Shown one piece after another: positions 1 through 64,000 of a stretch of 64,000 nt of DNA; position 1 is the stretch's first letter; the number at the start of each line of letters is the position of its first letter. The stretch comes from Leptodesmis sichuanensis A121 (GTDB lineage: Bacteria > Cyanobacteriota > Cyanobacteriia > Leptolyngbyales > Leptolyngbyaceae): contig NZ_CP075171.1 in NCBI RefSeq assembly GCF_021379005.1, forward strand, positions 372,001 through 436,000, given 5' to 3'. The notes beneath the pieces are model-generated. The model was not told the DNA's origin and did no database searches. It was given only the letters and a program-made list of their open reading frames with translations. The position numbers and the translations under genes are program-made.

Positions 1-367
1 GCCTCATAGAGATAACCTATGGCGAGGAGCGATCGCACGGATGAAAATTTGGTGAAGCTAGCTGTTTAACTTGTCGCCGTAAGAGGGTGCTTTAAAAGCC
101 CCGGTTTATACCCTTGATCTGTAAGGGTGTAGCATTCGGCTAACAGTTTCGCGGTGGTTTTTAGGGATCCTTGGCCGAATGCCACGCCCCTACACAGGGC
201 GATCGCGACTTCTAAAACATCCTATAAGGAGGCACTCAAACAGCATTATGCAAGGTTTTTACAGAATCAGAATTTAATGTGACACTTGTTGTTAGTGCGA
301 TCGCCGCTCTTGTCGGTTGGGTGAAGCATGAAAACCAATCTATGAAGTGGGCGATCGCATTCTCAAC
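1..367. other. Gene-free left edge of window
   Basis: No open frame here looks like a real gene. The stretch contains HIP1 octamers (GCGATCGC and near matches) and one inverted-repeat element, annotated separately. The promoter or 3' end of whatever lies to the left of the window may be here but cannot be identified. Confidence 0.6.
121..195. repeat. Imperfect inverted repeat, GCATTCGGC type
   Basis: The left arm reads GTAAGGGTGTAGCATTCGGC and the right arm, read in reverse complement, is GTAGGGGCGTGGCATTCGGC. Only a few positions differ and all differences are transitions, so an RNA copy could still pair through G-U. The GTAGGGGCG...GCATTCGGCC style is a commonly seen interspersed palindrome in cyanobacterial spacers (recalled, not searched). 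Confidence 0.6.
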
Positions 368-1081
368 CTACTCGCGAGATCCTGAATCATCGGCTAACTT
401 CGCAATCAACGTGTGCTTAAACGCTCCGTACTCTGGAGATGCCAATCCCAGCTTCAAGCATTCCACCACCTGAGCCAGGTTCCCGGCTAACAACTCCTCC
501 ACTGCTAACCACAGCCCCGGAAATACTTGACTTTTCCAAATGCCATCTGCATCACCTGGTAAGTTTACATAAATGCCTTCCTGCCAGACAAACCAATCAA
601 ACGCCTGATCCAACACGCGCCATACTAGATATTCCTGCACGCCATTACGCCGGTAGACCTGCTGTTTATCATGCAAATCATAGGAGGCGCTACTAGCCGC
701 AACTTCAACAATTAATTCTGGTGCACCCTCAATGTAATCATCTGCTGTAATGCGAGATTGCCCTCCGGCGGTTTCTTCAATTCGCAAACAAGCATCGGGT
801 TGTGGCTCATTATCAGCATCCAGACGAATCGTTGGGTTATCCATCAGCTCAACACCAGGAGTTTCTTGCCAGTAGTTAAATAGCCAGCCCATGATTGCGG
901 CATGAGGTTTACCATGTCTTCTTGCCCGCACGGGAGATGCCATAAATACTCGTCCTTCAATGAGTTCCGCTTTCTGGTGCTTGGGCATGGCATGGTATCG
1001 CTGCTCAAACTCAAGCCGAGTTAGGCGATCGCCATTCTCTAAGGGGGGAAGTGGCTGGGATTGCTTGGACGTGACAATCAT
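368..1081 (-). CDS. Uma2 family endonuclease (DUF820)
   Basis: A 237-residue protein of the Uma2/DUF820 family, a PD-(D/E)XK nuclease-fold family greatly expanded in cyanobacteria; the biological substrate is not known. The fold's candidate metal-binding residues are visible: D96 in the PQPDAC segment, E126 in PELIVEVA, and K139 in the D-x-x-x-K segment that follows, then the usual GVxEYxVW strand near 147-154. Length is typical for the family. The ATG is preceded by a purine-rich AAGGGC on the minus strand. The gene stands alone; the next gene on the same strand begins upstream across a palindromic repeat. A truncated relative lies near 56.2 kb. Confidence 0.85.
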   Translation of the reverse strand: MIVTSKQSQPLPPLENGDRLTRLEFEQRYHAMPKHQKAELIEGRVFMASPVRARRHGKPHAAIMGWLFNYWQETPGVELMDNPTIRLDADNEPQPDACLRIEETAGGQSRITADDYIEGAPELIVEVAASSASYDLHDKQQVYRRNGVQEYLVWRVLDQAFDWFVWQEGIYVNLPGDADGIWKSQVFPGLWLAVEELLAGNLAQVVECLKLGLASPEYGAFKHTLIAKLADDSGSRE

Positions 1082-1166
1082 CTGCTTGCCCTTTATGTTT
1101 TCACCTGCGGACGTTGAAGCTTTGAATTCTATCTTACTTCGCAGAAAAGGTCAGTGCGATCGCAAG

Positions 1167-1252
1167 GCTTTTGTAGGGTGGATTAGCTGACCGTCATAAC
1201 GTATCACTCAAGAAGTGATGCGTTACGCTACGCTAACTCATCCTACAAAAGC
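1167..1252. repeat. Long imperfect palindrome, GTAGGGTGGATTAGC type
   Basis: Two arms of about 40 bases face each other around a 5-base loop: GCTTTTGTAGGGTGGATTAG on the left, and the right end CATCCTACAAAAGC as its complement. The inner part ends in ATCACT/AGTGAT. This resembles the widespread cyanobacterial palindrome that reads GTAGGGTGGGTTAGC...GCTAACCCACCCTAC. It lies between the divergent 5' side of the Uma2 gene and the 3' end of the amidohydrolase gene, so it could also act as a terminator for the latter. Confidence 0.7.
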
Positions 1253-1304
1253 TCCTTCTGCCTTCTGCCATTAACCCCTTGGGGGGGTGGGGAGTATGCC
1301 TTCT

Positions 1305-2711
1305 CTATCGAGTTGCCAGTGCTAGGTCTGGTGATTCCTGACAATAGCTAGGCAGGGATTGACGCAGGCGATCGCCATACAGGGCCAGGGCATTGCCTCC
1401 TAAGAGACGGGCAAGGTGGTCACGATCGTAGTTGGTTTTGGTGGCAGCATCCCGAACACAGTTTTGCAGCACGCCATCCCAGTGGCCGTAGTCGCCGGAG
1501 AAGCAGGCCAGTCGTTTGCCCACTTCGCCCATTGCCAGATGCATGTACGTGGGAGCCGGATCATCGGATTCAAAGGAGACAAAAATTTGCCCCCGCTCGA
1601 AATACTCCATGGGATCCCGGTGGCGCAGATCGTAATGTTCGTACAGGCTGGCATCGTCGATTTGGGTGGGGTCGTGTTCCTTTGTCCACAGCAGATCAAA
1701 CAAATTCTTCACCTGACTGATCACACTGGTGCTGTTATGGGTGCCTCGTTCCTGCAGCATCAGCTTGGTGACATCCATCACAGAGGGACGGTAGGGATGT
1801 TTAGGATCAAAGTCGCGAATGCGTTTTTCCCAGTGTTCGTGCATGGCGTGAGCCAAGTCAGGAAGCCAGCCACAACCGCCTTCCAGAAACCCAACGCGCA
1901 GGGTGGGGCATTGTTCAAAGGCACCATCGAAAACCATGCGGGTCATAGCGTGCTGTTGCTGGTTGCGCTGCACAAAGATATGGGTCAGCACAAAGGTTTC
2001 CATGTGGTCAGCGATGCCCCCCATCATGTAGGAACCGGGTGCGCCATGAATGCCCAGGCCGATATTCAAATCTACTGCCGCTTGCAAAACGGGCCGAAAA
2101 TCGGGATGGCTGATCGGTTTGCAGGTGCGGATGTCGGGGAAGGCTTCCGGGTCTCTGGGATGGGGCACGGGCAGGTTGGGCGGAACAGCAACCCCAATCA
2201 TCCCCAGGTCATTGACGCAGCGGTGCATTTCTTTGATTGCTTCATTCACATCCTGCAGCGGTAACACCCCGATCGGCTTCAGACGATCGCTATAAGGACG
2301 ACAATCATCGGCCATATAGCTGTTGTATGCCTTGCACAGGGCGATCGCCAGATCCTTGTCCAGTAGTCCCGAAAAAATCAGATTCAGCGTCCCATAGATC
2401 ACATGTACGTCAATGCCTTCTTGATCCATGTGTTCAATGCGGGGACGGTTGAACATCGCTCCCAGTGTAGTTTCAGGATGCAGGGTACGGAAGCCACCCT
2501 TGCCTAAGCCACTGGGTTGGGGAAACAGTTGCACTAAATCCGTTGCACCAGTTTTGGGATTGAAATCCACAATTTTGACGCGCTGATCGCCCAATTTATC
2601 AATGATTAAACCAATGCGATCGCGATACTCCGGATCCAGATAGTCCCGCATAATCAAGGGATTTTCCAGCTTATGAGCATCGGCATCAATGACCAACAAA
2701 CCGTCGTACAT
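1305..2711 (-). CDS. Amidohydrolase family protein (Amidohydro_2 TIM barrel)
   Basis: A 468-residue metal-dependent hydrolase of the amidohydrolase_2 type, the group that includes ACMSD-like decarboxylases. The N-terminal strand has the metal-site signature D-A-D-A-H (residues 9-13). A GIHGAPG segment in the middle, GFLEGGCGW further on, and SGDYGHWD near the C-terminus match the later barrel strands that carry ligands or substrate contacts. The true substrate cannot be read from sequence. The ATG at 2711 follows a strong Shine-Dalgarno sequence (AAGGAG on the minus strand). No signal peptide; cytoplasmic. It appears monocistronic, separated from heme oxygenase upstream by a terminator-like hairpin. 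Confidence 0.85.
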   Translation of the reverse strand: MYDGLLVIDADAHKLENPLIMRDYLDPEYRDRIGLIIDKLGDQRVKIVDFNPKTGATDLVQLFPQPSGLGKGGFRTLHPETTLGAMFNRPRIEHMDQEGIDVHVIYGTLNLIFSGLLDKDLAIALCKAYNSYMADDCRPYSDRLKPIGVLPLQDVNEAIKEMHRCVNDLGMIGVAVPPNLPVPHPRDPEAFPDIRTCKPISHPDFRPVLQAAVDLNIGLGIHGAPGSYMMGGIADHMETFVLTHIFVQRNQQQHAMTRMVFDGAFEQCPTLRVGFLEGGCGWLPDLAHAMHEHWEKRIRDFDPKHPYRPSVMDVTKLMLQERGTHNSTSVISQVKNLFDLLWTKEHDPTQIDDASLYEHYDLRHRDPMEYFERGQIFVSFESDDPAPTYMHLAMGEVGKRLACFSGDYGHWDGVLQNCVRDAATKTNYDRDHLARLLGGNALALYGDRLRQSLPSYCQESPDLALATR

Positions 2712-3021
2712 CGTAACTCCTTGATAGGTAATGAGGTGAAAGGTGAAGAGGTACTTTCAGTGTTTTATGGCAGTGCATTATGTAGAACTCAATGGAGTTC
2801 AGCAGGTGATCAATCTCAGCGACGATCGCTTTACGCGGCGCTAACACATCTTACGTAAGAATTCGGAGTTATTAAATTCACGATCCTAAAAACAATAACC
2901 CTGAAGACTGAATGATTCGTTATTAAACCATTCAATCTTCAGGATTGAGAGGGAACCCAGATGATCCGCTCAGGGATCTGAGTCAAATTTTGAGAACCAA
3001 CAGGAGCAGTAGAAGTCAGGC
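2712..3021. other. Spacer between amidohydrolase and heme oxygenase
   Basis: No gene is visible. It holds the likely terminator of the heme oxygenase gene (annotated separately) and, nearer 2712, the promoter region of the amidohydrolase gene, where no clear -35/-10 pair could be picked out. Confidence 0.5.
2884..2943 (-). terminator. Rho-independent terminator after heme oxygenase
   Basis: On the minus strand a 15-base stem, CCTGAAGATTGAATG paired with CATTCAGTCTTCAGG (one mismatch), is followed by a T-rich run GTTATTGTTTTT. It lies about 80 bases after the ho1 stop codon, as expected for an intrinsic terminator. Confidence 0.75.
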
Positions 3022-3741
3022 TTACTCGGCAGTTGCCAGTTCTTCGGTGCTGCCCCGGTTACGTCGGCGGGTGAGGGAGTTAAACAGCATAATGCCGATC
3101 GCCTTGATTAAGCTGCCTTCCAGTTCTCTAAACATCTTCATGTTCAGACCAAAGGCATCATTTGCTTCATCGACGATCCGATTGACCGTTTCCTCATCTA
3201 CGGCCAGATCGTTCATCGCCTGACGGTATTTATTCTTAAAGGCTTTCTCATCCGAGATGGTTTTGAACTCGTAGAAATTGGTGCCTTCTCCGTCGTTCAA
3301 GTTCATGCCCCGTTGAGCGATGCCCTTGAGAATTTGCCCACCAGACAGGTCGCCCAAGTAACGGGTATAGGAGTGAGCCACTAGCAGTTCTGGAGCCGTG
3401 TTGGAGACTTCCCGGATGCGAGCTACATACTCCTGTGCCGCTTCTGAAGGAGCCACTTGATCCCGCCAGTTAGAACCATAGTAGTAGTACAGATCTTGTT
3501 CCAGAGCAGCCTTCCGGTTCAGTTCGGGGAAGTAGATTTGAGACACTACGGGATGGTTCCGTTGCCGTTCCATCTCTTCTTCCATCGCTGAATACACGAA
3601 ATAAAGGTTGGAAACCAGCTTCCGGTAAGACGTTTTTTCAACGGTTCCTTTTAAGAAACAGGCAATAAATCCGGTATTTTCTGCCATGGTATGGGACTTC
3701 TTGGTTCCCTCACGCAGCTTGGTTGCTAAATTGCTACTCAT
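3022..3741 (-). CDS. ho1: Heme oxygenase (biliverdin-producing)
   Basis: Cleaves heme with reduced ferredoxin and oxygen to biliverdin IX-alpha, iron and CO; biliverdin is the precursor of phycobilins and phytochrome chromophores. The 239-residue protein has the proximal heme-ligand histidine at H17 (KKSH), the same position as in Synechocystis HO1, and the distal-helix signature YTRYLGDLSGGQILK. Length is normal for cyanobacterial HO1 (about 240). Cytosolic. The gene stands alone, with terminator-like hairpins on both sides (one after ndhM upstream, one after this gene). No low-oxygen gene partners such as hemN or acsF are nearby, which fits the constitutive aerobic ho1 rather than ho2. Confidence 0.95.
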   Translation of the reverse strand: MSSNLATKLREGTKKSHTMAENTGFIACFLKGTVEKTSYRKLVSNLYFVYSAMEEEMERQRNHPVVSQIYFPELNRKAALEQDLYYYYGSNWRDQVAPSEAAQEYVARIREVSNTAPELLVAHSYTRYLGDLSGGQILKGIAQRGMNLNDGEGTNFYEFKTISDEKAFKNKYRQAMNDLAVDEETVNRIVDEANDAFGLNMKMFRELEGSLIKAIGIMLFNSLTRRRNRGSTEELATAE

Positions 3742-3892
3742 GCTAAATATCCAGCTTAGGGTTGATGTGCAGATGTAAGAGTCGTCTCAAACGCTAAAAA
3801 GCACCTAAATTGTTACGTTAGACTGATTTGATGAGCGTTTTTGTTAAAAATTCTGAAGCAGAGATGGGTAAATAGTCACTCATTAAAGGCAT

Positions 3893-3975
3893 GAAAAAAC
3901 CAGAGCTACTGGGATTTGAGAAAAACTTAGGGGATCAACCCTTTTCCCAACTGCAGCACCCTGGTTTTCTCAGGC
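3893..3975 (-). terminator. Probable terminator after ndhM
   Basis: On the minus strand AAAACCAGGGTGCTGCAG and its imperfect complement, ending AGCTCTGGTTTTTT, enclose about 40 bases. The right arm runs into six T residues. The hairpin is imperfect, but its position just after the ndhM stop and the T run support a terminator that separates ndhM from ho1. Confidence 0.5.
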
Positions 3976-3997
3976 TTTACTTAATGATTCTTAATCT

Positions 3998-4339
3998 TTA
4001 GCCTTCATTAGCCACGACTTGCGGCAGGCCCATACTGTAATTCAATACGCGGCTATTCAGGTTGTAGGAGATTTCGCCTTTTTGCAGGAGCGATCGCACA
4101 AAGTGTTCCAGATCTGAGCCAATCCGACGCAGATTATATTCCGTCAAATCCGCCTCATTGTAGGATTCAACCAGTTCATCAAACTTGGCGTAAACCTTCT
4201 GCAGTGATTCCTCCGTCCAGTTGAATTCATTATCTGGATCCACATCCAGGGTCAGCACGTTTTCACTGGGAACCAGTTCGTTTTTTTCCACTACGGCAGT
4301 GAAAATATGGATATGACGGGTGGTTGATTTCAACAGCAT
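3998..4339 (-). CDS. ndhM: NAD(P)H-quinone oxidoreductase subunit M (NDH-1)
   Basis: NdhM is a small, oxygenic-photosynthesis-specific subunit of the thylakoid NDH-1 complex, needed for cyclic electron flow, respiration and CO2 uptake forms of the complex. The 113-residue protein matches the family almost throughout: MLLKSTTRHIHIFTA at the N-terminus, LTLDVDPDNEFNW, then YNLRRIGSDLEHFVRSLL and the C-terminal SRVLNYSMGLP. Length agrees with the family. It is peripheral and has no transmembrane segment. Monocistronic, with an ATG start. Confidence 0.95.
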   Translation of the reverse strand: MLLKSTTRHIHIFTAVVEKNELVPSENVLTLDVDPDNEFNWTEESLQKVYAKFDELVESYNEADLTEYNLRRIGSDLEHFVRSLLQKGEISYNLNSRVLNYSMGLPQVVANEG

Positions 4340-4468
4340 GGGACGACGGGTTGGCTACCTCATGTGTACGCCCTCATTGTAAAGAGAAATTGCACCGCAT
4401 ACCAAACATTTCATGACGATAGAATTGGCTCAATGCCTTGCTTAGAGGACAATCTAGTCAGATCATGT

Positions 4469-4780
4469 CTAAGACGAGGGAAACTTCCGCACATGGTACT
4501 CCACCCCTTCCACAAGCTTGTAAGTGCCTGCTCCCATTTGTTCCGAAAACTGCTTTTCTATGGCTTCTACAACTTCTGCCGGAATAGATTTCCAGGCTTC
4601 CAGATTAGCCCAGTGGATCACCAGAATCACTTCCTCCGGCTTTTGGGGATTAATCCAGACTTGTTTCCCTAAAAAGCCTGGATATTTGGCGAGAGCAGCC
4701 GTCCAGATCGCTTCATCCTTTTGGATAAAAGCTTCTCGCAATTCTTCGGCAACTTGCACTTTCAACCATTCAACGACCAT
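4469..4780 (-). CDS. TIGR03792 family protein (ABM-like ferredoxin fold)
   Basis: A 103-residue cyanobacterial protein resembling the TIGR03792 family. It begins MVVEWLKVQV and contains FLGKQVWINPQKPEEVILVIHW and W-x-S-I-P segments, a pattern like dimeric antibiotic-biosynthesis-monooxygenase (ABM) ferredoxin-like folds. No function is established for the family and none is implied by the neighbours (ndhM downstream, phasin-like gene divergent). Start is the ATG at 4780. Confidence 0.7.
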   Translation of the reverse strand: MVVEWLKVQVAEELREAFIQKDEAIWTAALAKYPGFLGKQVWINPQKPEEVILVIHWANLEAWKSIPAEVVEAIEKQFSEQMGAGTYKLVEGVEYHVRKFPSS

Positions 4781-5019
4781 TGATCGCCCTCTACCTGCAT
4801 AAGTATTTCTATACTATTTCTATACAAAGTGTAAATCTGGTTCCAGGGCGATCGTCTTCCCAGGTGCGGTGAGCCGTACTTCAGGACACCCCAGAACCAG
4901 GGTTAGATCTGACAGAATAGGGAGTGTTAGTGGGAGAGGATTGCTTTAGCGCCGGGTTAACCCCAAACAACGCTCGGCGATCGCATCCGTTCTTAATTCG
5001 CCGATTTCAGGAAGGCTGC

Positions 5020-5343
5020 ATGGATAACAATCATTGGCTGACACAGCTACTTATGTTAGGGGTGGGCACCACAACTCTGGTCGCGGACAAGCTGCGGGAA
5101 GTAAGCGATGAACTGGTTAAGGACGGTAAACTCAATCCTGAGCAGGCCAAAGAAGTAATGGATGATTTGCTGCAAAAGCTCAAGAGTGAGCAGGGCAATT
5201 TTGAAGGGCAAATGCAGCGGCAACTGCGCAACTTACTGCAAGACATTGGTGTGCCTCGCCAGTCAGAAATGGATGAACTGCGGGGACGCATCGATCGCCT
5301 GGAACGTCAGCTCCGGGAATTAGAAAATCGGCTGTGGCGTTAA
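5020..5343 (+). CDS. Phasin-like coiled-coil protein
   Basis: A 107-residue protein. Residues 1-25 are partly hydrophobic (LTQLLMLGVGTTTLVADK), followed by a DELVKDGKLNPEQAKEVMDD segment of the kind found in small polyhydroxyalkanoate-granule regulator/phasin-family proteins, and a C-terminal heptad coiled coil (MDELRGRIDRLERQLRELENRL). The start chosen is the ATG at 5020 because AGGAAGG lies just upstream; a 32-residue N-terminal extension from 4924 has no support. No PHA synthase is nearby, so a PHA role is uncertain; it may instead be a membrane- or envelope-associated adaptor. It is followed within 14 bases by the alpha/beta hydrolase gene and is probably cotranscribed with it. Confidence 0.75.
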   Translation: MDNNHWLTQLLMLGVGTTTLVADKLREVSDELVKDGKLNPEQAKEVMDDLLQKLKSEQGNFEGQMQRQLRNLLQDIGVPRQSEMDELRGRIDRLERQLRELENRLWR

Positions 5344-5357
5344 GGTTTGGATGTCCT

Positions 5358-6281
5358 ATGTTGATTCCTCCTGGGTTTAGCCAGCGTTCTATTGTCACGT
5401 CGCTGGGCAGAATTGTCTATTACGTGCCTGATTCAGAATTCCTACGATTATCGGAGGATGCTTCAGCCTCATCTCCCCTGGTCTTTTTACACGGGTTTGG
5501 CGGTGGCTCCTCGGCCTATGAATGGTCAAAGGTGTATCCAGCCTTTGCTTTTGACTATCAGGTATTGGCTCCCGATTTATTGGGATGGGGCCGATCGGAT
5601 CATCCCGCCCGCAGTTATCGGGTTGAGGATTATACCTCCACCATCATCGAGTTTCTGGAGCAGACTTGTAGTGGCGAACCAGTGCCCGTCGTGGCTTCTT
5701 CCCTGACGGCGGCGATGACGATTCGAGCCGCGATCGCCCGTCCCGAACTCTTCAAAGGCTTGATTCTGACCACGCCAGCCGGATTATCAGATTTTGGCGA
5801 AAACTACACAAAAAGCTTCTTTGCCCAGTTGGTCAAAACCCCCATTCTGGATAAGCTGATTTACAGCGTGGGTGTGGCAACCCGTGAAGGCATTCGGGCC
5901 TTCCTGGAACAGCGCCAATTTGCTCGACCAGAACGGGTCTATCCTGAAATTGTGGAAGCTTACCTGGAATCAGCCACTCAACCCAATGCGGAGTATGCGG
6001 CTTTATCGTTTGTGCGGGGCGATCTCGGCTTTGATTTATCGCTCTATATACCCCAGTTAACCGTGCCGACGGCCATTATTTGGGGCCAGCAGTCCCAGTT
6101 TACAGGGCCAGCAATTGGTCGCCGCCTTGCAGACCTGAATCCGCAGGCGGTGAAAGCGTTTCAAGTTTTGGAGGATGTGGGACTCACGCCGCAATTAGAG
6201 TTACCTGCCGTGACGATCGCCCTGATCCGCCGCTATCTAGTAGAGCTTGGCATCAACCGACCCCTTATCCCTAACACTTAA
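5358..6281 (+). CDS. Alpha/beta hydrolase fold protein, catalytic triad incomplete
   Basis: A 307-residue alpha/beta hydrolase. It has the oxyanion-hole HGFGGGSS (45-52), the PDLLGWGRSDHP loop (72-83), and a serine elbow that reads VVASSLTAAM (111-120) rather than the usual G-x-S-x-G. Where the catalytic histidine normally sits (GHFPQLE-like), this protein reads VGLTPQLELP, so no triad histidine is visible. It may therefore be a non-hydrolytic member or use another residue. The ATG at 5358 is chosen; a GTG at 5334, overlapping the preceding gene, would add 8 residues. It is probably the second gene of a pair with the phasin-like gene. Cytoplasmic. Confidence 0.8.
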   Translation: MLIPPGFSQRSIVTSLGRIVYYVPDSEFLRLSEDASASSPLVFLHGFGGGSSAYEWSKVYPAFAFDYQVLAPDLLGWGRSDHPARSYRVEDYTSTIIEFLEQTCSGEPVPVVASSLTAAMTIRAAIARPELFKGLILTTPAGLSDFGENYTKSFFAQLVKTPILDKLIYSVGVATREGIRAFLEQRQFARPERVYPEIVEAYLESATQPNAEYAALSFVRGDLGFDLSLYIPQLTVPTAIIWGQQSQFTGPAIGRRLADLNPQAVKAFQVLEDVGLTPQLELPAVTIALIRRYLVELGINRPLIPNT

Positions 6282-6291
6282 TACCCAAACC

Positions 6292-6325
6292 CTAAAAACC
6301 TCTAGCCCCAGCAGGTGCTAGCCTT
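6292..6325 (-). terminator. Possible terminator after the DUF4330 gene
   Basis: On the minus strand CTAGC-ACCTGCTGGG-GCTAG is followed by AGGTTTTTAGGG. The stem includes the stop codon of the DUF4330 gene. The arms are short, but the T run and the convergent setting with the alpha/beta hydrolase gene make a terminator plausible. Confidence 0.4.
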
Positions 6326-6848
6326 TCTTCTCTAAAATTCGGATATCCCGCACATTCAGGTTAGAGAAATTGTAGTTGAACCCTTCCAGTTCGATCGGGG
6401 TGCCGATTTTGATCTTGTTATTTCCCAGAACTGGCCCATTTTTGGTGATCTGAGCATTGCCTTCCAGCGTCACCAGCAAATTCTTACTGAGACCAATTTC
6501 GGGTCGGGGATCGGGGACTGAAATGGCCTTACCATCTGGCATGGGAATATAAACGTTGTCCTCCAGAGGTTTTACAGACTTAATCTTCACCTCTCCGTAA
6601 GGCTGGTTGCGGATCACAATGCTGGTTTTCTCTCCCGGCTTCAGCAAACCCTCAACATTCTGGGCGGCTACTCGAATCACAACCTCCACTTCCACAGGTT
6701 TGGTTGTGGAGCCAATTTGGGCTACCGATCCAGAAGCTCCTGGGAAAACGAAGATGCCAACCAGAACCAGCAAAATGACCAGACCCGCGCCCAAGTCTAA
6801 GAGACTGACCTTACCAAACAAGCGCCCCTGGGAGTCCACAACAGCCAT
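6318..6848 (-). CDS. DUF4330 family membrane-anchored protein
   Basis: A 176-residue protein matching DUF4330, a family of unknown function frequent in cyanobacteria. Residues 1-15 (MAVVDSQGRLFGKVSLLD) precede a single transmembrane helix at about 18-37 (LGAGLVILLVLVGIFVFPG). The remainder is predicted outside the membrane, rich in beta strand (EVEVVIRVAAQNVEGLLKPG, IGTPIELEGFNYNF). The N-in, C-out arrangement suggests a periplasmic or lumenal domain anchored in the inner membrane. Its 5' side carries one copy of the dispersed 72-bp palindrome. Confidence 0.8.
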   Translation of the reverse strand: MAVVDSQGRLFGKVSLLDLGAGLVILLVLVGIFVFPGASGSVAQIGSTTKPVEVEVVIRVAAQNVEGLLKPGEKTSIVIRNQPYGEVKIKSVKPLEDNVYIPMPDGKAISVPDPRPEIGLSKNLLVTLEGNAQITKNGPVLGNNKIKIGTPIELEGFNYNFSNLNVRDIRILEKKG

Positions 6849-6892
6849 GTACCATCACCTCAAATCTTTGCAACGAACCACTTTAGACCAAT

Positions 6893-6975
6893 GGACTTGG
6901 TTTAAACCTTGTCCAAGTCCAGAACCGTCGTTTTCCGATCAGAGAAACGACCGTTCTCTAGCTGAACTTGGTTTA
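6893..6975. repeat. Dispersed 72-bp palindromic element, copy A (plus a partial copy)
   Basis: The full copy is 6904-6975. It begins AAACCTTGTCCAAGTCCAG, has a central hairpin GTCGTTT...AAACGAC around a GATC apex, and ends CTAGCTGAACTTGGTTTA. The 11 bases before it (GGACTTGGTTT, 6893-6903) repeat the element's own right end, as if the tail of a second copy were fused head to tail. It lies between the divergent DUF4330 and secreted-protein genes. Related copies are at 46476, 48244 and 52079. Confidence 0.8.
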
Positions 6976-7091
6976 TAAGCGCTTTTCAGTGTAGCGAAAA
7001 TTAGGACAATCATTTCGGAGAAACTGATAAAGTACTGGCAAGTCCACGTTGGACGAATTGAACAATTGTCTTTTAGCAAGGATGTGATGAG

Positions 7092-7502
7092 ATGAACGGT
7101 GTGATTTGTAAAGCAGCTCCACTCAGCATCTTGTTAGCAGTTTGTACCTTTACTTCTGCTCCAGTGCAAGCTCAAACCTCCAGTACCGATCGCTCTGAAT
7201 GTATGCAAAAAGCGATAGATAGCAGTAACCCTGCTCAACAAATAATTGCTTTAGGTCGAGCAGTAAACCTGGCTCGGCAGGCGGCTGAGGCAGCGAATGG
7301 AGGGTTAAGCAAATATCAAGCGGATGCTTCCATGCACGGGCCAGCGTCGATCGCCCCCTGTGTAGACAATGGCGATGGTACCTGGACGTTTACCGTGAAA
7401 GGGGGCAAACCGGGGTTCACCACGCCTACCCAGGAAACGATCGTTAACGTCGACGGCAATACCTGGAAGGTCTCCATTGTTTCCAATGGCCCTATTCGCT
7501 AA
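7092..7502 (+). CDS. Small secreted protein of unknown function
   Basis: A 136-residue protein I do not recognise. It starts with a convincing Sec signal peptide: M-N-G-V-I-C-K, a hydrophobic core LSILLAVCTFTSA, and a probable cleavage after APVQAQ near residue 28. The mature part has two cysteines (about 37 and 89) that could form a disulfide, a helical alanine-rich first half, and a second half (DGTWTFTVKGGKPG, VNVDGNTWKVSI) with a two-strand beta pattern. Probably periplasmic or extracellular. The ATG follows AAGGATG. It ends convergently with argC, with a palindromic repeat between. Confidence 0.7.
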   Translation: MNGVICKAAPLSILLAVCTFTSAPVQAQTSSTDRSECMQKAIDSSNPAQQIIALGRAVNLARQAAEAANGGLSKYQADASMHGPASIAPCVDNGDGTWTFTVKGGKPGFTTPTQETIVNVDGNTWKVSIVSNGPIR

Positions 7503-7532
7503 GGAACACCAATCAATTAAGGCAAAAGTCTT

Positions 7533-7564
7533 GGGTAGGGACGAACGGCCATTTGTCCCTACCC
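7533..7564. repeat. GTAGGGAC palindrome, possible bidirectional terminator
   Basis: GGGTAGGGAC and GTCCCTACCC are perfect 10-base arms around GAACGGCCATTT. It lies in the convergent spacer between the small secreted protein gene and argC and could stop transcription from both sides, although a T run is not present. The sequence style (GTAGGGxCGAACGGCC) is a recurrent cyanobacterial interspersed palindrome. Confidence 0.65.
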
Positions 7565-7609
7565 AGATGTATTGCTCGAATTGAGAGATGAGTATAAGTT
7601 GCTACTTGA

Positions 7610-8668
7610 TTACGGGTAGAACGCCAGTCGCGGCAGCCCCAGGGTTTCATCCCAACCCATCATCAGGTTAAGGCACTGGATCGCCTGCCCTGCCTGTCCT
7701 TTCAGCAGATTGTCGATCGCCGACATACCAATCACTCTGGCGGTGCGAGGATCCACTTCCAATCCCAGATAGCAGAGATTCGTCCCGGTAGCCCACTTCG
7801 TCTGGGGATAAACGCCGCTGGGTAACACCTTCACCCAGGGAGAATTGCGGTAAAAGGCATTAAAGATAGTCAGTAAATCATCTCGTACCAGACCCGGATC
7901 GCGAATGGTGGCGTAAACGGTGGCCAGAATGCCACGGGGCATGGGAATCAGGTGCGGCGTGAATTGCACCAGGATCTCATGGCCCGCCAAATCGCTACAT
8001 ACCTGCTCAATCTCCGGCGTATGGCGGTGGCGACCCACTCCATAGGCCCCAAAGGAACCGTCGGCTTCTGCCAGCAGCATATTGATTTTTGGCTGCCGTC
8101 CCCCCCCGGAAGTCCCCGATTTGGCATCAATAATCGCGGTTTCCGGCACAATTAAGCCTTGTTTCAGCAGCGGAGCCAGAGCCAGCAGACTGGCGGTAGG
8201 ATAGCAGCCCGGACAGCCGACCAGTTGGGCCTGAGCAATGCGATCGCGGTACAGTTCTGGCAGACCGTAAACTGCCTGTTCTGCGGTGGCCTGGTCGGTG
8301 CGTTCGACTCCGTACCAGGAGGTGTACACCGAGAGGTCAGAAAAGCGGTAGTCTGCCGACAGATCGAGCACCTTACAGCCTTTTTCCAGCAGGGTGGGAG
8401 CCATCTTGCAGGCCAACCCATTGGGTAGGGAGAGGAACACCACCTGACAGCGATCGGCAATTTTATCTAAATCGATCGGCTCAATGATCTGCTTGACTCG
8501 ATGTTCCAGATGTGGATAGAGATCGGAAAAGGGTTGTCCGGCACTGCTATCTCCCCCCAGATAAGCCAACTCTAAATGAGGGTGATCCATCAAAATCCGA
8601 ACTAATTGCACACCGCCATACCCCGAAGCGCCGATGATTCCGACAGGGACACGTCCCGTATCACCCAT
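7610..8668 (-). CDS. argC: N-acetyl-gamma-glutamyl-phosphate reductase
   Basis: Third step of arginine biosynthesis: NADPH-dependent reduction of N-acetylglutamyl phosphate to the semialdehyde. The 352-residue protein has the dinucleotide-binding loop [10 protein letters not shown] (10-19) and the active-site cysteine C155 in [10 protein letters not shown]. The KSGTSGGGR and [15 protein letters not shown] segments are typical of bacterial ArgC. Length is normal. Cytoplasmic. No other arginine gene is adjacent, as usual for cyanobacteria. It is transcribed divergently from ribBA. Confidence 0.95.
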
Positions 8669-8823
8669 GATGCTGTACCTTCCTGCGGACTGAACCTAGA
8701 GACTTTGCTGCATTGTAGTACTAGACAAAAGATTTGTGGAAGGTGAAGTCACTAATCTGGCCACCCGATCACGAACTAGAATTTAAACATGAGGAACTCT
8801 TTAAATAACTTAACGGTATTATC

Positions 8824-10530
8824 TTGAACACCTCTGCAGATTCAGTTTCGGTTTCGCCTACTTCGTTTCAGTTTGACTCCATCCCTGCGGCCCTCGCCGA
8901 TCTCAAAGCAGGCCGTGCCCTCGTTGTGGTAGATGACGAGAACCGGGAAAATGAAGGCGATGTCGTGTGTGCCGCCCAGTTCGCAACCCCTGACATGATT
9001 AACTTCATGGCCGTGCAGGCGCGGGGTTTAATTTGTCTGGCCATGACGGGTGCCCGGTTGGATGAACTGGACTTACCCTTGATGGTGTCTAAAAATACGG
9101 ACAGTAACCAGACGGCGTTTACAGTCAGCATTGATGCCTCTCCCAGTGCTGGTGTCTCCACGGGAATTTCGGCAGACGATCGCGCCCGCACCATCCAAAT
9201 TGCCATCAATCCGGCCACCCGTCCGGATGATTTGCGCCGTCCGGGTCACGTTTTCCCGATTCGAGCCAGGGAAGGCGGGGTTTTGAAACGGGCAGGCCAC
9301 ACGGAAGCGGCGGTGGATCTGGCACGACTGGCGGGACTGTATCCAGCAGGTGTCATCTGTGAAATTCAAAATCCGGATGGCTCAATGGCACGACTGCCGC
9401 AACTGATTGAATACGCTCAAAAACATAACCTGAAAATTATCAGTATTGCCGACTTGATTAGCTATCGACTGGAGCATGAGCGACTGATTGCCCGCGAGGC
9501 GATCGCCGACCTGCCCACGGAATTCGGCCACTTCAAAATCTACGCCTATCGCCATACGTTGGATAATTCGGAGCATATTGCGATCGTCCGGGGCGACCCC
9601 GCGCAATTTGCCAACCAACCCGTCCTGGTGCGGATGCACTCCGAATGTCTCACAGGGGATGCCCTGGGTTCCCTGCGTTGTGATTGCCGGATGCAACTTC
9701 AGGCCGCCTTAAAGATGATTGACAGTGCCGGACAGGGCGTGGTCGTCTACCTGCGGCAGGAGGGCCGGGGCATTGGCCTGGTCAACAAACTGAAAGCCTA
9801 TTCCCTGCAAGACATGGGACTGGATACGGTACAGGCCAATGAGCATTTGGGATTTCCGGCAGACCTGCGGAACTACGGCATGGGCGCTCAAATTCTCAAC
9901 GATTTGGGTGTGCGTCAGATGCGTTTGATTACCAATAACCCCCGTAAGATTGCTGGACTCAAAGGCTATGGCCTGGAAGTGGTGGAACGGGTGCCCTTAC
10001 TGATTGAAGCCACCTCCTATAACTCCTCCTATTTAGCAACCAAGGCAGAAAAATTGGGCCACTGGATGCTACAGACGTACCTGATGACGATCGCCCTTCA
10101 GTGGCAGGATGAACCTCTGGCCCTTACCGAGTCCTACCAACGCCTGGAACACCTGCGTCAACTCGCCAAAACCTACAACCTGCAGGTTCAGGAAGAAGTG
10201 CGTCCGTTAGCCAAAGCTGTATTCGGGAATGCCCTCACCGTGCATCTGGGCTTTGAACAACCGCAGGCTGCTGCTGCCGACTGGTATCGTCCCCCTGGGG
10301 AATTTGTCGATGAGATCGCCCACATCCTTGATGCCCTGGCAACAACGCCCCACCTGCGCCAATTGGAATTTATCGTTGCCTCCGGTTCCGATCCACTGAC
10401 GGGGTTACAGGTGCAGCTCGATCGGCAAACCTTTCCCCTCAGCCAAAAACCCTCCACGGTCTGCCAATCCCTGCAGACCCAAACCATTTATTCTTTTACA
10501 ACGTCTTCGCAGAATAAGGAGGATTTCTGA
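8824..10530 (+). CDS. ribBA: Bifunctional DHBP synthase / GTP cyclohydrolase II (riboflavin)
   Basis: Catalyses the two entry reactions of riboflavin synthesis: GTP to the diaminopyrimidine, and ribulose 5-phosphate to dihydroxybutanone phosphate. RibB domain about 16-225 with the acidic DDENRENEGD loop (37-46) and RRPGHVFP-IRARE; RibA domain about 230-410 with zinc cysteines C275, C286, C288 and RQEGRGIGL (311-319). A further ~150 residues (about 415-568) form an extra C-terminal region of unknown role. The start is a TTG at 8824: no ATG precedes the conserved RibB core in this frame and an in-frame stop lies at 8806, so the real N-terminus is within a few residues of this. Total 568 residues. 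No FMN riboswitch was recognised upstream. Confidence 0.93.
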   Translation: MNTSADSVSVSPTSFQFDSIPAALADLKAGRALVVVDDENRENEGDVVCAAQFATPDMINFMAVQARGLICLAMTGARLDELDLPLMVSKNTDSNQTAFTVSIDASPSAGVSTGISADDRARTIQIAINPATRPDDLRRPGHVFPIRAREGGVLKRAGHTEAAVDLARLAGLYPAGVICEIQNPDGSMARLPQLIEYAQKHNLKIISIADLISYRLEHERLIAREAIADLPTEFGHFKIYAYRHTLDNSEHIAIVRGDPAQFANQPVLVRMHSECLTGDALGSLRCDCRMQLQAALKMIDSAGQGVVVYLRQEGRGIGLVNKLKAYSLQDMGLDTVQANEHLGFPADLRNYGMGAQILNDLGVRQMRLITNNPRKIAGLKGYGLEVVERVPLLIEATSYNSSYLATKAEKLGHWMLQTYLMTIALQWQDEPLALTESYQRLEHLRQLAKTYNLQVQEEVRPLAKAVFGNALTVHLGFEQPQAAAADWYRPPGEFVDEIAHILDALATTPHLRQLEFIVASGSDPLTGLQVQLDRQTFPLSQKPSTVCQSLQTQTIYSFTTSSQNKEDF

Positions 10531-10593
10531 AATCAGCTTATGGGCGTTGCCTTAATCTACAAGGCCATTCCTCCTGGCAGTACGTTGTATCTG

Positions 10594-10923
10594 CTACACT
10601 CCTTTCGCTAAATCCAATGCAAAAATCAGAGCTTGCTTGATTTCAAGCATCGTTTCATTGGGTAAATCTCCCAACTTCCGTTCTAGTCTGATGACTGGAA
10701 CTGAGCTTAAACCTTGCACATTGGCCACAGAACCTTGCCGCAGAAAGGAAATGCCAGTCAGTTCTACCTCGTAGTCACTCCCTCTATTCTGCGTTGTTAC
10801 AGGTACGTAAAGAATTAAAGCGCGAGGTGGAGTTGGGTCATAACGAGACACAATGACAACGGGGCGTGTCTTCGCTGCAAGTCCTAAATCAGCCAACCAT
10901 ATCTCACCAGGTTTCGGGTTCAT
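10594..10923 (-). CDS. MazF/PemK family toxin
   Basis: A 109-residue type II toxin of the MazF/PemK fold, expected to be an endoribonuclease. It shows the family features GEIWLADLG near the N-terminus, KTRPVVIVSRYDP, and the middle LYVPVTTQNRGSDYEVEL; the C-terminal helix is LDLAKGV. Start is the ATG at 10923; a TTG one codon earlier is less likely. Its first 20 bases overlap the 3' end of the gene upstream, the tight translational coupling typical of antitoxin-toxin pairs. Confidence 0.85.
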   Translation of the reverse strand: MNPKPGEIWLADLGLAAKTRPVVIVSRYDPTPPRALILYVPVTTQNRGSDYEVELTGISFLRQGSVANVQGLSSVPVIRLERKLGDLPNETMLEIKQALIFALDLAKGV

Positions 10924-11089
10924 CAATCAGATCCAGTACTTCCTGCTCAACTACTCTAGAACGAAGAAGATCTAGAGCATCTTGGTCTGCCAATTGAATG
11001 ATTTCCGCGAGGCACTGACGCACCTGTTCAGCAATATCAGGTTGCCATTGGCGAAGTTTGCTATCAAGTTCTTGAACTAAAGCATCCAT
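10904..11089 (-). CDS. Putative antitoxin partner of MazF
   Basis: A 61-residue acidic, helical protein beginning MDALVQELDSKLRQWQ and ending RSRVVEQEVLDLIDEPETW. I do not recognise a defined DNA-binding domain, but similar short proteins ending in RSRxVEQEVL-D are common directly before MazF genes in cyanobacteria (recalled, not searched). The ATG at 11089 is preferred over an upstream in-frame extension to 11167, whose residues are unlike a folded protein. The order antitoxin then toxin with overlapping ends supports the call. Confidence 0.65.
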   Translation of the reverse strand: MDALVQELDSKLRQWQPDIAEQVRQCLAEIIQLADQDALDLLRSRVVEQEVLDLIDEPETW

Positions 11090-11210
11090 ATCAATTTTTT
11101 GCGATGAATTATTTCTATCGTAGCTCTCTGTAATCCTGCAAGTGCCCGATCTGCCTGTCTGATACATCCCGGAAGTTCTCTAAAAAGCCGTGATCCTGGT
11201 CGATCTTTGC

Positions 11211-12539
11211 TTAGTCTCGGCCAGTGACTGAGAGGCCGCCCACAATAATCGAGGGGGTATAGCAGGAACCGTTCCAGTCCGCATCGCCGCCCAGTTCCAC
11301 CAATTGTTTGAGTGCGGTGTAGACGTTGCCGGAAACCATGGTGTCTTTTACCCGACCCAGGATTTGACCATCTTTCACCCAATAGCCCAAATCCACATTG
11401 ATCGAAAAATCGCCAGAAATGCCCGCCCCACCGCCTAACATCTGATCCACAATCAGGCCACGCTCCATACTGGCAATCAGGTCTGATAAGGATTTTGTGC
11501 CGTGGCGCGATCGCGTTCCCGGGCTGACAATCAGGTTAAACATACCCGGACTAGGATAACTGCCCAACCCTGGACGAAATCCATTACCCGTCGTGCCACT
11601 CCCTAAGTTGCGGCCTGTGGTGCGATCGGCATAGAACAGCTTGAGGATGCCACTGTCGATAAAGGTAATGGGACGGGTGGGAGTGCCTTCATCATCAAAG
11701 GGACAGCTAAATGGCCCCATATCGGGGTGTTGGGCCAGGGTTAATTCTTCCGAAGTGACCACTTCATTTAAGCGATCGCTCCAGGGAGAGGCTCCTTCAA
11801 TCACCTGTTTGCCATTTAAGGCAGCCTGTACCGTACCCCAGAGCATATCTGCGGCCTTGGAGGTAAACAGAATTGGCACCCGGCCATTCATCGAACTGGT
11901 ATTTTCCCTGGCCCAATCTAAACGGAGTACGACCTGGTGTGCCAGGGCCTCTGGATCCAGGCTGCCCCGTTGAGTTTGACCATCGTAGATGCTGAGAAAA
12001 TCATCTCCCCGAATCCACTCTGCCGACAGGGAGCAACTGAGGGTGGTGTCTGTGTAGCTGCAATCTAATCCCTTGGAGTTGATCAGACGAGTTGTTTCTG
12101 CCTCACATTCCCATTCCGCCTCACACAGGACTTCCGGGTAAGCATCCCGCACCAGCGCGATCGCCTGTTTGCCCCACTCCACCAGTTGCCCAACGGCGAT
12201 CGTCTCTCCCAGATCCGGATAAGCAGCTTTAGAGGCTGCCCCCAGTTCGATTTCTTCCGGCTCATTCAGGCTGCTTAAGGCCAGTGCTCGATCGACCAGC
12301 GTTTGCGGTTCCACAGGCCCATAGGCAACCGCTAATCCCGGTTGCCCCCCTCGCCAGAGACGCAGAGCTAATCCTTCTGCCTGAGCGCTTTCCAGTTGTT
12401 TCAGGCGATTGGCCTCAAAAAAAACCGGACGGGACAGCGATCGGGATTGAAATACTTCCGCTGCCTCTGCTCCCGATCGGGTCGCCAAGTCTAATAATTG
12501 CTCTGCCAATGTGTCTTGCTGTAAATCGTCGGAACCCAT
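11211..12539 (-). CDS. pmbA: TldE/PmbA family metallopeptidase subunit
   Basis: Member of the TldD/TldE family; in E. coli TldD and TldE form a heterodimeric zinc protease that trims unfolded peptides such as microcin precursors and CcdA. The 442-residue protein has EGLALRLWRGGQPGLAVA in the N-terminal half, FDDEGTPTRP and TTGNGFRPGLGSYPSPG in the middle, and the MLGGGAGISGDFS segment near the C-terminus. It lacks the HExxxH zinc motif of TldD, which fits the non-catalytic TldE/PmbA partner. The tldD gene is not in this window. Cytoplasmic. Confidence 0.88.
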   Translation of the reverse strand: MGSDDLQQDTLAEQLLDLATRSGAEAAEVFQSRSLSRPVFFEANRLKQLESAQAEGLALRLWRGGQPGLAVAYGPVEPQTLVDRALALSSLNEPEEIELGAASKAAYPDLGETIAVGQLVEWGKQAIALVRDAYPEVLCEAEWECEAETTRLINSKGLDCSYTDTTLSCSLSAEWIRGDDFLSIYDGQTQRGSLDPEALAHQVVLRLDWARENTSSMNGRVPILFTSKAADMLWGTVQAALNGKQVIEGASPWSDRLNEVVTSEELTLAQHPDMGPFSCPFDDEGTPTRPITFIDSGILKLFYADRTTGRNLGSGTTGNGFRPGLGSYPSPGMFNLIVSPGTRSRHGTKSLSDLIASMERGLIVDQMLGGGAGISGDFSINVDLGYWVKDGQILGRVKDTMVSGNVYTALKQLVELGGDADWNGSCYTPSIIVGGLSVTGRD

Positions 12540-12595
12540 AACCTCTCAGCAATCAGGTCTTTAAAAGCCCTTCCTCCATCAGGTTTAGAATCACT

Positions 12596-13456
12596 TTACG
12601 CTAATTTGGGATCCTGCAATAACCAGAATCCGGCAAACGCTTCTGTGTCTGGACTGGCTTGAATCGCCAGAAAGTGGACTCCCTGAGCCGCCTGTTTGGC
12701 GATAGTAAAATTTTGGGCTTCGGTCTGCAGCGCAGAACTGTTTAAGGAGGCGAGCATCCAGCGATCGTTCACCCCTGTCGTCAGCAGTAACTGCTTCGGT
12801 TCTGGGTCGAAGCTCACCATGCCCAGTTCCAGACCAGACATCCAGGCGGCCATCGGAGTCGCACGGGTTGTGAAGATGAGCACCCCTGGAATTACTGCCC
12901 CCGGTTCCAGCCCTGCCAGACGGAGCGGAAAGCCTTCACCAAAGGCGATCGCCCAGTCGGTCATTTCCTCCAATGCAGCAGCTTCCAGGGTGACAAAGGC
13001 CCATTTCTCGCCCCGTAATGCATCCGGTAGAACCTGGGGAGCCGTTTCCGCAAAACTGACCGAAGGGTTGGTTCCCGGTTGAAAACCTGGATGTTGCGGA
13101 TACTCATCCTGCATCCGCTGCCCTAGCCACTGAGTTAAGCGATAGGTACGCAGGCTCAGCACTGCCGGAATTCCCAATCCCTCGCAAGCCTTCGTAATCA
13201 TATTATTCATCGCCTGCCGAAAAAAACGAATCCGGGTAGGCGGTTTGGGAGCCTGGGCGATCGCCGTTTCCAACGCCTGCTGCAGGCGGGCAGAATTTAC
13301 CTCCGTACTGGCGCAATACTCGGCATAGCGGAACAAAGTATCGGGTTGCGTCTTCACATCTAAAGGACTCTCGCAAACCAGAACTTCCCAAATTTTTTTA
13401 CCGTTCTCATCCACCAGCGGACGAGAGTAAAAATCAAGTTCCCAAATCGTTGTCAT
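12596..13456 (-). CDS. Tab2/Atab2 family RNA-binding protein
   Basis: A 286-residue protein of the Tab2/Atab2 family, which is confined to oxygenic phototrophs; in Chlamydomonas Tab2 and in Arabidopsis ATAB2 activate translation of photosystem mRNAs. It starts MTTIWELDFYSRPLVDENGK and contains IRFFRQAMNNMI and LSLRTYRLTQWL segments matching the family, with a C-terminal GFWLLQDP. The ATG at 13456 is chosen over a TTG six codons upstream because family proteins begin at MTTIWE. No transmembrane helix. In cyanobacteria the exact target RNA is unknown. Confidence 0.9.
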   Translation of the reverse strand: MTTIWELDFYSRPLVDENGKKIWEVLVCESPLDVKTQPDTLFRYAEYCASTEVNSARLQQALETAIAQAPKPPTRIRFFRQAMNNMITKACEGLGIPAVLSLRTYRLTQWLGQRMQDEYPQHPGFQPGTNPSVSFAETAPQVLPDALRGEKWAFVTLEAAALEEMTDWAIAFGEGFPLRLAGLEPGAVIPGVLIFTTRATPMAAWMSGLELGMVSFDPEPKQLLLTTGVNDRWMLASLNSSALQTEAQNFTIAKQAAQGVHFLAIQASPDTEAFAGFWLLQDPKLA

Positions 13457-13621
13457 TGGAGGGCAAATTGGCAAACTGCCATCTGAGATACCTGTAAAAG
13501 GCTACCACGGTAGCTTTTCCCTACACACAACAATCTATTTGCTGTCCAATTATTAAAAATCATGACATTATGAACCAGAGGTGTTGCATTGCCAGGTCTG
13601 CTTTCGGGAGTTGACCAACCT

Positions 13622-13711
13622 TCAAAATAACTCCCTATCCCCCATCTTCCCTACTTCCCAATTCCCACTCCCTAATCCCCATTTTCCAACTCCCAATTCC
13701 CAATCCCTCCT
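13622..13711. repeat. Low-complexity CCCAATTCCC tract
   Basis: A run of imperfect 7-13 base units such as CCCAATTCCCACTCCC, CTTCCCTA and CCAACTCCCAATTCCC with no coding character. Reverse-complement relatives (GGGGAGTGGGGAATAGGG) occur at 63123, and similar tracts at 16445 and 24766. It ends about 15 bases before the start codon of the radical SAM gene. Confidence 0.7.
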
Positions 13712-13727
13712 AATGGTGTGAGACTGA

Positions 13728-15308
13728 ATGAACGTTTTACTGCTGTATCCTCGCTTTCCCAAAAGTTTCTGGTCTTTTGAAAAAACCTTAGCCCTGGTCA
13801 ACCGCAAAGCCATGCTGCCGCCGCTGGGCCTGGTTACCGTAGCAGCAATTTTGCCTCAAGAGTGGAACTTCCAACTGGTCGATCGCAATGTGCGGCAGGT
13901 GACGGAAGCAGAATGGGCCTGGGCCGATCTGGTGATTCTCTCGGCCATGATCGTGCAGAAGGACGATCTGCTGGAGCAAATTCAGGAAGCAAAACGGCGA
14001 GGTAAAAAAGTGGCCGTTGGTGGCCCCTATCCCACAGCGCTCCCAGAGGAAGTGAAAGCGGTGGGCACCGATTATCTGATTCTGGATGAAGGCGAAGTGA
14101 CGCTCCCAATGTTTGTGGAGGCGATCGCACAGGGCAACCAAACGGGCATTTTTCGTTCTGGTGGTGAAAAACCAGATGTCACCACAACTCCCATTCCCCG
14201 CTTCGATTTACTGGAGTTTGATGCCTATTCCGAAATGGCGGTGCAGTTCTCACGCGGATGCCCCTTTCAGTGCGAGTTCTGCGACATTATCGTGCTATAT
14301 GGCCGCAAACCCCGCACCAAAACGCCGGAGCAACTGCTGGCAGAACTGGAACGCCTGTATGAGCTAGGCTGGCGACGCAGCATTTTCATGGTGGATGACA
14401 ACTTCATTGGCAATAAGCGCAATGTCAAGCTGCTGTTGAAAGAATTGCAACCCTGGATGGTGGAGCACCGGTATCCCTTCTCCTTTGCCACCGAAGCGTC
14501 TGTGGATTTAGCAAAAGATCAGGAATTGATGGATATGATGGTGGCTTGCAATTTCGGATCAGTCTTCTTAGGGATTGAAACACCCGATGAAGAAAGTTTG
14601 TCGCTGACCCAGAAATATCAGAACACACGGGATTCCTTAAGTGATGCCGTACAGACGATCGCCCGATCAGGCCTGCGGGTGATGGCGGGATTCATCATCG
14701 GCTTTGATGGCGAAAAACCCGGAGCCGGATCTCGCATCGTCAAATTCGTGGAGCAAACCACGATTCCCACAGCCCTCTTCAGTATGTTGCAGGCATTACC
14801 CGATACTGCCCTCTGGCATCGTCTGAAGAAAGAAGGACGGCTCCGCAGTGACGACTCCAACGGCAATCAGACTAGCCTGATGAACTTCGTCCCGACCCGT
14901 CCTCTGGAAGACATCGCCCGTGAGTATGTGGAAGCCTTCTGGGAGTTGTATGAACCGAAGCGATTTCTCGATCGCACCTACCGCCACTTCCTGCTGTTAG
15001 GAGAAGCCACCTATCCGAAAAAAGGCAAGTCCGCCAAAAAGAAGGTAGATTGGATCGCCATCCGTGCTCTGCTAACTATCTGCTGGCGGCAGGGAGTGGT
15101 GCGCGATACTCGCTGGCAATTCTGGCGTAATCTATACAACATGGCCCGTCTCAATCCCGGTGGCCTCAGCAGCTACTTATCCGTCTGCGCTCAGATTGAA
15201 CACTTTGTCGAATATCGCGAAATCGTCCGCGCTGAAATTGAAGCTCAGGTAGAAGAGTTTCTGCGGCAGGAGGGCGATCGGCAACGGGAAGCGGTCAAAG
15301 CAGCCTAA
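13728..15308 (+). CDS. B12-binding-domain radical SAM protein (DUF4070 type)
   Basis: A 526-residue radical SAM enzyme. Residues 1-140 form a B12-binding-like Rossmann region that lacks the cobalamin-binding DxHxxG motif. The radical SAM core follows with the cluster cysteines C178, C182 and C185 (RGCPFQCEFC). The C-terminal third resembles DUF4070, seen in many B12-domain radical SAM proteins of cyanobacteria. Substrate is unknown; relatives include enzymes acting on hopanoids and bacteriochlorophyll, but nothing here favours either. The gene is convergent with the S1-type gene. Confidence 0.82.
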   Translation: MNVLLLYPRFPKSFWSFEKTLALVNRKAMLPPLGLVTVAAILPQEWNFQLVDRNVRQVTEAEWAWADLVILSAMIVQKDDLLEQIQEAKRRGKKVAVGGPYPTALPEEVKAVGTDYLILDEGEVTLPMFVEAIAQGNQTGIFRSGGEKPDVTTTPIPRFDLLEFDAYSEMAVQFSRGCPFQCEFCDIIVLYGRKPRTKTPEQLLAELERLYELGWRRSIFMVDDNFIGNKRNVKLLLKELQPWMVEHRYPFSFATEASVDLAKDQELMDMMVACNFGSVFLGIETPDEESLSLTQKYQNTRDSLSDAVQTIARSGLRVMAGFIIGFDGEKPGAGSRIVKFVEQTTIPTALFSMLQALPDTALWHRLKKEGRLRSDDSNGNQTSLMNFVPTRPLEDIAREYVEAFWELYEPKRFLDRTYRHFLLLGEATYPKKGKSAKKKVDWIAIRALLTICWRQGVVRDTRWQFWRNLYNMARLNPGGLSSYLSVCAQIEHFVEYREIVRAEIEAQVEEFLRQEGDRQREAVKAA

Positions 15309-15363
15309 TAATTGGGCTGCCCTTTGTCCTGGGTCATTTGTCAGATGTAGCTATGAAGACTGT

Positions 15364-15489
15364 TTCCCAAGCTCCAGCTTGGGAACAGCGTTCAGGAAGC
15401 TCCAGTTCCCTCAATATCCAATGGGAAGCAGGAACTTCCCAAGGAGCATTACCATGCAGGAACTTGGTAACGAGGCACTTCAGCACCTC
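15364..15489. repeat. Cluster of short palindromes (TTCCCAAGCT family)
   Basis: Successive inverted repeats sit side by side: TTCCCAAGCT-CC-AGCTTGGGAA (15364-15385, perfect 10-base arms), TGGGAAG-CAGGAA-CTTCCCA (15422-15441), TTACCA-N10-TGGTAA (15449-15470), with weaker GGAA/TTCC (15395-15409) and GAGG/CCTC (15472-15489) pairs between. CAGGAACTT recurs in the loops. It lies between the convergent radical SAM and S1-type genes and does not code. Confidence 0.7.
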
Positions 15490-15502
15490 ATGGCTTGCTG
15501 CC

Positions 15503-16408
15503 TTAAGCTCCCAAGACTACCTTCCTGGCTCGTTCCTCCCGATCTTCTGCTTCCGCCATCACTTCGTCCATTTTTTCCAGCATCTCACCAGGGTAATTTT
15601 CCAACACCTTAGTAGACAAAGAAATGCGGCCCCGACCTTCCTCCAGGTTGACAATCATGGCTTTGATGGGCTGACCGATTTGGAACAGATTGGGCAGCGA
15701 TTCTACATAGCGATTACTGATCTGATTAATGTGCAGCAGGCCACTGGTGCCGTTCATATCGACAAATGCCCCGAACGGCTTGATGCTGCTGATCCTGCCT
15801 TCCACCAGTTGACCAATTTCCAGTTGGCTGAAGGCCGCCGATCGCGAAGCCAACCGATTCGACAACACCAGCTTATTCCGCTCCGGATCCAGATCCAGAA
15901 TACTGGCGGTTAGCGTCGTGCCTTTGAGGGATTCCAGGTCATCTTTTTCGTTCAGGTGCGATCGGGGAATAAATCCCCGCAGTCCCTGCACATCCACCGT
16001 CACCCCGCCTTTGTTCGTGCCTGTGACTCGCACCTGCAGGCTTTCGTTACTGTCCTGTGCCTCTGCCATCCGATCCCAGGCTTTCTTCATCTCCAATTGC
16101 TTCAGAGAGAGGGTGATTTGCCCATCCGCATCCTGTTCCCGGATGATCAAAAACTCCCGTTCTGCCTCCAACGGCATGATTGCAGAGGGATCCTTCACCG
16201 TCCGTAAACTGGCTTCCCACAACGGCAGAAAGGCCAGCGACTTGGCTCCAATATCCACAAAGATCCCATCGGTGTCATAGCTAACGGCTTTCCCCGTCAC
16301 CACCTGTCCTTTTTCAAACGCATAGTCGTAACTTTCCAGCGCTTTGGCAAAGTCATCCATCGAAAAGGAGGCATCGGCAGACCGGGAGCGAACAGATTTC
16401 GAGTCCAT
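15503..16408 (-). CDS. rps1b: S1 RNA-binding-domain protein (second ribosomal protein S1-type)
   Basis: A 301-residue protein with three S1-type OB folds, approximately at 30-100 (GKAVSYDTDGIFVDIGAKS), 115-185 (TGTNKGGVTVDVQGLRGFIPRSHL) and 205-275 (GRISSIKPFGAFVDMNGTSGLLHINQIS, the best conserved). Cyanobacteria carry two S1 homologues; the length and three-domain layout match the shorter one (called rps1b or nbp1 in some species), which binds single-stranded nucleic acid and mRNA. The gene symbol is by analogy. The ATG at 16408 begins the conserved protein; an upstream extension to 16489 is translated low-complexity spacer. Confidence 0.85.
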   Translation of the reverse strand: MDSKSVRSRSADASFSMDDFAKALESYDYAFEKGQVVTGKAVSYDTDGIFVDIGAKSLAFLPLWEASLRTVKDPSAIMPLEAEREFLIIREQDADGQITLSLKQLEMKKAWDRMAEAQDSNESLQVRVTGTNKGGVTVDVQGLRGFIPRSHLNEKDDLESLKGTTLTASILDLDPERNKLVLSNRLASRSAAFSQLEIGQLVEGRISSIKPFGAFVDMNGTSGLLHINQISNRYVESLPNLFQIGQPIKAMIVNLEEGRGRISLSTKVLENYPGEMLEKMDEVMAEAEDREERARKVVLGA

Positions 16409-16444
16409 AGAACCTGACAGACTAATAAGCCTTCCTACTATAGC

Positions 16445-16494
16445 CCTTCTCCCCAATTCCCTACACCTCCCCCACCTCCCACACCCCACCTCTC
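16445..16494. repeat. C-rich low-complexity tract
   Basis: CCCCAATTCCC followed by CACCTCCCCCACCTCCCAC, without coding character, in the divergent spacer between the S1-type gene and dnaK. Related to the CCCAATTCCC tracts elsewhere in the window. Confidence 0.6.
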
Positions 16495-16681
16495 AAGTAC
16501 GGTAAATACCCCTTCATCAAAAGCTCCAATCGAGACCAGTATAGAAACAGGCGTGCTGTGCTTACAGGTGGAATGGGTTTAGCTTCCAGAGTTGACCTGA
16601 CCGCTTCACGGTTGCTCAGCGTGGCAGATGAAAGCCACTGAAATTTCTGAATGTTTTTTAGTTGATGGAGCCGAAGCAGCA

Positions 16682-18595
16682 ATGGCAAAAGTTGTTGGAA
16701 TTGACTTGGGTACAACGAACTCTTGTGTAGCGGTGATGGAAGGTGGCAAACCCACCGTGATTGCCAATGCGGAGGGATTTCGGACTACTCCCTCAGTCGT
16801 TGCATTTGCCAAAAATGGCGATCGCCTGGTGGGCCAGATTGCCAAGCGCCAGGCGGTGATGAACCCTGAAAATACCTTCTACTCGGTGAAGCGGTTTATT
16901 GGCCGTCGCTTTGACGAAGTGACCCATGAAACCACCGAAGTGTCTTACAAAGTTTTGAATGTCAACGGCAACGTGAAGCTGGATTGCCCGATCGCTGGCA
17001 AGCAATTCGCTCCCGAAGAAATCTCGGCGCAGGTGCTGCGGAAGCTGGTGGATGATGCCAGCAAGTATCTGGGTGAGCAGGTAACTCAGGCCGTAATTAC
17101 TGTTCCCGCTTACTTCAACGACTCCCAGCGGCAGGCCACCAAGGATGCCGGAAAGATTGCTGGGATTGAAGTGCTGCGAATTATCAACGAACCCACGGCG
17201 GCATCCCTGGCCTATGGCTTGGACAAGAAGAGCAACGAAACGATTCTGGTGTTTGACTTAGGGGGCGGTACGTTTGATGTCTCCATCCTGGAAGTAGGCG
17301 ATGGCGTATTTGAAGTGATGGCCACCTCCGGGGATACCCACCTGGGTGGTGATGACTTCGACAAGAAGATTGTGGACTACCTGGCTGAGGAATTTAAGAA
17401 ATCTGAAGGGATTGACCTGCGGAAGGACAAGCAAGCCCTGCAACGCCTGACCGAAGCGGCAGAAAAGGCCAAGATTGAACTTTCCAGCGTCACCCAGGCC
17501 GAAATTAACCTGCCCTTCATCACGGCGACTCAGGACGGGCCAAAACACCTGGATATGACTCTGACTCGCGGTAAGTTTGAAGAACTGTGTGCCGATCTGA
17601 TCGATCGCTGCCGTATCCCCGTAGAAACCGCTCTCCGCGATGCCAAGATTGATAAGAGCGCGATCGATGAAGTGGTAATGGTCGGTGGTTCCACCCGGAT
17701 TCCCGCCGTCCTGGATCTGGTCAAACGCTTGCTGGGCAAAGACCCCAACCAGACTGTGAACCCGGATGAAGTGGTCGCTGTCGGTGCGGCGATTCAAGCG
17801 GGTGTCCTGGCCGGAGAAGTAAAAGATATTCTGCTGCTGGATGTCACGCCCCTCTCTCTGGGGGTAGAAACTCTGGGTGGCGTAATGACCAAGATCATTC
17901 CTCGCAACACCACCATTCCCACCAAGAAGTCAGAAGTGTTCTCCACAGCCGTGGATGGTCAAACCAATGTGGAAATCCACGTCCTGCAAGGGGAACGGGA
18001 AATGTCCAGCGACAACAAGAGTCTGGGAACCTTCCGTCTGGATGGTATTCCTCCCGCACCCCGTGGTGTTCCCCAAATTGAAGTCACCTTTGACATTGAT
18101 GCCAACGGGATCCTGCAGGTGACCGCAAAGGATAAGGGCACGGGCAAGGAACAGTCGATCAGCATTACCGGAGCATCCACCCTGCCCAAGGATGATGTGG
18201 AACGGATGGTGCGCGAAGCCGAACAGAATGCCGCGGCTGACAAGGAACGGCGGGAAAAGATCGATCTCAAGAACCAGGCCGATTCCCTCGCTTACCAGGC
18301 CGAGAAGCAAATGACCGAACTGGGTGACAAGGTGTCTGCTGATGACAAATCCAAGGTCGAAGGCATGATCAAGGATCTGCGGGAAGCGATCAATCAAGAA
18401 AACTTCGATCGCATCAAGTCCCTCACCACCGAACTGCAACAAACCCTGTACACCATTGGTAGCAACATCTATCAACAGGCTGGAGCAGGCGCACCCGGAA
18501 CTGGTGGCCCCACGGGTGACGGCGGTACAGGTGCTGGGCCTACAGGCGGTTCTGATGAAGATGTCATCGACGCAGACTTCACTGAGTCCAAGTAG
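16682..18595 (+). CDS. dnaK: Molecular chaperone DnaK (Hsp70)
   Basis: ATP-dependent Hsp70 chaperone of the cytosol. The 637-residue protein shows the ATPase signatures [10 protein letters not shown] (N-terminus), [14 protein letters not shown] and [10 protein letters not shown], the interdomain linker [19 protein letters not shown], the substrate-binding domain, and a Gly/Thr-rich tail ending [10 protein letters not shown]. That tail and length match the canonical DnaK2-type cyanobacterial chaperone. The ATG at 16682 ([10 protein letters not shown]) is chosen; an upstream start at 16628 would add 18 residues unlike DnaK. No grpE or dnaJ is adjacent. No CIRCE operator was recognised. Confidence 0.96.
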
Positions 18596-19134
18596 CTCCC
18601 TGAGCGACTCGCTATAGATCGCTCCATCTTGAGCCGCCAGCAGCCCTGAGCCAGATGTGCATGGACGCAAGGGACCAGACCTGGTCTTCACAGGCGGCAT
18701 GATAAGGATGTCATGGTTGCATCAATTGAGGATAGCGATCTAAGCGGGTCAACCTCGTGCGATTCGGACAGAGTTGCCGTTGTACCCGCACACCCTGATC
18801 GAGGTGATATTACAACTGCTCGAAGCGGTGACCACACCGCTCAGTGCGGGGGACGCTCGTTTGCTCGTGCTGGTAGCGGGTACAACGGCGGCGCACACTA
18901 TGACAAGATGGCTGCAAGTGTTGAGCAATCTCACCATAACTTTTGCCCTGGAGCCGGAGTTCCACCATATCGAGCTTTTTGAATTTGCAGGAGATCTGTG
19001 AAGAATATAAACGATTATTAACTTGCGTATACAAGAGAGTAGATTTCTAAAAAACAAATTGTCCCGAATGATGCATCCATCTTAGGTAGGGAATGATAGC
19101 TAATGTGTTATTTTTCCTAACCCTGGACGGCTGC
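18596..19134. other. Long spacer between dnaK and GH65 gene
   Basis: Just after dnaK there is a short inverted repeat GACCAG-AC-CTGGTC (about 18682-18695) followed by TTCAC, a weak terminator candidate. The remainder is occupied on the minus strand by a helix-turn-helix gene remnant (annotated separately). No promoter could be assigned with confidence for the GH65 gene. Confidence 0.45.
18711..19034 (-). pseudogene. Helix-turn-helix protein remnant
   Basis: On the minus strand an open frame contains VELRLQGKSYGEIAQHLQ followed by HSVRRRCTRYQ, a clear helix-turn-helix of the kind in sigma region 4, LuxR or transposase N-termini. A TAA at 18810-18812 interrupts it, and in the same frame readable protein-like sequence (YHLDQGVRVQRQLCPN, then RLTRLDRYPQL) continues to 18711. 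I therefore call it a decayed gene, perhaps from a transposon, but I do not recognise the family. A short functional protein ending at 18810 is the alternative. Confidence 0.35.
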
Positions 19135-22100
19135 ATGAACATGGCTGATTGGATTGTTGTTGAAACAACAGAAGGTGAATTTAATCCAACCCAACTTCAC
19201 CATAAAGAGACGGTTTTTACACTCAGTAACGGATATTTAGGAACTCGTGGCACCTTTGAAGAAGGATACCCAGGAAGCTGTCCAGCAACATTGATTAATG
19301 GGGTGTACGATCGCGCTCCTGTTGTACAGACGGAGTTGGCCAATTGTCCAGATTGGTTATCGCTGACGCTTCGGTTTGGTCACTATGGGCCTACAGGTAC
19401 GCTGCAGTGGGAACGCTTTCGCCTGGATGAGGGGGAGGTGCTGCACTACCAACGGTGGCTGAATCTGCACCGGGGATTGTTAAGCCGATCGGTACGCTGG
19501 CAGAGTCCCAGTGGGCAGATCTTGACTCTTCGGTTTGAGCGGTTTGTGAGTCTGGCAGATCAGCATACGGTGGCGCTGCGGTGCCAGATTGAGTCGGACA
19601 ATTTTACTGGCCCTGTAGAGGTTCATGCTGGTCTGAATGGCTACCCAGATAATCAGGGGTTGATGCACTGGGAGCAGGTTGAAGCCGGAGCAGATCAGGA
19701 TATCTGGTTGGCAATTCGGAGCCGCGCCTCGAAGGTAGACTTGGGCATGGCAGCAAAAGTGACGATCGCGGCAGAAACTCCCGCCCACACCCTGGCAATG
19801 GGATTGCACGGTCATGCGGCCCTGATTGCCAACTTTGAGATGACCGCTGGACAAACGGTGACGATCGAAAAGCTGGTAACGGTATTTACCTCCCGTGAAA
19901 CCAGAAATCCCCTGCAACGGGCACGGCAACATTTAGCATCCCTGCCCGATTATGTAATTTTGCTGGCTGCCCATGAAGCTCAATGGGCTACGCTCTGGCA
20001 AACCAGTGACATTGTGGTAGAAGGAGATAGTACAGCACAACTAGCACTTCGGTATAACCTGTTCCAGTTGCTGTCGGCAGCTCCCCGCCACGACGATCGG
20101 GTTAGTATTCCGGCCAAGGCGTTGTCTGGATTTGCCTATCGCGGGCACATTTTCTGGGATACAGAAATCTTTATCCTGCCCTTCCTGAGCTATACCCAGC
20201 CTGCCCTGGCCCGAAATTTGTTGATGTATCGTTATCACACCCTGGCAGGTGCCCGTCGGAAGGCGCAGGCCCAGGGGTATGAGGGGGCAATGTACGTCTG
20301 GGAAAGTGCCGATACAGGAGATGAAGTAACTCCCAGTTGGGTGCCCCACGCTCACGATCCGAAGGAACTGGTGCGGATCTGGTGCGGCGAGATTGAGTTA
20401 CACATCAGTGCCGATGTAGCTTATGCCGCTTATCAGTACTGGCAGGCAACCGGGGATGATGAGTGGATGCGCTGTTACGGGGCGGAAATGATTCTGGATA
20501 CGGCGGTTTTCTGGGGGAGCCGAGTGGAATGGAATCCCCTGGCCGATCGCTATGAAATCCGGTATGTAATCGGGCCAGATGAATACCACGAGCGGGTAGA
20601 CAATAATGCCTTTACTAATCGGATGGTGCAGTGGCATCTACAAACGGCACTCAAAGTGTGGGATTGGCTGGGGGCTGTCGATGCAGAGAAAGCTGAGGAT
20701 CTGCAAGAACAGTTGGCGCTGACCGACTTCCGATTTGCACACTGGATGGAGGTAATCGGTAAACTCTGGGTGCCTCAAGATCCGAGAAGCGGCCTGATCG
20801 AGCAGTTTGAAGGATTTTTTGCCCTGGAGGATATCAACCTGGAGGAATACGAACCCCGGCTGCGATCGATGCAGGTGCTGTTAGGAATTGAAGGTGCGAA
20901 CCAGCGGCAGGTTTTGAAGCAAGCAGATGTGTTAATGCTGTTCTACTTGCTGCGGCAGGGAGCGTTTGTGGATGCTCCTGTCCTGGATGGGACAATCGTG
21001 TCTTTCAGCCCGCATTCGCCTGCGGCTCCAGGGGTATCTCACCTGGAAGCCTTGCAACTTAACTGGGATTATTACAACCCGCGCACAGACCACACCTATG
21101 GCTCTTCCCTTAGTCCTGCAATTCATGCAATTTTGGCCTGTCAGCTAGGCAAGGTGGATGAAGCTTACGAACACTTTATGCGATCGGCCCTGGTGGATCT
21201 GGCAGATGTGCGCAGTAATGCGGCGGAAGGGATCCATGCAGCTTCAGCAGGAGGAGTCTGGCAGGCGGTGGTGTTTGGCTTTGCGGGAATTCGCCTGACA
21301 GCCAATGGCCCGATCGCCTCTCCCCATCTGCCCACGGGGTGGACACGGCTGAAGTTTCAGTTGCAATGGCAGGGCCAAACCTATGACTTCGATTTGCAAC
21401 CAGCAGGAAAGACGGACAAACGCCGGAAAGCTCCCACGGTTCAGGCCGTTATTTTTGACCTGGATGGCGTAATTACGGATACTTCTGAATTTCACTATCA
21501 GGCGTGGCAGCGGTTAGCCGATGAGGAAGGTCTACCCTTCGATCGCACCTTGAACGACTCTTTGCGGGGCATCTCTCGCCGGGATTCCCTGTTACGGTTG
21601 CTGAATGGACGGACTGTGACGGAGTCTGAGTTTCAGGCGATGATGGATCGGAAAAACGGCTATTACCTGGAGTTGATTCGCACCATCACCCCAGCCCATT
21701 TACTACCAGGTGTTGCGGAGCTACTGACAGATTTAAGAGCAGCGGGAATCAAAATTGCTCTGGGATCTTCCAGCAAAAATGCTCCTGAAGTTCTGGAACG
21801 GTTGGGAATTGCCCACTTAATGGATGCGATCGCTGACGGTAACAGTGTCACGCAGTCCAAACCCGCTCCTGATGTCTTTCTGCATGCGGCTCACCAGTTG
21901 GGGATTGCTCCAGAACAGTGTCTGGTGATTGAGGATGCAACATCTGGGATTGAAGCGGCAATCCGGGCTGGCATGAAATCCGTTGGTCTGGGGCCAGCGG
22001 AACGGATGAAAGAGGCGCAACTGGTACTGCCAAACCTGGATGGTATGCGTTGGGCCGATATTCTGGATCAATTAAACCAACGGATAAAGCGATCGCAGAC

Positions 22101-22161
22101 AGCCCTCACCATTCAACGCTTGCTGCAAGATCAGAGGGGAGAGTTAAAAGTGAAGAGTTGA
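19135..22161 (+). CDS. GH65 disaccharide phosphorylase fused to beta-phosphoglucomutase
   Basis: A 1008-residue two-enzyme fusion. Residues 1-750 are a GH65 inverting phosphorylase (maltose, kojibiose or trehalose phosphorylase group): N-terminal beta-sandwich with LSNGYLGTRGTFEEGYPG, then the (alpha/alpha)6 barrel with the general acid E483 in GPDEYHE, matching the catalytic glutamate position of maltose phosphorylase. Residues 770-990 are a HAD-family beta-phosphoglucomutase: FDLDGVITDT with D775 and D777, GSSSKN and the KPAPD motif. Together they would convert alpha-linked glucose disaccharide plus phosphate to glucose and beta-glucose 1-phosphate, then glucose 6-phosphate. Which disaccharide is uncertain. 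ATG 19135 follows GGACGG; a start at 19093 is possible. Only 2 bases separate it from the next gene. Confidence 0.88.
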   Translation: MNMADWIVVETTEGEFNPTQLHHKETVFTLSNGYLGTRGTFEEGYPGSCPATLINGVYDRAPVVQTELANCPDWLSLTLRFGHYGPTGTLQWERFRLDEGEVLHYQRWLNLHRGLLSRSVRWQSPSGQILTLRFERFVSLADQHTVALRCQIESDNFTGPVEVHAGLNGYPDNQGLMHWEQVEAGADQDIWLAIRSRASKVDLGMAAKVTIAAETPAHTLAMGLHGHAALIANFEMTAGQTVTIEKLVTVFTSRETRNPLQRARQHLASLPDYVILLAAHEAQWATLWQTSDIVVEGDSTAQLALRYNLFQLLSAAPRHDDRVSIPAKALSGFAYRGHIFWDTEIFILPFLSYTQPALARNLLMYRYHTLAGARRKAQAQGYEGAMYVWESADTGDEVTPSWVPHAHDPKELVRIWCGEIELHISADVAYAAYQYWQATGDDEWMRCYGAEMILDTAVFWGSRVEWNPLADRYEIRYVIGPDEYHERVDNNAFTNRMVQWHLQTALKVWDWLGAVDAEKAEDLQEQLALTDFRFAHWMEVIGKLWVPQDPRSGLIEQFEGFFALEDINLEEYEPRLRSMQVLLGIEGANQRQVLKQADVLMLFYLLRQGAFVDAPVLDGTIVSFSPHSPAAPGVSHLEALQLNWDYYNPRTDHTYGSSLSPAIHAILACQLGKVDEAYEHFMRSALVDLADVRSNAAEGIHAASAGGVWQAVVFGFAGIRLTANGPIASPHLPTGWTRLKFQLQWQGQTYDFDLQPAGKTDKRRKAPTVQAVIFDLDGVITDTSEFHYQAWQRLADEEGLPFDRTLNDSLRGISRRDSLLRLLNGRTVTESEFQAMMDRKNGYYLELIRTITPAHLLPGVAELLTDLRAAGIKIALGSSSKNAPEVLERLGIAHLMDAIADGNSVTQSKPAPDVFLHAAHQLGIAPEQCLVIEDATSGIEAAIRAGMKSVGLGPAERMKEAQLVLPNLDGMRWADILDQLNQRIKRSQTALTIQRLLQDQRGELKVKS

Positions 22162-22163
22162 GA

Positions 22164-23573
22164 ATGAGGATTGTGGCTTATCTCTATCAGGATCCATTAC
22201 TGGAAGCGGTTGCTGATCCAGTGAACTGGCCTGTGGAGGTGGCTCAGGTGTATCAGGATCTGGCGATGGCGGCCTCTCCGACTTCGGCTAGGCGCAAATC
22301 TGCTCAGCAAGCGGCTGCAATGGAAAAGCGATCGCCGGAGAAGCGACCTCTGGAAAAGCGACCTCAGTGGCAGCAATTGTTGCAGGACTGCGATGCAGTA
22401 GCACCGGATTTTGTGCTAGTCCGACAATTGGAAGACTTGGGGTATTCGGTGCAGGAGGTGAGCGATCGCCTGAGGGAACTGGAGTTGCGGGGAATTCCTC
22501 TGATGACGCTGGAGGAGTTAGAGCGATCAGGATTTGATCCATCAGCGTTAGTGACAGAGGACTCGCGGGCTGAAATGTTACAGCGATTGCAGGAGATGCA
22601 GCAAAATCAGCGCAGTCGCCGGATTCGTCAAGGTCATGCTCGCAATCGGGTGAAAGCGTTGCCACCACCAGGGAAAGCGCCTTATGGTTACCGTCGCAGC
22701 AAGACTGGATATGTGGTCGATCGCACTACGGCTCCAGTAGTCAAAGATTTTTTTGAACAGTTTTTGTTGTATGGCTCGATTCGGGGGGCGGTTCGTTATA
22801 TGGCAAAGCGGTACAACAAGAAGGTGTCTGCTTCTACAGGGCTGCGCTGGTTGACGAATCCGGTCTATCGTGGGGATCTGGAATACCAGGATGGCAAGAT
22901 TATTCGGGATACCCATCCGGCGATCATTTCACGGGATGAAGCCGCTCAGGTCGATCGCCTACTGAAACGTAACCGTCGGATTGCCCCGCGTGCGGCCAGT
23001 GCACCTCGCTCTCTGGCAGGCTTGGTGGTCTGTGGGGAGTGTCAGTCTTCAATGACAGTGACTCGAGTGACGACTCACAATCGGCAACAGGAATATCTGT
23101 ATCTGCGTCCGAGAAATTGTGCCAGACAACCAAAGTGCAGTGCCATTCCCTACGATGAGGTGCTGCAAGCCACGATCGAACGCATTTGTGAAGACCTGCC
23201 CCGTGCGGTTTCTGGGGTGGAGTTGCCAGATATGACGCAGATCAAACAGAGCACGGTAGGGGCGATCGCAACGAAACAGGCAGCCCTGGATCAACTTCCA
23301 GATCTGGTGGCCAGTGAGGTGCTGGATCAGGACACGGCTGATTTGCGAGCTTACAAATTGCGGACAGAAATGGCGGAACTGGAAGACAAATTGGCTCAGT
23401 TGCCACCCGTAGATTTGAAGGCGACTGCCCAAACCGTCTCTATTCCCCAATTCTGGTTCGACCTTTCGGAGTCAGAACGCCGCTTCTACTTTCGGGAATT
23501 CATCCGCCAAATTCAACTGGTACGACACGAACAGGCTTGGGAGTTAAAGCTGCTATTTTTCTTCAGTCCGTAG
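22164..23573 (+). CDS. Serine-recombinase-like protein lacking catalytic residues
   Basis: A 469-residue protein with the layout of a large serine recombinase. The N-terminal resolvase-like domain begins MRIVAYLYQDPLLE; a Recombinase (PF07508-like) domain is at about 180-290 (GKAPYGYRRSKTGYVVD, NPVYRGDLEY); a zinc ribbon follows (VVCGECQSSM ... NCARQPKC); and a C-terminal coiled coil is present (about 380-430). Aligned to gamma-delta resolvase, the nucleophile S10 is D10 here (Q9 beside it), R8 is Y8, and the LDRLGR motif reads LEDLGY (89-94), losing R68 and R71. Strand cleavage by the normal mechanism therefore looks impossible. XisF-type excisionases are the nearest named cyanobacterial relatives I know. 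It starts 2 bases after the GH65 stop, so the two are cotranscribed. Confidence 0.8.
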   Translation: MRIVAYLYQDPLLEAVADPVNWPVEVAQVYQDLAMAASPTSARRKSAQQAAAMEKRSPEKRPLEKRPQWQQLLQDCDAVAPDFVLVRQLEDLGYSVQEVSDRLRELELRGIPLMTLEELERSGFDPSALVTEDSRAEMLQRLQEMQQNQRSRRIRQGHARNRVKALPPPGKAPYGYRRSKTGYVVDRTTAPVVKDFFEQFLLYGSIRGAVRYMAKRYNKKVSASTGLRWLTNPVYRGDLEYQDGKIIRDTHPAIISRDEAAQVDRLLKRNRRIAPRAASAPRSLAGLVVCGECQSSMTVTRVTTHNRQQEYLYLRPRNCARQPKCSAIPYDEVLQATIERICEDLPRAVSGVELPDMTQIKQSTVGAIATKQAALDQLPDLVASEVLDQDTADLRAYKLRTEMAELEDKLAQLPPVDLKATAQTVSIPQFWFDLSESERRFYFREFIRQIQLVRHEQAWELKLLFFFSP

Positions 23574-23583
23574 CGTTATCAGG

Positions 23584-24660
23584 TTATCGGGTGGGTTGCC
23601 AGATGTATTGCCCGGTTTTATCGATGTACCCAGCGTTGCCTCCGGTGTAAACCAGCGCTAACCCATTGGTGAAGTTGAGAGCGTAATCGAATTGGGATGC
23701 AATGATGAACTGGCCAGTTTGATCAATAAAACCAAATTTGTTGTCGAGCTTGACTGCGGCCAGTCCTTCAGAAAAGCGATCGCTGGTTGCAAATCTGGCA
23801 GGAATGAGCAGCTTACCTGTTTTATCGATGTAGCCCCATTTTCCGTCTTTTTTAACAGTTGCCAGTCCTTCGGAAAATTCTCGAATTTCTTCAAATTGGG
23901 GTGCGATCGCAACTTTACCTGTCTTGTCAATGTATCCCCACTGTTGATCGATCTGAAATCCGGCCAATCCTTCTCGAAAGTTCCCATTACCCGCCAGGTA
24001 ATCGCCTGCTAATTGGGGTTGAATGACGAATTTACCAGTTTTGTCAATGTAACCCCATTGCTCGTTTAGCTGAACCGCTGCTAACCCTTCTGAGAAGGAG
24101 AGGGCGTAATCATATTGGGGCGGAATGACAAATTGTCCACTTTTGTTGATGTAGCCATATTTATCATTCATCTTAACGGCGGCCAATCCCTCCTTGAAGG
24201 CAAGAGCATCTTCAAACCGAGGCGAAATAATTAACTTACCCGTACGATCGATATATCCATATTGAGTTCCCAATACAACTAAAGCTAAACCATCGGAAAA
24301 AGCGAAGGCAAGTCTAAATTGAGATGGAATTACCTTTTTTCCTGTTTCATCAATGTACCCATAATTATCATTTTCTTTGAACTGGGCACGTCCATCCACG
24401 AAACTCCAAACTAATTCAAACTGAGGCGGAATTATGATCGTTCCCGTGTGATCCATAAATCCAAACTTGCCATCCTGTATGATGCGAAACAGGTGATTTT
24501 TTTGAGACTTAGAAGAAGATTGTAAGGTTGGATGTGCACTGGTGGATGAATTTGGCATCTGAGCCAATAGAGAGTAACTGCCAGAGGACTCAAACAGGAC
24601 GAATAATCCTAAAGCCGTTATAGCTGCTGTTGAGCACTGCATCCAGGATGGCTGAATCAT
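23584..24660 (-). CDS. Secreted WG-repeat protein
   Basis: A 358-residue protein made almost entirely of WG (KWG) repeats. An N-terminal hydrophobic segment (ITALGLFVLFESSGSYSLLAQ, about 14-34) looks like a signal peptide or anchor. From residue 60 on there are nine repeats of about 33 residues, each marked by (W/Y/F)-G-(Y/F)-(I/M)-(D/N) followed by a T/S-G-x-x-x-I-x-P-x-F pattern and an F-x-x-G-L-A-x-V pattern. WG repeats are thought to form beta-rich ligand-binding folds; the partner is unknown. Probably periplasmic or surface exposed. It converges with the recombinase-like gene, with only 10 bases between their stop codons. Confidence 0.85.
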   Translation of the reverse strand: MIQPSWMQCSTAAITALGLFVLFESSGSYSLLAQMPNSSTSAHPTLQSSSKSQKNHLFRIIQDGKFGFMDHTGTIIIPPQFELVWSFVDGRAQFKENDNYGYIDETGKKVIPSQFRLAFAFSDGLALVVLGTQYGYIDRTGKLIISPRFEDALAFKEGLAAVKMNDKYGYINKSGQFVIPPQYDYALSFSEGLAAVQLNEQWGYIDKTGKFVIQPQLAGDYLAGNGNFREGLAGFQIDQQWGYIDKTGKVAIAPQFEEIREFSEGLATVKKDGKWGYIDKTGKLLIPARFATSDRFSEGLAAVKLDNKFGFIDQTGQFIIASQFDYALNFTNGLALVYTGGNAGYIDKTGQYIWQPTR

Positions 24661-24765
24661 AACAGTAGAACGATGAGGGGATGATTATAGTGTATACAAT
24701 GATACCCAAAGCCCTTTGTTATTGCTCAATCAGGATCACCACCAGTTCCGCTAATAAGAATTGAG

Positions 24766-24836
24766 AATTGGAAGTGGGATGGAAAGGATAACTTATGCTC
24801 CATTTCCGATTCCCCACTTCCTATTTCCTATCCCTG
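24766..24836. repeat. Low-complexity tract able to form an imperfect hairpin
   Basis: GGAAGTGGGATGGAAA near the left and CCCCACTTCCTATTTCC on the right are imperfect complements, surrounded by TCCGATTCCCC-like units. It belongs to the same GGGAAT/ATTCCC style as the tracts at 13622 and 63123. It lies directly after the 3' end of the alpha-oxoamine synthase gene, where it could assist termination. Confidence 0.55.
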
Positions 24837-24839
24837 TTC

Positions 24840-26117
24840 TTACGCGCTGATCGTCGGCTTATAGGACAATTCCCGCGCTTTTACCATAGCAGCCACTAAC
24901 CGATCCATCTCCTCGTAAGTATGCAGTGCATTGACGGTAATGCGGATGCGGGGTTTGGCAATAAACCAGATGGGAGAAACCCAAATGCCGTAATCCAACA
25001 GTTCCCTGGCGAAGGTTTTAGGATTCAGTTCTGAGGGCAGGATGACAGGCACCACGTTAGTTTCACCGATCGCAGTGAAGTCATGGGCCGCCAACCGCGA
25101 TCGCAGGTAACGAGTGTTTTCCTGCAAGCGGGTGATGATTTCCGGCTTTTGTTGCACTAGGCGAATACTTTGCAAAGCAGCGGCGGCCAGGGGGGGAGCC
25201 AGCGAGCAGGTACCGATCGAGGTAGGGGAAACGTTGAGCAGGGGTTTCAGTTCTGCGACATGACTGCTGATCGCCGCTCCCACAGAGGCTCCAAATTTGG
25301 AGAAGGTGGTCATGATCAGGGGCGCAATGCCCCGATCGATCGCATGCTGGGGAGTCAGGCCATAATACTCATAAATACCGCGTCCCGTTGCCCCGATCGC
25401 GCCTGTGGCATGGGCTTCATCCATTAGCAACACGCTGTCCGGGTAGTTGGACAGAATTTCAATCATGTCAGGCAGGGGAGCCAGATCGCCGTCCATCGAA
25501 AACACAGCATCGGACACCACCATGATGCGATCGTTCGGCTTGGCATAGCGCTTCAGCTTGCGAGCAAAGTCTTCCATGTCGCAGTGCCGATAGGCTTTCA
25601 CGCGCACGCGAGGACTGTGACCAAACAGCTTGCCTGAGCGGGTGCCGGCATTAGTCAAGGCAGACACAATACAGCCGTGGTTCAACACATCCGTCATGAT
25701 CAGGGTTTCGCGGGTGTGCTGAAATCCGGGCACCGGAATGGCCAGATGGCAAAAGGCATCCATCAGTGCCTGCATCGCCATCCAGGCATTGAGGAACAGT
25801 TGCGTATGGGGCAGATGTTTGAATCGAGAGATTTCATCCTCCAGTTGCCGATGCAAATCAATTCGGCCACTGAGCACCGAGGTGGAACTATTGGAGGTGC
25901 CGTACTGCAGAATCGAGTCGATCGCCGCCTGCTTCACAGACTCCTCCTGGGATAACCCCAGCACATCGTTGGTGCAGAACGTTAGCACCACCCGACGTTT
26001 GCCTGTTTCTGCTTCCTCAATTTCCACCACATTGCCATGCTTGCGGTGGCAGATGTATTCATCGGGATCCAGTCCGCTTTGATACCAGCGCTGAACGTAT
26101 TCCTTAACAACTTGCAC
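24840..26117 (-). CDS. PLP-dependent alpha-oxoamine synthase family protein (BioF/CqsA-like)
   Basis: A 425-residue fold-type I PLP enzyme that would condense an amino acid with an acyl-CoA or acyl-carrier thioester with loss of CO2, like 8-amino-7-oxononanoate synthase, KBL, serine palmitoyltransferase and CqsA. Visible: FCTNDVLGLS, YGTSNSSTSVLSG (substrate loop), LLMDEAHATGAIG (PLP aspartate and histidine), and the Schiff-base lysine K274 in TTFSKFGASVG. It is longer than BioF (about 385) by an N-terminal stretch. No biotin gene is adjacent, so a biotin role is not supported. Start is a GTG at 26117 with AGAGGAG upstream. A Rieske oxygenase and a LuxR-type regulator precede it on the same strand. 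Confidence 0.8.
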   Translation of the reverse strand: MQVVKEYVQRWYQSGLDPDEYICHRKHGNVVEIEEAETGKRRVVLTFCTNDVLGLSQEESVKQAAIDSILQYGTSNSSTSVLSGRIDLHRQLEDEISRFKHLPHTQLFLNAWMAMQALMDAFCHLAIPVPGFQHTRETLIMTDVLNHGCIVSALTNAGTRSGKLFGHSPRVRVKAYRHCDMEDFARKLKRYAKPNDRIMVVSDAVFSMDGDLAPLPDMIEILSNYPDSVLLMDEAHATGAIGATGRGIYEYYGLTPQHAIDRGIAPLIMTTFSKFGASVGAAISSHVAELKPLLNVSPTSIGTCSLAPPLAAAALQSIRLVQQKPEIITRLQENTRYLRSRLAAHDFTAIGETNVVPVILPSELNPKTFARELLDYGIWVSPIWFIAKPRIRITVNALHTYEEMDRLVAAMVKARELSYKPTISA

Positions 26118-26332
26118 AATAAAACTCCTCTCACCTTCCTAGAAAGCCTAGCGCTTCTAGGTCAACAGTATAGAGTGCCATGTCAATCCTTACTAGGCAG
26201 AGTTGACTGCCAGCACGGCCAAATTCTGAGGGAGTCAGGCGATCGCAGTTCACCATTCTCTCAGCTTCAGTTGTAAGCCGTGGTTCTCCTATGCTGATTG
26301 GCTCTTAAGGATTGGCCCTGAATAGAGAAGCG

Positions 26333-27457
26333 TTAATCAGAGGAAGTTCTCTCAGTAGCAGGAACAAATCTGCCAGGGATTTTGTGCCTCCTGGTTGCTG
26401 GGGAACTACCGCCTTGCTCAACCTGTTTATATTGCCGCATCATTAAACGCTGTAGGGCGATAATAGCCGGGTTAACTTCCACATAGCGTTGTCCTCCTGG
26501 ATGGGCCAGGTGAGTGCGTTGTTCACTCTCCACCATCTCTTTATCTTGATTGACAAACCGCAGCAGGACAAAACGCTTTAAGAGCCATTGCAAGCCTGGC
26601 TGGAGCCACCGCCGCAGGAAGGCAGGCAGTCTGACTTTGAAGAAAAACAGAGCATAGGAGCGGCTGTCAGTCAGTCCGATCGGTAGCCGCATTAGATAAA
26701 GTGCCGAAATTCCCGGTATGTGAGTGCGGTAATGGGGATAGCGATATTCGATGCGGATGGAGCGGGTCGTGGTCTGGTGAGGGCGATCGCTTAATCCCAA
26801 CCAGCTTGCCAGACGACCTTGATAGGAGACTTGATACTCCGCCCAGACTGAGGTTTCGGTTTCTTGCAAACTGATCAATACCGGGTTAAACCAGCCCTGC
26901 AACCCCTGATGCAAAATGCCATGAAAGACATCCATCGTATTTTCATTGCAAATCGTAAAATGGGCCTGAAAATGGACAGAGACAGGCACCATCAACCAGC
27001 CCGGTTCGGAAAATTCGGGAATTTCAGGAAGCTGGCGATCGTTTGCCAATGATGGGTCGCCTGGAAACACCCAGATCAGCCCATATTTTTCCTGCACAGG
27101 ATAGGGGCGAACTTGAACACAGGGCAACTTTTGCTGGGGGGGCCAGTAGGGAATCTGAACGCAGTCACCCTGGCCATTAAATTCCCAGCCATGATAGCGG
27201 CATATCAGATGGTTGCCATTCACTTTGCCGCGATGTAGTTCCACACCCCGATGAGGACAGCGATCGCAGAGGGCATGAAGCTGACCACTGGTATCGCGGT
27301 AAAGGGCGATCTCCTGTTGCCAGATCTGAACCGGGATTACCTGGCCCTGCTTCACATCCCTGGCCCAGCCCACGGCATACCAGTGATTGGGGTTGATGCC
27401 AATCTGCCGGATATCTGCCCGTACGGTGTGACCTGTGAGAGCCGTTGCCAGTTCCAT
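26333..27457 (-). CDS. Rieske non-heme iron oxygenase (alpha-subunit type)
   Basis: A 374-residue Rieske oxygenase. The 2Fe-2S cluster ligands are C67/H69 (CDRCPHRGVEL) and C86/H89 (CRYHGWEF). The mononuclear iron site is in NENTMDVFHGILH with H179 and H183, and D176 beside them as the electron bridge candidate. This layout is that of ring-hydroxylating oxygenases and the pheophorbide a oxygenase/Tic55 relatives of phototrophs. Residues 290-320 (RLPAFLRRWLQPGLQWLLKR) are amphipathic and may associate with membrane; no clear transmembrane pair is seen. The substrate is unknown. ATG start; 76 bases after the regulator gene. Confidence 0.85.
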   Translation of the reverse strand: MELATALTGHTVRADIRQIGINPNHWYAVGWARDVKQGQVIPVQIWQQEIALYRDTSGQLHALCDRCPHRGVELHRGKVNGNHLICRYHGWEFNGQGDCVQIPYWPPQQKLPCVQVRPYPVQEKYGLIWVFPGDPSLANDRQLPEIPEFSEPGWLMVPVSVHFQAHFTICNENTMDVFHGILHQGLQGWFNPVLISLQETETSVWAEYQVSYQGRLASWLGLSDRPHQTTTRSIRIEYRYPHYRTHIPGISALYLMRLPIGLTDSRSYALFFFKVRLPAFLRRWLQPGLQWLLKRFVLLRFVNQDKEMVESEQRTHLAHPGGQRYVEVNPAIIALQRLMMRQYKQVEQGGSSPATRRHKIPGRFVPATERTSSD

Positions 27458-27533
27458 CCCGTGTGCTGATGCCTTGCACCCAGAAAATAACAGAGAGCCT
27501 AACTAGGCGGCATCATATCACTGAACCATTCGT

Positions 27534-28127
27534 TCAAAACGCTGCTGAGTAAAATTGCCGTGCTTCCTGGTTTTGTGAATTGGAGTGCCATTCATGCTCA
27601 TCCTGGTAATTCTGCCGCTTAGTCTGGATATTCTTGAGATGCTTTTTGACCGTATCCAGAGCGATATAGAGTTCTTCGGCAATCTGTTTCCGGTTGCGCC
27701 CAGTGCGTCGCCGGATCCAGACCTGGGTTTCCCGCTCCGTCAGTCCCCAGGATTGGGCTTCTGCGATCGCCAATCCCTGAACCGCCTGATTCTGGTCTTG
27801 CAGACGCACCAGCAGACAGGGATACTGAAAAGCCTCGAAGCTTAGCCATTGCGCCCGGATTCGCAGTTTGGCAGTCTCACACTCTACTTCGGACTCCACC
27901 ACTACCACTTGATCTGGGTATAACTTGCGGCTGCCCATCAGGGCTTCACAAACTTGCCAGACTTCCTGGGGAACGGCGTAGTTTTTTCCAGTTAACTGTT
28001 GACAAAGCTGAACTGCCATCTGATTTGCATACTTCTGTTCTTTTTGCTCTGTTAATACTAAAATGCCATCCACAAAACTCTCAAGAACGGCTTGTAGAAA
28101 CTCAAGGGGGTTATTTGAAGTATTCAT
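27534..28127 (-). CDS. LuxR-family transcriptional regulator with N-terminal sensor-like region
   Basis: About 197 residues. The C-terminal LuxR/GerE helix-turn-helix is clear: GLTERETQVWIRRRTGRNRKQIAEEL, then ALDTVKKHLKNIQTK. The N-terminal 120 residues (FLQAVLESFVDGILVLTEQ ... YANQMAVQLCQQLTG) look like a PAS-type sensor. No response-regulator receiver domain is present. The ATG at 28127 opens the PAS-like part; an ATG at 28184 (216 residues) is possible. It lies 76 bases before the Rieske oxygenase gene on the same strand and may regulate it, although that is inference. Confidence 0.78.
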   Translation of the reverse strand: MNTSNNPLEFLQAVLESFVDGILVLTEQKEQKYANQMAVQLCQQLTGKNYAVPQEVWQVCEALMGSRKLYPDQVVVVESEVECETAKLRIRAQWLSFEAFQYPCLLVRLQDQNQAVQGLAIAEAQSWGLTERETQVWIRRRTGRNRKQIAEELYIALDTVKKHLKNIQTKRQNYQDEHEWHSNSQNQEARQFYSAAF

Positions 28128-28372
28128 AATTGTATAAAGGGGCTTTCGTGTATTACTCGGTACTACACGGACGGTTTTGATCATTACCGGAGCTTCTCAA
28201 AAAGAAACTCGACTCATTCGTCTTAAAGGCCCAACCTACTCTTCTTGTTCACGGGTTTGAGGCGGTATCCGGAAAATTTCCCAGAGTCGCCTGTCCTCTC
28301 GCCAGAGATCGTTAAACTTTGTTAAAGTCAAGGCGTGCCATTTCCGTTTCAACCCTCACTGGAGACCTTTTG

Positions 28373-30106
28373 ATGCTGCGCCTGGAACATGTGAGTAAAA
28401 TTTATCCCACTGGAGAAGTCCTGAAGGATATTAACTGGGAAGTTAAACCGGGCGATCGCATCGGGCTGGTCGGCGTGAATGGGGCAGGTAAATCAACTCA
28501 ACTCAAGATTATTGCCGGAGAAACAGAACCCACCAGTGGCGAGGTGATTCGTCCTGCCAGTTTACGAATTGCCTACCTGACCCAGGAATTTGAGGTGGAT
28601 CCAGGGCGGACGGTGAAAGAGGAATTTTGGCGGGCCTTTAAGGATGCGAATGAAGTTCACGAGGCGCTGGCTAACATCCATCACGAAATGGAATCTGCCG
28701 ACCCCGAAACTCTGGACAAACTGATTCACCAGATGGATCGGTTGCAACGGCAATTTGAGGCAATGGATGGCTATGGTCTGGATGCCCGGATTGAAAAAAT
28801 TCTGCCAGAAATGGGATTTGCCCCGGATGATGGCGATCGCCTGGTGAGTGCTTTCAGTGGTGGCTGGCAGATGCGAATGAGTTTGGGCAAGATTCTGTTG
28901 CAGGAACCCGATTTGTTGCTGCTGGACGAACCGACGAACCATCTGGACTTGGAGACGATCGAGTGGTTGGAAACCTACCTGAAAGGCATTAACACACCGA
29001 TGGTGATCGTCTCCCACGACCGGGAATTTCTCGATCGCCTCTGTACCCAAATCGTGGAAACCGAGCGGGGCGTGTCCACCACCTACTTGGGTAACTATTC
29101 CGCCTACCTGAAGCAAAAAGAGGAAGCCCGATCGGCCCAACAGGCAGCCTATGAGCATCAACAAAAGGAAATTGAAAAGCAGCAAGCCTTTGTCGATCGC
29201 TTCCGGGCCAGTGCCACCCGCAGCACCCAGGCGAAGAGCCGGGAAAAACAACTGGAAAAAATTGAATTAGTGGAAGCCCCAGATGCTGGGTTAAGAACGC
29301 TCAAATTCCGCTTTCCTCCCGCCCCTCGCAGTGGCCGGGAAGTGGTGATCATCAAAGATCTGACCCATGCCTATGATGACAAGATTTTATTTCTGGGAGC
29401 CGAGTTGTTGATTGAGCGGGGCGATCGCATCGCCATTCTGGGGCCAAATGGGGCGGGCAAATCCACGCTATTGCATCTGATGATGGGCATGGAGCAACCC
29501 ACCGATGGCACCGTGGAATTCGGCCAGCATAACGTGATCCCCGGTTATTTTGAACAGAATCAGGCAGAAGCCCTGGATTTGCAAAAGACGGTGATGGAAA
29601 CCATCCACGATGAGGTACCGGACTGGACGAATGAAGAAGTGCGAACTCTGTTGGGTCGTTTCCTGTTCAGTGGCGAAACCGTATTTAAAAAGGTCGAAGC
29701 CCTCAGTGGAGGTGAAAAAGCACGGCTGGCGCTGGCAAAAATGCTGTTGCGTCCCGCCAACCTGCTGATTCTGGATGAACCGACCAATCACCTGGATATT
29801 CCCGCCAAGGAAATGCTGGAAGATGCGTTACGGAATTATGACGGCACGGCGATCGTCATCTCCCACGATCGGTATTTCATTTCCCAGGTAGCGAATAAAA
29901 TTGTGGAAATCCGGGATGGCGAGCTACGGCTGTACCGGGGCGATTACCACTACTATCTGGAAAAAGTGGCTGCAGAAAAGCAACAGGCCGAGTTAATGGC
30001 ACTGGAAGCCGAAAAGGCCGCAAAAGCAGCGGCGAAACGAGCCAAACAGAAGGAAAAAGAAAAAGCCAAAAAAGACAAACAAAAAGCCGAAAGTGTGAAC
30101 GGTTAA
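28373..30106 (+). CDS. ABC-F family ATPase
   Basis: A 577-residue cytosolic ABC-F protein with two ATPase modules and no membrane domain; the family acts on ribosomes (EttA, Uup and YheS types) in translation or ribosome maintenance. Module 1 has GVNGAGKSTQL, FSGGWQMRMSLGK and LLLLDEPTNHLDLE. Module 2 has GPNGAGKSTLL, LSGGEKARLALAK and LLILDEPTNHLDI. The linker of about 80 charged residues between them (EARSAQQAAYEHQQKEIEKQ) is the P-site tRNA-interaction motif region. The C-terminus is a Lys/Ala coiled tail. The ATG at 28373 (MLRLEHVSKIYP) follows GGAG; an extension to 28319 is unlikely. Confidence 0.92.
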   Translation: MLRLEHVSKIYPTGEVLKDINWEVKPGDRIGLVGVNGAGKSTQLKIIAGETEPTSGEVIRPASLRIAYLTQEFEVDPGRTVKEEFWRAFKDANEVHEALANIHHEMESADPETLDKLIHQMDRLQRQFEAMDGYGLDARIEKILPEMGFAPDDGDRLVSAFSGGWQMRMSLGKILLQEPDLLLLDEPTNHLDLETIEWLETYLKGINTPMVIVSHDREFLDRLCTQIVETERGVSTTYLGNYSAYLKQKEEARSAQQAAYEHQQKEIEKQQAFVDRFRASATRSTQAKSREKQLEKIELVEAPDAGLRTLKFRFPPAPRSGREVVIIKDLTHAYDDKILFLGAELLIERGDRIAILGPNGAGKSTLLHLMMGMEQPTDGTVEFGQHNVIPGYFEQNQAEALDLQKTVMETIHDEVPDWTNEEVRTLLGRFLFSGETVFKKVEALSGGEKARLALAKMLLRPANLLILDEPTNHLDIPAKEMLEDALRNYDGTAIVISHDRYFISQVANKIVEIRDGELRLYRGDYHYYLEKVAAEKQQAELMALEAEKAAKAAAKRAKQKEKEKAKKDKQKAESVNG

Positions 30107-30108
30107 GC

Positions 30109-30180
30109 CGCCAGAAACCGGGTTTCTGGTCAGGAATTGTAGCTTCTTTCAGGGTTCGGTGCAGAAATCCGGTTTCTAAG
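30109..30180. repeat. Two AGAAACCGGGTTTCT palindromes
   Basis: CCAGAAACC-G-GGTTTCTGG begins a few bases after the ABC-F stop codon, and a second related one, CAGAAATCCGGTTTCT, lies about 50 bases downstream. This short palindrome is one of the commonest interspersed motifs in filamentous cyanobacteria (recalled, not searched). The first copy could serve as a terminator hairpin but has no T run. Confidence 0.65.
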
Positions 30181-30237
30181 CCACCGGGAAGCAGTACACT
30201 CGACAAAACAATTCGCAACTTTATCGGATTAGCCATC

Positions 30238-30948
30238 ATGGGCGTTTTCAAGTCACCCTTGCACACGGTATTGATTGTTCTGGTCAGCCTGTTGGCAGTG
30301 CTGCAAGATCATTCAGCCGTCTGCACAGCGGACACCCCTTATCGACCTGATCCCCTGCCTTCCTATGATTGGTGGCGAGCCAAAGTCAAACAGCAAGCGG
30401 CGAATAGTCAGAATCAATCGTTCCAGGGTTGCTTATTTGGTGATTCGATTTCCTCTGCCCTGGGCGATCCCCTCGCGGCTGGGGTGGCCAACTTTGCGAT
30501 GGGTGGGCTAAGTTCCGTCTCCCTGGTGCAACAACTAAAGGTGCTGAATGCAGCAGGGATCAACTGTCAGCAGGCCGTGATTGCGATCGGCACGAATGAT
30601 GCAGGCTATGCCATTGAAAACGGAGATTTTGTCGATAGCTTGATGCAATCAGTAGAACTGGTACGCCAGATGGGAGCCACCCAGATTACCTTGATCCCCG
30701 CTTTTTACTCGACCGTTGAAGCCAGTAGGGATCCATCGCTGGCAGGACCGATCGCCCGTGTCGATGAAATTAACGTTTTGATTCACCGAGTCGCAGCGGC
30801 TGAGAATTTGCCGATCGTTGAGGATGGATTGCGACCCCTATATTCCAACAAAAGCCTGAAGCAAGAGATGACCTTTGATGGTGTACATCTGAATGACAAT
30901 GGCAAGCAGATTTATCGGCAAGTTGTGCAGAGGATTTTGGGGTTTTAG
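30238..30948 (+). CDS. Secreted SGNH/GDSL hydrolase
   Basis: A 236-residue protein with a signal peptide (hydrophobic VLIVLVSLLAVLQ, about 11-23, cleavage after the A of TCTA-like region near 31). The SGNH blocks are visible: CLFGDSISSALG with the nucleophile serine, GGLSS glycine block, AIGTNDAGYA with the oxyanion asparagine, and FDGVHLNDNG with the catalytic aspartate and histidine. Likely an extracytoplasmic esterase or acylhydrolase on cell-wall or polysaccharide acyl groups; the substrate is unknown. Monocistronic, between ABC-F and gpmI. Confidence 0.83.
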   Translation: MGVFKSPLHTVLIVLVSLLAVLQDHSAVCTADTPYRPDPLPSYDWWRAKVKQQAANSQNQSFQGCLFGDSISSALGDPLAAGVANFAMGGLSSVSLVQQLKVLNAAGINCQQAVIAIGTNDAGYAIENGDFVDSLMQSVELVRQMGATQITLIPAFYSTVEASRDPSLAGPIARVDEINVLIHRVAAAENLPIVEDGLRPLYSNKSLKQEMTFDGVHLNDNGKQIYRQVVQRILGF

Positions 30949-31042
30949 TTTTAGATAAGACTTGGGTAGAGCAATGTAGATGAATCTGAGCAAATGGACT
31001 GAAACTCCTGTTCAGTCGTCTTTAGATGACTTTGGCTATGAG

Positions 31043-31062
31043 CCAGGAAATTGATTTCCTGG
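31043..31062. repeat. Perfect 9-base-arm palindrome before gpmI
   Basis: CCAGGAAAT-TG-ATTTCCTGG, perfect with a two-base loop. It lies about 90 bases after the SGNH gene stop and 170 bases before gpmI. It may be a terminator without a T run, an operator, or an interspersed repeat; nothing distinguishes these. Confidence 0.5.
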
Positions 31063-31227
31063 TGATGCAGCGGGTGGTCAGCAGATTTGTCAGTCAACCA
31101 GCACTTATAGACATTCGTTAGGATCTAATAACAAAAACTTTGGTCTGAAGTGCTCCCACAAACTCGACCGTTGCAATCACAATGCTATGATTTCGTAGAA
31201 CTCACTTCAATGAAGGGATTGCTTCCT

Positions 31228-32826
31228 ATGGCGCAAGCGCCTGTCTCTCCAGTTGTATTAATTATTTTGGATGGTTGGGGTTACCGTGAGGATACGGAGG
31301 GAAATGCGGTGAAAGCCGCTAACACCCCGGTCATGAATTCTCTCTGGCAAGCCTACCCACATACGACGATTCGTACCTCTGGTAAGGATGTTGGGTTGCC
31401 AGACGGGCAAATGGGGAATTCAGAAGTTGGGCATTTGAACATTGGTGCAGGCCGGGTGGTGCCCCAGGAACTCGTGAGAATTTCTGATGCGATCGAAGAT
31501 GGCACTATTCTCAGCAATTCTGCTCTGGTGAAAGTCTGTCAGGAGGTCAAACACAGTCAGGGCAAATTGCATCTGGTCGGCCTGTGTTCTGATGGCGGAG
31601 TACACTCCCATTTGACCCATCTGTTTGGCCTGCTGGATTTAGCCAAGGATCAACAGGTTGAGGAGGTTTGCATCCATGTTGTAACCGATGGTCGGGATAC
31701 CTCACCTGACTCTGGGAAGGGATACGTTCAACAACTGGTTGAGTACATCGATCGCCTTGACCTGGGACGGATTGTTACCCTCAGTGGCCGCTATTACAGC
31801 ATGGATCGCGATCGCCGCTGGGATCGGGTACAAAAAGCTTATGAAGTGATGACCCAGGATGGCGATGGGGATGGACGATCGGTACTGGAAGTCATCCAGG
31901 ACTCTTATGATGCAGGGGTAATGGATGAGTTCATCATGCCGACTCGGATCGCTCGTGGTGCTGTGGAACCGGGAGATGGCGTAATTTTCTTTAACTTCCG
32001 GCCCGATCGTGCCCGCCAACTCACTCAAGCCTTTGTCGATCCCAACTTCACTGGCTTTGAGCGGGAACTGATTCAGCCCCTCACCTTTGCCACCTTTACC
32101 CAGTACGATCCCAGTCTGCCCGTGCTGGTGGCCTTTGAGCCACAAAACCTGAACAACATCCTGGGCCAGGTAATTGCTGATCGCGGATTGCGCCAATTCC
32201 GTACCGCGGAAACTGAAAAATATGCCCATGTCACTTATTTCTTCAATGGTGGCATTGAAGAGCCTTTTGAGGGAGAAGATCGGGAATTGATTCCCAGTCC
32301 TCAAGTAGCCACCTACGATCGCGCTCCCAGTATGTCAGCAGAAGCGGTAACGGATACGGCGATCGCGGCCATAGAGAAGCGAATTTACTCCTTAGTCGTG
32401 ATCAACTATGCCAATCCTGACATGGTGGGTCACACTGGCAAAATGGAAGCCACCGTTGAAGCATTAGAAACCGTCGATCGCTGTCTAGGTCGTTTGCTGG
32501 AGAGTATTAACCGGGCTGGAGGAACTGCGATCATCATTGCCGATCACGGGAATGCAGAAGTGATGTGGGATGAGAACGGCAATCCCTGGACGGCTCACAC
32601 TACAAACCCCGTTCCCTTCATTCTGGTGGAAGGGGAAGGTTTAAAGATTCCCGGTCACGGTACCGATGTGCAACTGCGATCGGATGGTCGTCTGGCTGAT
32701 ATTGCCCCTACCATTCTGGAAATTCTCAAAATTCCTCAACCCCCAGAAATGACAGGTCGCTCCATCCTGGTTCCCGCCGAGTTTGGGGTCACGCCTGCCC
32801 GCACCCCCGTTAAACTCGTGCGCTAG
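31228..32826 (+). CDS. gpmI: 2,3-bisphosphoglycerate-independent phosphoglycerate mutase
   Basis: Interconverts 3- and 2-phosphoglycerate in glycolysis and at the branch from the Calvin cycle; a key point of carbon exit in cyanobacteria. The 532-residue protein has the alkaline-phosphatase-like metal motifs: ILDGWGYRED, the phosphoserine loop MGNSEVGHLNIGAGR, VTDGRDTSP, YANPDMVGHTGKMEA, ADHGNAEVM and TAHTTNPVP. Length is normal (about 530). The ATG at 31228 has GAAGGGA upstream; an in-frame ATG at 31210 is the alternative. Cytosolic. Confidence 0.95.
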   Translation: MAQAPVSPVVLIILDGWGYREDTEGNAVKAANTPVMNSLWQAYPHTTIRTSGKDVGLPDGQMGNSEVGHLNIGAGRVVPQELVRISDAIEDGTILSNSALVKVCQEVKHSQGKLHLVGLCSDGGVHSHLTHLFGLLDLAKDQQVEEVCIHVVTDGRDTSPDSGKGYVQQLVEYIDRLDLGRIVTLSGRYYSMDRDRRWDRVQKAYEVMTQDGDGDGRSVLEVIQDSYDAGVMDEFIMPTRIARGAVEPGDGVIFFNFRPDRARQLTQAFVDPNFTGFERELIQPLTFATFTQYDPSLPVLVAFEPQNLNNILGQVIADRGLRQFRTAETEKYAHVTYFFNGGIEEPFEGEDRELIPSPQVATYDRAPSMSAEAVTDTAIAAIEKRIYSLVVINYANPDMVGHTGKMEATVEALETVDRCLGRLLESINRAGGTAIIIADHGNAEVMWDENGNPWTAHTTNPVPFILVEGEGLKIPGHGTDVQLRSDGRLADIAPTILEILKIPQPPEMTGRSILVPAEFGVTPARTPVKLVR

Positions 32827-32883
32827 CGATCTCCGACCTGGATCCAATTCCCCCTTGTCTTCTAGACTAGAAAAGCACGCAAT

Positions 32884-32963
32884 GGTTTAGATTTTGGATC
32901 TTAGACACCTGCCCACGGGTCTCCCTACAATCCAAAATCCAATATCCAACATCCAAAATTCAC
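32884..32963. repeat. AATCCAAAATCCA short repeats before secG
   Basis: Copies of the unit ATCCAAAAT and relatives (AATCCAATATCCAACATCCA, with TTTAGATTTTGGATC on the left in the opposite sense) fill the spacer. The same unit is seen at 36787, 40990 and 63196. Left and right parts are partial complements. It stops just before the secG start codon. Confidence 0.65.
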
Positions 32964-32971
32964 GTTTTCCT

Positions 32972-33205
32972 ATGACTCTCACTCTTGTCCTCAAAACTCT
33001 CTGGCTCATTTCTGCTGTCGGGCTGATTATTCTGGTGCTGCTTCACAGTCCCAAAGGAGACGGATTGGGTGGACTGGGTGGACAGGCTCAACTCTTTACC
33101 AGTACTAAAAGCGCCGAGTTAACGCTGAATCGAGTTACCTGGGTACTGACCATTATCTTCATGGGCTTAACTGTTGTCCTGAGTGCCAACTGGCTCCCGG
33201 CCTGA
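32972..33205 (+). CDS. secG: Preprotein translocase subunit SecG
   Basis: Small subunit of the SecYEG channel. The 77-residue protein has two transmembrane helices, about 4-22 (LVLKTLWLISAVGLIILVLL) and 53-72 (VTWVLTIIFMGLTVVLSA), joined by the conserved loop HSPKGDGLGGLGGQAQLF. This matches SecG length and layout. The ATG at 32972 is preferred because the upstream part of the frame is translated repeat sequence. It is followed after 2 bases by the metalloprotease frame. Confidence 0.92.
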   Translation: MTLTLVLKTLWLISAVGLIILVLLHSPKGDGLGGLGGQAQLFTSTKSAELTLNRVTWVLTIIFMGLTVVLSANWLPA

Positions 33206-33207
33206 GA

Positions 33208-34131
33208 TTGCCCTCTCTGAAAAGGTTTAGATCATTGAAGCAAGGATTTCGGCACTGGTGTTCTTCATGGTGCTGGCGCCGTTTTTTCAGCCACCGTTTT
33301 GTAATTAAATCAATCGGGCTATTAATCACGATCGCCGCTCTCCTGACCCTCACCCTCTCACCCTCTCACCCCCTCCCCCCCTCCCCTTCCCCCTCTCCCG
33401 CCCTTCCATCTTCCTTTCCCCCTCCCCAGCCCCATCCTCTTCCTGTCGGCCTCCTCACCTGGCAGGGTAGCCATCAATCGGGTGATTACTTCGATCAGGT
33501 TCAACCCTCGATCGTTGGTTATCTGATCTGGACACGATTTCCCATCACAGTGTACGTTCAACCGCCTACAGAGGCAGACAACGCCAGTCCATTCACGGCC
33601 AAACGCGCACAAACCTGGGTGAAGGCCGTGCAAACAGCGATTCAAGACTGGACTCCTTATCTGCCGTTGCAACCAATTGAGCAGGCGACAGGGGCAGATA
33701 TCACGATCTGGCGTTCCACACCCCCACTGCGGGTAGACTATGGGGGCGATCGCAACTCCCCCGAAACCAGTTCTAATTCTAAGCCTGGAGGTAAACCAGC
33801 CTTACCGACCCTGCGTGCCCGTTCCGCTGAAACTCAATTTGAACTGTATATCCGGAAGACAGATACAGCATCGGCAGAGCCAAATTCCGTGCTGGCTCAT
33901 CGGATGACTATTTACATTCGTCCTGATCAATCCTTTGATCATTTGCAAGCGGCTGCCCGTCACGAATTAGGCCATGCTTTAGGCATTTGGGGACACAGCC
34001 CTAACCCAACCGATACGATGTACTTTTCTCAGGTTCGCAATCCTGCTCAGGTTTCTGTTAGAGATATCAACACCTTGAAACGGATTTATGAGCAACCTAC
34101 TCGTTTAGGATGGCCAATGGCAAACGCCTAG
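33208..34131 (+). CDS. Secreted matrixin-like zinc metalloprotease
   Basis: About 307 residues. A basic N-terminus is followed by a transmembrane or signal segment (IKSIGLLITIAALLTLTL, about 33-50), a Pro/Ser-rich linker (about 51-80) and a catalytic domain. The zinc signature HELGHALGIWGH (HExxHxxGxxH) lies about 60 residues from the C-terminus and is followed by a turn methionine in DTMYFS, so a metzincin fold is likely, similar to cyanobacterial matrixins. The linker is encoded by a C-rich low-complexity tract. The only start found is a TTG at 33208, two bases after the secG stop, so translation may be coupled to secG; the true start is not certain. Confidence 0.75.
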   Translation: MPSLKRFRSLKQGFRHWCSSWCWRRFFSHRFVIKSIGLLITIAALLTLTLSPSHPLPPSPSPSPALPSSFPPPQPHPLPVGLLTWQGSHQSGDYFDQVQPSIVGYLIWTRFPITVYVQPPTEADNASPFTAKRAQTWVKAVQTAIQDWTPYLPLQPIEQATGADITIWRSTPPLRVDYGGDRNSPETSSNSKPGGKPALPTLRARSAETQFELYIRKTDTASAEPNSVLAHRMTIYIRPDQSFDHLQAAARHELGHALGIWGHSPNPTDTMYFSQVRNPAQVSVRDINTLKRIYEQPTRLGWPMANA

Positions 34132-34212
34132 AGTGCCAGTACAGGATTCAGAAAACAGTAGATCTGGCAGTTTCATAGAAATGAGCCAAAACAATGACAG
34201 CCCCTTCTGCCT

Positions 34213-35541
34213 TCAGGCATCAAAGGTTAAGGCTTTTCCTCGAACTTCCGTGTTGACTTTGCCGTGTTCGTAAACCACTTGGCCACCGACGATCGTCACT
34301 ACAGGCCATCCGGTCAAATTCCAGCCTTCAAAGGGACTCCAGCCACACTTTGTCAGTAAGTCCTCGCGTCGTACCGGGTGGTAAGTATGCAAGTCAACCA
34401 GTACCAGATCCGCATCATAACCGGGAGCGATCGCCCCTTTATTGGGAATCCGATAGGCCTTAGCGACTGCCGTAGACATCCAGTTGGCAACTTGCGCCAC
34501 TGTACACCGTCCCTGCATCGCCTGAGTCAGCATCAGCGGCAGGGACGTTTCTACCCCTGGCATTCCCGATGGCGTATTGGGATAGGTCTGGGCTTTTTCT
34601 TCCAGGGTATGAGGCGCGTGATCCGTAGCGATGAAATCCAGTACCCCGTCCTTTAAAGCCTGCCAGAGTACCTCATTGTCGTGGGGCGATCGCAAGGGTG
34701 GATTCATTTGGGCCAGAGTACCGATCGTCTCGTAGGCACTGGTATTCAGTAACAGATGTTGCGGTGTCACCTCTGCCGTCACCCAGGCTGGTTTATCTTG
34801 TCGCAACAACTCGGCCTCTTCTGCCGTGGATAGGTGGAGAATATGCAACCGTCGCTGATATTTCTTTGACAGCTTCAGCGCCAATTCCGTGGCCTCCAGT
34901 GCCGCCTGATTATCTTGAATCTGAGAGTGGATGGCAGGATCGGTAATTCCAGCAAATTGCTGACGACGCTCCTGAATGCGAGCCTGATTCTCAGCGTGGA
35001 CGGCAATCAATCGGCTCCCCTGGGAAAAGATTTTGTCCAGTACCTCTTCCTCGCTCATCAACAATGGACCATGCATTGATCCCATAAAGATTTTGATACC
35101 ACAGGCTGGCTTGGCTTCTAGAATATCGGGGAGCAGTTCTGCTGTCGCCCCAATGAAAAAGCCGTAATTCACCACACACTTTTGCGCTGCTCGCTGCAAT
35201 TTGTCATCCAGCGCTGCCTGAGTGGTAGTTAAAGGTCGAGTATTGGGCATTTCCAGAAAGGAAGTCACGCCGCCTTTGGCACAGGCACAACTGGCGGTAA
35301 ACAAATCTTCCTTGTGTTCCAGGCCCGGTTCTCGAAAATGCACCTGTGGATCAATCACTCCCGGCAACAAGGTCAGTCCCTGAGCATCTATTTCTCGGAC
35401 AGTCTCATCTGCTTCAAGTGGAATCTCGGTCGCGACCTGCTCAATGGTGCCACCCCGAATCAGTACGTCTCCTACCCTCAGTTGCCCATCGGGGTGAAGG
35501 ATCTGAGCCTGACGAATGAGCAAAGATAAATCTGGTTGCAT
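34213..35541 (-). CDS. pyrC: Dihydroorotase (type I), with an altered metal motif
   Basis: Third step of pyrimidine synthesis: reversible cyclisation of carbamoyl aspartate to dihydroorotate. The 442-residue protein matches class I dihydroorotases: VIDPQVHFREPGLEHKEDL (63-80), EMPNT, IKIFMGS, the histidines in IAVHAEN and HILHLST, and the catalytic aspartate in IATDHAPHT. In the D-x-H-x-H metal motif the first histidine is glutamine here (D64-P65-Q66-V67-H68). Whether that reduces activity or is a family trait is unclear (see findings). The length is normal. Transcribed divergently from lepB with about 45 bases between starts. Confidence 0.9.
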   Translation of the reverse strand: MQPDLSLLIRQAQILHPDGQLRVGDVLIRGGTIEQVATEIPLEADETVREIDAQGLTLLPGVIDPQVHFREPGLEHKEDLFTASCACAKGGVTSFLEMPNTRPLTTTQAALDDKLQRAAQKCVVNYGFFIGATAELLPDILEAKPACGIKIFMGSMHGPLLMSEEEVLDKIFSQGSRLIAVHAENQARIQERRQQFAGITDPAIHSQIQDNQAALEATELALKLSKKYQRRLHILHLSTAEEAELLRQDKPAWVTAEVTPQHLLLNTSAYETIGTLAQMNPPLRSPHDNEVLWQALKDGVLDFIATDHAPHTLEEKAQTYPNTPSGMPGVETSLPLMLTQAMQGRCTVAQVANWMSTAVAKAYRIPNKGAIAPGYDADLVLVDLHTYHPVRREDLLTKCGWSPFEGWNLTGWPVVTIVGGQVVYEHGKVNTEVRGKALTFDA

Positions 35542-35586
35542 AGTGATTAGAGCAGACTAGAATATCTATACAATATCGAATCTCCT

Positions 35587-36207
35587 ATGGATCAAGTAAA
35601 TAAAGAACCCGACCACAATAACAATTCTCCGCAAGCTCCGCGTGAGAACGTCTGGCTTGAAGTTTTCAAGACTCTGGGCCTGAGTGCAATCCTCGCCTTT
35701 GGTATCCGGACATTTGTCGCAGAAGCTCGCTACATTCCTTCTAAGTCAATGGTGCCGACTCTGCAGGTAGACGATCGCCTGATCGTAGACAAGGTGAGCT
35801 ACCATTTCAAGGATCCGCAACGGGGCGACATTATCGTATTCATGCCACCAGATGAAGCGTCGGTCGTTTGTACCGGGCCACAGGCTTCTCAATCTAACAA
35901 GGATGCCTACATCAAGCGGATTATTGGCCTGCCGGGAGATACGGTGGAAGTGAAGCAAGGACAGGTCTTCATCAACAATCAGCCGTTAAAAGAGGGCTAT
36001 GTGGCAGAAGTGCCGGATTATCAGTATGGCCCCAGAACGGTACCGCAAGGTTCCTATCTGGTGCTGGGCGATAACCGTAACAATAGCTGCGATAGCCACT
36101 ACTGGGGCTTCGTTCCAAGAGAAAATATTATTGGACGGGCGATCGTGCGTTTCTGGCCACTGAATCGTCTGGGAGAGATTACATCTGAACCGGGTTCCTC
36201 GAACTAG
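35587..36207 (+). CDS. lepB: Signal peptidase I
   Basis: Cleaves Sec and Tat signal peptides on the trans side of the membrane. The 206-residue protein has an N-terminal anchor helix (about 25-45, LEVFKTLGLSAILAFGIRTF), the catalytic serine S54 in IPSKSMVPTL, the general-base lysine K110 in YIKRIIGLPGD, and the C-terminal box GDNRNNSCDSHYWGFV. The Ser-Lys dyad and length match bacterial SPase I of the Bacillus/cyanobacterial type. Which membrane (plasma or thylakoid) cannot be read from sequence. Confidence 0.95.
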   Translation: MDQVNKEPDHNNNSPQAPRENVWLEVFKTLGLSAILAFGIRTFVAEARYIPSKSMVPTLQVDDRLIVDKVSYHFKDPQRGDIIVFMPPDEASVVCTGPQASQSNKDAYIKRIIGLPGDTVEVKQGQVFINNQPLKEGYVAEVPDYQYGPRTVPQGSYLVLGDNRNNSCDSHYWGFVPRENIIGRAIVRFWPLNRLGEITSEPGSSN

Positions 36208-36335
36208 CTAATGATGGGCACGGTATTCCTTTGCCCAGCCTGTCGTTCTGGCTGATTTGAATGGGCACGCCAAGCTCTGCACAATGTCTCTAGTGAAGGA
36301 TAACTGGTTCAACTTGCGAATATCGAGTTCACTCC

Positions 36336-36785
36336 TCACTCCGCTACCTCATCATCCCACTGCGCTTCTGCACTAGAACTAGCTGGTTCTGGCAAAGGAT
36401 GGGTGAGGAAGGCGTATTCTTGCACAATCTGATTGCCAATCAAATGTTCTTGAATAATGCGTTCAATCACGGCAGGGGTAGCGCTGTGATACCAGACACC
36501 ATCCGGGTAAACAACCAGGATCGGCCCCTGGGAACAAACGCGCAGGCAATTGGCTTTAGTGCGGAAAATGCAACTGGGGTGCTCCTGTGTCAGGTGATCC
36601 AGCTTCAGTTCCTTTAACCGATTTTTGAGATATTCCCAGGCTTCCAGGCCAACTTCCTGAGAGCAACACTTGGGCTTGGTCTGATCAGCACAGATGAAAA
36701 CATGGCGCTGGATTTGGGCTAAACCCAGGGCACGGACACAGGTTGCCAGGGAATCAGAGGTACAGTGTTCGGTATCGGTAGACAT
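36336..36785 (-). CDS. Thioredoxin-like 2Fe-2S ferredoxin
   Basis: A 149-residue protein with a thioredoxin-like [2Fe-2S] ferredoxin domain. Cluster ligands are expected among C31 (HVFICADQ), the CC pair in KPKCC, and the second pair in CLRVCSQGP. The segment [15 protein letters not shown] is the strongest family mark. Related domains occur in HoxE/NuoE and Shethna-type ferredoxins. The C-terminal tail is acidic. Partner unknown. The gene is preceded by low-complexity repeats and followed by lepB in the convergent direction. Confidence 0.82.
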
Positions 36786-36786
36786 T

Positions 36787-36903
36787 TCTGAAGATTTTAG
36801 ATTTTGGATTTTGGCTTGTCCTTCGTCCTTTGTCCCTTGTCCTTTGTTGACGGATAACTAACGACCGATGACGAATGATGAATGACGAGTGACCAATGAC
36901 GAA
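36787..36903. repeat. Low-complexity tracts upstream of the ferredoxin gene
   Basis: Three short-unit tracts follow one another: AGATTTTGGATTTTGGC, then repeats of TTGTCCTTTGTCC, then repeats of ATGACGAATGATGAATGACG. All are well-known styles of cyanobacterial spacer repeats. No gene or promoter is evident in them. Confidence 0.65.
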
Positions 36904-36907
36904 GCAC

Positions 36908-36948
36908 TAAGAAACAAAGGTCATCCAGAGCGATCGCCCCAGATGACC
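36908..36948 (-). terminator. Intrinsic terminator of the rpo operon
   Basis: On the minus strand, 27 bases after the rpoC2 stop, GGTCATC and GATGACC form a perfect 7-base stem around a loop containing the HIP1 octamer GCGATCGC, which is self-complementary and can extend the hairpin. TTTGTTTCTT follows at once. This is a standard intrinsic terminator. Confidence 0.8.
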
Positions 36949-36975
36949 CATATTAGACTTTAGATGGAGTCTGGT

Positions 36976-39900
36976 TTACTCGAAATCGTCGTCATCGTCA
37001 TCATCGCCATCATCATCCATATCGTCGCTGATGAAGTCATCACCATCGTCAAGAATGGGTGAGATGTAGTCGTTTTTGCTATCGGTCATACCGTACTCAA
37101 ACCCGAAGGAGGGACGGTCTTCCAGGCTATCGAGACCATAGCTGCGAGCGGTGCGATCGTCGAGCACGACATCCCGCAGGTCAGCATCATCATCGAAGAC
37201 CCCCAGTCCTTCGTAAGAGAGATCGACATCGGGGCTACCGAGTTCTTCATAGGCGTTGAAACCTGTTCCGGCTGGAATCAAGCGCCCGATGATCACGTTT
37301 TCCTTCAGACCCCGCAACCAGTCGGACTTTCCTTCGATCGCAGCTTCAGTGAGTACCCGTGTGGTTTCCTGGAAGCTAGCGGCTGAGATGAAGCTATCGG
37401 TGTTCAGGGAGGCTTTGGTGATCCCCAATAGGACAGGCGTGTATTCGGCAGGCGCACCTCCGGTAATTGACATCGCCTCATTCACCTGTTCCACCTGATA
37501 CAGTTCAACTAACTCACCTGGCAGCATCGTGGTATCACCGCCGTCATCCACCCGCGCTTTAGAAGTCATCTGGCGGACGACCACTTCGATGTGTTTGTCC
37601 GAAATATCAATCCCTTGAGACTGATACACCGACTGCACTTCGTTCACCAGGAACATTTGCACCTCACGCAGACTGAGCAGCGCTGCATCATGTACCCCCA
37701 GCGTTTCGCGGTTGGCCTTAAACAGAACTTCCAGCAGTTCGTGAGGATTCGCAGGGCCATCTGTTAAGCGCTCACCAGCACTCACGGTCTGGCCATCGGA
37801 AATGATCACGTTTTGACCGGGATTGATCGTGTACTCCCGCAGGTTACCATCGTTTTCAATCACCTTCACCTCGACGGAATCATCTTCCCCGTAAACGACC
37901 TGGGCAGTTCCGGCTCGTTCTGCCAGGACACAGGCTTCCCTGGGTTTACGGGCTTCCAGCAGTTCCTCAATCCGGGGCAGACCCTGAATGATGTCTCCTG
38001 TCTTCGTGCGTTCAAAGACCAGCAGCACCAGATTGTCACCCCGTTGTACCAGGTCGCCGTCATCAATGTGCAACACGGCACCCGGAGACACTCGATAAGG
38101 ACGAGCCAGCCGCAGAACAACCTGTCCATCTTCGAGGCCGACCACCTGACCCGATTCTTCCAGGGTGACTCCGGGGGCGATCGTGGAGCCAGCCACCAGC
38201 AATTCCCCTGCCTTGACGGCAGGAGTCTGGCCCTGAGTGCTGACAGTCATCAAGTCGGCATCCCGGACGACCAGCACCCGGCGGATGGCTTCTGTCCCTT
38301 CCCGGATCCCCTGTACCTCACCGGATTCCTTGCATTGGATTTCCGTTCGAGCCACGACCGCACCGGGAGCAATCTGATCTCCATCCTTGACCATAATTCG
38401 GGTGAGAGTACTGCCCTGAGTCGGATCAGCCGCAATATCGCGACGAATCACCAGGGATTCCAGAATCACCAACTGTAAGCGCAGCAGTTCTGGATTGGTT
38501 TCATCGGGCAGCAATTCAATGTCTGCGGCCAGTTGGGGGGCATCCTGATCAATTTCCAGGACCAATTGAATCTTGAGCAGTTCCAGTCCTTCCACGGATT
38601 TCACTCGCTCTCCATCCTTGTACGGCAACCGTTGTACCGCCCGCAGACGGATGGAACGGTTGGTATCCTGGTTGCTGGATTCCTGGCTGGGAACAGACGG
38701 TTCATCAGGTACGGGGAACTCGGTTACAGGACGCAGCAACATGGCTGGCCCTTCAGGAGTTTCCACATACTCGACATAGCACAATTCCTCAGCCACCAGT
38801 CCCGGCATAATGGTCTGACCAGGATTCACGAGCATCGCTTCCCGCGTCAGAATGTCGTCCGGGTTATCGACCATGTGCAAGTCACCAGGTTTGATCACAA
38901 TCTCCCGCAGAATGTCGTTTTTCTGAGTGACTTCGACAACACCACTGCTTTGACAGAAGATGTCTTTTACCACCTCAGTTCCGGCTTCCACAAACTGGCC
39001 ATCTTCCACCATCAGCAAGGAAATGTCCTTGTTGACTTCGTGGGCTTCTTCAGGAATCCATAGCAGGGTGCCACCTTTGACGACTTCGTAGCCTTGCTTA
39101 GCCTTACCACGCTTGGCGACTTCCACACCGGAGTATTTGATAATGCCCCCCGTTTGCGTCCGGTAGCTGTCATCGATCAGTTCAGCAACAACCTGGTTAT
39201 TGGTCACTTTCGTACCGGGAGTAGCTTTCAGCGAGAAGACCTGATTGTGATTGGTTTCAATCAGGTAGTGATCCCGTCCCTGATAGCTTTCTACCCGCAC
39301 TTGTGCCTGATCCAGCAGCACGGAAGCGGTGATAATCTCCACTTCGCGTCCACCTTTGCTGTTTTCCACTTCTTGAGGCAGGCGAACGATCCCACCATGC
39401 TCGGTCACCAGCTTGGTTTCAGCCAGTACACCGCCGGACTCAATGCGATCGCCGTTCTTGACGATCGGTTCCGCACCGGGAGGCAGGTTATAGACTTCTC
39501 CGGATAGAATCCACAACAGGCCACCCCGTTGAGCAATCCGGGTAGTATTGCCCTGACGGTCTTTCTTCTCCTCTGGCACCAGATCGGCAAAACGAACTTC
39601 TCCAGCAATATCGGAAGCCACATCTTTTGCCGCTTTTTCAGTCGTCTTGCGCGAACGGCCTGTCAGGGGAACTTCTGCCAGAATCTGGCCTTCCTTCACC
39701 TTTTGGGCATCGCGCACCAGTAAGGTTGCCCCCTGGACGACAGAAAAGGATTGCTGCTGACCGTCTGCTCCTTCCAGAGTGATTTTTGAGTTGGCATCTA
39801 CGGATTCCACCACCAGGGCATCTTCCCCGTGACGGGTACGGAAGCCACGAGTCCGCAGCCGTTTGGGGAAGCGAATCGTACCGGCAAAGCTGGCTCGCTC

Positions 39901-40965
39901 CTGACGGGCCATTTCTCCGGTAAATACCCCGCCCGTGTGGAACGTCCGCATTGTTAACTGAGTTCCCGGTTCCCCGATCGACTGAGCGGCAACAATCCCC
40001 ACAGCTTCTCCGGTATCAACCATGTGGGCGTGGGCCAGACTCCAGCCATAGCAGTGCTGACAGACGGAACGAGTGGCTTCACAGGTGAGGGGCGATCGCA
40101 CCGTCACTTCTTCCACGCCAGCCTTGGCAATCACCTCGGCCAGTTCATCAGAGATAGACTGATTGCGGGCAGCCACTACTTCCCCCGTCTCCGGATGCAC
40201 CACGTCTGCCGCCAGCACCCGACCCAGCAAGCGATTCTTGAGGGGAATCAGGACGCGATCGCCGTCTTGCATACTTCTCAACGTAATTCCTCGCTGCGTA
40301 CCGCAATCCGCTTCCCGGATGATCACGTCCTGAGAAACATCCACCAGGCGACGAGTCAAGTAACCAGAGTCTGCCGTGCGGAGAGCCGTATCAACCAGCC
40401 CTTTCCGGGCACCGTAGGAGGAGATGATATACTCCGTCACGGTCAGTCCTTCCCGGAAGTTGGTCTTAATCGGCAAGTCGATAATTTCCCCTTGCGGATT
40501 CGCCATCAACCCCCGCATCCCGACTAACTGACGCACCTGGGAAATGTTCCCCCGTGCCCCAGAGAAGGCCATCATATACACCGAGTTCAAGGGATTGTTA
40601 GCCCGGAAGTTGCGAACTACTTCATCCTTCAACTCTTCGCTAGTGCCATTCCAGGTATCAATCACCTTCTGGAACCGTTCTACTTCGGTAATTTCGCCGC
40701 GAGTGTAGCGTTCCTCTGTTTCCCGAATCGTTTCTTCTGCCGCCTCCAACAACTTACGCTTGGTCGGGGGCACCTGCAGGTCGTCCACACTGATGGAAAC
40801 TCCCGCCCGGGTCGCGAAGCGGAAGCCCAAGTCCTTCAGCATATCTGCCATTTGAGCCGTTCGGGCTGTACCGTAATTCGTAAAAGCCCAAGAAATTAAA
40901 TTCGTGAGTTGCTTCTTGTTGATTACCCGATTGCGAAAAATTGGTTTACTGTTGCGCTCTGCCAT
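36976..40965 (-). CDS. rpoC2: RNA polymerase beta-prime subunit, C-terminal part
   Basis: The C-terminal portion of beta-prime, a separate polypeptide in cyanobacteria and plastids. The 1329-residue protein opens with [17 protein letters not shown], carries the trigger-loop region ([18 protein letters not shown], then [14 protein letters not shown] and zinc-region cysteines [13 protein letters not shown]), and continues with the large SI3 insertion typical of cyanobacteria (roughly 350-950). The C-terminus ends in an acidic tail ([16 protein letters not shown]), encoded by GAT/GAC repeats. Last gene of the rpoB-rpoC1-rpoC2 operon, followed by an intrinsic terminator. Confidence 0.97.
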
Positions 40966-40992
40966 TGTTTAACCCCGCCTCTGCCATGAATA

Positions 40993-41050
40993 ATTTTGGA
41001 TTTTGGATCTGAGATTTTGGATCTTGGGTTGGTAATCCAAAATCCAAAAT
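40993..41050. repeat. Perfect 16-base inverted repeat between rpoC1 and rpoC2
   Basis: ATTTTGGATTTTGGAT (40993-41008) and ATCCAAAATCCAAAAT (41035-41050) are exact complements, with 26 bases between. They are built from the ATCCAAAAT unit seen in other spacers. Because rpoC1 and rpoC2 are cotranscribed, the mRNA would contain this stem in the 103-base spacer just before the rpoC2 ribosome-binding region. Confidence 0.75.
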
Positions 41051-41068
41051 CCGCAATCTAAAATCCCG

Positions 41069-42943
41069 TTAGCTCGCCAGCGCGTCCTGCACCGTCTTGT
41101 TGTAAATGATTCGTCCCGGTGTCGTCTTCACATATTGAGAAATGACATTGCCCTCGGCATCCTCCCGCACCCGACGGAATTTATAGGTCTTAGTGACCAC
41201 TCCGTCCGGTGAGGTCTGTTCTTCCAGAACCTCGTCATCCGGTTCATCCGTTTCTACCAGACCATCAAACCGCACCCAGACATAGGTATGCAGATCAACC
41301 TGTTGTTGCTCGTAGGCGGTGATCGCATCCTCTAAGCTGGCAAAGTAGCGACCTGCACCTTTTTGAGCATCGGGATTTTCTGCCGTCAGGTAGTAACAGC
41401 CCAACACCATGTCCTGGCTGGGTGTAATGATGGGTCGTCCCGTCGCTGGAGACAGGATGTTATTTGAGGCCAGCATCAACAACCGGGCTTCTGCCTGCGC
41501 TTCCAGAGACAGAGGCACATGCACCGCCATCTGGTCACCGTCGAAGTCCGCGTTAAAGGCGGGACAGACCAGGGGATGCAGTTGGATCGCCCGACCTTCG
41601 ACCAGAATTGGTTCAAAGGCCTGGATTCCCAAACGGTGGAGCGTGGGTGCCCGGTTCAGCAATACGGGGTGGCCTTCAATCACCTCTTCCAGAACATCCC
41701 AGACGATCGGGTCATTGCGCTGGATCAGCTTCTTGGCCGCCTTGATGTTGTTCACCAATCCTTGACGGATCAGGCGATGGATAACAAAAGGCTGGAAGAG
41801 TTCGATCGCCATTTCTCTGGGAAGACCGCACTGGTGAATCTTCAGTTTTGGCCCCACCACAATAACGGAACGGCCTGAGTAGTCCACCCGCTTACCCAAG
41901 AGGTTTTGCCGGAAGCGGCCCTGTTTCCCTTCAATAATGTCTGACAACGATTTCAGGGGACGGTTATTCGCTCCTACCACCGTCCGACCGCGACGACCAT
42001 TATCAATCAGGGCATCCACGGCTTCCTGCAGCATCCGCTTCTCATTCCGGACGATGATTTCGGGAGCCAGAATTTCCTGCAAGCGAGCCAGACGGTTGTT
42101 CCGGTTAATCACCCGGCGGTACAGGTCATTCAAGTCAGACGTGGCAAACCGGCCTCCATCCAACTGCACCATCGGTCGCAGGTCGGGAGGAATCACCGGG
42201 ACGACGGTTAACACCATCCATTCTGGCTTCGATCCGGTGGCAATGAAGTTATCGATAACCCGCAGGCGTTTGATCAACTTGGCCCGTTTTTGCCCCTTGG
42301 AGTTGGCAATCTCTTCCCGCAGCTTTTCTGCTTCCTCTTCCAGATTGATATCCTGGAGCAGGCGCTGGAGAGCTTCTGCGCCAATCCCGACTTCCACCCC
42401 GGTGAGTTGAGAGTCTTCACTGTAAAGTTGATCTTCGATCTCAATCCACTGATCTTCAGTCAGCAACTGCTTGTAAGCCAGATTCTCAGCATTACCGGGA
42501 CTGAGCACCACATAGGCATTGAAGTAGACGATTTGCTCCACATCCCGCAGCGGCATATCGAGCAAGATCGCCATATAGCTGGGAATTCCCTTCAAATACC
42601 AGACGTGAGCCACGGGAGCGGCCAGCTTGATATAGCCCATGCGGTGACGACGCACGCGGGATTCTGTTACTTCCACACCACAGCGTTCGCAGACAATCCC
42701 CCGGTGGCGTACCCGCTTGTATTTACCGCAATGGCACTCCCAATCCTTCGCAGGGCCAAAAATTCGCTCACAAAACAGCCCATCCATTTCTGGCTTGAGC
42801 GTCCGATAGTTAATGGTTTCCGGCTTCGTCACCTCACCCACGGCCTGACCGTTCGGTAGGGTGCGTTCCCCCCACTGCCGGATCCGCTCTGGAGATGCCA
42901 GACCAATCTTCACATAGTCAAACCGCTGCTCTAGCTTTGGCAT
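41069..42943 (-). CDS. rpoC1: RNA polymerase gamma subunit (beta-prime N-terminal part)
   Basis: The N-terminal portion of beta-prime, called gamma in cyanobacteria. The 624-residue protein has the zinc-binding start [20 protein letters not shown], the [14 protein letters not shown] segment, and the catalytic [12 protein letters not shown] loop with three magnesium-binding aspartates. Length matches cyanobacterial rpoC1 (about 620-630). The ATG at 42943 ([10 protein letters not shown]) has AAAGGAA upstream; a six-codon extension to 42961 starts at a TTG and is unlikely. Confidence 0.97.
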
Positions 42944-43023
42944 CGTGTAAGTTCCTTTCAAGTAGTAGCAAGAAATTTTTGGGAGTAAGAAACTAACTTT
43001 CTTTCTAGTTCCTCACTCTGGTT

Positions 43024-46000
43024 CTATTCTTCGCCTTCATCCAGTTCGTCTCTGGAGATCGATTCATAGGTAGGACGAGAAGGCGCTCGTCGGGTATTGA
43101 CATCGGCCATCAAATCGACTTCCGAATCGCGGCTGGTACCGTCTTCACGGGTATCCAGTTTGTGAACGGCCACATCCAGGCAGAGGGATTGCAACTCCCG
43201 CATCAGCACCTTGAAGGACTCTGGAGTACCGGGTCGGGGAATGGCTTTCCCTTTGACGATCGCATTCAGCGCTTCATTCCGGCCCTGCATATCGTCTGAC
43301 TTGACGGTCAGCAGTTCCTGCAGGGTGTAGGCGGCACCAAAGGCTTCCAGTGCCCACACTTCCATTTCCCCAAAGCGCTGTCCACCCTGTTGCGCCTTAC
43401 CACCCAACGGCTGTTGAGTCACCAGGGAGTAGGGGCCAGTGGAACGAGCGTGGATCTTATCGTCTACCAGGTGAACTAGCTTCAGCATATAGGCCATACC
43501 GACCGTCACGGCGCGATCGAAGGGTTCGCCTGTGCGTCCATCGAAGACCTGAATCTTGCCCGGATCATCGGGATTGAATAGCCAGTACTTCGATCGCTGG
43601 GTATCTTCGTCCCGCATATTGGCAGCATCTTCCAGCTTGCTGTGTACGGTTTCACGGGATTTTTCTTCCCCATGCATTTCATCAAAGGGAACCACCTTGA
43701 ACCGGACATTCAAGTTTTGTGCCGCCCAGCCTAACAGACATTCGTAAACCTGACCCACGTTCATCCGGGAAGGCACACCCAGGGGATTCAGCACAATGTC
43801 AACCGGAGTACCGTCGGGCAGGTAGGGCATATCTTCGATCGGCAGAATCCGAGAAATAATCCCCTTATTGCCGTGACGACCGGCCATCTTGTCGCCCACC
43901 TGAATCTTGCGTTTCTGAGCCACATAGACGCGCACGACCATGTTGGCACCGGGCGGCAATTCATCCCCCTGTTCCCGTGTAAAGACCCGGACATCAACGA
44001 CACGGCCTTTTTCACCATTGGGCACTCGCAGAGAGTTATCCCGCACGTCTCTGGCTTTTTCACCGAAGATGGCCCGTAGAAGCTTTTCTTCTGGGGGTTG
44101 GTCGGATTCTCCCTTGGGAGTTACCTTACCGACCAGAATGTCGCCCTGTTCGACCCAGGCTCCAATCCGGATAATGCCCGTTTCATCTAACTGCCGTAGA
44201 GCATCTTCCCCGACGTTGGGAATTTCTCGGGTAATTTCTTCGGGGCCAAGTTTGGTCTGACGCGCTTCAATTTCATACTTCTCAATGTGGATTGAGGTGT
44301 ACACATCGTCGTAAACCAGGCGTTCGCTGATCAGGATTGCGTCCTCGTAGTTGTAGCCTTCCCAGGGCATATAGACCACCAGAATGTTCTGACCCAGGGC
44401 CAGTTCCCCTTCCTGGGTAGCAGAACCATCCGCCAGCACCTGTCCGGCCACCACACGATCGCCAATAAACACGATCGGGCGTTGGTTCAAACAGGTATCC
44501 TGGTTTGATCGCTGATATTTCTGTAACTGGTACTCAATTTCCCGTCCCTGGGGATCACGTACCCGAATCCGGTCTGCCGAAACAAAGGTAACTTCGCCAT
44601 CGGTGCGACTGATGATCACCATCCCGGAATCTCGTGCTGCCTGAGCTTCCAGCCCTGTTCCCACCAAAGGCCGCTCTGGACGTAGCAGCGGTACGGCCTG
44701 CCGTTGCATATTGGAACCCATCAACGCCCGGTTCGCATCATCGTGTTCCAGAAATGGAATCAACGATGTCGCGACGGAAATGATTTGTACGGGAGAAACA
44801 GCCACATAATCCACTTCATCCGGTGTGGTTGTGGTGAAGTCCTGACGGTAGCGGACAGGCACCTGCTCACCCAGAATATTGCCCTCCGCATCCATCGGAA
44901 TGTCACCCGGAGCTACGCGCAGATCGTCTTCTTCGTCTGCAGTCATATAAACGGGAGCTACATCCTTGGCAACCCGACCATTCTCAACTTTATAGAAGGG
45001 GGTTTCGATGAACCCATAGGCATTCACGCGAGCGTGGGTCGCCAGAGAGCCGATCAGCCCAGCATTCGGACCTTCCGGCGTTTCAATCGGGCAGATCCGT
45101 CCGTAGTGGGAGGGATGAATATCGCGCACTGCAAAACCGGCCCGTTCCCGTGTCAGACCACCGGGGCCAAGGGCACTCAACCGCCGTTTGTGGGTCAACT
45201 CAGCCAGCGGATTGGTTTGATCCATGAACTGAGACAACTGGGAGGAGCCAAAGAACTCTTTAATGGCTGCTACCAGGGGTTTGGGGTTAACCAGCGAGGC
45301 CGGAGTCAGGGCATCGGCATCGGAAACTGTCATCCGTTCCCGAATGATCCGCTCTAACCGATTCAGACCGACCCGCACCTGATTTTGCAGCAATTCGCCA
45401 ACTGAGCGCACCCGCCGATTCCCCAGATGGTCGATGTCATCGATATTACCAATATCAAATTCCAGGTTAATCAGGTAATCGATCGCCGCCAGAATGTCTT
45501 GAGGGGTCAACACGCGAGTCGCCTCTGGAACATTCAACCGCAGTTTCCGGTTCAGCTTATAGCGACCCACCTTACCCAGGTCGTAGCGCTTGGGATCGAA
45601 GAAGCGAGAATCCAGCAGTTGTTGCCCTCCGGATACCGTCGGCGGTTCACCTGGACGCAGCTTGCGATACAACTCCATCAGGGCTTCTTCTTCGCCATAC
45701 TGCCCTTCCTTCTCGATCGTCTTCTGGAAGTACTCAGGGTGGCGCAGGGCATCAAAAATTTCCCCATCAGTCAGGCCCAGGGCTTTCAGCAGCACCTGCG
45801 CTGACAGCTTACGGGTTTTATCGATCCGCACCCAAACCAGATCGTTCTTATCGGTTTCAAACTTCAACCAGGCTCCTCGGTTTGGGATCAGGCTGGCGTT
45901 GTAGGTTCGACGACCGTTCTTGTCAGTTTCGGACTTGTAGTAGACACCGGGACTACGGACGATCTGGTTGACGATCACCCGTTCTGCTCCGTTAATAATA

Positions 46001-46335
46001 AAGGTGCCGCGATCGGTCATCAGGGGCAGATCCCCGATGAACACCTCTTGCTCCTTGATTTCCCCCGTCTCTTTATTAATTAACCGGGTGGGCACATACA
46101 TTTGTACGGCATAGGTACTATCCCGCCGCTTGGCTTCGTCAACATCGTATTTGGGCCGCTTGAGCTTGAAGTCTTTACCAATGAAGTGAAGCTCCAGTTT
46201 CCCGGTGTAGTCTGTAATGGGAGAGAAACTATCTAGTTCCTCGATCAAACCTTCTTTTAAGAACCAGCGGAAACTCTCCCGCTGAATTTCCACTAGATCC
46301 GGAAGGGTGAAAGCGGGTGTAATGTAGTCAGTCAT
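43024..46335 (-). CDS. rpoB: RNA polymerase beta subunit
   Basis: Catalytic beta subunit of RNA polymerase. The 1103-residue protein is the normal cyanobacterial length and shows the rifampicin-region segment [55 protein letters not shown] and [22 protein letters not shown]. First gene of the rpoB-rpoC1-rpoC2 unit; 80 bases separate it from rpoC1. A near-consensus promoter lies about 40 bases before the ATG. Confidence 0.97.
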
Positions 46336-46375
46336 GCGTCGTCTTCAGATGGGATATGCCCAGCGCGAGTGTTGG

Positions 46376-46405
46376 ATTATAAATGATTAACTGCTAATTA
46401 GTCAA
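46376..46405 (-). promoter_or_regulatory. Sigma-70-type promoter of rpoB
   Basis: On the minus strand TTGACT (46405-46400) and TATAAT (46381-46376) are 18 bases apart, a near-perfect -35 and perfect -10. Transcription would start near 46369, leaving a leader of about 35 bases before the rpoB ATG at 46335. Confidence 0.75.
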
Positions 46406-46475
46406 CCTAAAGCTTGAAGAATTTGGCTGGCAAACTCAACAAATCTCAAACTGCAGTACCTGCTCGATAAAGAAT

Positions 46476-46548
46476 TAAACCAAGCCCAGCTAGAGAACGG
46501 TCGTTTTCCGATCAGAGAAACTCCGGTTCTGGACTTGGACAAGGTTTA
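46476..46548. repeat. Dispersed 72-bp palindromic element, copy B
   Basis: Reverse-complement orientation relative to copy A. Reading the minus strand it begins AAACCTTGTCCAAGTCCAGA and ends CTAGCTGGGCTTGGTTTA, with a GATC-centred apex between. It lies about 70 bases upstream of the rpoB -35 box. Confidence 0.8.
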
Positions 46549-46656
46549 ACTGGGAAAACCAAAGATTAGAATGGCCAGACGTTTAAGATGGGCTTGAGCG
46601 GATAAACAAACCATTTCGCTAACCGTTGATGTGGTGGGCAAGTTTTTAAGCAAACA

Positions 46657-46692
46657 GCGGAAAAACACCAACACGGCGATCGCGTGGGTGTT
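46657..46692 (-). terminator. Possible terminator in the tatD-rpoB spacer
   Basis: On the minus strand AACACC-CACG...CGTG-TT-GGTGTT forms a stem around a GCGATCG loop and is followed by TTTTCC. It is about 280 bases after the tatD stop, which is far, but it would isolate the rpoB promoter from upstream readthrough. Confidence 0.4.
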
Positions 46693-46969
46693 CAAACTCT
46701 TTAGCTATGGAAGATGGATAAGGAAGTGGTGTGGATATAGAGAATGATCCGAACCATCCCGTTGCTCAGGTATTGTCACGTTTTTCCATTATGACTCGGT
46801 TTGGTCAAAATGTGTGGCTTAACTAGCAAAATTTTCCAGGCCAGTCAACCGCCCGATTACTAAGAAGTTTGTACAGAATTTGACGGAGTATTGAGAATAG
46901 TCAGATTCTGTAAAGGCGTAATATTCTAGACCTGCAGGTGGCATTAAGAGATGCTCTGCCGGAACGTCT

Positions 46970-47764
46970 CTACTGGGGGAGACCAAACAATCGACAGGCA
47001 TTCTCCGTCGTTTGAGCAGCTAATTCCTCCAGAGAAATTCCCCGCAGATTCGCCACCTGTTCGGCAACGTATCGCACGTAGGCCGGTTCATTGCGTCGCT
47101 CCCCCCGCTTGGGAACAGGAGCCAGAAACGGACAATCGGTTTCCACCAGCAGGCGATCGCCTGGCACCATCCGAGCTGCCTCCTGAATCTGAAGTGCCTT
47201 CTTAAACGTCACCGTGCCACTGAAGCTGATGTAAAAGCCCAGATCCAGGAACCACTGAGTCTCCTCCGGGGTGCCGCCCCAGCAATGCATGACTCCCTTG
47301 ACTGGCCCCTGCCGTTGCCAAAAGTGGCGCAACAGGTCGGCCATAGGGGCAGCCGCATCGCGACAGTGAATGATTACCGGGCGATCGAGTTGCTGGGCGA
47401 TCGTCAGTTGGGCTTCAAATGCCTCCCTCTGTTGCTGCTGATTGCTGGCTTTGAAGAAATCCAGCCCGGTTTCTCCAATCGCTACCACCCGCACATCAGA
47501 TCTGGCTAAATCCCGAATTTCCTCCTCCACTCCTTTACGCCATAACTGCTCTACATCCAGCGGATGCAGACCGACGGCAAAAAAGACTTCTGGAAAACGA
47601 TCGGCGATCGCCTGAATGGCCGGAAATTCGGATGGCTCCACGCAGGAATGCACCAGCCGCACGATTCCCGCCTCGCGCCAACGCCGAGCCACTTCATCCA
47701 GGTCGGATTGAAATGTCTCGAAGTTGATATGAACGTGGGTATCGACTAACCTGATCCCGGACAC
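46970..47764 (-). CDS. tatD: TatD family metal-dependent hydrolase
   Basis: A 264-residue TIM-barrel metal hydrolase of the TatD family, members of which have 3'-exonuclease/DNase activity and quality-control roles. Metal-site features: DTHVHINF (residues 8-15), [23 protein letters not shown], and [10 protein letters not shown] near the C-terminus. Start is a GTG at 47764. It follows rpsT after 11 bases, so the two are cotranscribed; the order rpsT-tatD-rpoB-rpoC1-rpoC2 is widespread in cyanobacteria. Confidence 0.92.
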
Positions 47765-47775
47765 GGATTCCGTTC

Positions 47776-48081
47776 CTATGAAGCGGCAGCTTGAGTAGCC
47801 TCAGCCCGCTTGAGAGCCTTTGCTAATCGGGACTTTTTCCGGGCAGCGTTGTTGGTATGAAGTACACCTCGCTTGACGGCCCGATCAATCTTGCTGTAAG
47901 CGGAAGCCATACTTTGTTGAACTGCTTCCAACTGCTCTGCTTCGGGATTGGCCGCATAGCGATCAACGGCCACCAGACACTTCTTCATCAGGGTCTTGAC
48001 GGCAGACTTATAACTCTTATTACGCAAACGGTTGCGCTCGGCAATTTGAACACGCTTGATGGCAGACTTGATGTTAGCCAC
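47776..48081 (-). CDS. rpsT: 30S ribosomal protein S20
   Basis: Binds 16S rRNA in the body of the small subunit. The 101-residue basic helical protein begins [20 protein letters not shown] and contains the conserved [18 protein letters not shown]-type segment (here [18 protein letters not shown]). The start is a GTG at 48081 with AGGA upstream. Length fits cyanobacterial S20. First gene of the rpsT-tatD pair. Confidence 0.96.
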
Positions 48082-48243
48082 AGTAAATCCTAAAACCTCT
48101 ACCTATTGAAACTCTATTGGGCAATACGTCCCATGCTAGATAAATTACTATAACATCTCCTTAACGCCATAACCCGATACCCAAAAAATACAGGTTAGAG
48201 TAGAGTAACGAGAACGGGTGCATCTGATTGTTCTGTACTCAAT

Positions 48244-48311
48244 CACGTCCAGTTAGAGAACTGGAGATTTTCCTCAGAGAAACTGCAGGTCTGGACGTGG
48301 AAGCGGTTTAA
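48244..48311. repeat. Dispersed palindromic element, degenerate copy D
   Basis: In the same orientation as copy B. It keeps CACGTCCAG at the left, AGAGAAC, a TTTTCCTCAGAGAAA apex and GGTCTGGACGTGG...GGTTTAA at the right, but the outer arms have drifted (CACGTCC where others have AAGTCC). It lies in the divergent spacer between rpsT and hisD. Confidence 0.65.
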
Positions 48312-48376
48312 TCCAGAGTCCCCCCTGAAAATTTGTTCTCGGCTGGGTAACTCCTTAGATTTGGCATTCAAATTCC

Positions 48377-49687
48377 ATGCTACGAATTATTACTCAGGTA
48401 TCTGAGGCACGGGCTGAACTGCAACGTATTTGTGACCGCACCCACGATGACCAGGTCATCCACAAGGAGGCGACGGTGCGGGAAGTGCTTCAAGCAGTGA
48501 AGCGCCAGGGGGATCGGGCCGTGCTCCATTACACCTCCGAGTTTGACCGCCTCGATCTCAAGCCGGAAGACCTGCGGGTGAGTGGGTCAGAGATGGATGC
48601 AGCCTACCAGCAAGTCTCGAAGGAACTGCTGGATGCCATTCGCCTAGCCTGTCGCCAGATCGAAGCTTTCCACCGTCAGCGTGTTCCCAAAAGCTGGGTG
48701 CATTTTGGCGAGGATGAGGTGGTACTTGGCAAGCGTTACACTCCCGTCGATCGCGCTGGAATTTACGTTCCGGGAGGACAGGCCGCCTATCCTAGCACGG
48801 TGCTGATGAATGCGGTGCCTGCCAAGGTGGCGAAGGTGCCCCGGATTGTCATGGTTACTCCCCCTGGCCCAGAGAAGGCAATTAATCCGGCGGTACTCGT
48901 CGCGGCTCAGGAAGCGGGCATTGAAGAAATTTATCGAGTCGGGGGAGCACAGGCGATCGCGGCCCTGGCTTACGGCACGGAAACAATCCCCAGTGTGAAT
49001 GTGATCACTGGCCCTGGCAACATTTATGTGACGCTGGCGAAAAAACTCGTCTTTGGTACGGTTGGGATTGATTCCCTGGCTGGCCCATCTGAAGTGCTGA
49101 TTATTGCCGACAAATCGGCTAATCCCACCTATGTTGCTGCCGATATGCTGGCCCAGGCAGAACACGATCAGATGGCAGCGGCGATTTTGCTTACCAATGA
49201 CTCGGTGCTGGCCCGCAAGGTGGTGGATGAAGTGGAACGGCAACTGGTGGATCATCCCCGTCGTCTGCTGACCGAAAAGGCGATCGCACATTATGGCCTG
49301 GTCGTAGTGGTAGAGTCACTGGATGTAGCGGCAGACCTTTCCAATGAGTTTGCTCCCGAACACCTGGAACTGGAACTCGTGGAACCCTGGGACATACTGG
49401 AGAAAATTCGTCATGCCGGAGCCATTTTCCTGGGATCGTCCACTCCCGAAGCGGTGGGAGATTACCTGGCAGGGCCAAACCACACGCTGCCCACCTCCGG
49501 AGCGGCCCGCTATGCCTCCGCCCTGAGTGTGGAAACCTTCCTCAAGCACTCCAGTCTGATCCAGTACTCGCAAACGGCATTACAAAAAGTGGCCGGAGCG
49601 ATCGATGTGCTGGCCACAGCCGAAGGACTGCATTCCCACGCGGAATCGGTACGGTTACGAACTCGTGCCAGCCAGGAACTGCCGTAA
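48377..49687 (+). CDS. hisD: Histidinol dehydrogenase
   Basis: Catalyses the last two steps of histidine biosynthesis, oxidising L-histidinol to L-histidine with two NAD+. The 436-residue protein has the signatures RYTPVDRAGIYVPGGQAAYP, ITGPGNIYVTLAKKLVFG, GIDSLAGPSEVLIIAD and AEHDQMAAAIL; zinc ligands include the histidine of this last motif. Length is normal. No other his genes adjoin, the usual dispersed arrangement in cyanobacteria. Its 3' end overlaps the convergent SRPBCC-like gene by 33 bases. Confidence 0.96.
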   Translation: MLRIITQVSEARAELQRICDRTHDDQVIHKEATVREVLQAVKRQGDRAVLHYTSEFDRLDLKPEDLRVSGSEMDAAYQQVSKELLDAIRLACRQIEAFHRQRVPKSWVHFGEDEVVLGKRYTPVDRAGIYVPGGQAAYPSTVLMNAVPAKVAKVPRIVMVTPPGPEKAINPAVLVAAQEAGIEEIYRVGGAQAIAALAYGTETIPSVNVITGPGNIYVTLAKKLVFGTVGIDSLAGPSEVLIIADKSANPTYVAADMLAQAEHDQMAAAILLTNDSVLARKVVDEVERQLVDHPRRLLTEKAIAHYGLVVVVESLDVAADLSNEFAPEHLELELVEPWDILEKIRHAGAIFLGSSTPEAVGDYLAGPNHTLPTSGAARYASALSVETFLKHSSLIQYSQTALQKVAGAIDVLATAEGLHSHAESVRLRTRASQELP

Positions 49688-50041
49688 TCGCATCAGGCTT
49701 AGAGTCTGGGCCAAATTGATGGGCAGCAGTGAGATCCCTTCAATCCGGGACTGTACCCATCCCTCACCCCAATACCACTCATGGAAGCCATCAATCCCCT
49801 GGCTGAGCAGAATGCACAGGTGATTGGGTTCGGCTACTGTGACGGTGTGTTGAATCGCGATCGGCCCCAGCCAACTGGTGTAAGTCACCCCAGCCTGTAA
49901 TTCTTCCGGCAGTCCGTTGGAGAGCCGCTGAGGGGAGAGCCATTGCCGCAACTTGGCAGGCTGAAGCAAACTTTCCCGCAGAGCTTTTTCCGTCGCAGGT
50001 ACCTCAATCCGCAGACTACTTTGCTGAAACGTACCAAACAT
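49655..50041 (-). CDS. SRPBCC-like small protein
   Basis: A 128-residue protein with the pattern of a START/SRPBCC fold: an N-terminal strand (SSLRIEVPAT), a helix with the LLQPAKLRQWLSP motif characteristic of AHSA1/SRPBCC proteins, alternating strands (YTSWLGPIAIQHTVTV, HLCILLSQGIDG) and a long C-terminal helix (INLAQTLSLMRLRQFL). Ligand unknown. Convergent with hisD and overlapping its last 33 bases. Confidence 0.65.
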   Translation of the reverse strand: MFGTFQQSSLRIEVPATEKALRESLLQPAKLRQWLSPQRLSNGLPEELQAGVTYTSWLGPIAIQHTVTVAEPNHLCILLSQGIDGFHEWYWGEGWVQSRIEGISLLPINLAQTLSLMRLRQFLAGTSS

Positions 50042-50118
50042 AACGAGAGCATCACCTAAAGAGCGTGTGCCTTCAGTATGACATCAGAGCGCAAATGACT
50101 AATGACATTTCTACCCGT

Positions 50119-51282
50119 CTAAAGAATTGATAACTGGGCATCCGGCGGTTTGTATCCCAGGTGTTTCCAGGCGGCGGCGGTGGCAACTCGACCACGTGGG
50201 GTCCGGTTCAGGTAGCCAATTTGCAATAGATAGGGTTCATACACTTCTTCAATGGTTTGGGCATCTTCTCCCGTGGCGGCGGCGATCGTTTCCAGCCCCA
50301 CCGGGCCACCATTAAAGTGTTCAATGATTGCAGTGAGCAGACGTCGATCAGTCCAATCCAGGCCACAGGGATCGACGTTGAACAGTTCCAGAGCTTCTGC
50401 CGCGATCGCTTCCGAAATTTCTCCCACGGCTTTTACCTGTACATAATCCCGAACTCGCTTCAATAAACGGTTGGCAATGCGGGGGGTGCCACGGGAACGA
50501 CGGGCCACTTCAGCGGCTCCTGCTTCGGTAATGGGAGTTTTGAGAATGGCGGCGGTGCGCAGCACAATTTGCATCAGTTCTTCCAGTTCATAAAACCGCA
50601 GGCGCTGGATCAGCCCAAAGCGATCGCGCAGGGGAGAGGTCAATGCCCCCACCCGGGTTGTAGCTCCCACCAGTGTAAAGTGTTGCAGTGGAATCGAGCG
50701 AGTACGAGCTGTAGAGCCTTTGCCAACAGTGATATCCAGTCGATAATCTTCCATGGCTGGATATAAAATTTCTTCCGTCACCCTGGGCAGGCGATGAATT
50801 TCGTCAATAAACAAAATATCTCCTGGCTGCAAATTCACCAGCAGGCCCACAATGTCACGGGGACGCTCCAGAGCGGGGGCTGATGTAATCTTACAGCCAA
50901 CTCCCATCTCAGCCGCCAGAATCAGGGATAGGGTAGTTTTACCTAAACCCGGTGGGCCATACAGGAGCAGGTGATCCAGGGTTTCCTGGCGAGCCTGAGC
51001 TGCCCGGATGGCAATGTCTAACACTTCCTTCAAATCCTTCTGCCCCACGTATTCCGCCAGTCGCTGGGGACGCAACCGTTCTTCCTGCTGCCCATGTTCT
51101 TCTGGCTTGGCACCGGGCTGTAAGAGAGGTTCTGCATGGGAACGCCGGTTGACAGCAGTATCATCCGGTGTAACGGAACGTTGACCTTGAACTCCTGTCC
51201 AGCCTTTTCCCTGGGATAACAAGCTCGACTGCTCGTTCCCCTCAGAATCTGGAGGTTGCTTTTTAGAAGAAATGATCGCCAT
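50119..51282 (-). CDS. ruvB: Holliday junction branch migration helicase RuvB
   Basis: AAA+ motor that drives branch migration of Holliday junctions with RuvA. The 387-residue protein has Walker [12 protein letters not shown], Walker [12 protein letters not shown], sensor [18 protein letters not shown], and the C-terminal winged helix ([16 protein letters not shown], then RTPRGR). The first ~65 residues (to about [11 protein letters not shown]) are a low-complexity extension absent from E. coli RuvB, which starts near [13 protein letters not shown]. Start is the ATG at 51282. Standalone gene. Confidence 0.95.
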
Positions 51283-51351
51283 ATCTTTTAATAGTAATCG
51301 GCTTTAGAAGCCATGCCCGTACAATTTCAATAGCGTTAAGGAGCAACCCAG

Positions 51352-51900
51352 ATGGCAAATTCGTTTACGGTGCCGGACAGCTTAAGTTTTGAATCTGCAA
51401 TATCCGTTTCTCAGGCGTTACTGGATGAGATGGAGCAGGGAAAACTGACAGAGGCTGAAATTGAACAGGCGATCGCGGCTTTAGTGGCGACTGAAAATGG
51501 AGCCAGAGGGTTTTTTGTCTCCTACTTAACGGATGCCCGTCCCCTGGCTGACCAACCGACGGATCCGGTACTCCATGCTCTGGCGACCTCTCCTACCACT
51601 GTGGCACCCTTGCTGGTGAAAAATCTGGTCATGTCTACGGCAATGGCCATAACTCACCGCCGCAATCACAATGAAGATCTGGCCAGGGGATCAGATCAGG
51701 TGAAAGTGCGATCGCTTAACTTGCTGCAACACCTAACTTTTCTGGAGTTGAAACAGCAGGCTCAAGCGATGGCAACCAGCCTTGAAACGGGAAAAGGAAG
51801 TTATCAGAACTTTCTGGAGCGGTGGCAGTACGACACGGAACAACAGCAAGCCATGTTGCAGGCATTGGCGGAAACGGAACTTTTGACACAGGCTAATTAG
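51352..51900 (+). CDS. Conserved cyanobacterial-type protein of unknown function
   Basis: A 182-residue soluble, mostly helical protein I do not recognise with a named family. Features: an N-terminal helix (FESAISVSQALLDEMEQGKL), EAEIEQAIAALVATENGARGFFV, a central segment PLLVKNLVMSTAMAITH that may be a buried helix, and a helical C-terminal half rich in Gln/Leu. No signal peptide or metal motif. A good ribosome-binding site (AAGGAG) precedes the ATG. It starts divergently from ruvB. Confidence 0.6.
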   Translation: MANSFTVPDSLSFESAISVSQALLDEMEQGKLTEAEIEQAIAALVATENGARGFFVSYLTDARPLADQPTDPVLHALATSPTTVAPLLVKNLVMSTAMAITHRRNHNEDLARGSDQVKVRSLNLLQHLTFLELKQQAQAMATSLETGKGSYQNFLERWQYDTEQQQAMLQALAETELLTQAN

Positions 51901-52078
51901 TCGCTATGGATGACGCACAAAAGTAATCCCTTATGTTGTTGGAAAGGGTGATGAGCCTTTCTACTTATTCATAGATTTTTATAGAGGAGGTGCATAGGCT
52001 TCCTCTGGATCAAAGTGAGTCACTAATGAGAATCGTGATGATTTTCGTGAGTTTTGTATCGAAAATTTTATGCGAAAT

Positions 52079-52150
52079 TAAACCTTGTCCAAGTCTAGAA
52101 CCGTATTTCTCTGATCAGAAAACGACCGTTCTCTAGCTGGACTTGGTTTA
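52079..52150. repeat. Dispersed 72-bp palindromic element, copy C
   Basis: Same orientation as copy A: AAACCTTGTCCAAGTCTAGA at the left, a perfect TCTGATCAGA apex, then AAAACGACCGTTCTCTAG and CTGGACTTGGTTTA at the right. About 100 bases upstream of the proposed dpsA promoter. Confidence 0.8.
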
Positions 52151-52247
52151 GTGTTTTTGGGTTGAGAGTCTGGATTCAAAATTATTAAAAAACCAGGAGC
52201 TTTCCAGATATATTGAGAATCCTTCTTGATAAGCCCAAAAACTCGTA

Positions 52248-52275
52248 TTGACGCTGAAAATTTGCGTGATACATT
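52248..52275 (+). promoter_or_regulatory. Possible dpsA promoter
   Basis: TTGACG (52248-52253) and TACATT (52270-52275) are 16 bases apart, followed about 50 bases later by AAGGAG and the dpsA ATG. Reasonable but not consensus at -10. Confidence 0.45.
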
Positions 52276-52328
52276 ATCAATACTGCTGTTTATTGCAAAC
52301 GCCGGATTTATTACAAGGAGAGGCGAAC

Positions 52329-52883
52329 ATGGCTGAGATTCAAGCTCCGATTCATCCTTTCGACCAGATTAGCGATAATCCGGTTCTCTTAGACCATTCT
52401 GTCACCAGCCCAATTTGTGAGGGCATGAATATTGCTCTTGCTAGCTTTCAGGCTCTTTATTTGCAGTATCAAAAACATCATTTTGTAGTAGAAGGTTCGG
52501 AGTTTTATTCGCTCCATGAGTTCTTCTCAGAAAGCTACGATCAGGTTCAAGGATATGTTCACAAAATTGGAGAACGGCTGAATGGGTTAGGAGGAGTTCC
52601 TGCTACCAGTTTTACCAAGTTAGCCGAATTGTGTTGTTTTGCACCTGAACCTGATGGAGTTTATACTTCCCGGCAAATGGTTGAGCATGACTTACAGGCC
52701 GAACAAGCAATAATCAACGTTTTGCGTCGGCAAGCAGGTCAGGCCGAGAGCTTGGGCGATCGCGCTACTCGCTACCTGTATGAGCAAATTCTTTTGGAAA
52801 CGGAAGATCGGGCTTTCCATCTAGCTCACTTCCTGGCTCACGACAGTTTAACGCTGGGCTTTGTCCATAGCTCAATTAATTAG
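52329..52883 (+). CDS. dpsA: Dps-family miniferritin (DpsA), three-histidine ferroxidase type
   Basis: A 184-residue ferritin-like protein that stores iron and detoxifies peroxide as a 12-mer. Residue numbers line up with E. coli Dps: H51 and H63 are kept (KHHF, SLHEFF), E82 is kept (GERL), but D67 is S67 and D78 is H78. An extra histidine in the ferroxidase centre is the feature described for Thermosynechococcus DpsA, whose centre binds zinc through three histidines. The ATG at 52329 has an AAGGAG site; an upstream extension to 52248 overlaps the promoter and is rejected. Confidence 0.88.
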
Positions 52884-52952
52884 AAGACAGACAGTATCGG
52901 GCAGTCCGCCGATGGTAAAAGTTGTGGCTGCTCCTTGTCTTACTTCAATGGT

Positions 52953-52985
52953 CTTGTAGAGGCAAGATAATTGCGTCTCTACAAG
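52953..52985. repeat. CTTGTAGAG palindrome after dpsA
   Basis: CTTGTAGAG and CTCTACAAG are perfect 9-base arms around 15 bases containing AAGATAATTGCG. It is 70 bases past the dpsA stop and resembles the cyanobacterial GTAGAGACGCGATTAATCGCGTCTCTAC-type spacer palindrome, with no T run. Confidence 0.6.
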
Positions 52986-53044
52986 GCTGTTTCGTAAAAG
53001 GGTTGACAGAGTTATGTAGGATCGAGCCATAGGATGAGTAATGG

Positions 53045-53908
53045 ATGTTTGGCTTGGCCTCACGAACTACATTGAATTTTCCCCTCTGTTACTTTCTGGT
53101 TTTTCATGGCAGTTCTGACCCGCGATCGCAGGCGGCGGCAGAAGCACTGACAGCGGAATTTAGCCAGAAAGTTGTCTACAGTTGCCAGGTTCCGCAAGCG
53201 CTGGGTGCAACGCTCAAACAGGTAGCACTGGAAGCTCCTCTGACCAGTTGCACGGCTTCTCTAGCGACTGCGATTCATGCCGATGCAGAACAACCGGTTG
53301 TCCAGGCTGTTTATCTGGAATGTCAGCCCTTACCCCTGCATCAACAGATTGCTACCCAATTGCAAAAACTGCAGCTTCCGCCTCATGTAGCTCCTATCCG
53401 GTGTGTGATCCTACCTGTGTTTTTGCTGCAGGGAGTGCATGTCATGGAAGACATTCCTGCCGAACTCTCTCTGGTGCAACCCTTGCTGGGAACATCGGTA
53501 CAAATGACTCTCACACCGCATCTCGGTTCCCATCCAGGTTTGCACCGCATTATTACCGAGCAAATGGCAACGGTTCCGGCAGAGGTCTGGGTGCTGCTGG
53601 CTCATGGGAGTCGTCGTCCTGGTGCGAATCACCCCCTGGAAGCCCTGGCTGAGGCGTTAGGGGCAGTCGTTGCTTACTGGTCTATGCCTCCCGATCTGGA
53701 GTCCTGCTTAACGGATCTGGTGAGTCAGGGATTTACCCAGATCGGCATCGCACCATTTTTTCTGTTTCCAGGAGCCATTACTGATGCGATCGCAGCCACC
53801 ATTCACCAGTTTTCCTTACATACCCCTGCCGTCAAACTCACTCTGATTCAGCCATTAAACACCTGTCCAGAATTAACCGACTTGTTACTGGATTTAATTC
53901 ACAAATGA
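53045..53908 (+). CDS. Sirohydrochlorin chelatase (CbiX/SirB type)
   Basis: Inserts ferrous iron (siroheme) or cobalt (corrinoids) into sirohydrochlorin. The 287-residue protein consists of two CbiX-like halves: FHGSSDPRS near residue 20 and LLAHGSRRPGANHPL near 183, each with the metal-binding histidine of the family, and LPVFLLQGVHVMEDIP and APFFLFPGAIT as matching partners. The duplicated form is usual in cyanobacteria. It is followed after 57 bases by cobA, the preceding step of the pathway, so an operon for siroheme/cobalamin precursors is likely. Confidence 0.88.
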   Translation: MFGLASRTTLNFPLCYFLVFHGSSDPRSQAAAEALTAEFSQKVVYSCQVPQALGATLKQVALEAPLTSCTASLATAIHADAEQPVVQAVYLECQPLPLHQQIATQLQKLQLPPHVAPIRCVILPVFLLQGVHVMEDIPAELSLVQPLLGTSVQMTLTPHLGSHPGLHRIITEQMATVPAEVWVLLAHGSRRPGANHPLEALAEALGAVVAYWSMPPDLESCLTDLVSQGFTQIGIAPFFLFPGAITDAIAATIHQFSLHTPAVKLTLIQPLNTCPELTDLLLDLIHK

Positions 53909-53965
53909 CGGATGACCATACCTCTTCTGCTTTCCACCTTCTACCTTCCTTGTCTGCAACAGTCT

Positions 53966-54727
53966 ATGAAACAAACTGGCAAAGTCTATCTCGTTGGTGC
54001 AGGGCCTGGGGATCCGGGCTTAATGACGCTGAAAGGAAAAACGTTATTAGAATGTGCGGATGTCGTTGTCTATGATGCGCTGGTGAGTCCGCAAATTCTT
54101 GCCATGATTAATCCCCAGGCGGAACAGATTAATGCCGGGAAGCGGAAGGGGATGCATTCCCTGTATCAGGAAGACATTACGCAGTTATTGATTGAAAAGG
54201 CCAGGGAAACGGCGATCGTGGTGCGGCTGAAAGGCGGCGATCCATTTATTTTTGGTCGGGGTGGCGAAGAAATGGAGGGCCTGGTTGCAGTGGGCATTCC
54301 AGTTGAGGTGGTACCGGGAATTACCTCTGGAATTGCGGCTCCAGCTTATGCAGGCATTCCTTTAACCCATCGGGCCTATAGCTCCTCGGTGACGTTTGTA
54401 ACTGGTCATGAAGGGGCAGGCAAGTATCGACCAGCGGTGAACTGGCCGGCGATCGCCCACGGTTCTGAAACGATCGTCATTTACATGGGAATTCACAATC
54501 TACCGTATATCGTGGAGCAGTTGACTACCGCTGGATTGAGTGCTCAAACTCCCGTAGCCCTGGTTCGTTGGGGGACTCGTCCGGAGCAGGAAGAACTGAG
54601 CGGCACCCTGGAGACGATCGTGCAGCGGGTAGAAGAAACTGGCTTTGAAGCGCCAGCGATCGTCGTGATTGGTGCGGTTGTGAATCTGCATGATCTGCTA
54701 TCTGGTTGCCGTCCTACAGGTTTATAG
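53966..54727 (+). CDS. cobA: Uroporphyrinogen-III C-methyltransferase
   Basis: SAM-dependent dimethylation of uroporphyrinogen III to precorrin-2, the branch point toward siroheme and cobalamin. The 253-residue protein has VGAGPGDPGLMTLKG, RLKGGDPFIFGRGGEE, VEVVPGITSGIAAPAYAGIP and PVALVRWGTRPEQ, all signatures of this class. It is a single-domain SUMT (no uroporphyrinogen synthase or CysG fusion). The ATG at 53966 is chosen; a start at 53912 only adds translated repeat-like sequence. Acts upstream of the adjacent chelatase. Confidence 0.94.
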   Translation: MKQTGKVYLVGAGPGDPGLMTLKGKTLLECADVVVYDALVSPQILAMINPQAEQINAGKRKGMHSLYQEDITQLLIEKARETAIVVRLKGGDPFIFGRGGEEMEGLVAVGIPVEVVPGITSGIAAPAYAGIPLTHRAYSSSVTFVTGHEGAGKYRPAVNWPAIAHGSETIVIYMGIHNLPYIVEQLTTAGLSAQTPVALVRWGTRPEQEELSGTLETIVQRVEETGFEAPAIVVIGAVVNLHDLLSGCRPTGL

Positions 54728-54846
54728 TTCAGTCAACCCGATCTCCACGACGATTCCCTCACTGAATCTCCTTACCCCCGGCAGCATCCTACCACTTCAG
54801 GAATGCTCCCTTTCTGTGTGCCCAGCTTTTCAATTCTGGGCAGAGC

Positions 54847-55203
54847 TTAATCTTTGCCCGCTGCTTTCTGCCTTTTACCTTTTGCCTGATTAGTCTGCTC
54901 TGTTTTGCTTTCCAGTTGCAGCAGCCAAACCATTAAGGCAACCACGGCGATCTGAATAGCAAAATTGGGTAATGCTTCGGTTACATCTCGGCCTGCCAGC
55001 AGTTGAGTGAGGAAGATAAACGCGCCAATCGAACCAGACGCAGCAAAGGAAATGTAAATGAATCGGCGTAGTCCTCGATAGGGGGCAGCGGCTTCTGCAC
55101 GAAGATGGGCGTATTTTTTTGGATCACGCTGCTGCAAAGGTGGAGGAATGCGATCGCTCTCAGATTTTACTGCGTTAGAAGAATTAGGTGGCCGATCGGT
55201 CAT
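54847..55203 (-). CDS. DUF3493 membrane protein (LPA3-like)
   Basis: A 118-residue protein of the DUF3493 family, found in cyanobacteria and plants (Arabidopsis LPA3, implicated in photosystem II assembly). The core RAEAAAPYRGLRRFIYISF is followed by two transmembrane segments, about 52-72 (ASGSIGAFIFLTQLLAG) and 78-97 (NFAIQIAVVALMVWLLQ). The last ~17 residues (TNQAKGKRQKAAGKD) are encoded by CTTTTGCCTTTTACC-type spacer repeats, so the original stop was probably earlier. Confidence 0.78.
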   Translation of the reverse strand: MTDRPPNSSNAVKSESDRIPPPLQQRDPKKYAHLRAEAAAPYRGLRRFIYISFAASGSIGAFIFLTQLLAGRDVTEALPNFAIQIAVVALMVWLLQLESKTEQTNQAKGKRQKAAGKD

Positions 55204-55300
55204 ATTCCCTGATAGGACTCATCACTGCTATCCTGCCATATTTAGGATTGAGAGTTAAATTGAGTATGCTGGAGTTCTGTCTAGCTAACTTACCTTCTTG

Positions 55301-55681
55301 ATGACTATGAGTTTATTAGGAAATATCATTTGGCTGATCTTCGGTGGCTTCATGACGGGGCTAGGTTATATTATCGGTGGCCTGGGTATTTGTCTCACGA
55401 TCATCGGTATTCCGTTTGGGTTAGCCGCTATCAATCTTGGCATTGCAACATTCATGCCTTTTGGTAAAAAAATCGTCACCAGTCCGAGTGCGGATTCGAC
55501 TCTGACCTTTATTTTTAATGTAATCTGGTTGGTTTTCTTTGGTTGGGGAATTGCTCTCTCCCATCTGGTTTGGGGACTGATTCTGGCGATTACGATCGTC
55601 GGCTTACCCTTTGCCAAACAGCATTTCAAATTAATGGTGCTGGCACTCATGCCCTTTGGCCGTGATTTAGTACGCCCCTAA
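55301..55681 (+). CDS. YccF domain membrane protein
   Basis: A 126-residue inner-membrane protein with the duplicated YccF motif: GNIIWLIFGGFMTGLGYIIGG and NVIWLVFFGWGIALSHLVWG, each followed by I-x-G-x-P-F and FMPFGK or LMPFGRD. Four hydrophobic segments are predicted. Function unknown. The ATG at 55301 or 55307 is likely; a TTG at 55298 is less so. Confidence 0.85.
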   Translation: MTMSLLGNIIWLIFGGFMTGLGYIIGGLGICLTIIGIPFGLAAINLGIATFMPFGKKIVTSPSADSTLTFIFNVIWLVFFGWGIALSHLVWGLILAITIVGLPFAKQHFKLMVLALMPFGRDLVRP

Positions 55682-55880
55682 CATCCGAAAATAGACTCAG
55701 ACATTCTTTACCTCTGGCCGCTCTGTTAGGGAGTTTAGTCCCTCGTTGGTAAAAGCTGGAAAACAAGGTCACATCTTTGACTGTGAGCTGAATATGCAGG
55801 AGTCCTTCTAGGTCTTGTATGTCCAGCGCATGTTGCTTACGCCGAATAATAGGTTGGGCAGAACTAAGGGCAACCATTCA

Positions 55881-55934
55881 AAAGACTTGTTAAGCATTTA
55901 TACTTAAAAAAGTATAAATGCTTAACAAGTCTTT
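55881..55934. repeat. Perfect palindrome with 25-base arms
   Basis: The left arm, 55881-55905, begins AAAGACTTGTTAAGC; the right arm, 55910-55934, is its exact complement; only AAAA lies between. Arms this long and perfect in otherwise decayed sequence suggest a recent origin, for example a MITE or fused terminal inverted repeats. As RNA it would also be an efficient hairpin followed by a T-rich stretch. Confidence 0.8.
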
Positions 55935-55984
55935 GTATTTTTTTAATAAAACTCAACAACCCCACTGTTGTGCGATGAGCCTGA

Positions 55985-56128
55985 GATAAACAGGCTACGA
56001 GATATGCCGGTAACCGAGTCGAACGCACCCTCAATCGGCTGAAACAGTGTTGTCACATCGCTACCCGCTACAAAAAACGAGCACACAATTACCTGGTCAT
56101 GTTAACCATTGCCGCCATTTTGCTGTAG
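55985..56128 (+). pseudogene. IS5-family transposase, C-terminal remnant
   Basis: The plus frame ending at TAG 56126-56128 reads RYAGNRVERTLNRLKQC, then IATRYKKRAHNYLVMLTIAA, the conserved C-terminal end of IS5-type (DDE) transposases. The frame opens just after a stop at 55982, and the rest of the gene is missing. It lies 50 bases after the perfect palindrome. Confidence 0.75.
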
Positions 56129-56296
56129 CTCTCAGGTTTTAAAGCACGCCCTAGGGGAGCGATCGTCAACTCTTCAGACAAAATCATTTCACTCTGGTAG
56201 CCGTCTGTATCGGGCATCCGATAAATATGCAACTTACGATCGAGTACATCTAACACCCAATACTCTAAAATCCCTTCTAAGTTGAGAGAATTTCTA
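56128..56296 (-). pseudogene. Truncated Uma2-family gene
   Basis: On the minus strand the frame reads LEGILEYWVLDVLDRKLHIY, then RMPDTDGYQSEMILSEELT and IAPLGRALK, which is the C-terminal half of a Uma2/DUF820 protein. The 5' half is absent: the frame meets the 3' end of the sucrose synthase gene. The 3' end runs into the IS5 remnant on the other strand. This is a fragment of a second Uma2 gene, unlike the intact one at 368-1081. Confidence 0.7.
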
Positions 56297-58714
56297 ACGT
56301 TGCCAGTGTTCTTCTAGCAGGGCTTTAGCACGGGGACGGTAGAGCAAATAGAACAGGGCTTCGATATAACGCATCATATCTGCCCGGTTTTCTTTGGAGG
56401 TGTAGTTCCAGAAGCCGTAGATTTTCGCCAGGGAAAGCAGACGAGTGGTGTGAATTTTCCAGGTGTAGGTACTGTAGACGCGATCAATGCTGCGGTGGGA
56501 AATCTCCTGCCAGTAATGGGGATTCTGATCGCATTTCGTCAGAAACTCCAGAATAATCTGGGCCATTTCTTCGGGGTGAGTCGGATTGATGTAGAAGCCG
56601 TTTACCTTGTCCTGAATGATTTCCAGAGGACCGCCAAAGCGGGTCGCAAAAGTGGGTAGACCGCTGATCATGGCTTCCAGAATCGTCAGACCGAAGGCTT
56701 CAAACAGGGCGGGTTGCACGAAGATACCCTGGCGATCGGCAATCACGCGATATACTTCACCCGAATCGCCTTTTGCCAGTCGTACACCCAGCCAGCGCAC
56801 TTTGCCGTGCAAGTTGTACTGATGAATGATCTGATACAGTTTTTCGATTTCACTAATTTCTTCGTGATCCGTGGATTCCTCGGTACGAAGCTTGCCAGCA
56901 ATCAGGATCAAATTGCACTGTTCCTGAAGTTCCTTGCTCTTGCCGAAGCATTCTGCTAAACCTGTCAGGTTTTTGATGCGATCGAGCCGCGCCATGGAAA
57001 ACAGAGGCCGCTTGCCGGGATCATCCAGAGTGCCGTAGACCTGGGCCGGATCATCGAGGGTGAACAGCAGGTCTTCCAGGCGATCGTGCTCCGTCAGCAA
57101 GCGGTCTTTCTTGCGCGTGTAGGGGAAGTACACACTTTCATTCACTCCCGGTGGCACCACGTTGAATTTGGGGCTGAACAAGTCAATGCCACTCACCACA
57201 TGGTAGAGATCGGGCATGGTGAAGGACTTGTAGGACTCATACTGACCGACGCTGTCCGGCGTGCCGACAATTTCCTGATAAGTACTGCTGATCACAAAGT
57301 TGGCGGCATTCATGGCAATTAGATCTGCCGTGAACTGCAACGAGAAGTGATACTTGTCCTCCAGATCCTGCCAGTAGAGGTTACTGAACAGGTATTTGGA
57401 TTTCTCCAAAGCATGGGCAATGTTGCACTGCGTCACTTCTAACCGCCGTGCCAGCAAGAAGGCCACCAGATTGCCATCCGAATAATTGCCGATAATCAAA
57501 TCGGGTTTGCCCTGGAATTCGGCTCGCAGTTCTCGTTCGGCATCGATCGCAAAGGTTTCCAGATAGGGCCAGATTTCAAATCGGGAAATCCAGTTCTGGG
57601 TCATGCGGGGATTGAATTCGCGGAAGGGCACTCGCAAAATCCAGGCATCTTCCGTGCCATAGATTTTTTCCAGCCGCTGATTACAGGTCGTACCATCATT
57701 GTTAGGAATCAGGCGCGTCAACACAATCACTTTCGGATGCACATTCAGCACATCCAGCCCTGCCAGTTCAATGTCTTCCTGAAGTTGCTGCTCCAGCCCT
57801 TTCACCTGATCCAGAATGTAGACGACCTGCCCCCCAGTATCGGGACGGCCCAGTACGCCTTCTTGCCCAAACCAACCGTGGGGTGATACCAGGGCAATCC
57901 GGAAGATCATGGGAATCCGCGATACGAAGGCTTCCAGGACTTGATGGTCAGGGGAGTCAATCAATTGATCGAGAATTTCCAGGGTTTCCTGCACCCGCTG
58001 CGCCGTATTGCCCCACCCTGGTTCAAACCCCAGTTCCTGTAGCTCAAATCGGAATTGTTCGTAAGGCTGATCAGGAGGCAAAGCACTGACCAGACCGATC
58101 GCCTGTTTCACCCGATCGGAGAGTCGTTGCTGGGTTTGAATGCGATCGTTAATCAGCAACTGATACTGACTGTAACGGTGCAGCCGCAGAAAATTAAACA
58201 AGGCATCCTGCCACTGGCGCGGATCCTGGAATAACTTGCTGGACAGATAGCGGTTCAGGTAAGCTACCCCCCGACCGATATTTTTGGGATCGCGAATGGC
58301 AGGCGAGTAGTCATAAAAAGGCTGAAAGTCAATTTCCAGGACATCGCCATCCTGCGGGTGGAAGCGGCCCACGAGGCGATCTCGCAAATCCAGCAACTCC
58401 TGAATGCTCATTGGCTCGTAAGTCAAATCCTCCAGCAGGCGATAGGCTTCCTGGCTGGCAATCCGGGGACGAATGATCAGGCACAAACTTTCGTTATCAA
58501 TAATAATTTCTTGAACATAGTAAATTAGCTTACTAAGATGGGAGGAATGGTAGAAGCGCTCGGACTTTTCATAATTCTGGCAATAGTCCGCAAACAGGGA
58601 CAGAATTTCGTTGCGGAGCAAGTACCGTTTTTCTTGAGTCCGAAGAATGCTGGCAAACTGGCGCAGGTTGGTCTTTTCGTCGCTATGAAGTACGGCCTGA
58701 ATCAAGTCGGACAT
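56294..58714 (-). CDS. sus: Sucrose synthase
   Basis: Reversibly converts sucrose plus (A/U)DP to fructose and (A/U)DP-glucose; in cyanobacteria it mainly cleaves sucrose. The 806-residue protein is the usual length. The N-terminal regulatory region is at about 1-260. The GT-B core has GGQVVYILDQVKGLE, MARLDRIKNLTGL and the E-x7-E motif EAFGLTILEAMISGLPTFAT. The ATG at 58714 (MSDLIQAVL) has GGGGAAA upstream; the TTG two codons earlier is unlikely. The last bases adjoin the truncated Uma2 gene. Sucrose cleavage may feed glycogen synthesis. Confidence 0.95.
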   Translation of the reverse strand: MSDLIQAVLHSDEKTNLRQFASILRTQEKRYLLRNEILSLFADYCQNYEKSERFYHSSHLSKLIYYVQEIIIDNESLCLIIRPRIASQEAYRLLEDLTYEPMSIQELLDLRDRLVGRFHPQDGDVLEIDFQPFYDYSPAIRDPKNIGRGVAYLNRYLSSKLFQDPRQWQDALFNFLRLHRYSQYQLLINDRIQTQQRLSDRVKQAIGLVSALPPDQPYEQFRFELQELGFEPGWGNTAQRVQETLEILDQLIDSPDHQVLEAFVSRIPMIFRIALVSPHGWFGQEGVLGRPDTGGQVVYILDQVKGLEQQLQEDIELAGLDVLNVHPKVIVLTRLIPNNDGTTCNQRLEKIYGTEDAWILRVPFREFNPRMTQNWISRFEIWPYLETFAIDAERELRAEFQGKPDLIIGNYSDGNLVAFLLARRLEVTQCNIAHALEKSKYLFSNLYWQDLEDKYHFSLQFTADLIAMNAANFVISSTYQEIVGTPDSVGQYESYKSFTMPDLYHVVSGIDLFSPKFNVVPPGVNESVYFPYTRKKDRLLTEHDRLEDLLFTLDDPAQVYGTLDDPGKRPLFSMARLDRIKNLTGLAECFGKSKELQEQCNLILIAGKLRTEESTDHEEISEIEKLYQIIHQYNLHGKVRWLGVRLAKGDSGEVYRVIADRQGIFVQPALFEAFGLTILEAMISGLPTFATRFGGPLEIIQDKVNGFYINPTHPEEMAQIILEFLTKCDQNPHYWQEISHRSIDRVYSTYTWKIHTTRLLSLAKIYGFWNYTSKENRADMMRYIEALFYLLYRPRAKALLEEHWQR

Positions 58715-58986
58715 TCGCAATTTCCCCTACTGTTGACACATTGAACCCAAAAGGATGAACAGGTGAAGAGTCACCTCAACGGTTGAGCCGAGCGGCTAAC
58801 GGCATGGCATTAGGCTGGTGAGTCATCCCGATTCTAGGCTCAATTTTTTCAGCCTCCGCCCCTCTTGGGAATTAGTTCAAAATAATCAAGATTTCGTAAG
58901 CAAATTGCCCTAATCCAGGTTGGGTTAGTGAAGGTACATAAGCGGTTGCTCTCCGGTAAAAGACGACTGACCCATGACCAAAAGAT

Positions 58987-60081
58987 TTAATCAGAAGAAT
59001 TAGGTAATAGACGATAAAGAATTCGCACCCTGGGGCCAAGCACAATTTCATCCTCTGCCTGCAGAATGACGGTCTGGCACTTCTGGCCATTCACGAGCAA
59101 TCCATTCCGGCTCGGGGTTTGATCCAACCCTCCATCCGTAATTTGATAGGCAGGATAACCATCAGGATGGATAACCTTTGTCAATACAGCGTGGTGCCGG
59201 GAGACGTATTGGGAATGCAAACAGATGTCGCTGTTAGAATCTCGACCGAGGGTATATTGGTCTCGCTCTAACATCATTTCGCGTTTGCCCCAGTCATCTT
59301 CCACGATCAAGGTAGGAGTGATCTGATGGGAACTGTGGGAACTGCTGTCTGCATCGATCGCGGTGGACAAGGAGGCAAACACAATTTCCGAGTCCGTTTC
59401 TCCCTCCACGAAGGTTTGCTCTCCAAAGCCAGACCCATACCAGGCTGCATGGGTGGTGGGTTGATGGTCACCCAGACCCATCTTTTCAGCCGCTAAACTG
59501 CGGGCGTGCCAGGACACCTGATCGTCTGGCCAGATGGAGAGGGCGCGATCGTAACTGATGATTGCTTCATCATAGCGACGCAATTCGGCCAGTGCATTCC
59601 CCCGATTCCGCCACGCCAGGTTATTCTCTCGATTGATCATCAATGCCCGGTTGTAAGCGTCTAAGGCTTCCTCCGGCAGACTCAAGCCATAGAGCAAGGC
59701 ATTGCCCAGATTCTGCAGGACGGCCTCATGTCGGGAATCGAGCTGCAGAGCCTGGTCGTAGCAAGCAATGGCCTGCGAGTAATCTCCCAGCCCGTATTGA
59801 AAGGCATTGCCTCGCTCATGCCAGATTTCGCAGGCTGTACTATCACCCGGATTGAGCCGCAGTGCCCGATCGAAACTGGCGATCGCTTCTACATAATCTC
59901 CTCGATTCTCTAAAGCCAGTCCTCGCTCATACCAGACCTCATAGCAATCGTCCTGAATGTCCAGAACTCGATTGAAAGCTGCGATCGCTCGTTCGAAATC
60001 ATTGGCACTGGCGGCTGCCAACCCTCGCCGAAACCACATTAGAGCTTCGCTATTGAGTGCTATTTGGCCTGTATCGAGCAT
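58987..60081 (-). CDS. TPR-FHA domain protein
   Basis: A 364-residue protein with an N-terminal tetratricopeptide array (about residues 10-205; each repeat marked by W-x-x-R/E-G-x-A-L...A-I/A-x-Y/F-D/N-x-A-L) and a C-terminal FHA domain (about 270-360) with YTLGRDSNSDICL and SQYVSRHHAVL, the phosphothreonine-binding arginine, serine and histidine motif. Such proteins act as phosphorylation-dependent adaptors for Ser/Thr kinases; no kinase gene is nearby. The central region (210-260) is Ser/acidic and likely flexible. Cytoplasmic. Confidence 0.88.
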   Translation of the reverse strand: MLDTGQIALNSEALMWFRRGLAAASANDFERAIAAFNRVLDIQDDCYEVWYERGLALENRGDYVEAIASFDRALRLNPGDSTACEIWHERGNAFQYGLGDYSQAIACYDQALQLDSRHEAVLQNLGNALLYGLSLPEEALDAYNRALMINRENNLAWRNRGNALAELRRYDEAIISYDRALSIWPDDQVSWHARSLAAEKMGLGDHQPTTHAAWYGSGFGEQTFVEGETDSEIVFASLSTAIDADSSSHSSHQITPTLIVEDDWGKREMMLERDQYTLGRDSNSDICLHSQYVSRHHAVLTKVIHPDGYPAYQITDGGLDQTPSRNGLLVNGQKCQTVILQAEDEIVLGPRVRILYRLLPNSSD

Positions 60082-60262
60082 ACTGAACTATCCTGTAGCC
60101 CCCCTGTGCACAGCACAGCCACACGAAACCAACCGTACTGCTGCGTAAATTTTATCGGCTAATACGAAGAGAGTATGAAATTTGCCCTGATCCTCACACT
60201 TTCTTTAAAGTGAGGATGGCAAACAAAAGAATCTGTACACAGGCAGAAGACAAACATCCCCT

Positions 60263-61348
60263 ATGTTCCAAAAACCGCTGAATTTACTTTTTCTATCCAC
60301 ATCGGTTGGGCCACTGGGTTCGGGATTGGGAGGAGGGGTAGAACTGACGTTAAGAAACATGGCTCAGATGATGCAGCAACGAGGCCATGAAGTAACGGTG
60401 GTTGCTCCGGCAGGTTCAGTTTTGCCAGATTCTTCCTTAGTTGAGGTTTTCGGAGATCTGCATCCTACCGCTCAAAACGAAGGGCGGGATGCGTGGATTG
60501 CAATGCCTCCTAACTCGGTGCTGGCTGGGATGTGGAACTATGCCTCTCAAGTGCAAGATAATTACGATTTGATTTTAAATTTTGCCTATGACTGGTTGCC
60601 CTTCTACTTAACTCCTACTTTGGCCACTCCTGTTGCTCATCTGGTCAGTATGGGTTCCCTTACCCATGCCATGGATCGGATTATCACTCAGGTAGCAGAG
60701 CAATTTCCTCATGCTATTGCGGTTCATAGTCGCGCTCAAGCCGAGACGTTTCCTGATAGCGATCGCTTCTGGGTAGTAAGCAATGGCTTCGACCTGCAGC
60801 AGTACAACTTTTGTGCTGAGCCAGAAAATACCCTGGGCTGGGTGGGACGGTTGGCTCCCGAAAAAGGCTTGGAAGATGCCGTCGTGGCCGCTCAAGTGAC
60901 TAACATTCCCCTCAAAATTTGGGGTGTGTTACAGGATGTCGCCTACTGGCATGACATTTGCGATCAGTATCCCGATGCTCCCGTAAGTTATGAAGGATTT
61001 TTGCCCACAGCAGAATTGCAACAGGCGCTAGGCCAGTGTCGAGCGTTGCTGATGACTCCTAAATGGGTAGAGGCATTTGGCAATGTGGCGATCGAAGCAT
61101 TAGCCTGTGGTGTTCCGGTGATTGCATACCAGCGAGGCGGCCCTGCAGAAATTGTGCAGCACGGAAAAACAGGTTGGTTGGTGGAACCAGACAGCATTCA
61201 GGGACTGGTGGACGCGATCGCTCAATTAGACCAGATCGATCGCCTGACCTGCCGCCGTTATGCGGAAGCGGAATACTCTCTGCAGGCGATGAGCGATCGG
61301 GTGGAGCGCTGGTTTGCGGCAATTTTGAACCAAAGGATGATGGGATGA
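60263..61348 (+). CDS. Family 4 glycosyltransferase
   Basis: A 361-residue GT-B retaining glycosyltransferase. The N-terminus FLSTSVGPLGSGLGGGVELT is a donor/acceptor-domain start; the donor side has LGWVGRLAPEKGL and the EAFGNVAIEALACGVPVIAYQRGGPAEIV stretch with the E-x7-E motif. The VGPLGSGLGGGVELT opening is reminiscent of the Synechococcus UDP-glucose:tetrahydrobiopterin glucosyltransferase, so a pterin glucosyltransferase is one possibility, but sugar or lipid acceptors are not excluded. A CCTCACAC...TTTAAAGTGAGG hairpin lies about 50 bases upstream. The next gene starts 69 bases later. Confidence 0.82.
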   Translation: MFQKPLNLLFLSTSVGPLGSGLGGGVELTLRNMAQMMQQRGHEVTVVAPAGSVLPDSSLVEVFGDLHPTAQNEGRDAWIAMPPNSVLAGMWNYASQVQDNYDLILNFAYDWLPFYLTPTLATPVAHLVSMGSLTHAMDRIITQVAEQFPHAIAVHSRAQAETFPDSDRFWVVSNGFDLQQYNFCAEPENTLGWVGRLAPEKGLEDAVVAAQVTNIPLKIWGVLQDVAYWHDICDQYPDAPVSYEGFLPTAELQQALGQCRALLMTPKWVEAFGNVAIEALACGVPVIAYQRGGPAEIVQHGKTGWLVEPDSIQGLVDAIAQLDQIDRLTCRRYAEAEYSLQAMSDRVERWFAAILNQRMMG

Positions 61349-61417
61349 TGGGAGGGGGTGATGGTGGGACATACTCATCATCCTGTCATCTCATCATCTC
61401 GTTATCCCACTAAAGCT

Positions 61418-63127
61418 ATGGCTACTGAAGCAGATTTACGGCGCTTTCTCAATCGGATTGATCAGCAGAGCTACAAAGCGTACAAAGACCTGGAACGGCG
61501 TTATCAGTTTCCGACCTTTACTCTGCTGGTCGATCGGGTTCAGGGAGATCCCTTTGCTTCTCCCAGCCAATTTCGGGTACAGGTTCCCCAACGGCAGGCC
61601 AAATTTCCCCCAACGCTCTACAGTAACCACAGTCGCGAAGTAGCGCTGCGGGATTATCTGACTCGCCAGTTCGATCGCGTTGCTCAAGCAATTCGCCAGC
61701 GGCGGGGTAGTGGTAGTAGCGGCCTGATTGCAATCGCCCAACCCCGGCAGACTATTCTGGAGCGTACTTCAGTATTGATCAATGACGACTGGGTGGAAGC
61801 CCGGTTTGTCGTTGGTTTGCCTGCGTTTGGACGACGGGTAGCAGGACGGCAGGCAGCCGAAATGCTGTGTGAGGACTTGCCGGAAATTGTTGAACAGGCG
61901 TTGCACTATGCTTCTTTGAAGGCGAATGAGGTACAACGGCATGGGGAAACGGCTGAAGATGCGGATTGGTTGCGATCGCAGTTACAGCCGCGGGGACTGG
62001 TGGCCTTTATTGCCGATGGGTCTGTGTTACCGAGAGCCAGTGGGGTAGACGATCGACCTCTCAAAACGGGTATTCCGTTCCAGTCTCCGGAGTCTTTACG
62101 GGTGGAATTTACCTGTCCGAATCGGGGAAAGGTGACGGGCATGGGCATTCCTGCTGGAGTGACGTTGATTGTGGGGGGTGGTTATCACGGGAAATCGACC
62201 TTGCTGCGGGCGATCGAGTTAGGAGTCTACAACCACATTCCAGGAGATGGCCGGGAACTGGTGGTGACGGATACCACAGCGGTGAAAATCCGGGCGGAGG
62301 ATGGTCGCAGTGTGGCGGGTGTGGATATTTCGCCGTTTATTAATCAGTTACCTCTGGGGCGATCGACCACCCAATTCATTACGGAAAATGCCAGTGGCAG
62401 CACCTCTCAGGCGGCGAACATTATGGAAGCACTGGAGGCAGGTTCCCGTTTGCTGTTAGTCGATGAAGATACTGCGGCGACCAACTTTATGATCCGCGAT
62501 CGTCGGATGCAAGCCCTGATTGCCAAAGAGAAGGAACCGATCACTCCCTTTATTGATAAAGTCGGTCAGTTGTTTACGGATCATGGAGTTTCTACGATTC
62601 TGGTGATGGGGGGCAGTGGTGATTATTTTGATGTGGCAAATACGGTGATTGCTATGCAGGATTTCCAGCCCCAGGAAGTCACCGATCGGGCACGGGCGAT
62701 CGCCGCTGAATATGCCACTCATCGCGCCCCCGAAGGAGGTTCTGAATTTGGCTCCCTGCCCTGCCGCACCCTGCCCCGCACCCAATCTCGCCAGTCAGAC
62801 CGGGATTTCGTCAAGTGGAAAATTCGGGAACTGCATACGATCGTGATTGACCGGGAAGACATTGATCTTTCAGCCGTTGAACAACTGGATGATCCGGCGC
62901 AACTGAGAGCGATCGCGGCCACTTTAGTCTATCTGGAACAGCATTATCTGACAGGTAAATACACCATTTCAGAGATTCTGGATCAGGTCATGGCAGAGAT
63001 TGTCAGCAATGGCTTTGATTTCCTGACCTACTGCCCTCCCGGTGATTTCGCCCTGTTTCGTCGCTTTGAGTTAGCGGCTGCTTTGAATCGCTGGCGATCG
63101 TTGCTGCCGCAGGGGAATAGGGGATAA
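61418..63127 (+). CDS. ABC_ATPase family P-loop protein (PF09818-like)
   Basis: A 569-residue protein of the ABC_ATPase family (bacterial relatives of the trypanosomal RNA-editing protein MRB1590). Features: an N-terminal domain (1-150) beginning ATEADLRRFLNRIDQQSYKAY, then Walker A IVGGGYHGKSTLLRAIE at about 250-265, an ENASGSTSQAANIMEALE signature-like stretch, Walker B RLLLVDEDTAATNFMIRDRRM, and a C-terminal helical domain. Its biological role is unknown; nucleic-acid binding is suggested for the family. A Pro/Arg-rich insert (LPCRTLPRTQSRQ, about 447-459) is encoded by CCCTGCC repeats. The ATG at 61418 is chosen; earlier frame is spacer. Confidence 0.82.
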   Translation: MATEADLRRFLNRIDQQSYKAYKDLERRYQFPTFTLLVDRVQGDPFASPSQFRVQVPQRQAKFPPTLYSNHSREVALRDYLTRQFDRVAQAIRQRRGSGSSGLIAIAQPRQTILERTSVLINDDWVEARFVVGLPAFGRRVAGRQAAEMLCEDLPEIVEQALHYASLKANEVQRHGETAEDADWLRSQLQPRGLVAFIADGSVLPRASGVDDRPLKTGIPFQSPESLRVEFTCPNRGKVTGMGIPAGVTLIVGGGYHGKSTLLRAIELGVYNHIPGDGRELVVTDTTAVKIRAEDGRSVAGVDISPFINQLPLGRSTTQFITENASGSTSQAANIMEALEAGSRLLLVDEDTAATNFMIRDRRMQALIAKEKEPITPFIDKVGQLFTDHGVSTILVMGGSGDYFDVANTVIAMQDFQPQEVTDRARAIAAEYATHRAPEGGSEFGSLPCRTLPRTQSRQSDRDFVKWKIRELHTIVIDREDIDLSAVEQLDDPAQLRAIAATLVYLEQHYLTGKYTISEILDQVMAEIVSNGFDFLTYCPPGDFALFRRFELAAALNRWRSLLPQGNRG

Positions 63128-63172
63128 GGAGTGGGGAGTGGGGAATAGGGAATGAGAAATAGAGAATAGACA
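63123..63172. repeat. GGGGAGTGGGGAATAGGG low-complexity tract
   Basis: Units such as GGGGATAAGGAGTGGGGAG and GGGGAATAGGGAATGAG, directly overlapping the stop codon of the ABC_ATPase gene. This is the complementary strand version of the CCCAATTCCC tracts at 13622 and 24766. Confidence 0.6.
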
Positions 63173-63195
63173 TGGTTCACCATATTCACTTTTCT

Positions 63196-63232
63196 CCAAT
63201 CCAAAATCCAAAATCTAAAATCCAAAATAGGA
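63196..63232. repeat. ATCCAAAAT repeat tract
   Basis: Four tandem variants of ATCCAAAAT/ATCTAAAAT in a row, the same unit as at 32884, 36787 and between rpoC1 and rpoC2. It lies in the 135-base spacer before the S9 peptidase gene. Confidence 0.65.
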
Positions 63233-63264
63233 TTAAGACGTTGATCACAAACCGCTAAACGAAC

Positions 63265-64000
63265 ATGACTGAACCTTGCATCGCTCCCTATGGTTCCTGG
63301 AAATCTCCCATCACCTCTGACCTGATTGTGGCTGGCACGATCGGCCTGGGAGGGGTGCGATTAGATGGGGACATAGTGTACTGGAGTGAGATGCGACCGA
63401 CGGAAGGGGGCCGCAATGTAGTTGTGTGTCGTACGGCGGATGGGCAGATTACGGATGTTACGCCACCGCCCCTGAATGTGCGATCGCGGGTACATGAGTA
63501 TGGCGGTGGAGCCTTTCTGGTGCATCAGGGAACGCTTTATTTCTCCAATTTTGCCGATCAGCGATTGTATCGTCAGAAAGCGGGTCAGGAACCTGTGGCA
63601 ATTACTCCGGAGCAGGCATGGCGGTATGCCGATGGGGTGGTTGATGCTCAGCGGAAGCGGATGATTTGCGTGCGCGAAGATCATACAGGTGAGGGAGAAC
63701 CTGTGAATACCCTGGTGAGTCTGGATTTGGATGGTCAGGATGCTCCTCAGACTGTGCTGGTATCAGGTAATGATTTTTATGCAGCACCCCGACTCAGCCC
63801 GGATGGCTCTAAGCTGGCCTGGATTTGCTGGAATCATCCCAATATGCCCTGGGACAGCACGGAGTTGTGGGTGGGGGAAATCAGTGCAGAGGGCACGATC
63901 GCCCAGGCTCAACGGATTGCTGGCGGGGGAGAAGAGTCGATCGTGCAACCCCTCTGGTCGCCGGATGGAACGTTGTATTTTGTCAGCGATCGTTCTAACT
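63265..64000 (+). CDS. S9 family peptidase (prolyl oligopeptidase type), 3' end cut by window
   Basis: The frame opens at the ATG 63265 (MTEPCIAPYGSWKSPITSDL) and is still open at the window end, so at least 245 residues are seen and the stop is outside. The visible part is an N-terminal beta-propeller: repeats such as EYGGGAFLVHQGTLYFSNF, APRLSPDGSKLAWICW and PLWSPDGTLYFVSDRS have the WSPDG-type turns of S9 peptidases and TolB-like propellers. The catalytic alpha/beta-hydrolase domain would lie beyond the window, so peptidase activity is inferred from the family. Confidence 0.82.
   Translation, partial: MTEPCIAPYGSWKSPITSDLIVAGTIGLGGVRLDGDIVYWSEMRPTEGGRNVVVCRTADGQITDVTPPPLNVRSRVHEYGGGAFLVHQGTLYFSNFADQRLYRQKAGQEPVAITPEQAWRYADGVVDAQRKRMICVREDHTGEGEPVNTLVSLDLDGQDAPQTVLVSGNDFYAAPRLSPDGSKLAWICWNHPNMPWDSTELWVGEISAEGTIAQAQRIAGGGEESIVQPLWSPDGTLYFVSDRSN

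Follow-up and report, generated by a model that had tools for sequence, protein, structure and literature searches.

Among the described systems closest to the protein analysed here is XisF, the recombinase that excises the fdxN element, which has already been described together with its interruption elements (PMC4874684) and which has the same domain order. The best NCBIfam match of our protein is the XisF model NF041201 (E 5.6e-40, residues 59-452), at a score of 137.6 bits that lies below the curated cut-off of 375. In contrast to XisF, the family described here lacks the catalytic serine and three arginines, has no excised element, and is present across the class as a single chromosomal copy. 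Phage large serine integrases (A118/LI, phiC31, Bxb1) have DNA-binding, zinc-ribbon and coiled-coil structure in common with it, while its catalytic centre has been lost. Gamma-delta/Tn3 resolvase and Sin have the same N-terminal fold and helix E, and equivalents of R45 and D36 are kept, whereas R8, S10, R68 and R71 are replaced and the DNA-binding domains differ. A further likeness, in that a host has taken over a recombinase, is to Xer, Hin and SpoIVCA-type enzymes, which are domesticated mobile-element recombinases that retain catalysis; in the family described here it is gone throughout the class. Host-recruited enzymes that remain active are already known (PMC8987985), and xerC is rare in the cyanobacterial phylum (PMC5101192). 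The open-access literature that we searched for inactive or domesticated serine recombinases, XisF-like or cyanobacterial core recombinases, held no description of this family, although absence from open-access papers is no proof that a family is undescribed.

The window, the whole 64,000-nucleotide stretch of Leptodesmis sichuanensis A121 DNA that was analysed, carries the gene and its upstream neighbour as follows.

19093 to 22161, forward strand: GH65 glycoside phosphorylase-HAD (beta-phosphoglucomutase-like) fusion gene, upstream
22164 to 23573, forward strand: dead large-serine-recombinase-like gene, 469 aa (P0001), from the open reading frame, Pfam and orthologues
22164 to 22553, forward strand: degenerate resolvase-type N-terminal domain, aa 1-130, from its substitutions in the alignment and the model
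22566 to 22664, forward strand: long helix, aa 135-163 in the model, representing helix E plus arm and ending at the conserved LPPPGKAPYGYRR
22665 to 22973, forward strand: Recombinase DNA-binding domain, about aa 168-270, from Pfam, conservation and charge
22974 to 23198, forward strand: zinc-ribbon domain, about aa 271-345, with cysteines C290, C293, C319 and C325
23199 to 23564, forward strand: coiled-coil hairpin (helices 357-383 and 389-411) plus C-terminal module, the latter with the conserved PQFWxDLSExERRxYxREF

Three Pfam matches above cut-off, Resolvase (54-162, E 8.6e-9), Recombinase (188-270, E 1.3e-12) and Zn_ribbon_recom (284-341, E 1.3e-10), follow each other in the order of a large serine recombinase, and the Recombinase domain, a four-cysteine zinc ribbon and the coiled coil are all present. 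An earlier, sequence-only reading of this DNA had described an intact gene of serine-recombinase architecture, with Recombinase domain and zinc ribbon, that is not flanked by element ends. This description stands: the open reading frame is uninterrupted (469 codons plus stop), Pfam recovers the architecture, and neither inverted repeats nor tRNA genes flank the locus; no phage, RDF or attachment site was found for the gene. The same reading drew attention to the GH65 neighbour. The ATG does lie 2 bases past the stop of the fusion gene, but the adjacency is found only in the closest relatives (L056, L002, L003), and in the survey of orthologues' neighbours which that reading proposed, the usual upstream neighbour was a VOC/glyoxalase gene. 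Downstream, a convergent gene on the reverse strand (23584-24660) encodes WG repeats in 8 stretches, and its DNA repeats are spaced at multiples of about 102 bp.

By both sequence and structure alignment, gamma-delta R8 corresponds to Y8, S10 to D10, D67 to E90, R68 to D91 and R71 to Y94, with residue 1 of the model aligned to residue 1 of 2rsl, so that the four replacements named by the sequence-only reading are confirmed. Its claim that every catalytic residue is replaced was too strong, since the R45 equivalent is retained as R66 (RPQWQQLL); the D36 equivalent is likewise retained, as D32. No alignment or structure was found that restores an active-site serine and arginines, the structure giving the same replacements, with R45 as the only one of the active-site arginines kept. 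Moreover, a survey of orthologues proposed in that reading showed that the losses are common to the family. Among 125 full-length orthologues, none keeps R8 (tyrosine in 119); the S10 position is D, N or E in 119 and S in 1, the latter without R8, R68 and R71; the R68 position is E or D in 119 and R in 1; and the R71 position is D or E in 104 and R in 1. Two of R8, S10, R68 and R71 occur together in none of the 125. By comparison, 124/125 have R at the R45 position and all have D at the D36 position. Judged by this alignment the replacements are not chance, as they are fixed throughout the orthologous family, and cutting by the family is excluded as far as sequence allows. The single orthologue with R at the R68 position (L174, on G067 C1, from a genome which we take to be Gloeomargarita) is divergent and keeps D67 and R68 (WDRLGD) without R8, S10 or R71; it is possibly an intermediate in the loss of the active site.

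An AlphaFold2 model of the protein, built from an input of 125 sequences, reached a mean pLDDT of 89.9 and a pTM of 0.83. Superposition on 4kis, the A118 integrase bound to DNA, takes in residues 152-468 (Z 16.1, 5.3 A, 283 residues), and the N-terminal domain fits the catalytic domains of Sin and gamma-delta (Z 11-12); both Pfam and the model give a resolvase-fold N-terminal domain with a long helix E. Full-length structure matches include DNA-bound serine integrases, in keeping with the DNA-binding role that the sequence-only reading had suggested. A viral structure search returned ordinary integrases and resolvases only.

The gene is chromosomal, nearly always single-copy, and was found in the cyanobacterial class only. 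An orthologue was present in 48 of the 58 relatives searched, nearly always as one copy. Of 388 genomes in the class, 256 gave a match, about 240 of them at E < 1e-40, and in a phylum-wide draw all matches at this threshold (71/71) fell inside the class. Synechococcus elongatus and Thermosynechococcus-type genomes have the gene. It was absent from all 81 genomes of a reduced-genome family (f2), presumably the Prochlorococcus/marine Synechococcus group, and some large-genome lineages also lack it, so it is not universally essential. Outside the small-genome marine group, however, most cyanobacteria have it. A contig that we assume to be from Gloeobacter violaceus carries only an active-type recombinase with an LDRLGR motif (L048). 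Phage and plasmid collections held no close relative; identity in the matches listed is about 21-26%. A quick tree, computed from the Recombinase domain through to the C-terminus and including 12 active-type cyanobacterial recombinases, set the dead family apart from these as one clade (SH-aLRT 100); the long branches make the root and deep order of this tree unreliable. Leptolyngbya-like genomes (L052, L054, L055) have active-type recombinases that form a type of their own, with YCRVST / DRFTR (or DRFLR). In one genome (G329:C1:2868375-2869689) the catalytic and DNA-binding parts lie in two overlapping frames, and the break between them falls almost exactly where the domains meet.

Conservation is greatest in the Recombinase domain (about aa 168-270), which has a mean majority fraction of 0.81 and a net charge of +10, and each zinc cysteine of the four is present in 123-125 of 125 orthologues. 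The DNA-binding part as a whole carries a net charge of about +20; the N-terminal domain is acidic, with a median net charge of -10 versus -5 to +6 in the 12 active-type recombinases. Pairwise dN/dS values of 0.03-0.23 for helix E plus the DNA-binding domains and 0.03-0.47 for the catalytic-type N-terminal domain indicate purifying selection on every domain. The conserved modules and their charge suggest sequence-specific DNA binding. Since the N-terminal domain is constrained in most lineages and the R45 equivalent is invariant, this domain has some function of its own, which counts against a reading of the family in terms of pure DNA binding.

Nature has also removed the catalytic domain outright. 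It is wholly missing in L163, L168, L176 and L177 (family f23) and in L171 (f31), where the five short proteins start at or after the helix E/arm region and retain the DNA-binding and coiled-coil part. A six-frame search with an N-domain profile, which scored full-length L158 at 116.6 bits as positive control, found no remnant of the domain in the flanks of the short copies; that of L171 begins just after a site-2-protease-like gene. The short copies are themselves under purifying selection (dN/dS about 0.13-0.18 for two like pairs). These deletions show that the two lineages can dispense with the catalytic domain. L176 and L177 carry an additional internal deletion in the Recombinase domain. 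A single-sequence AlphaFold model of L168 was discarded (pLDDT 49.8).

Taken together, an active site lost throughout the family, DNA-binding parts that stay conserved, vertical inheritance as a single copy and catalytic domains deleted in nature argue for a domesticated DNA-binding protein. We consider it very probable that the family is an ancient, non-cutting, putative DNA-binding protein, acting as a repressor or an architectural or DNA-bridging factor. The domesticated, non-catalytic role suggested from the sequence is thereby the best supported of those weighed, given class-wide losses, single-copy occurrence, purifying selection, DNA-binding modules that are the best conserved part, and catalytic-domain deletions.

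Four other explanations were considered. It is improbable that the protein serves as a dominant-negative regulator of active XisF-type recombinases, through mixed dimers or occupation of their sites. Its XisF-type architecture and sub-threshold XisF match would fit such a role, as would the co-occurrence of active types in several genomes; but it is the only resolvase-domain gene in its own 5.35-Mb genome and in about 15 others of 59 genomes, and some surviving copies lack the catalytic domain through which dimers form. We rejected this explanation on both counts, and since many genomes have no active serine recombinase at all, the role of the family cannot depend on them.

Comparably little probability attaches to a main role in binding another protein, such as the upstream VOC protein, with DNA binding secondary. 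In 65 of 80 named loci (L056-L135; the runner-up neighbour family reaches 19 loci) a small VOC/glyoxalase-family gene does precede the recombinase gene in the same orientation, within 200 bp in 47 of 63 measured loci and often -3 to 60 bp apart, but the window genome (at C1:4104033-4104380) and several other lineages have the VOC gene elsewhere, and it is the positively charged DNA-binding modules that are best conserved. K-mer enrichment in the sequences preceding the two genes, used to look for a target site common to them, found none and yielded coding words and relatedness signals only.

An enzyme that is still active as a recombinase or nuclease through another residue, such as a Ser/Thr at position 9 or a new acidic cluster, is highly improbable. 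In favour of it, 59 of 125 orthologues have S at position 9 and a further 36 have T; D32 and R66 hardly vary, and acidic residues prevail at D10, E90, D/E91 and D/E94. Position 9, however, is freely variable and is Q in the window protein, so that it provides no substitute nucleophile; R8, R68 and R71 were lost together, and two lineages have deleted the catalytic domain. Active serine recombinases have a helix following S10, in the region of residues 10-27, where the model has coil.

Least probable of all is a decaying mobile-element fossil without present function, as split or frameshifted copies in a few genomes (G371, G163, G264, G200) and loss of the gene in some lineages might suggest, and this was rejected as contradicted by the selection data, the gene being intact in most genomes of the class with low dN/dS and 37 invariant columns across 125 sequences.

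For the domesticated DNA-binding protein that we favour, the following history and mode of action can be proposed. Capture of an XisF-type large serine recombinase would date to an early cyanobacterium, at about the time when Gloeobacter branched off or later. The enzyme would then have lost strand cleavage and persisted as a DNA-binding protein, passed on vertically in one chromosomal copy. The dead recombinase may dimerise via its long helix E, and its Recombinase and zinc-ribbon domains would grip a pseudo-palindrome some tens of base pairs long, as in phage integrases. Once bound and unable to cut, it could act as a repressor or architectural factor. The acidified N-terminal domain would be at most a module for dimerisation or partner contact, and the coiled coil, which is still present, may join one bound dimer to another, bridging or looping DNA. 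By homology with integrases, DNA binding, dimerisation, bridging and the nature of the target can be put forward in this form. A more specific version, in which the family is a class-wide chromosome-bridging or nucleoid factor whose coiled-coil-paired dimers hold two chromosomal sites without cutting, is conceivable, though we think it rather unlikely.

Databases label this gene a recombinase, though the residues for recombination are absent across the cyanobacterial family. Because full-length and catalytic-domain-less versions coexist, the family offers a natural experiment for telling apart what its parts do, in genetically tractable strains. With the cutting residues gone and the DNA-gripping parts strictly conserved, an old mobile-element enzyme is probably now a permanent DNA-binding protein. 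Hence, the family appears to represent an ancient domestication, in which a phage-type integrase became a widespread, putative host DNA-binding protein.
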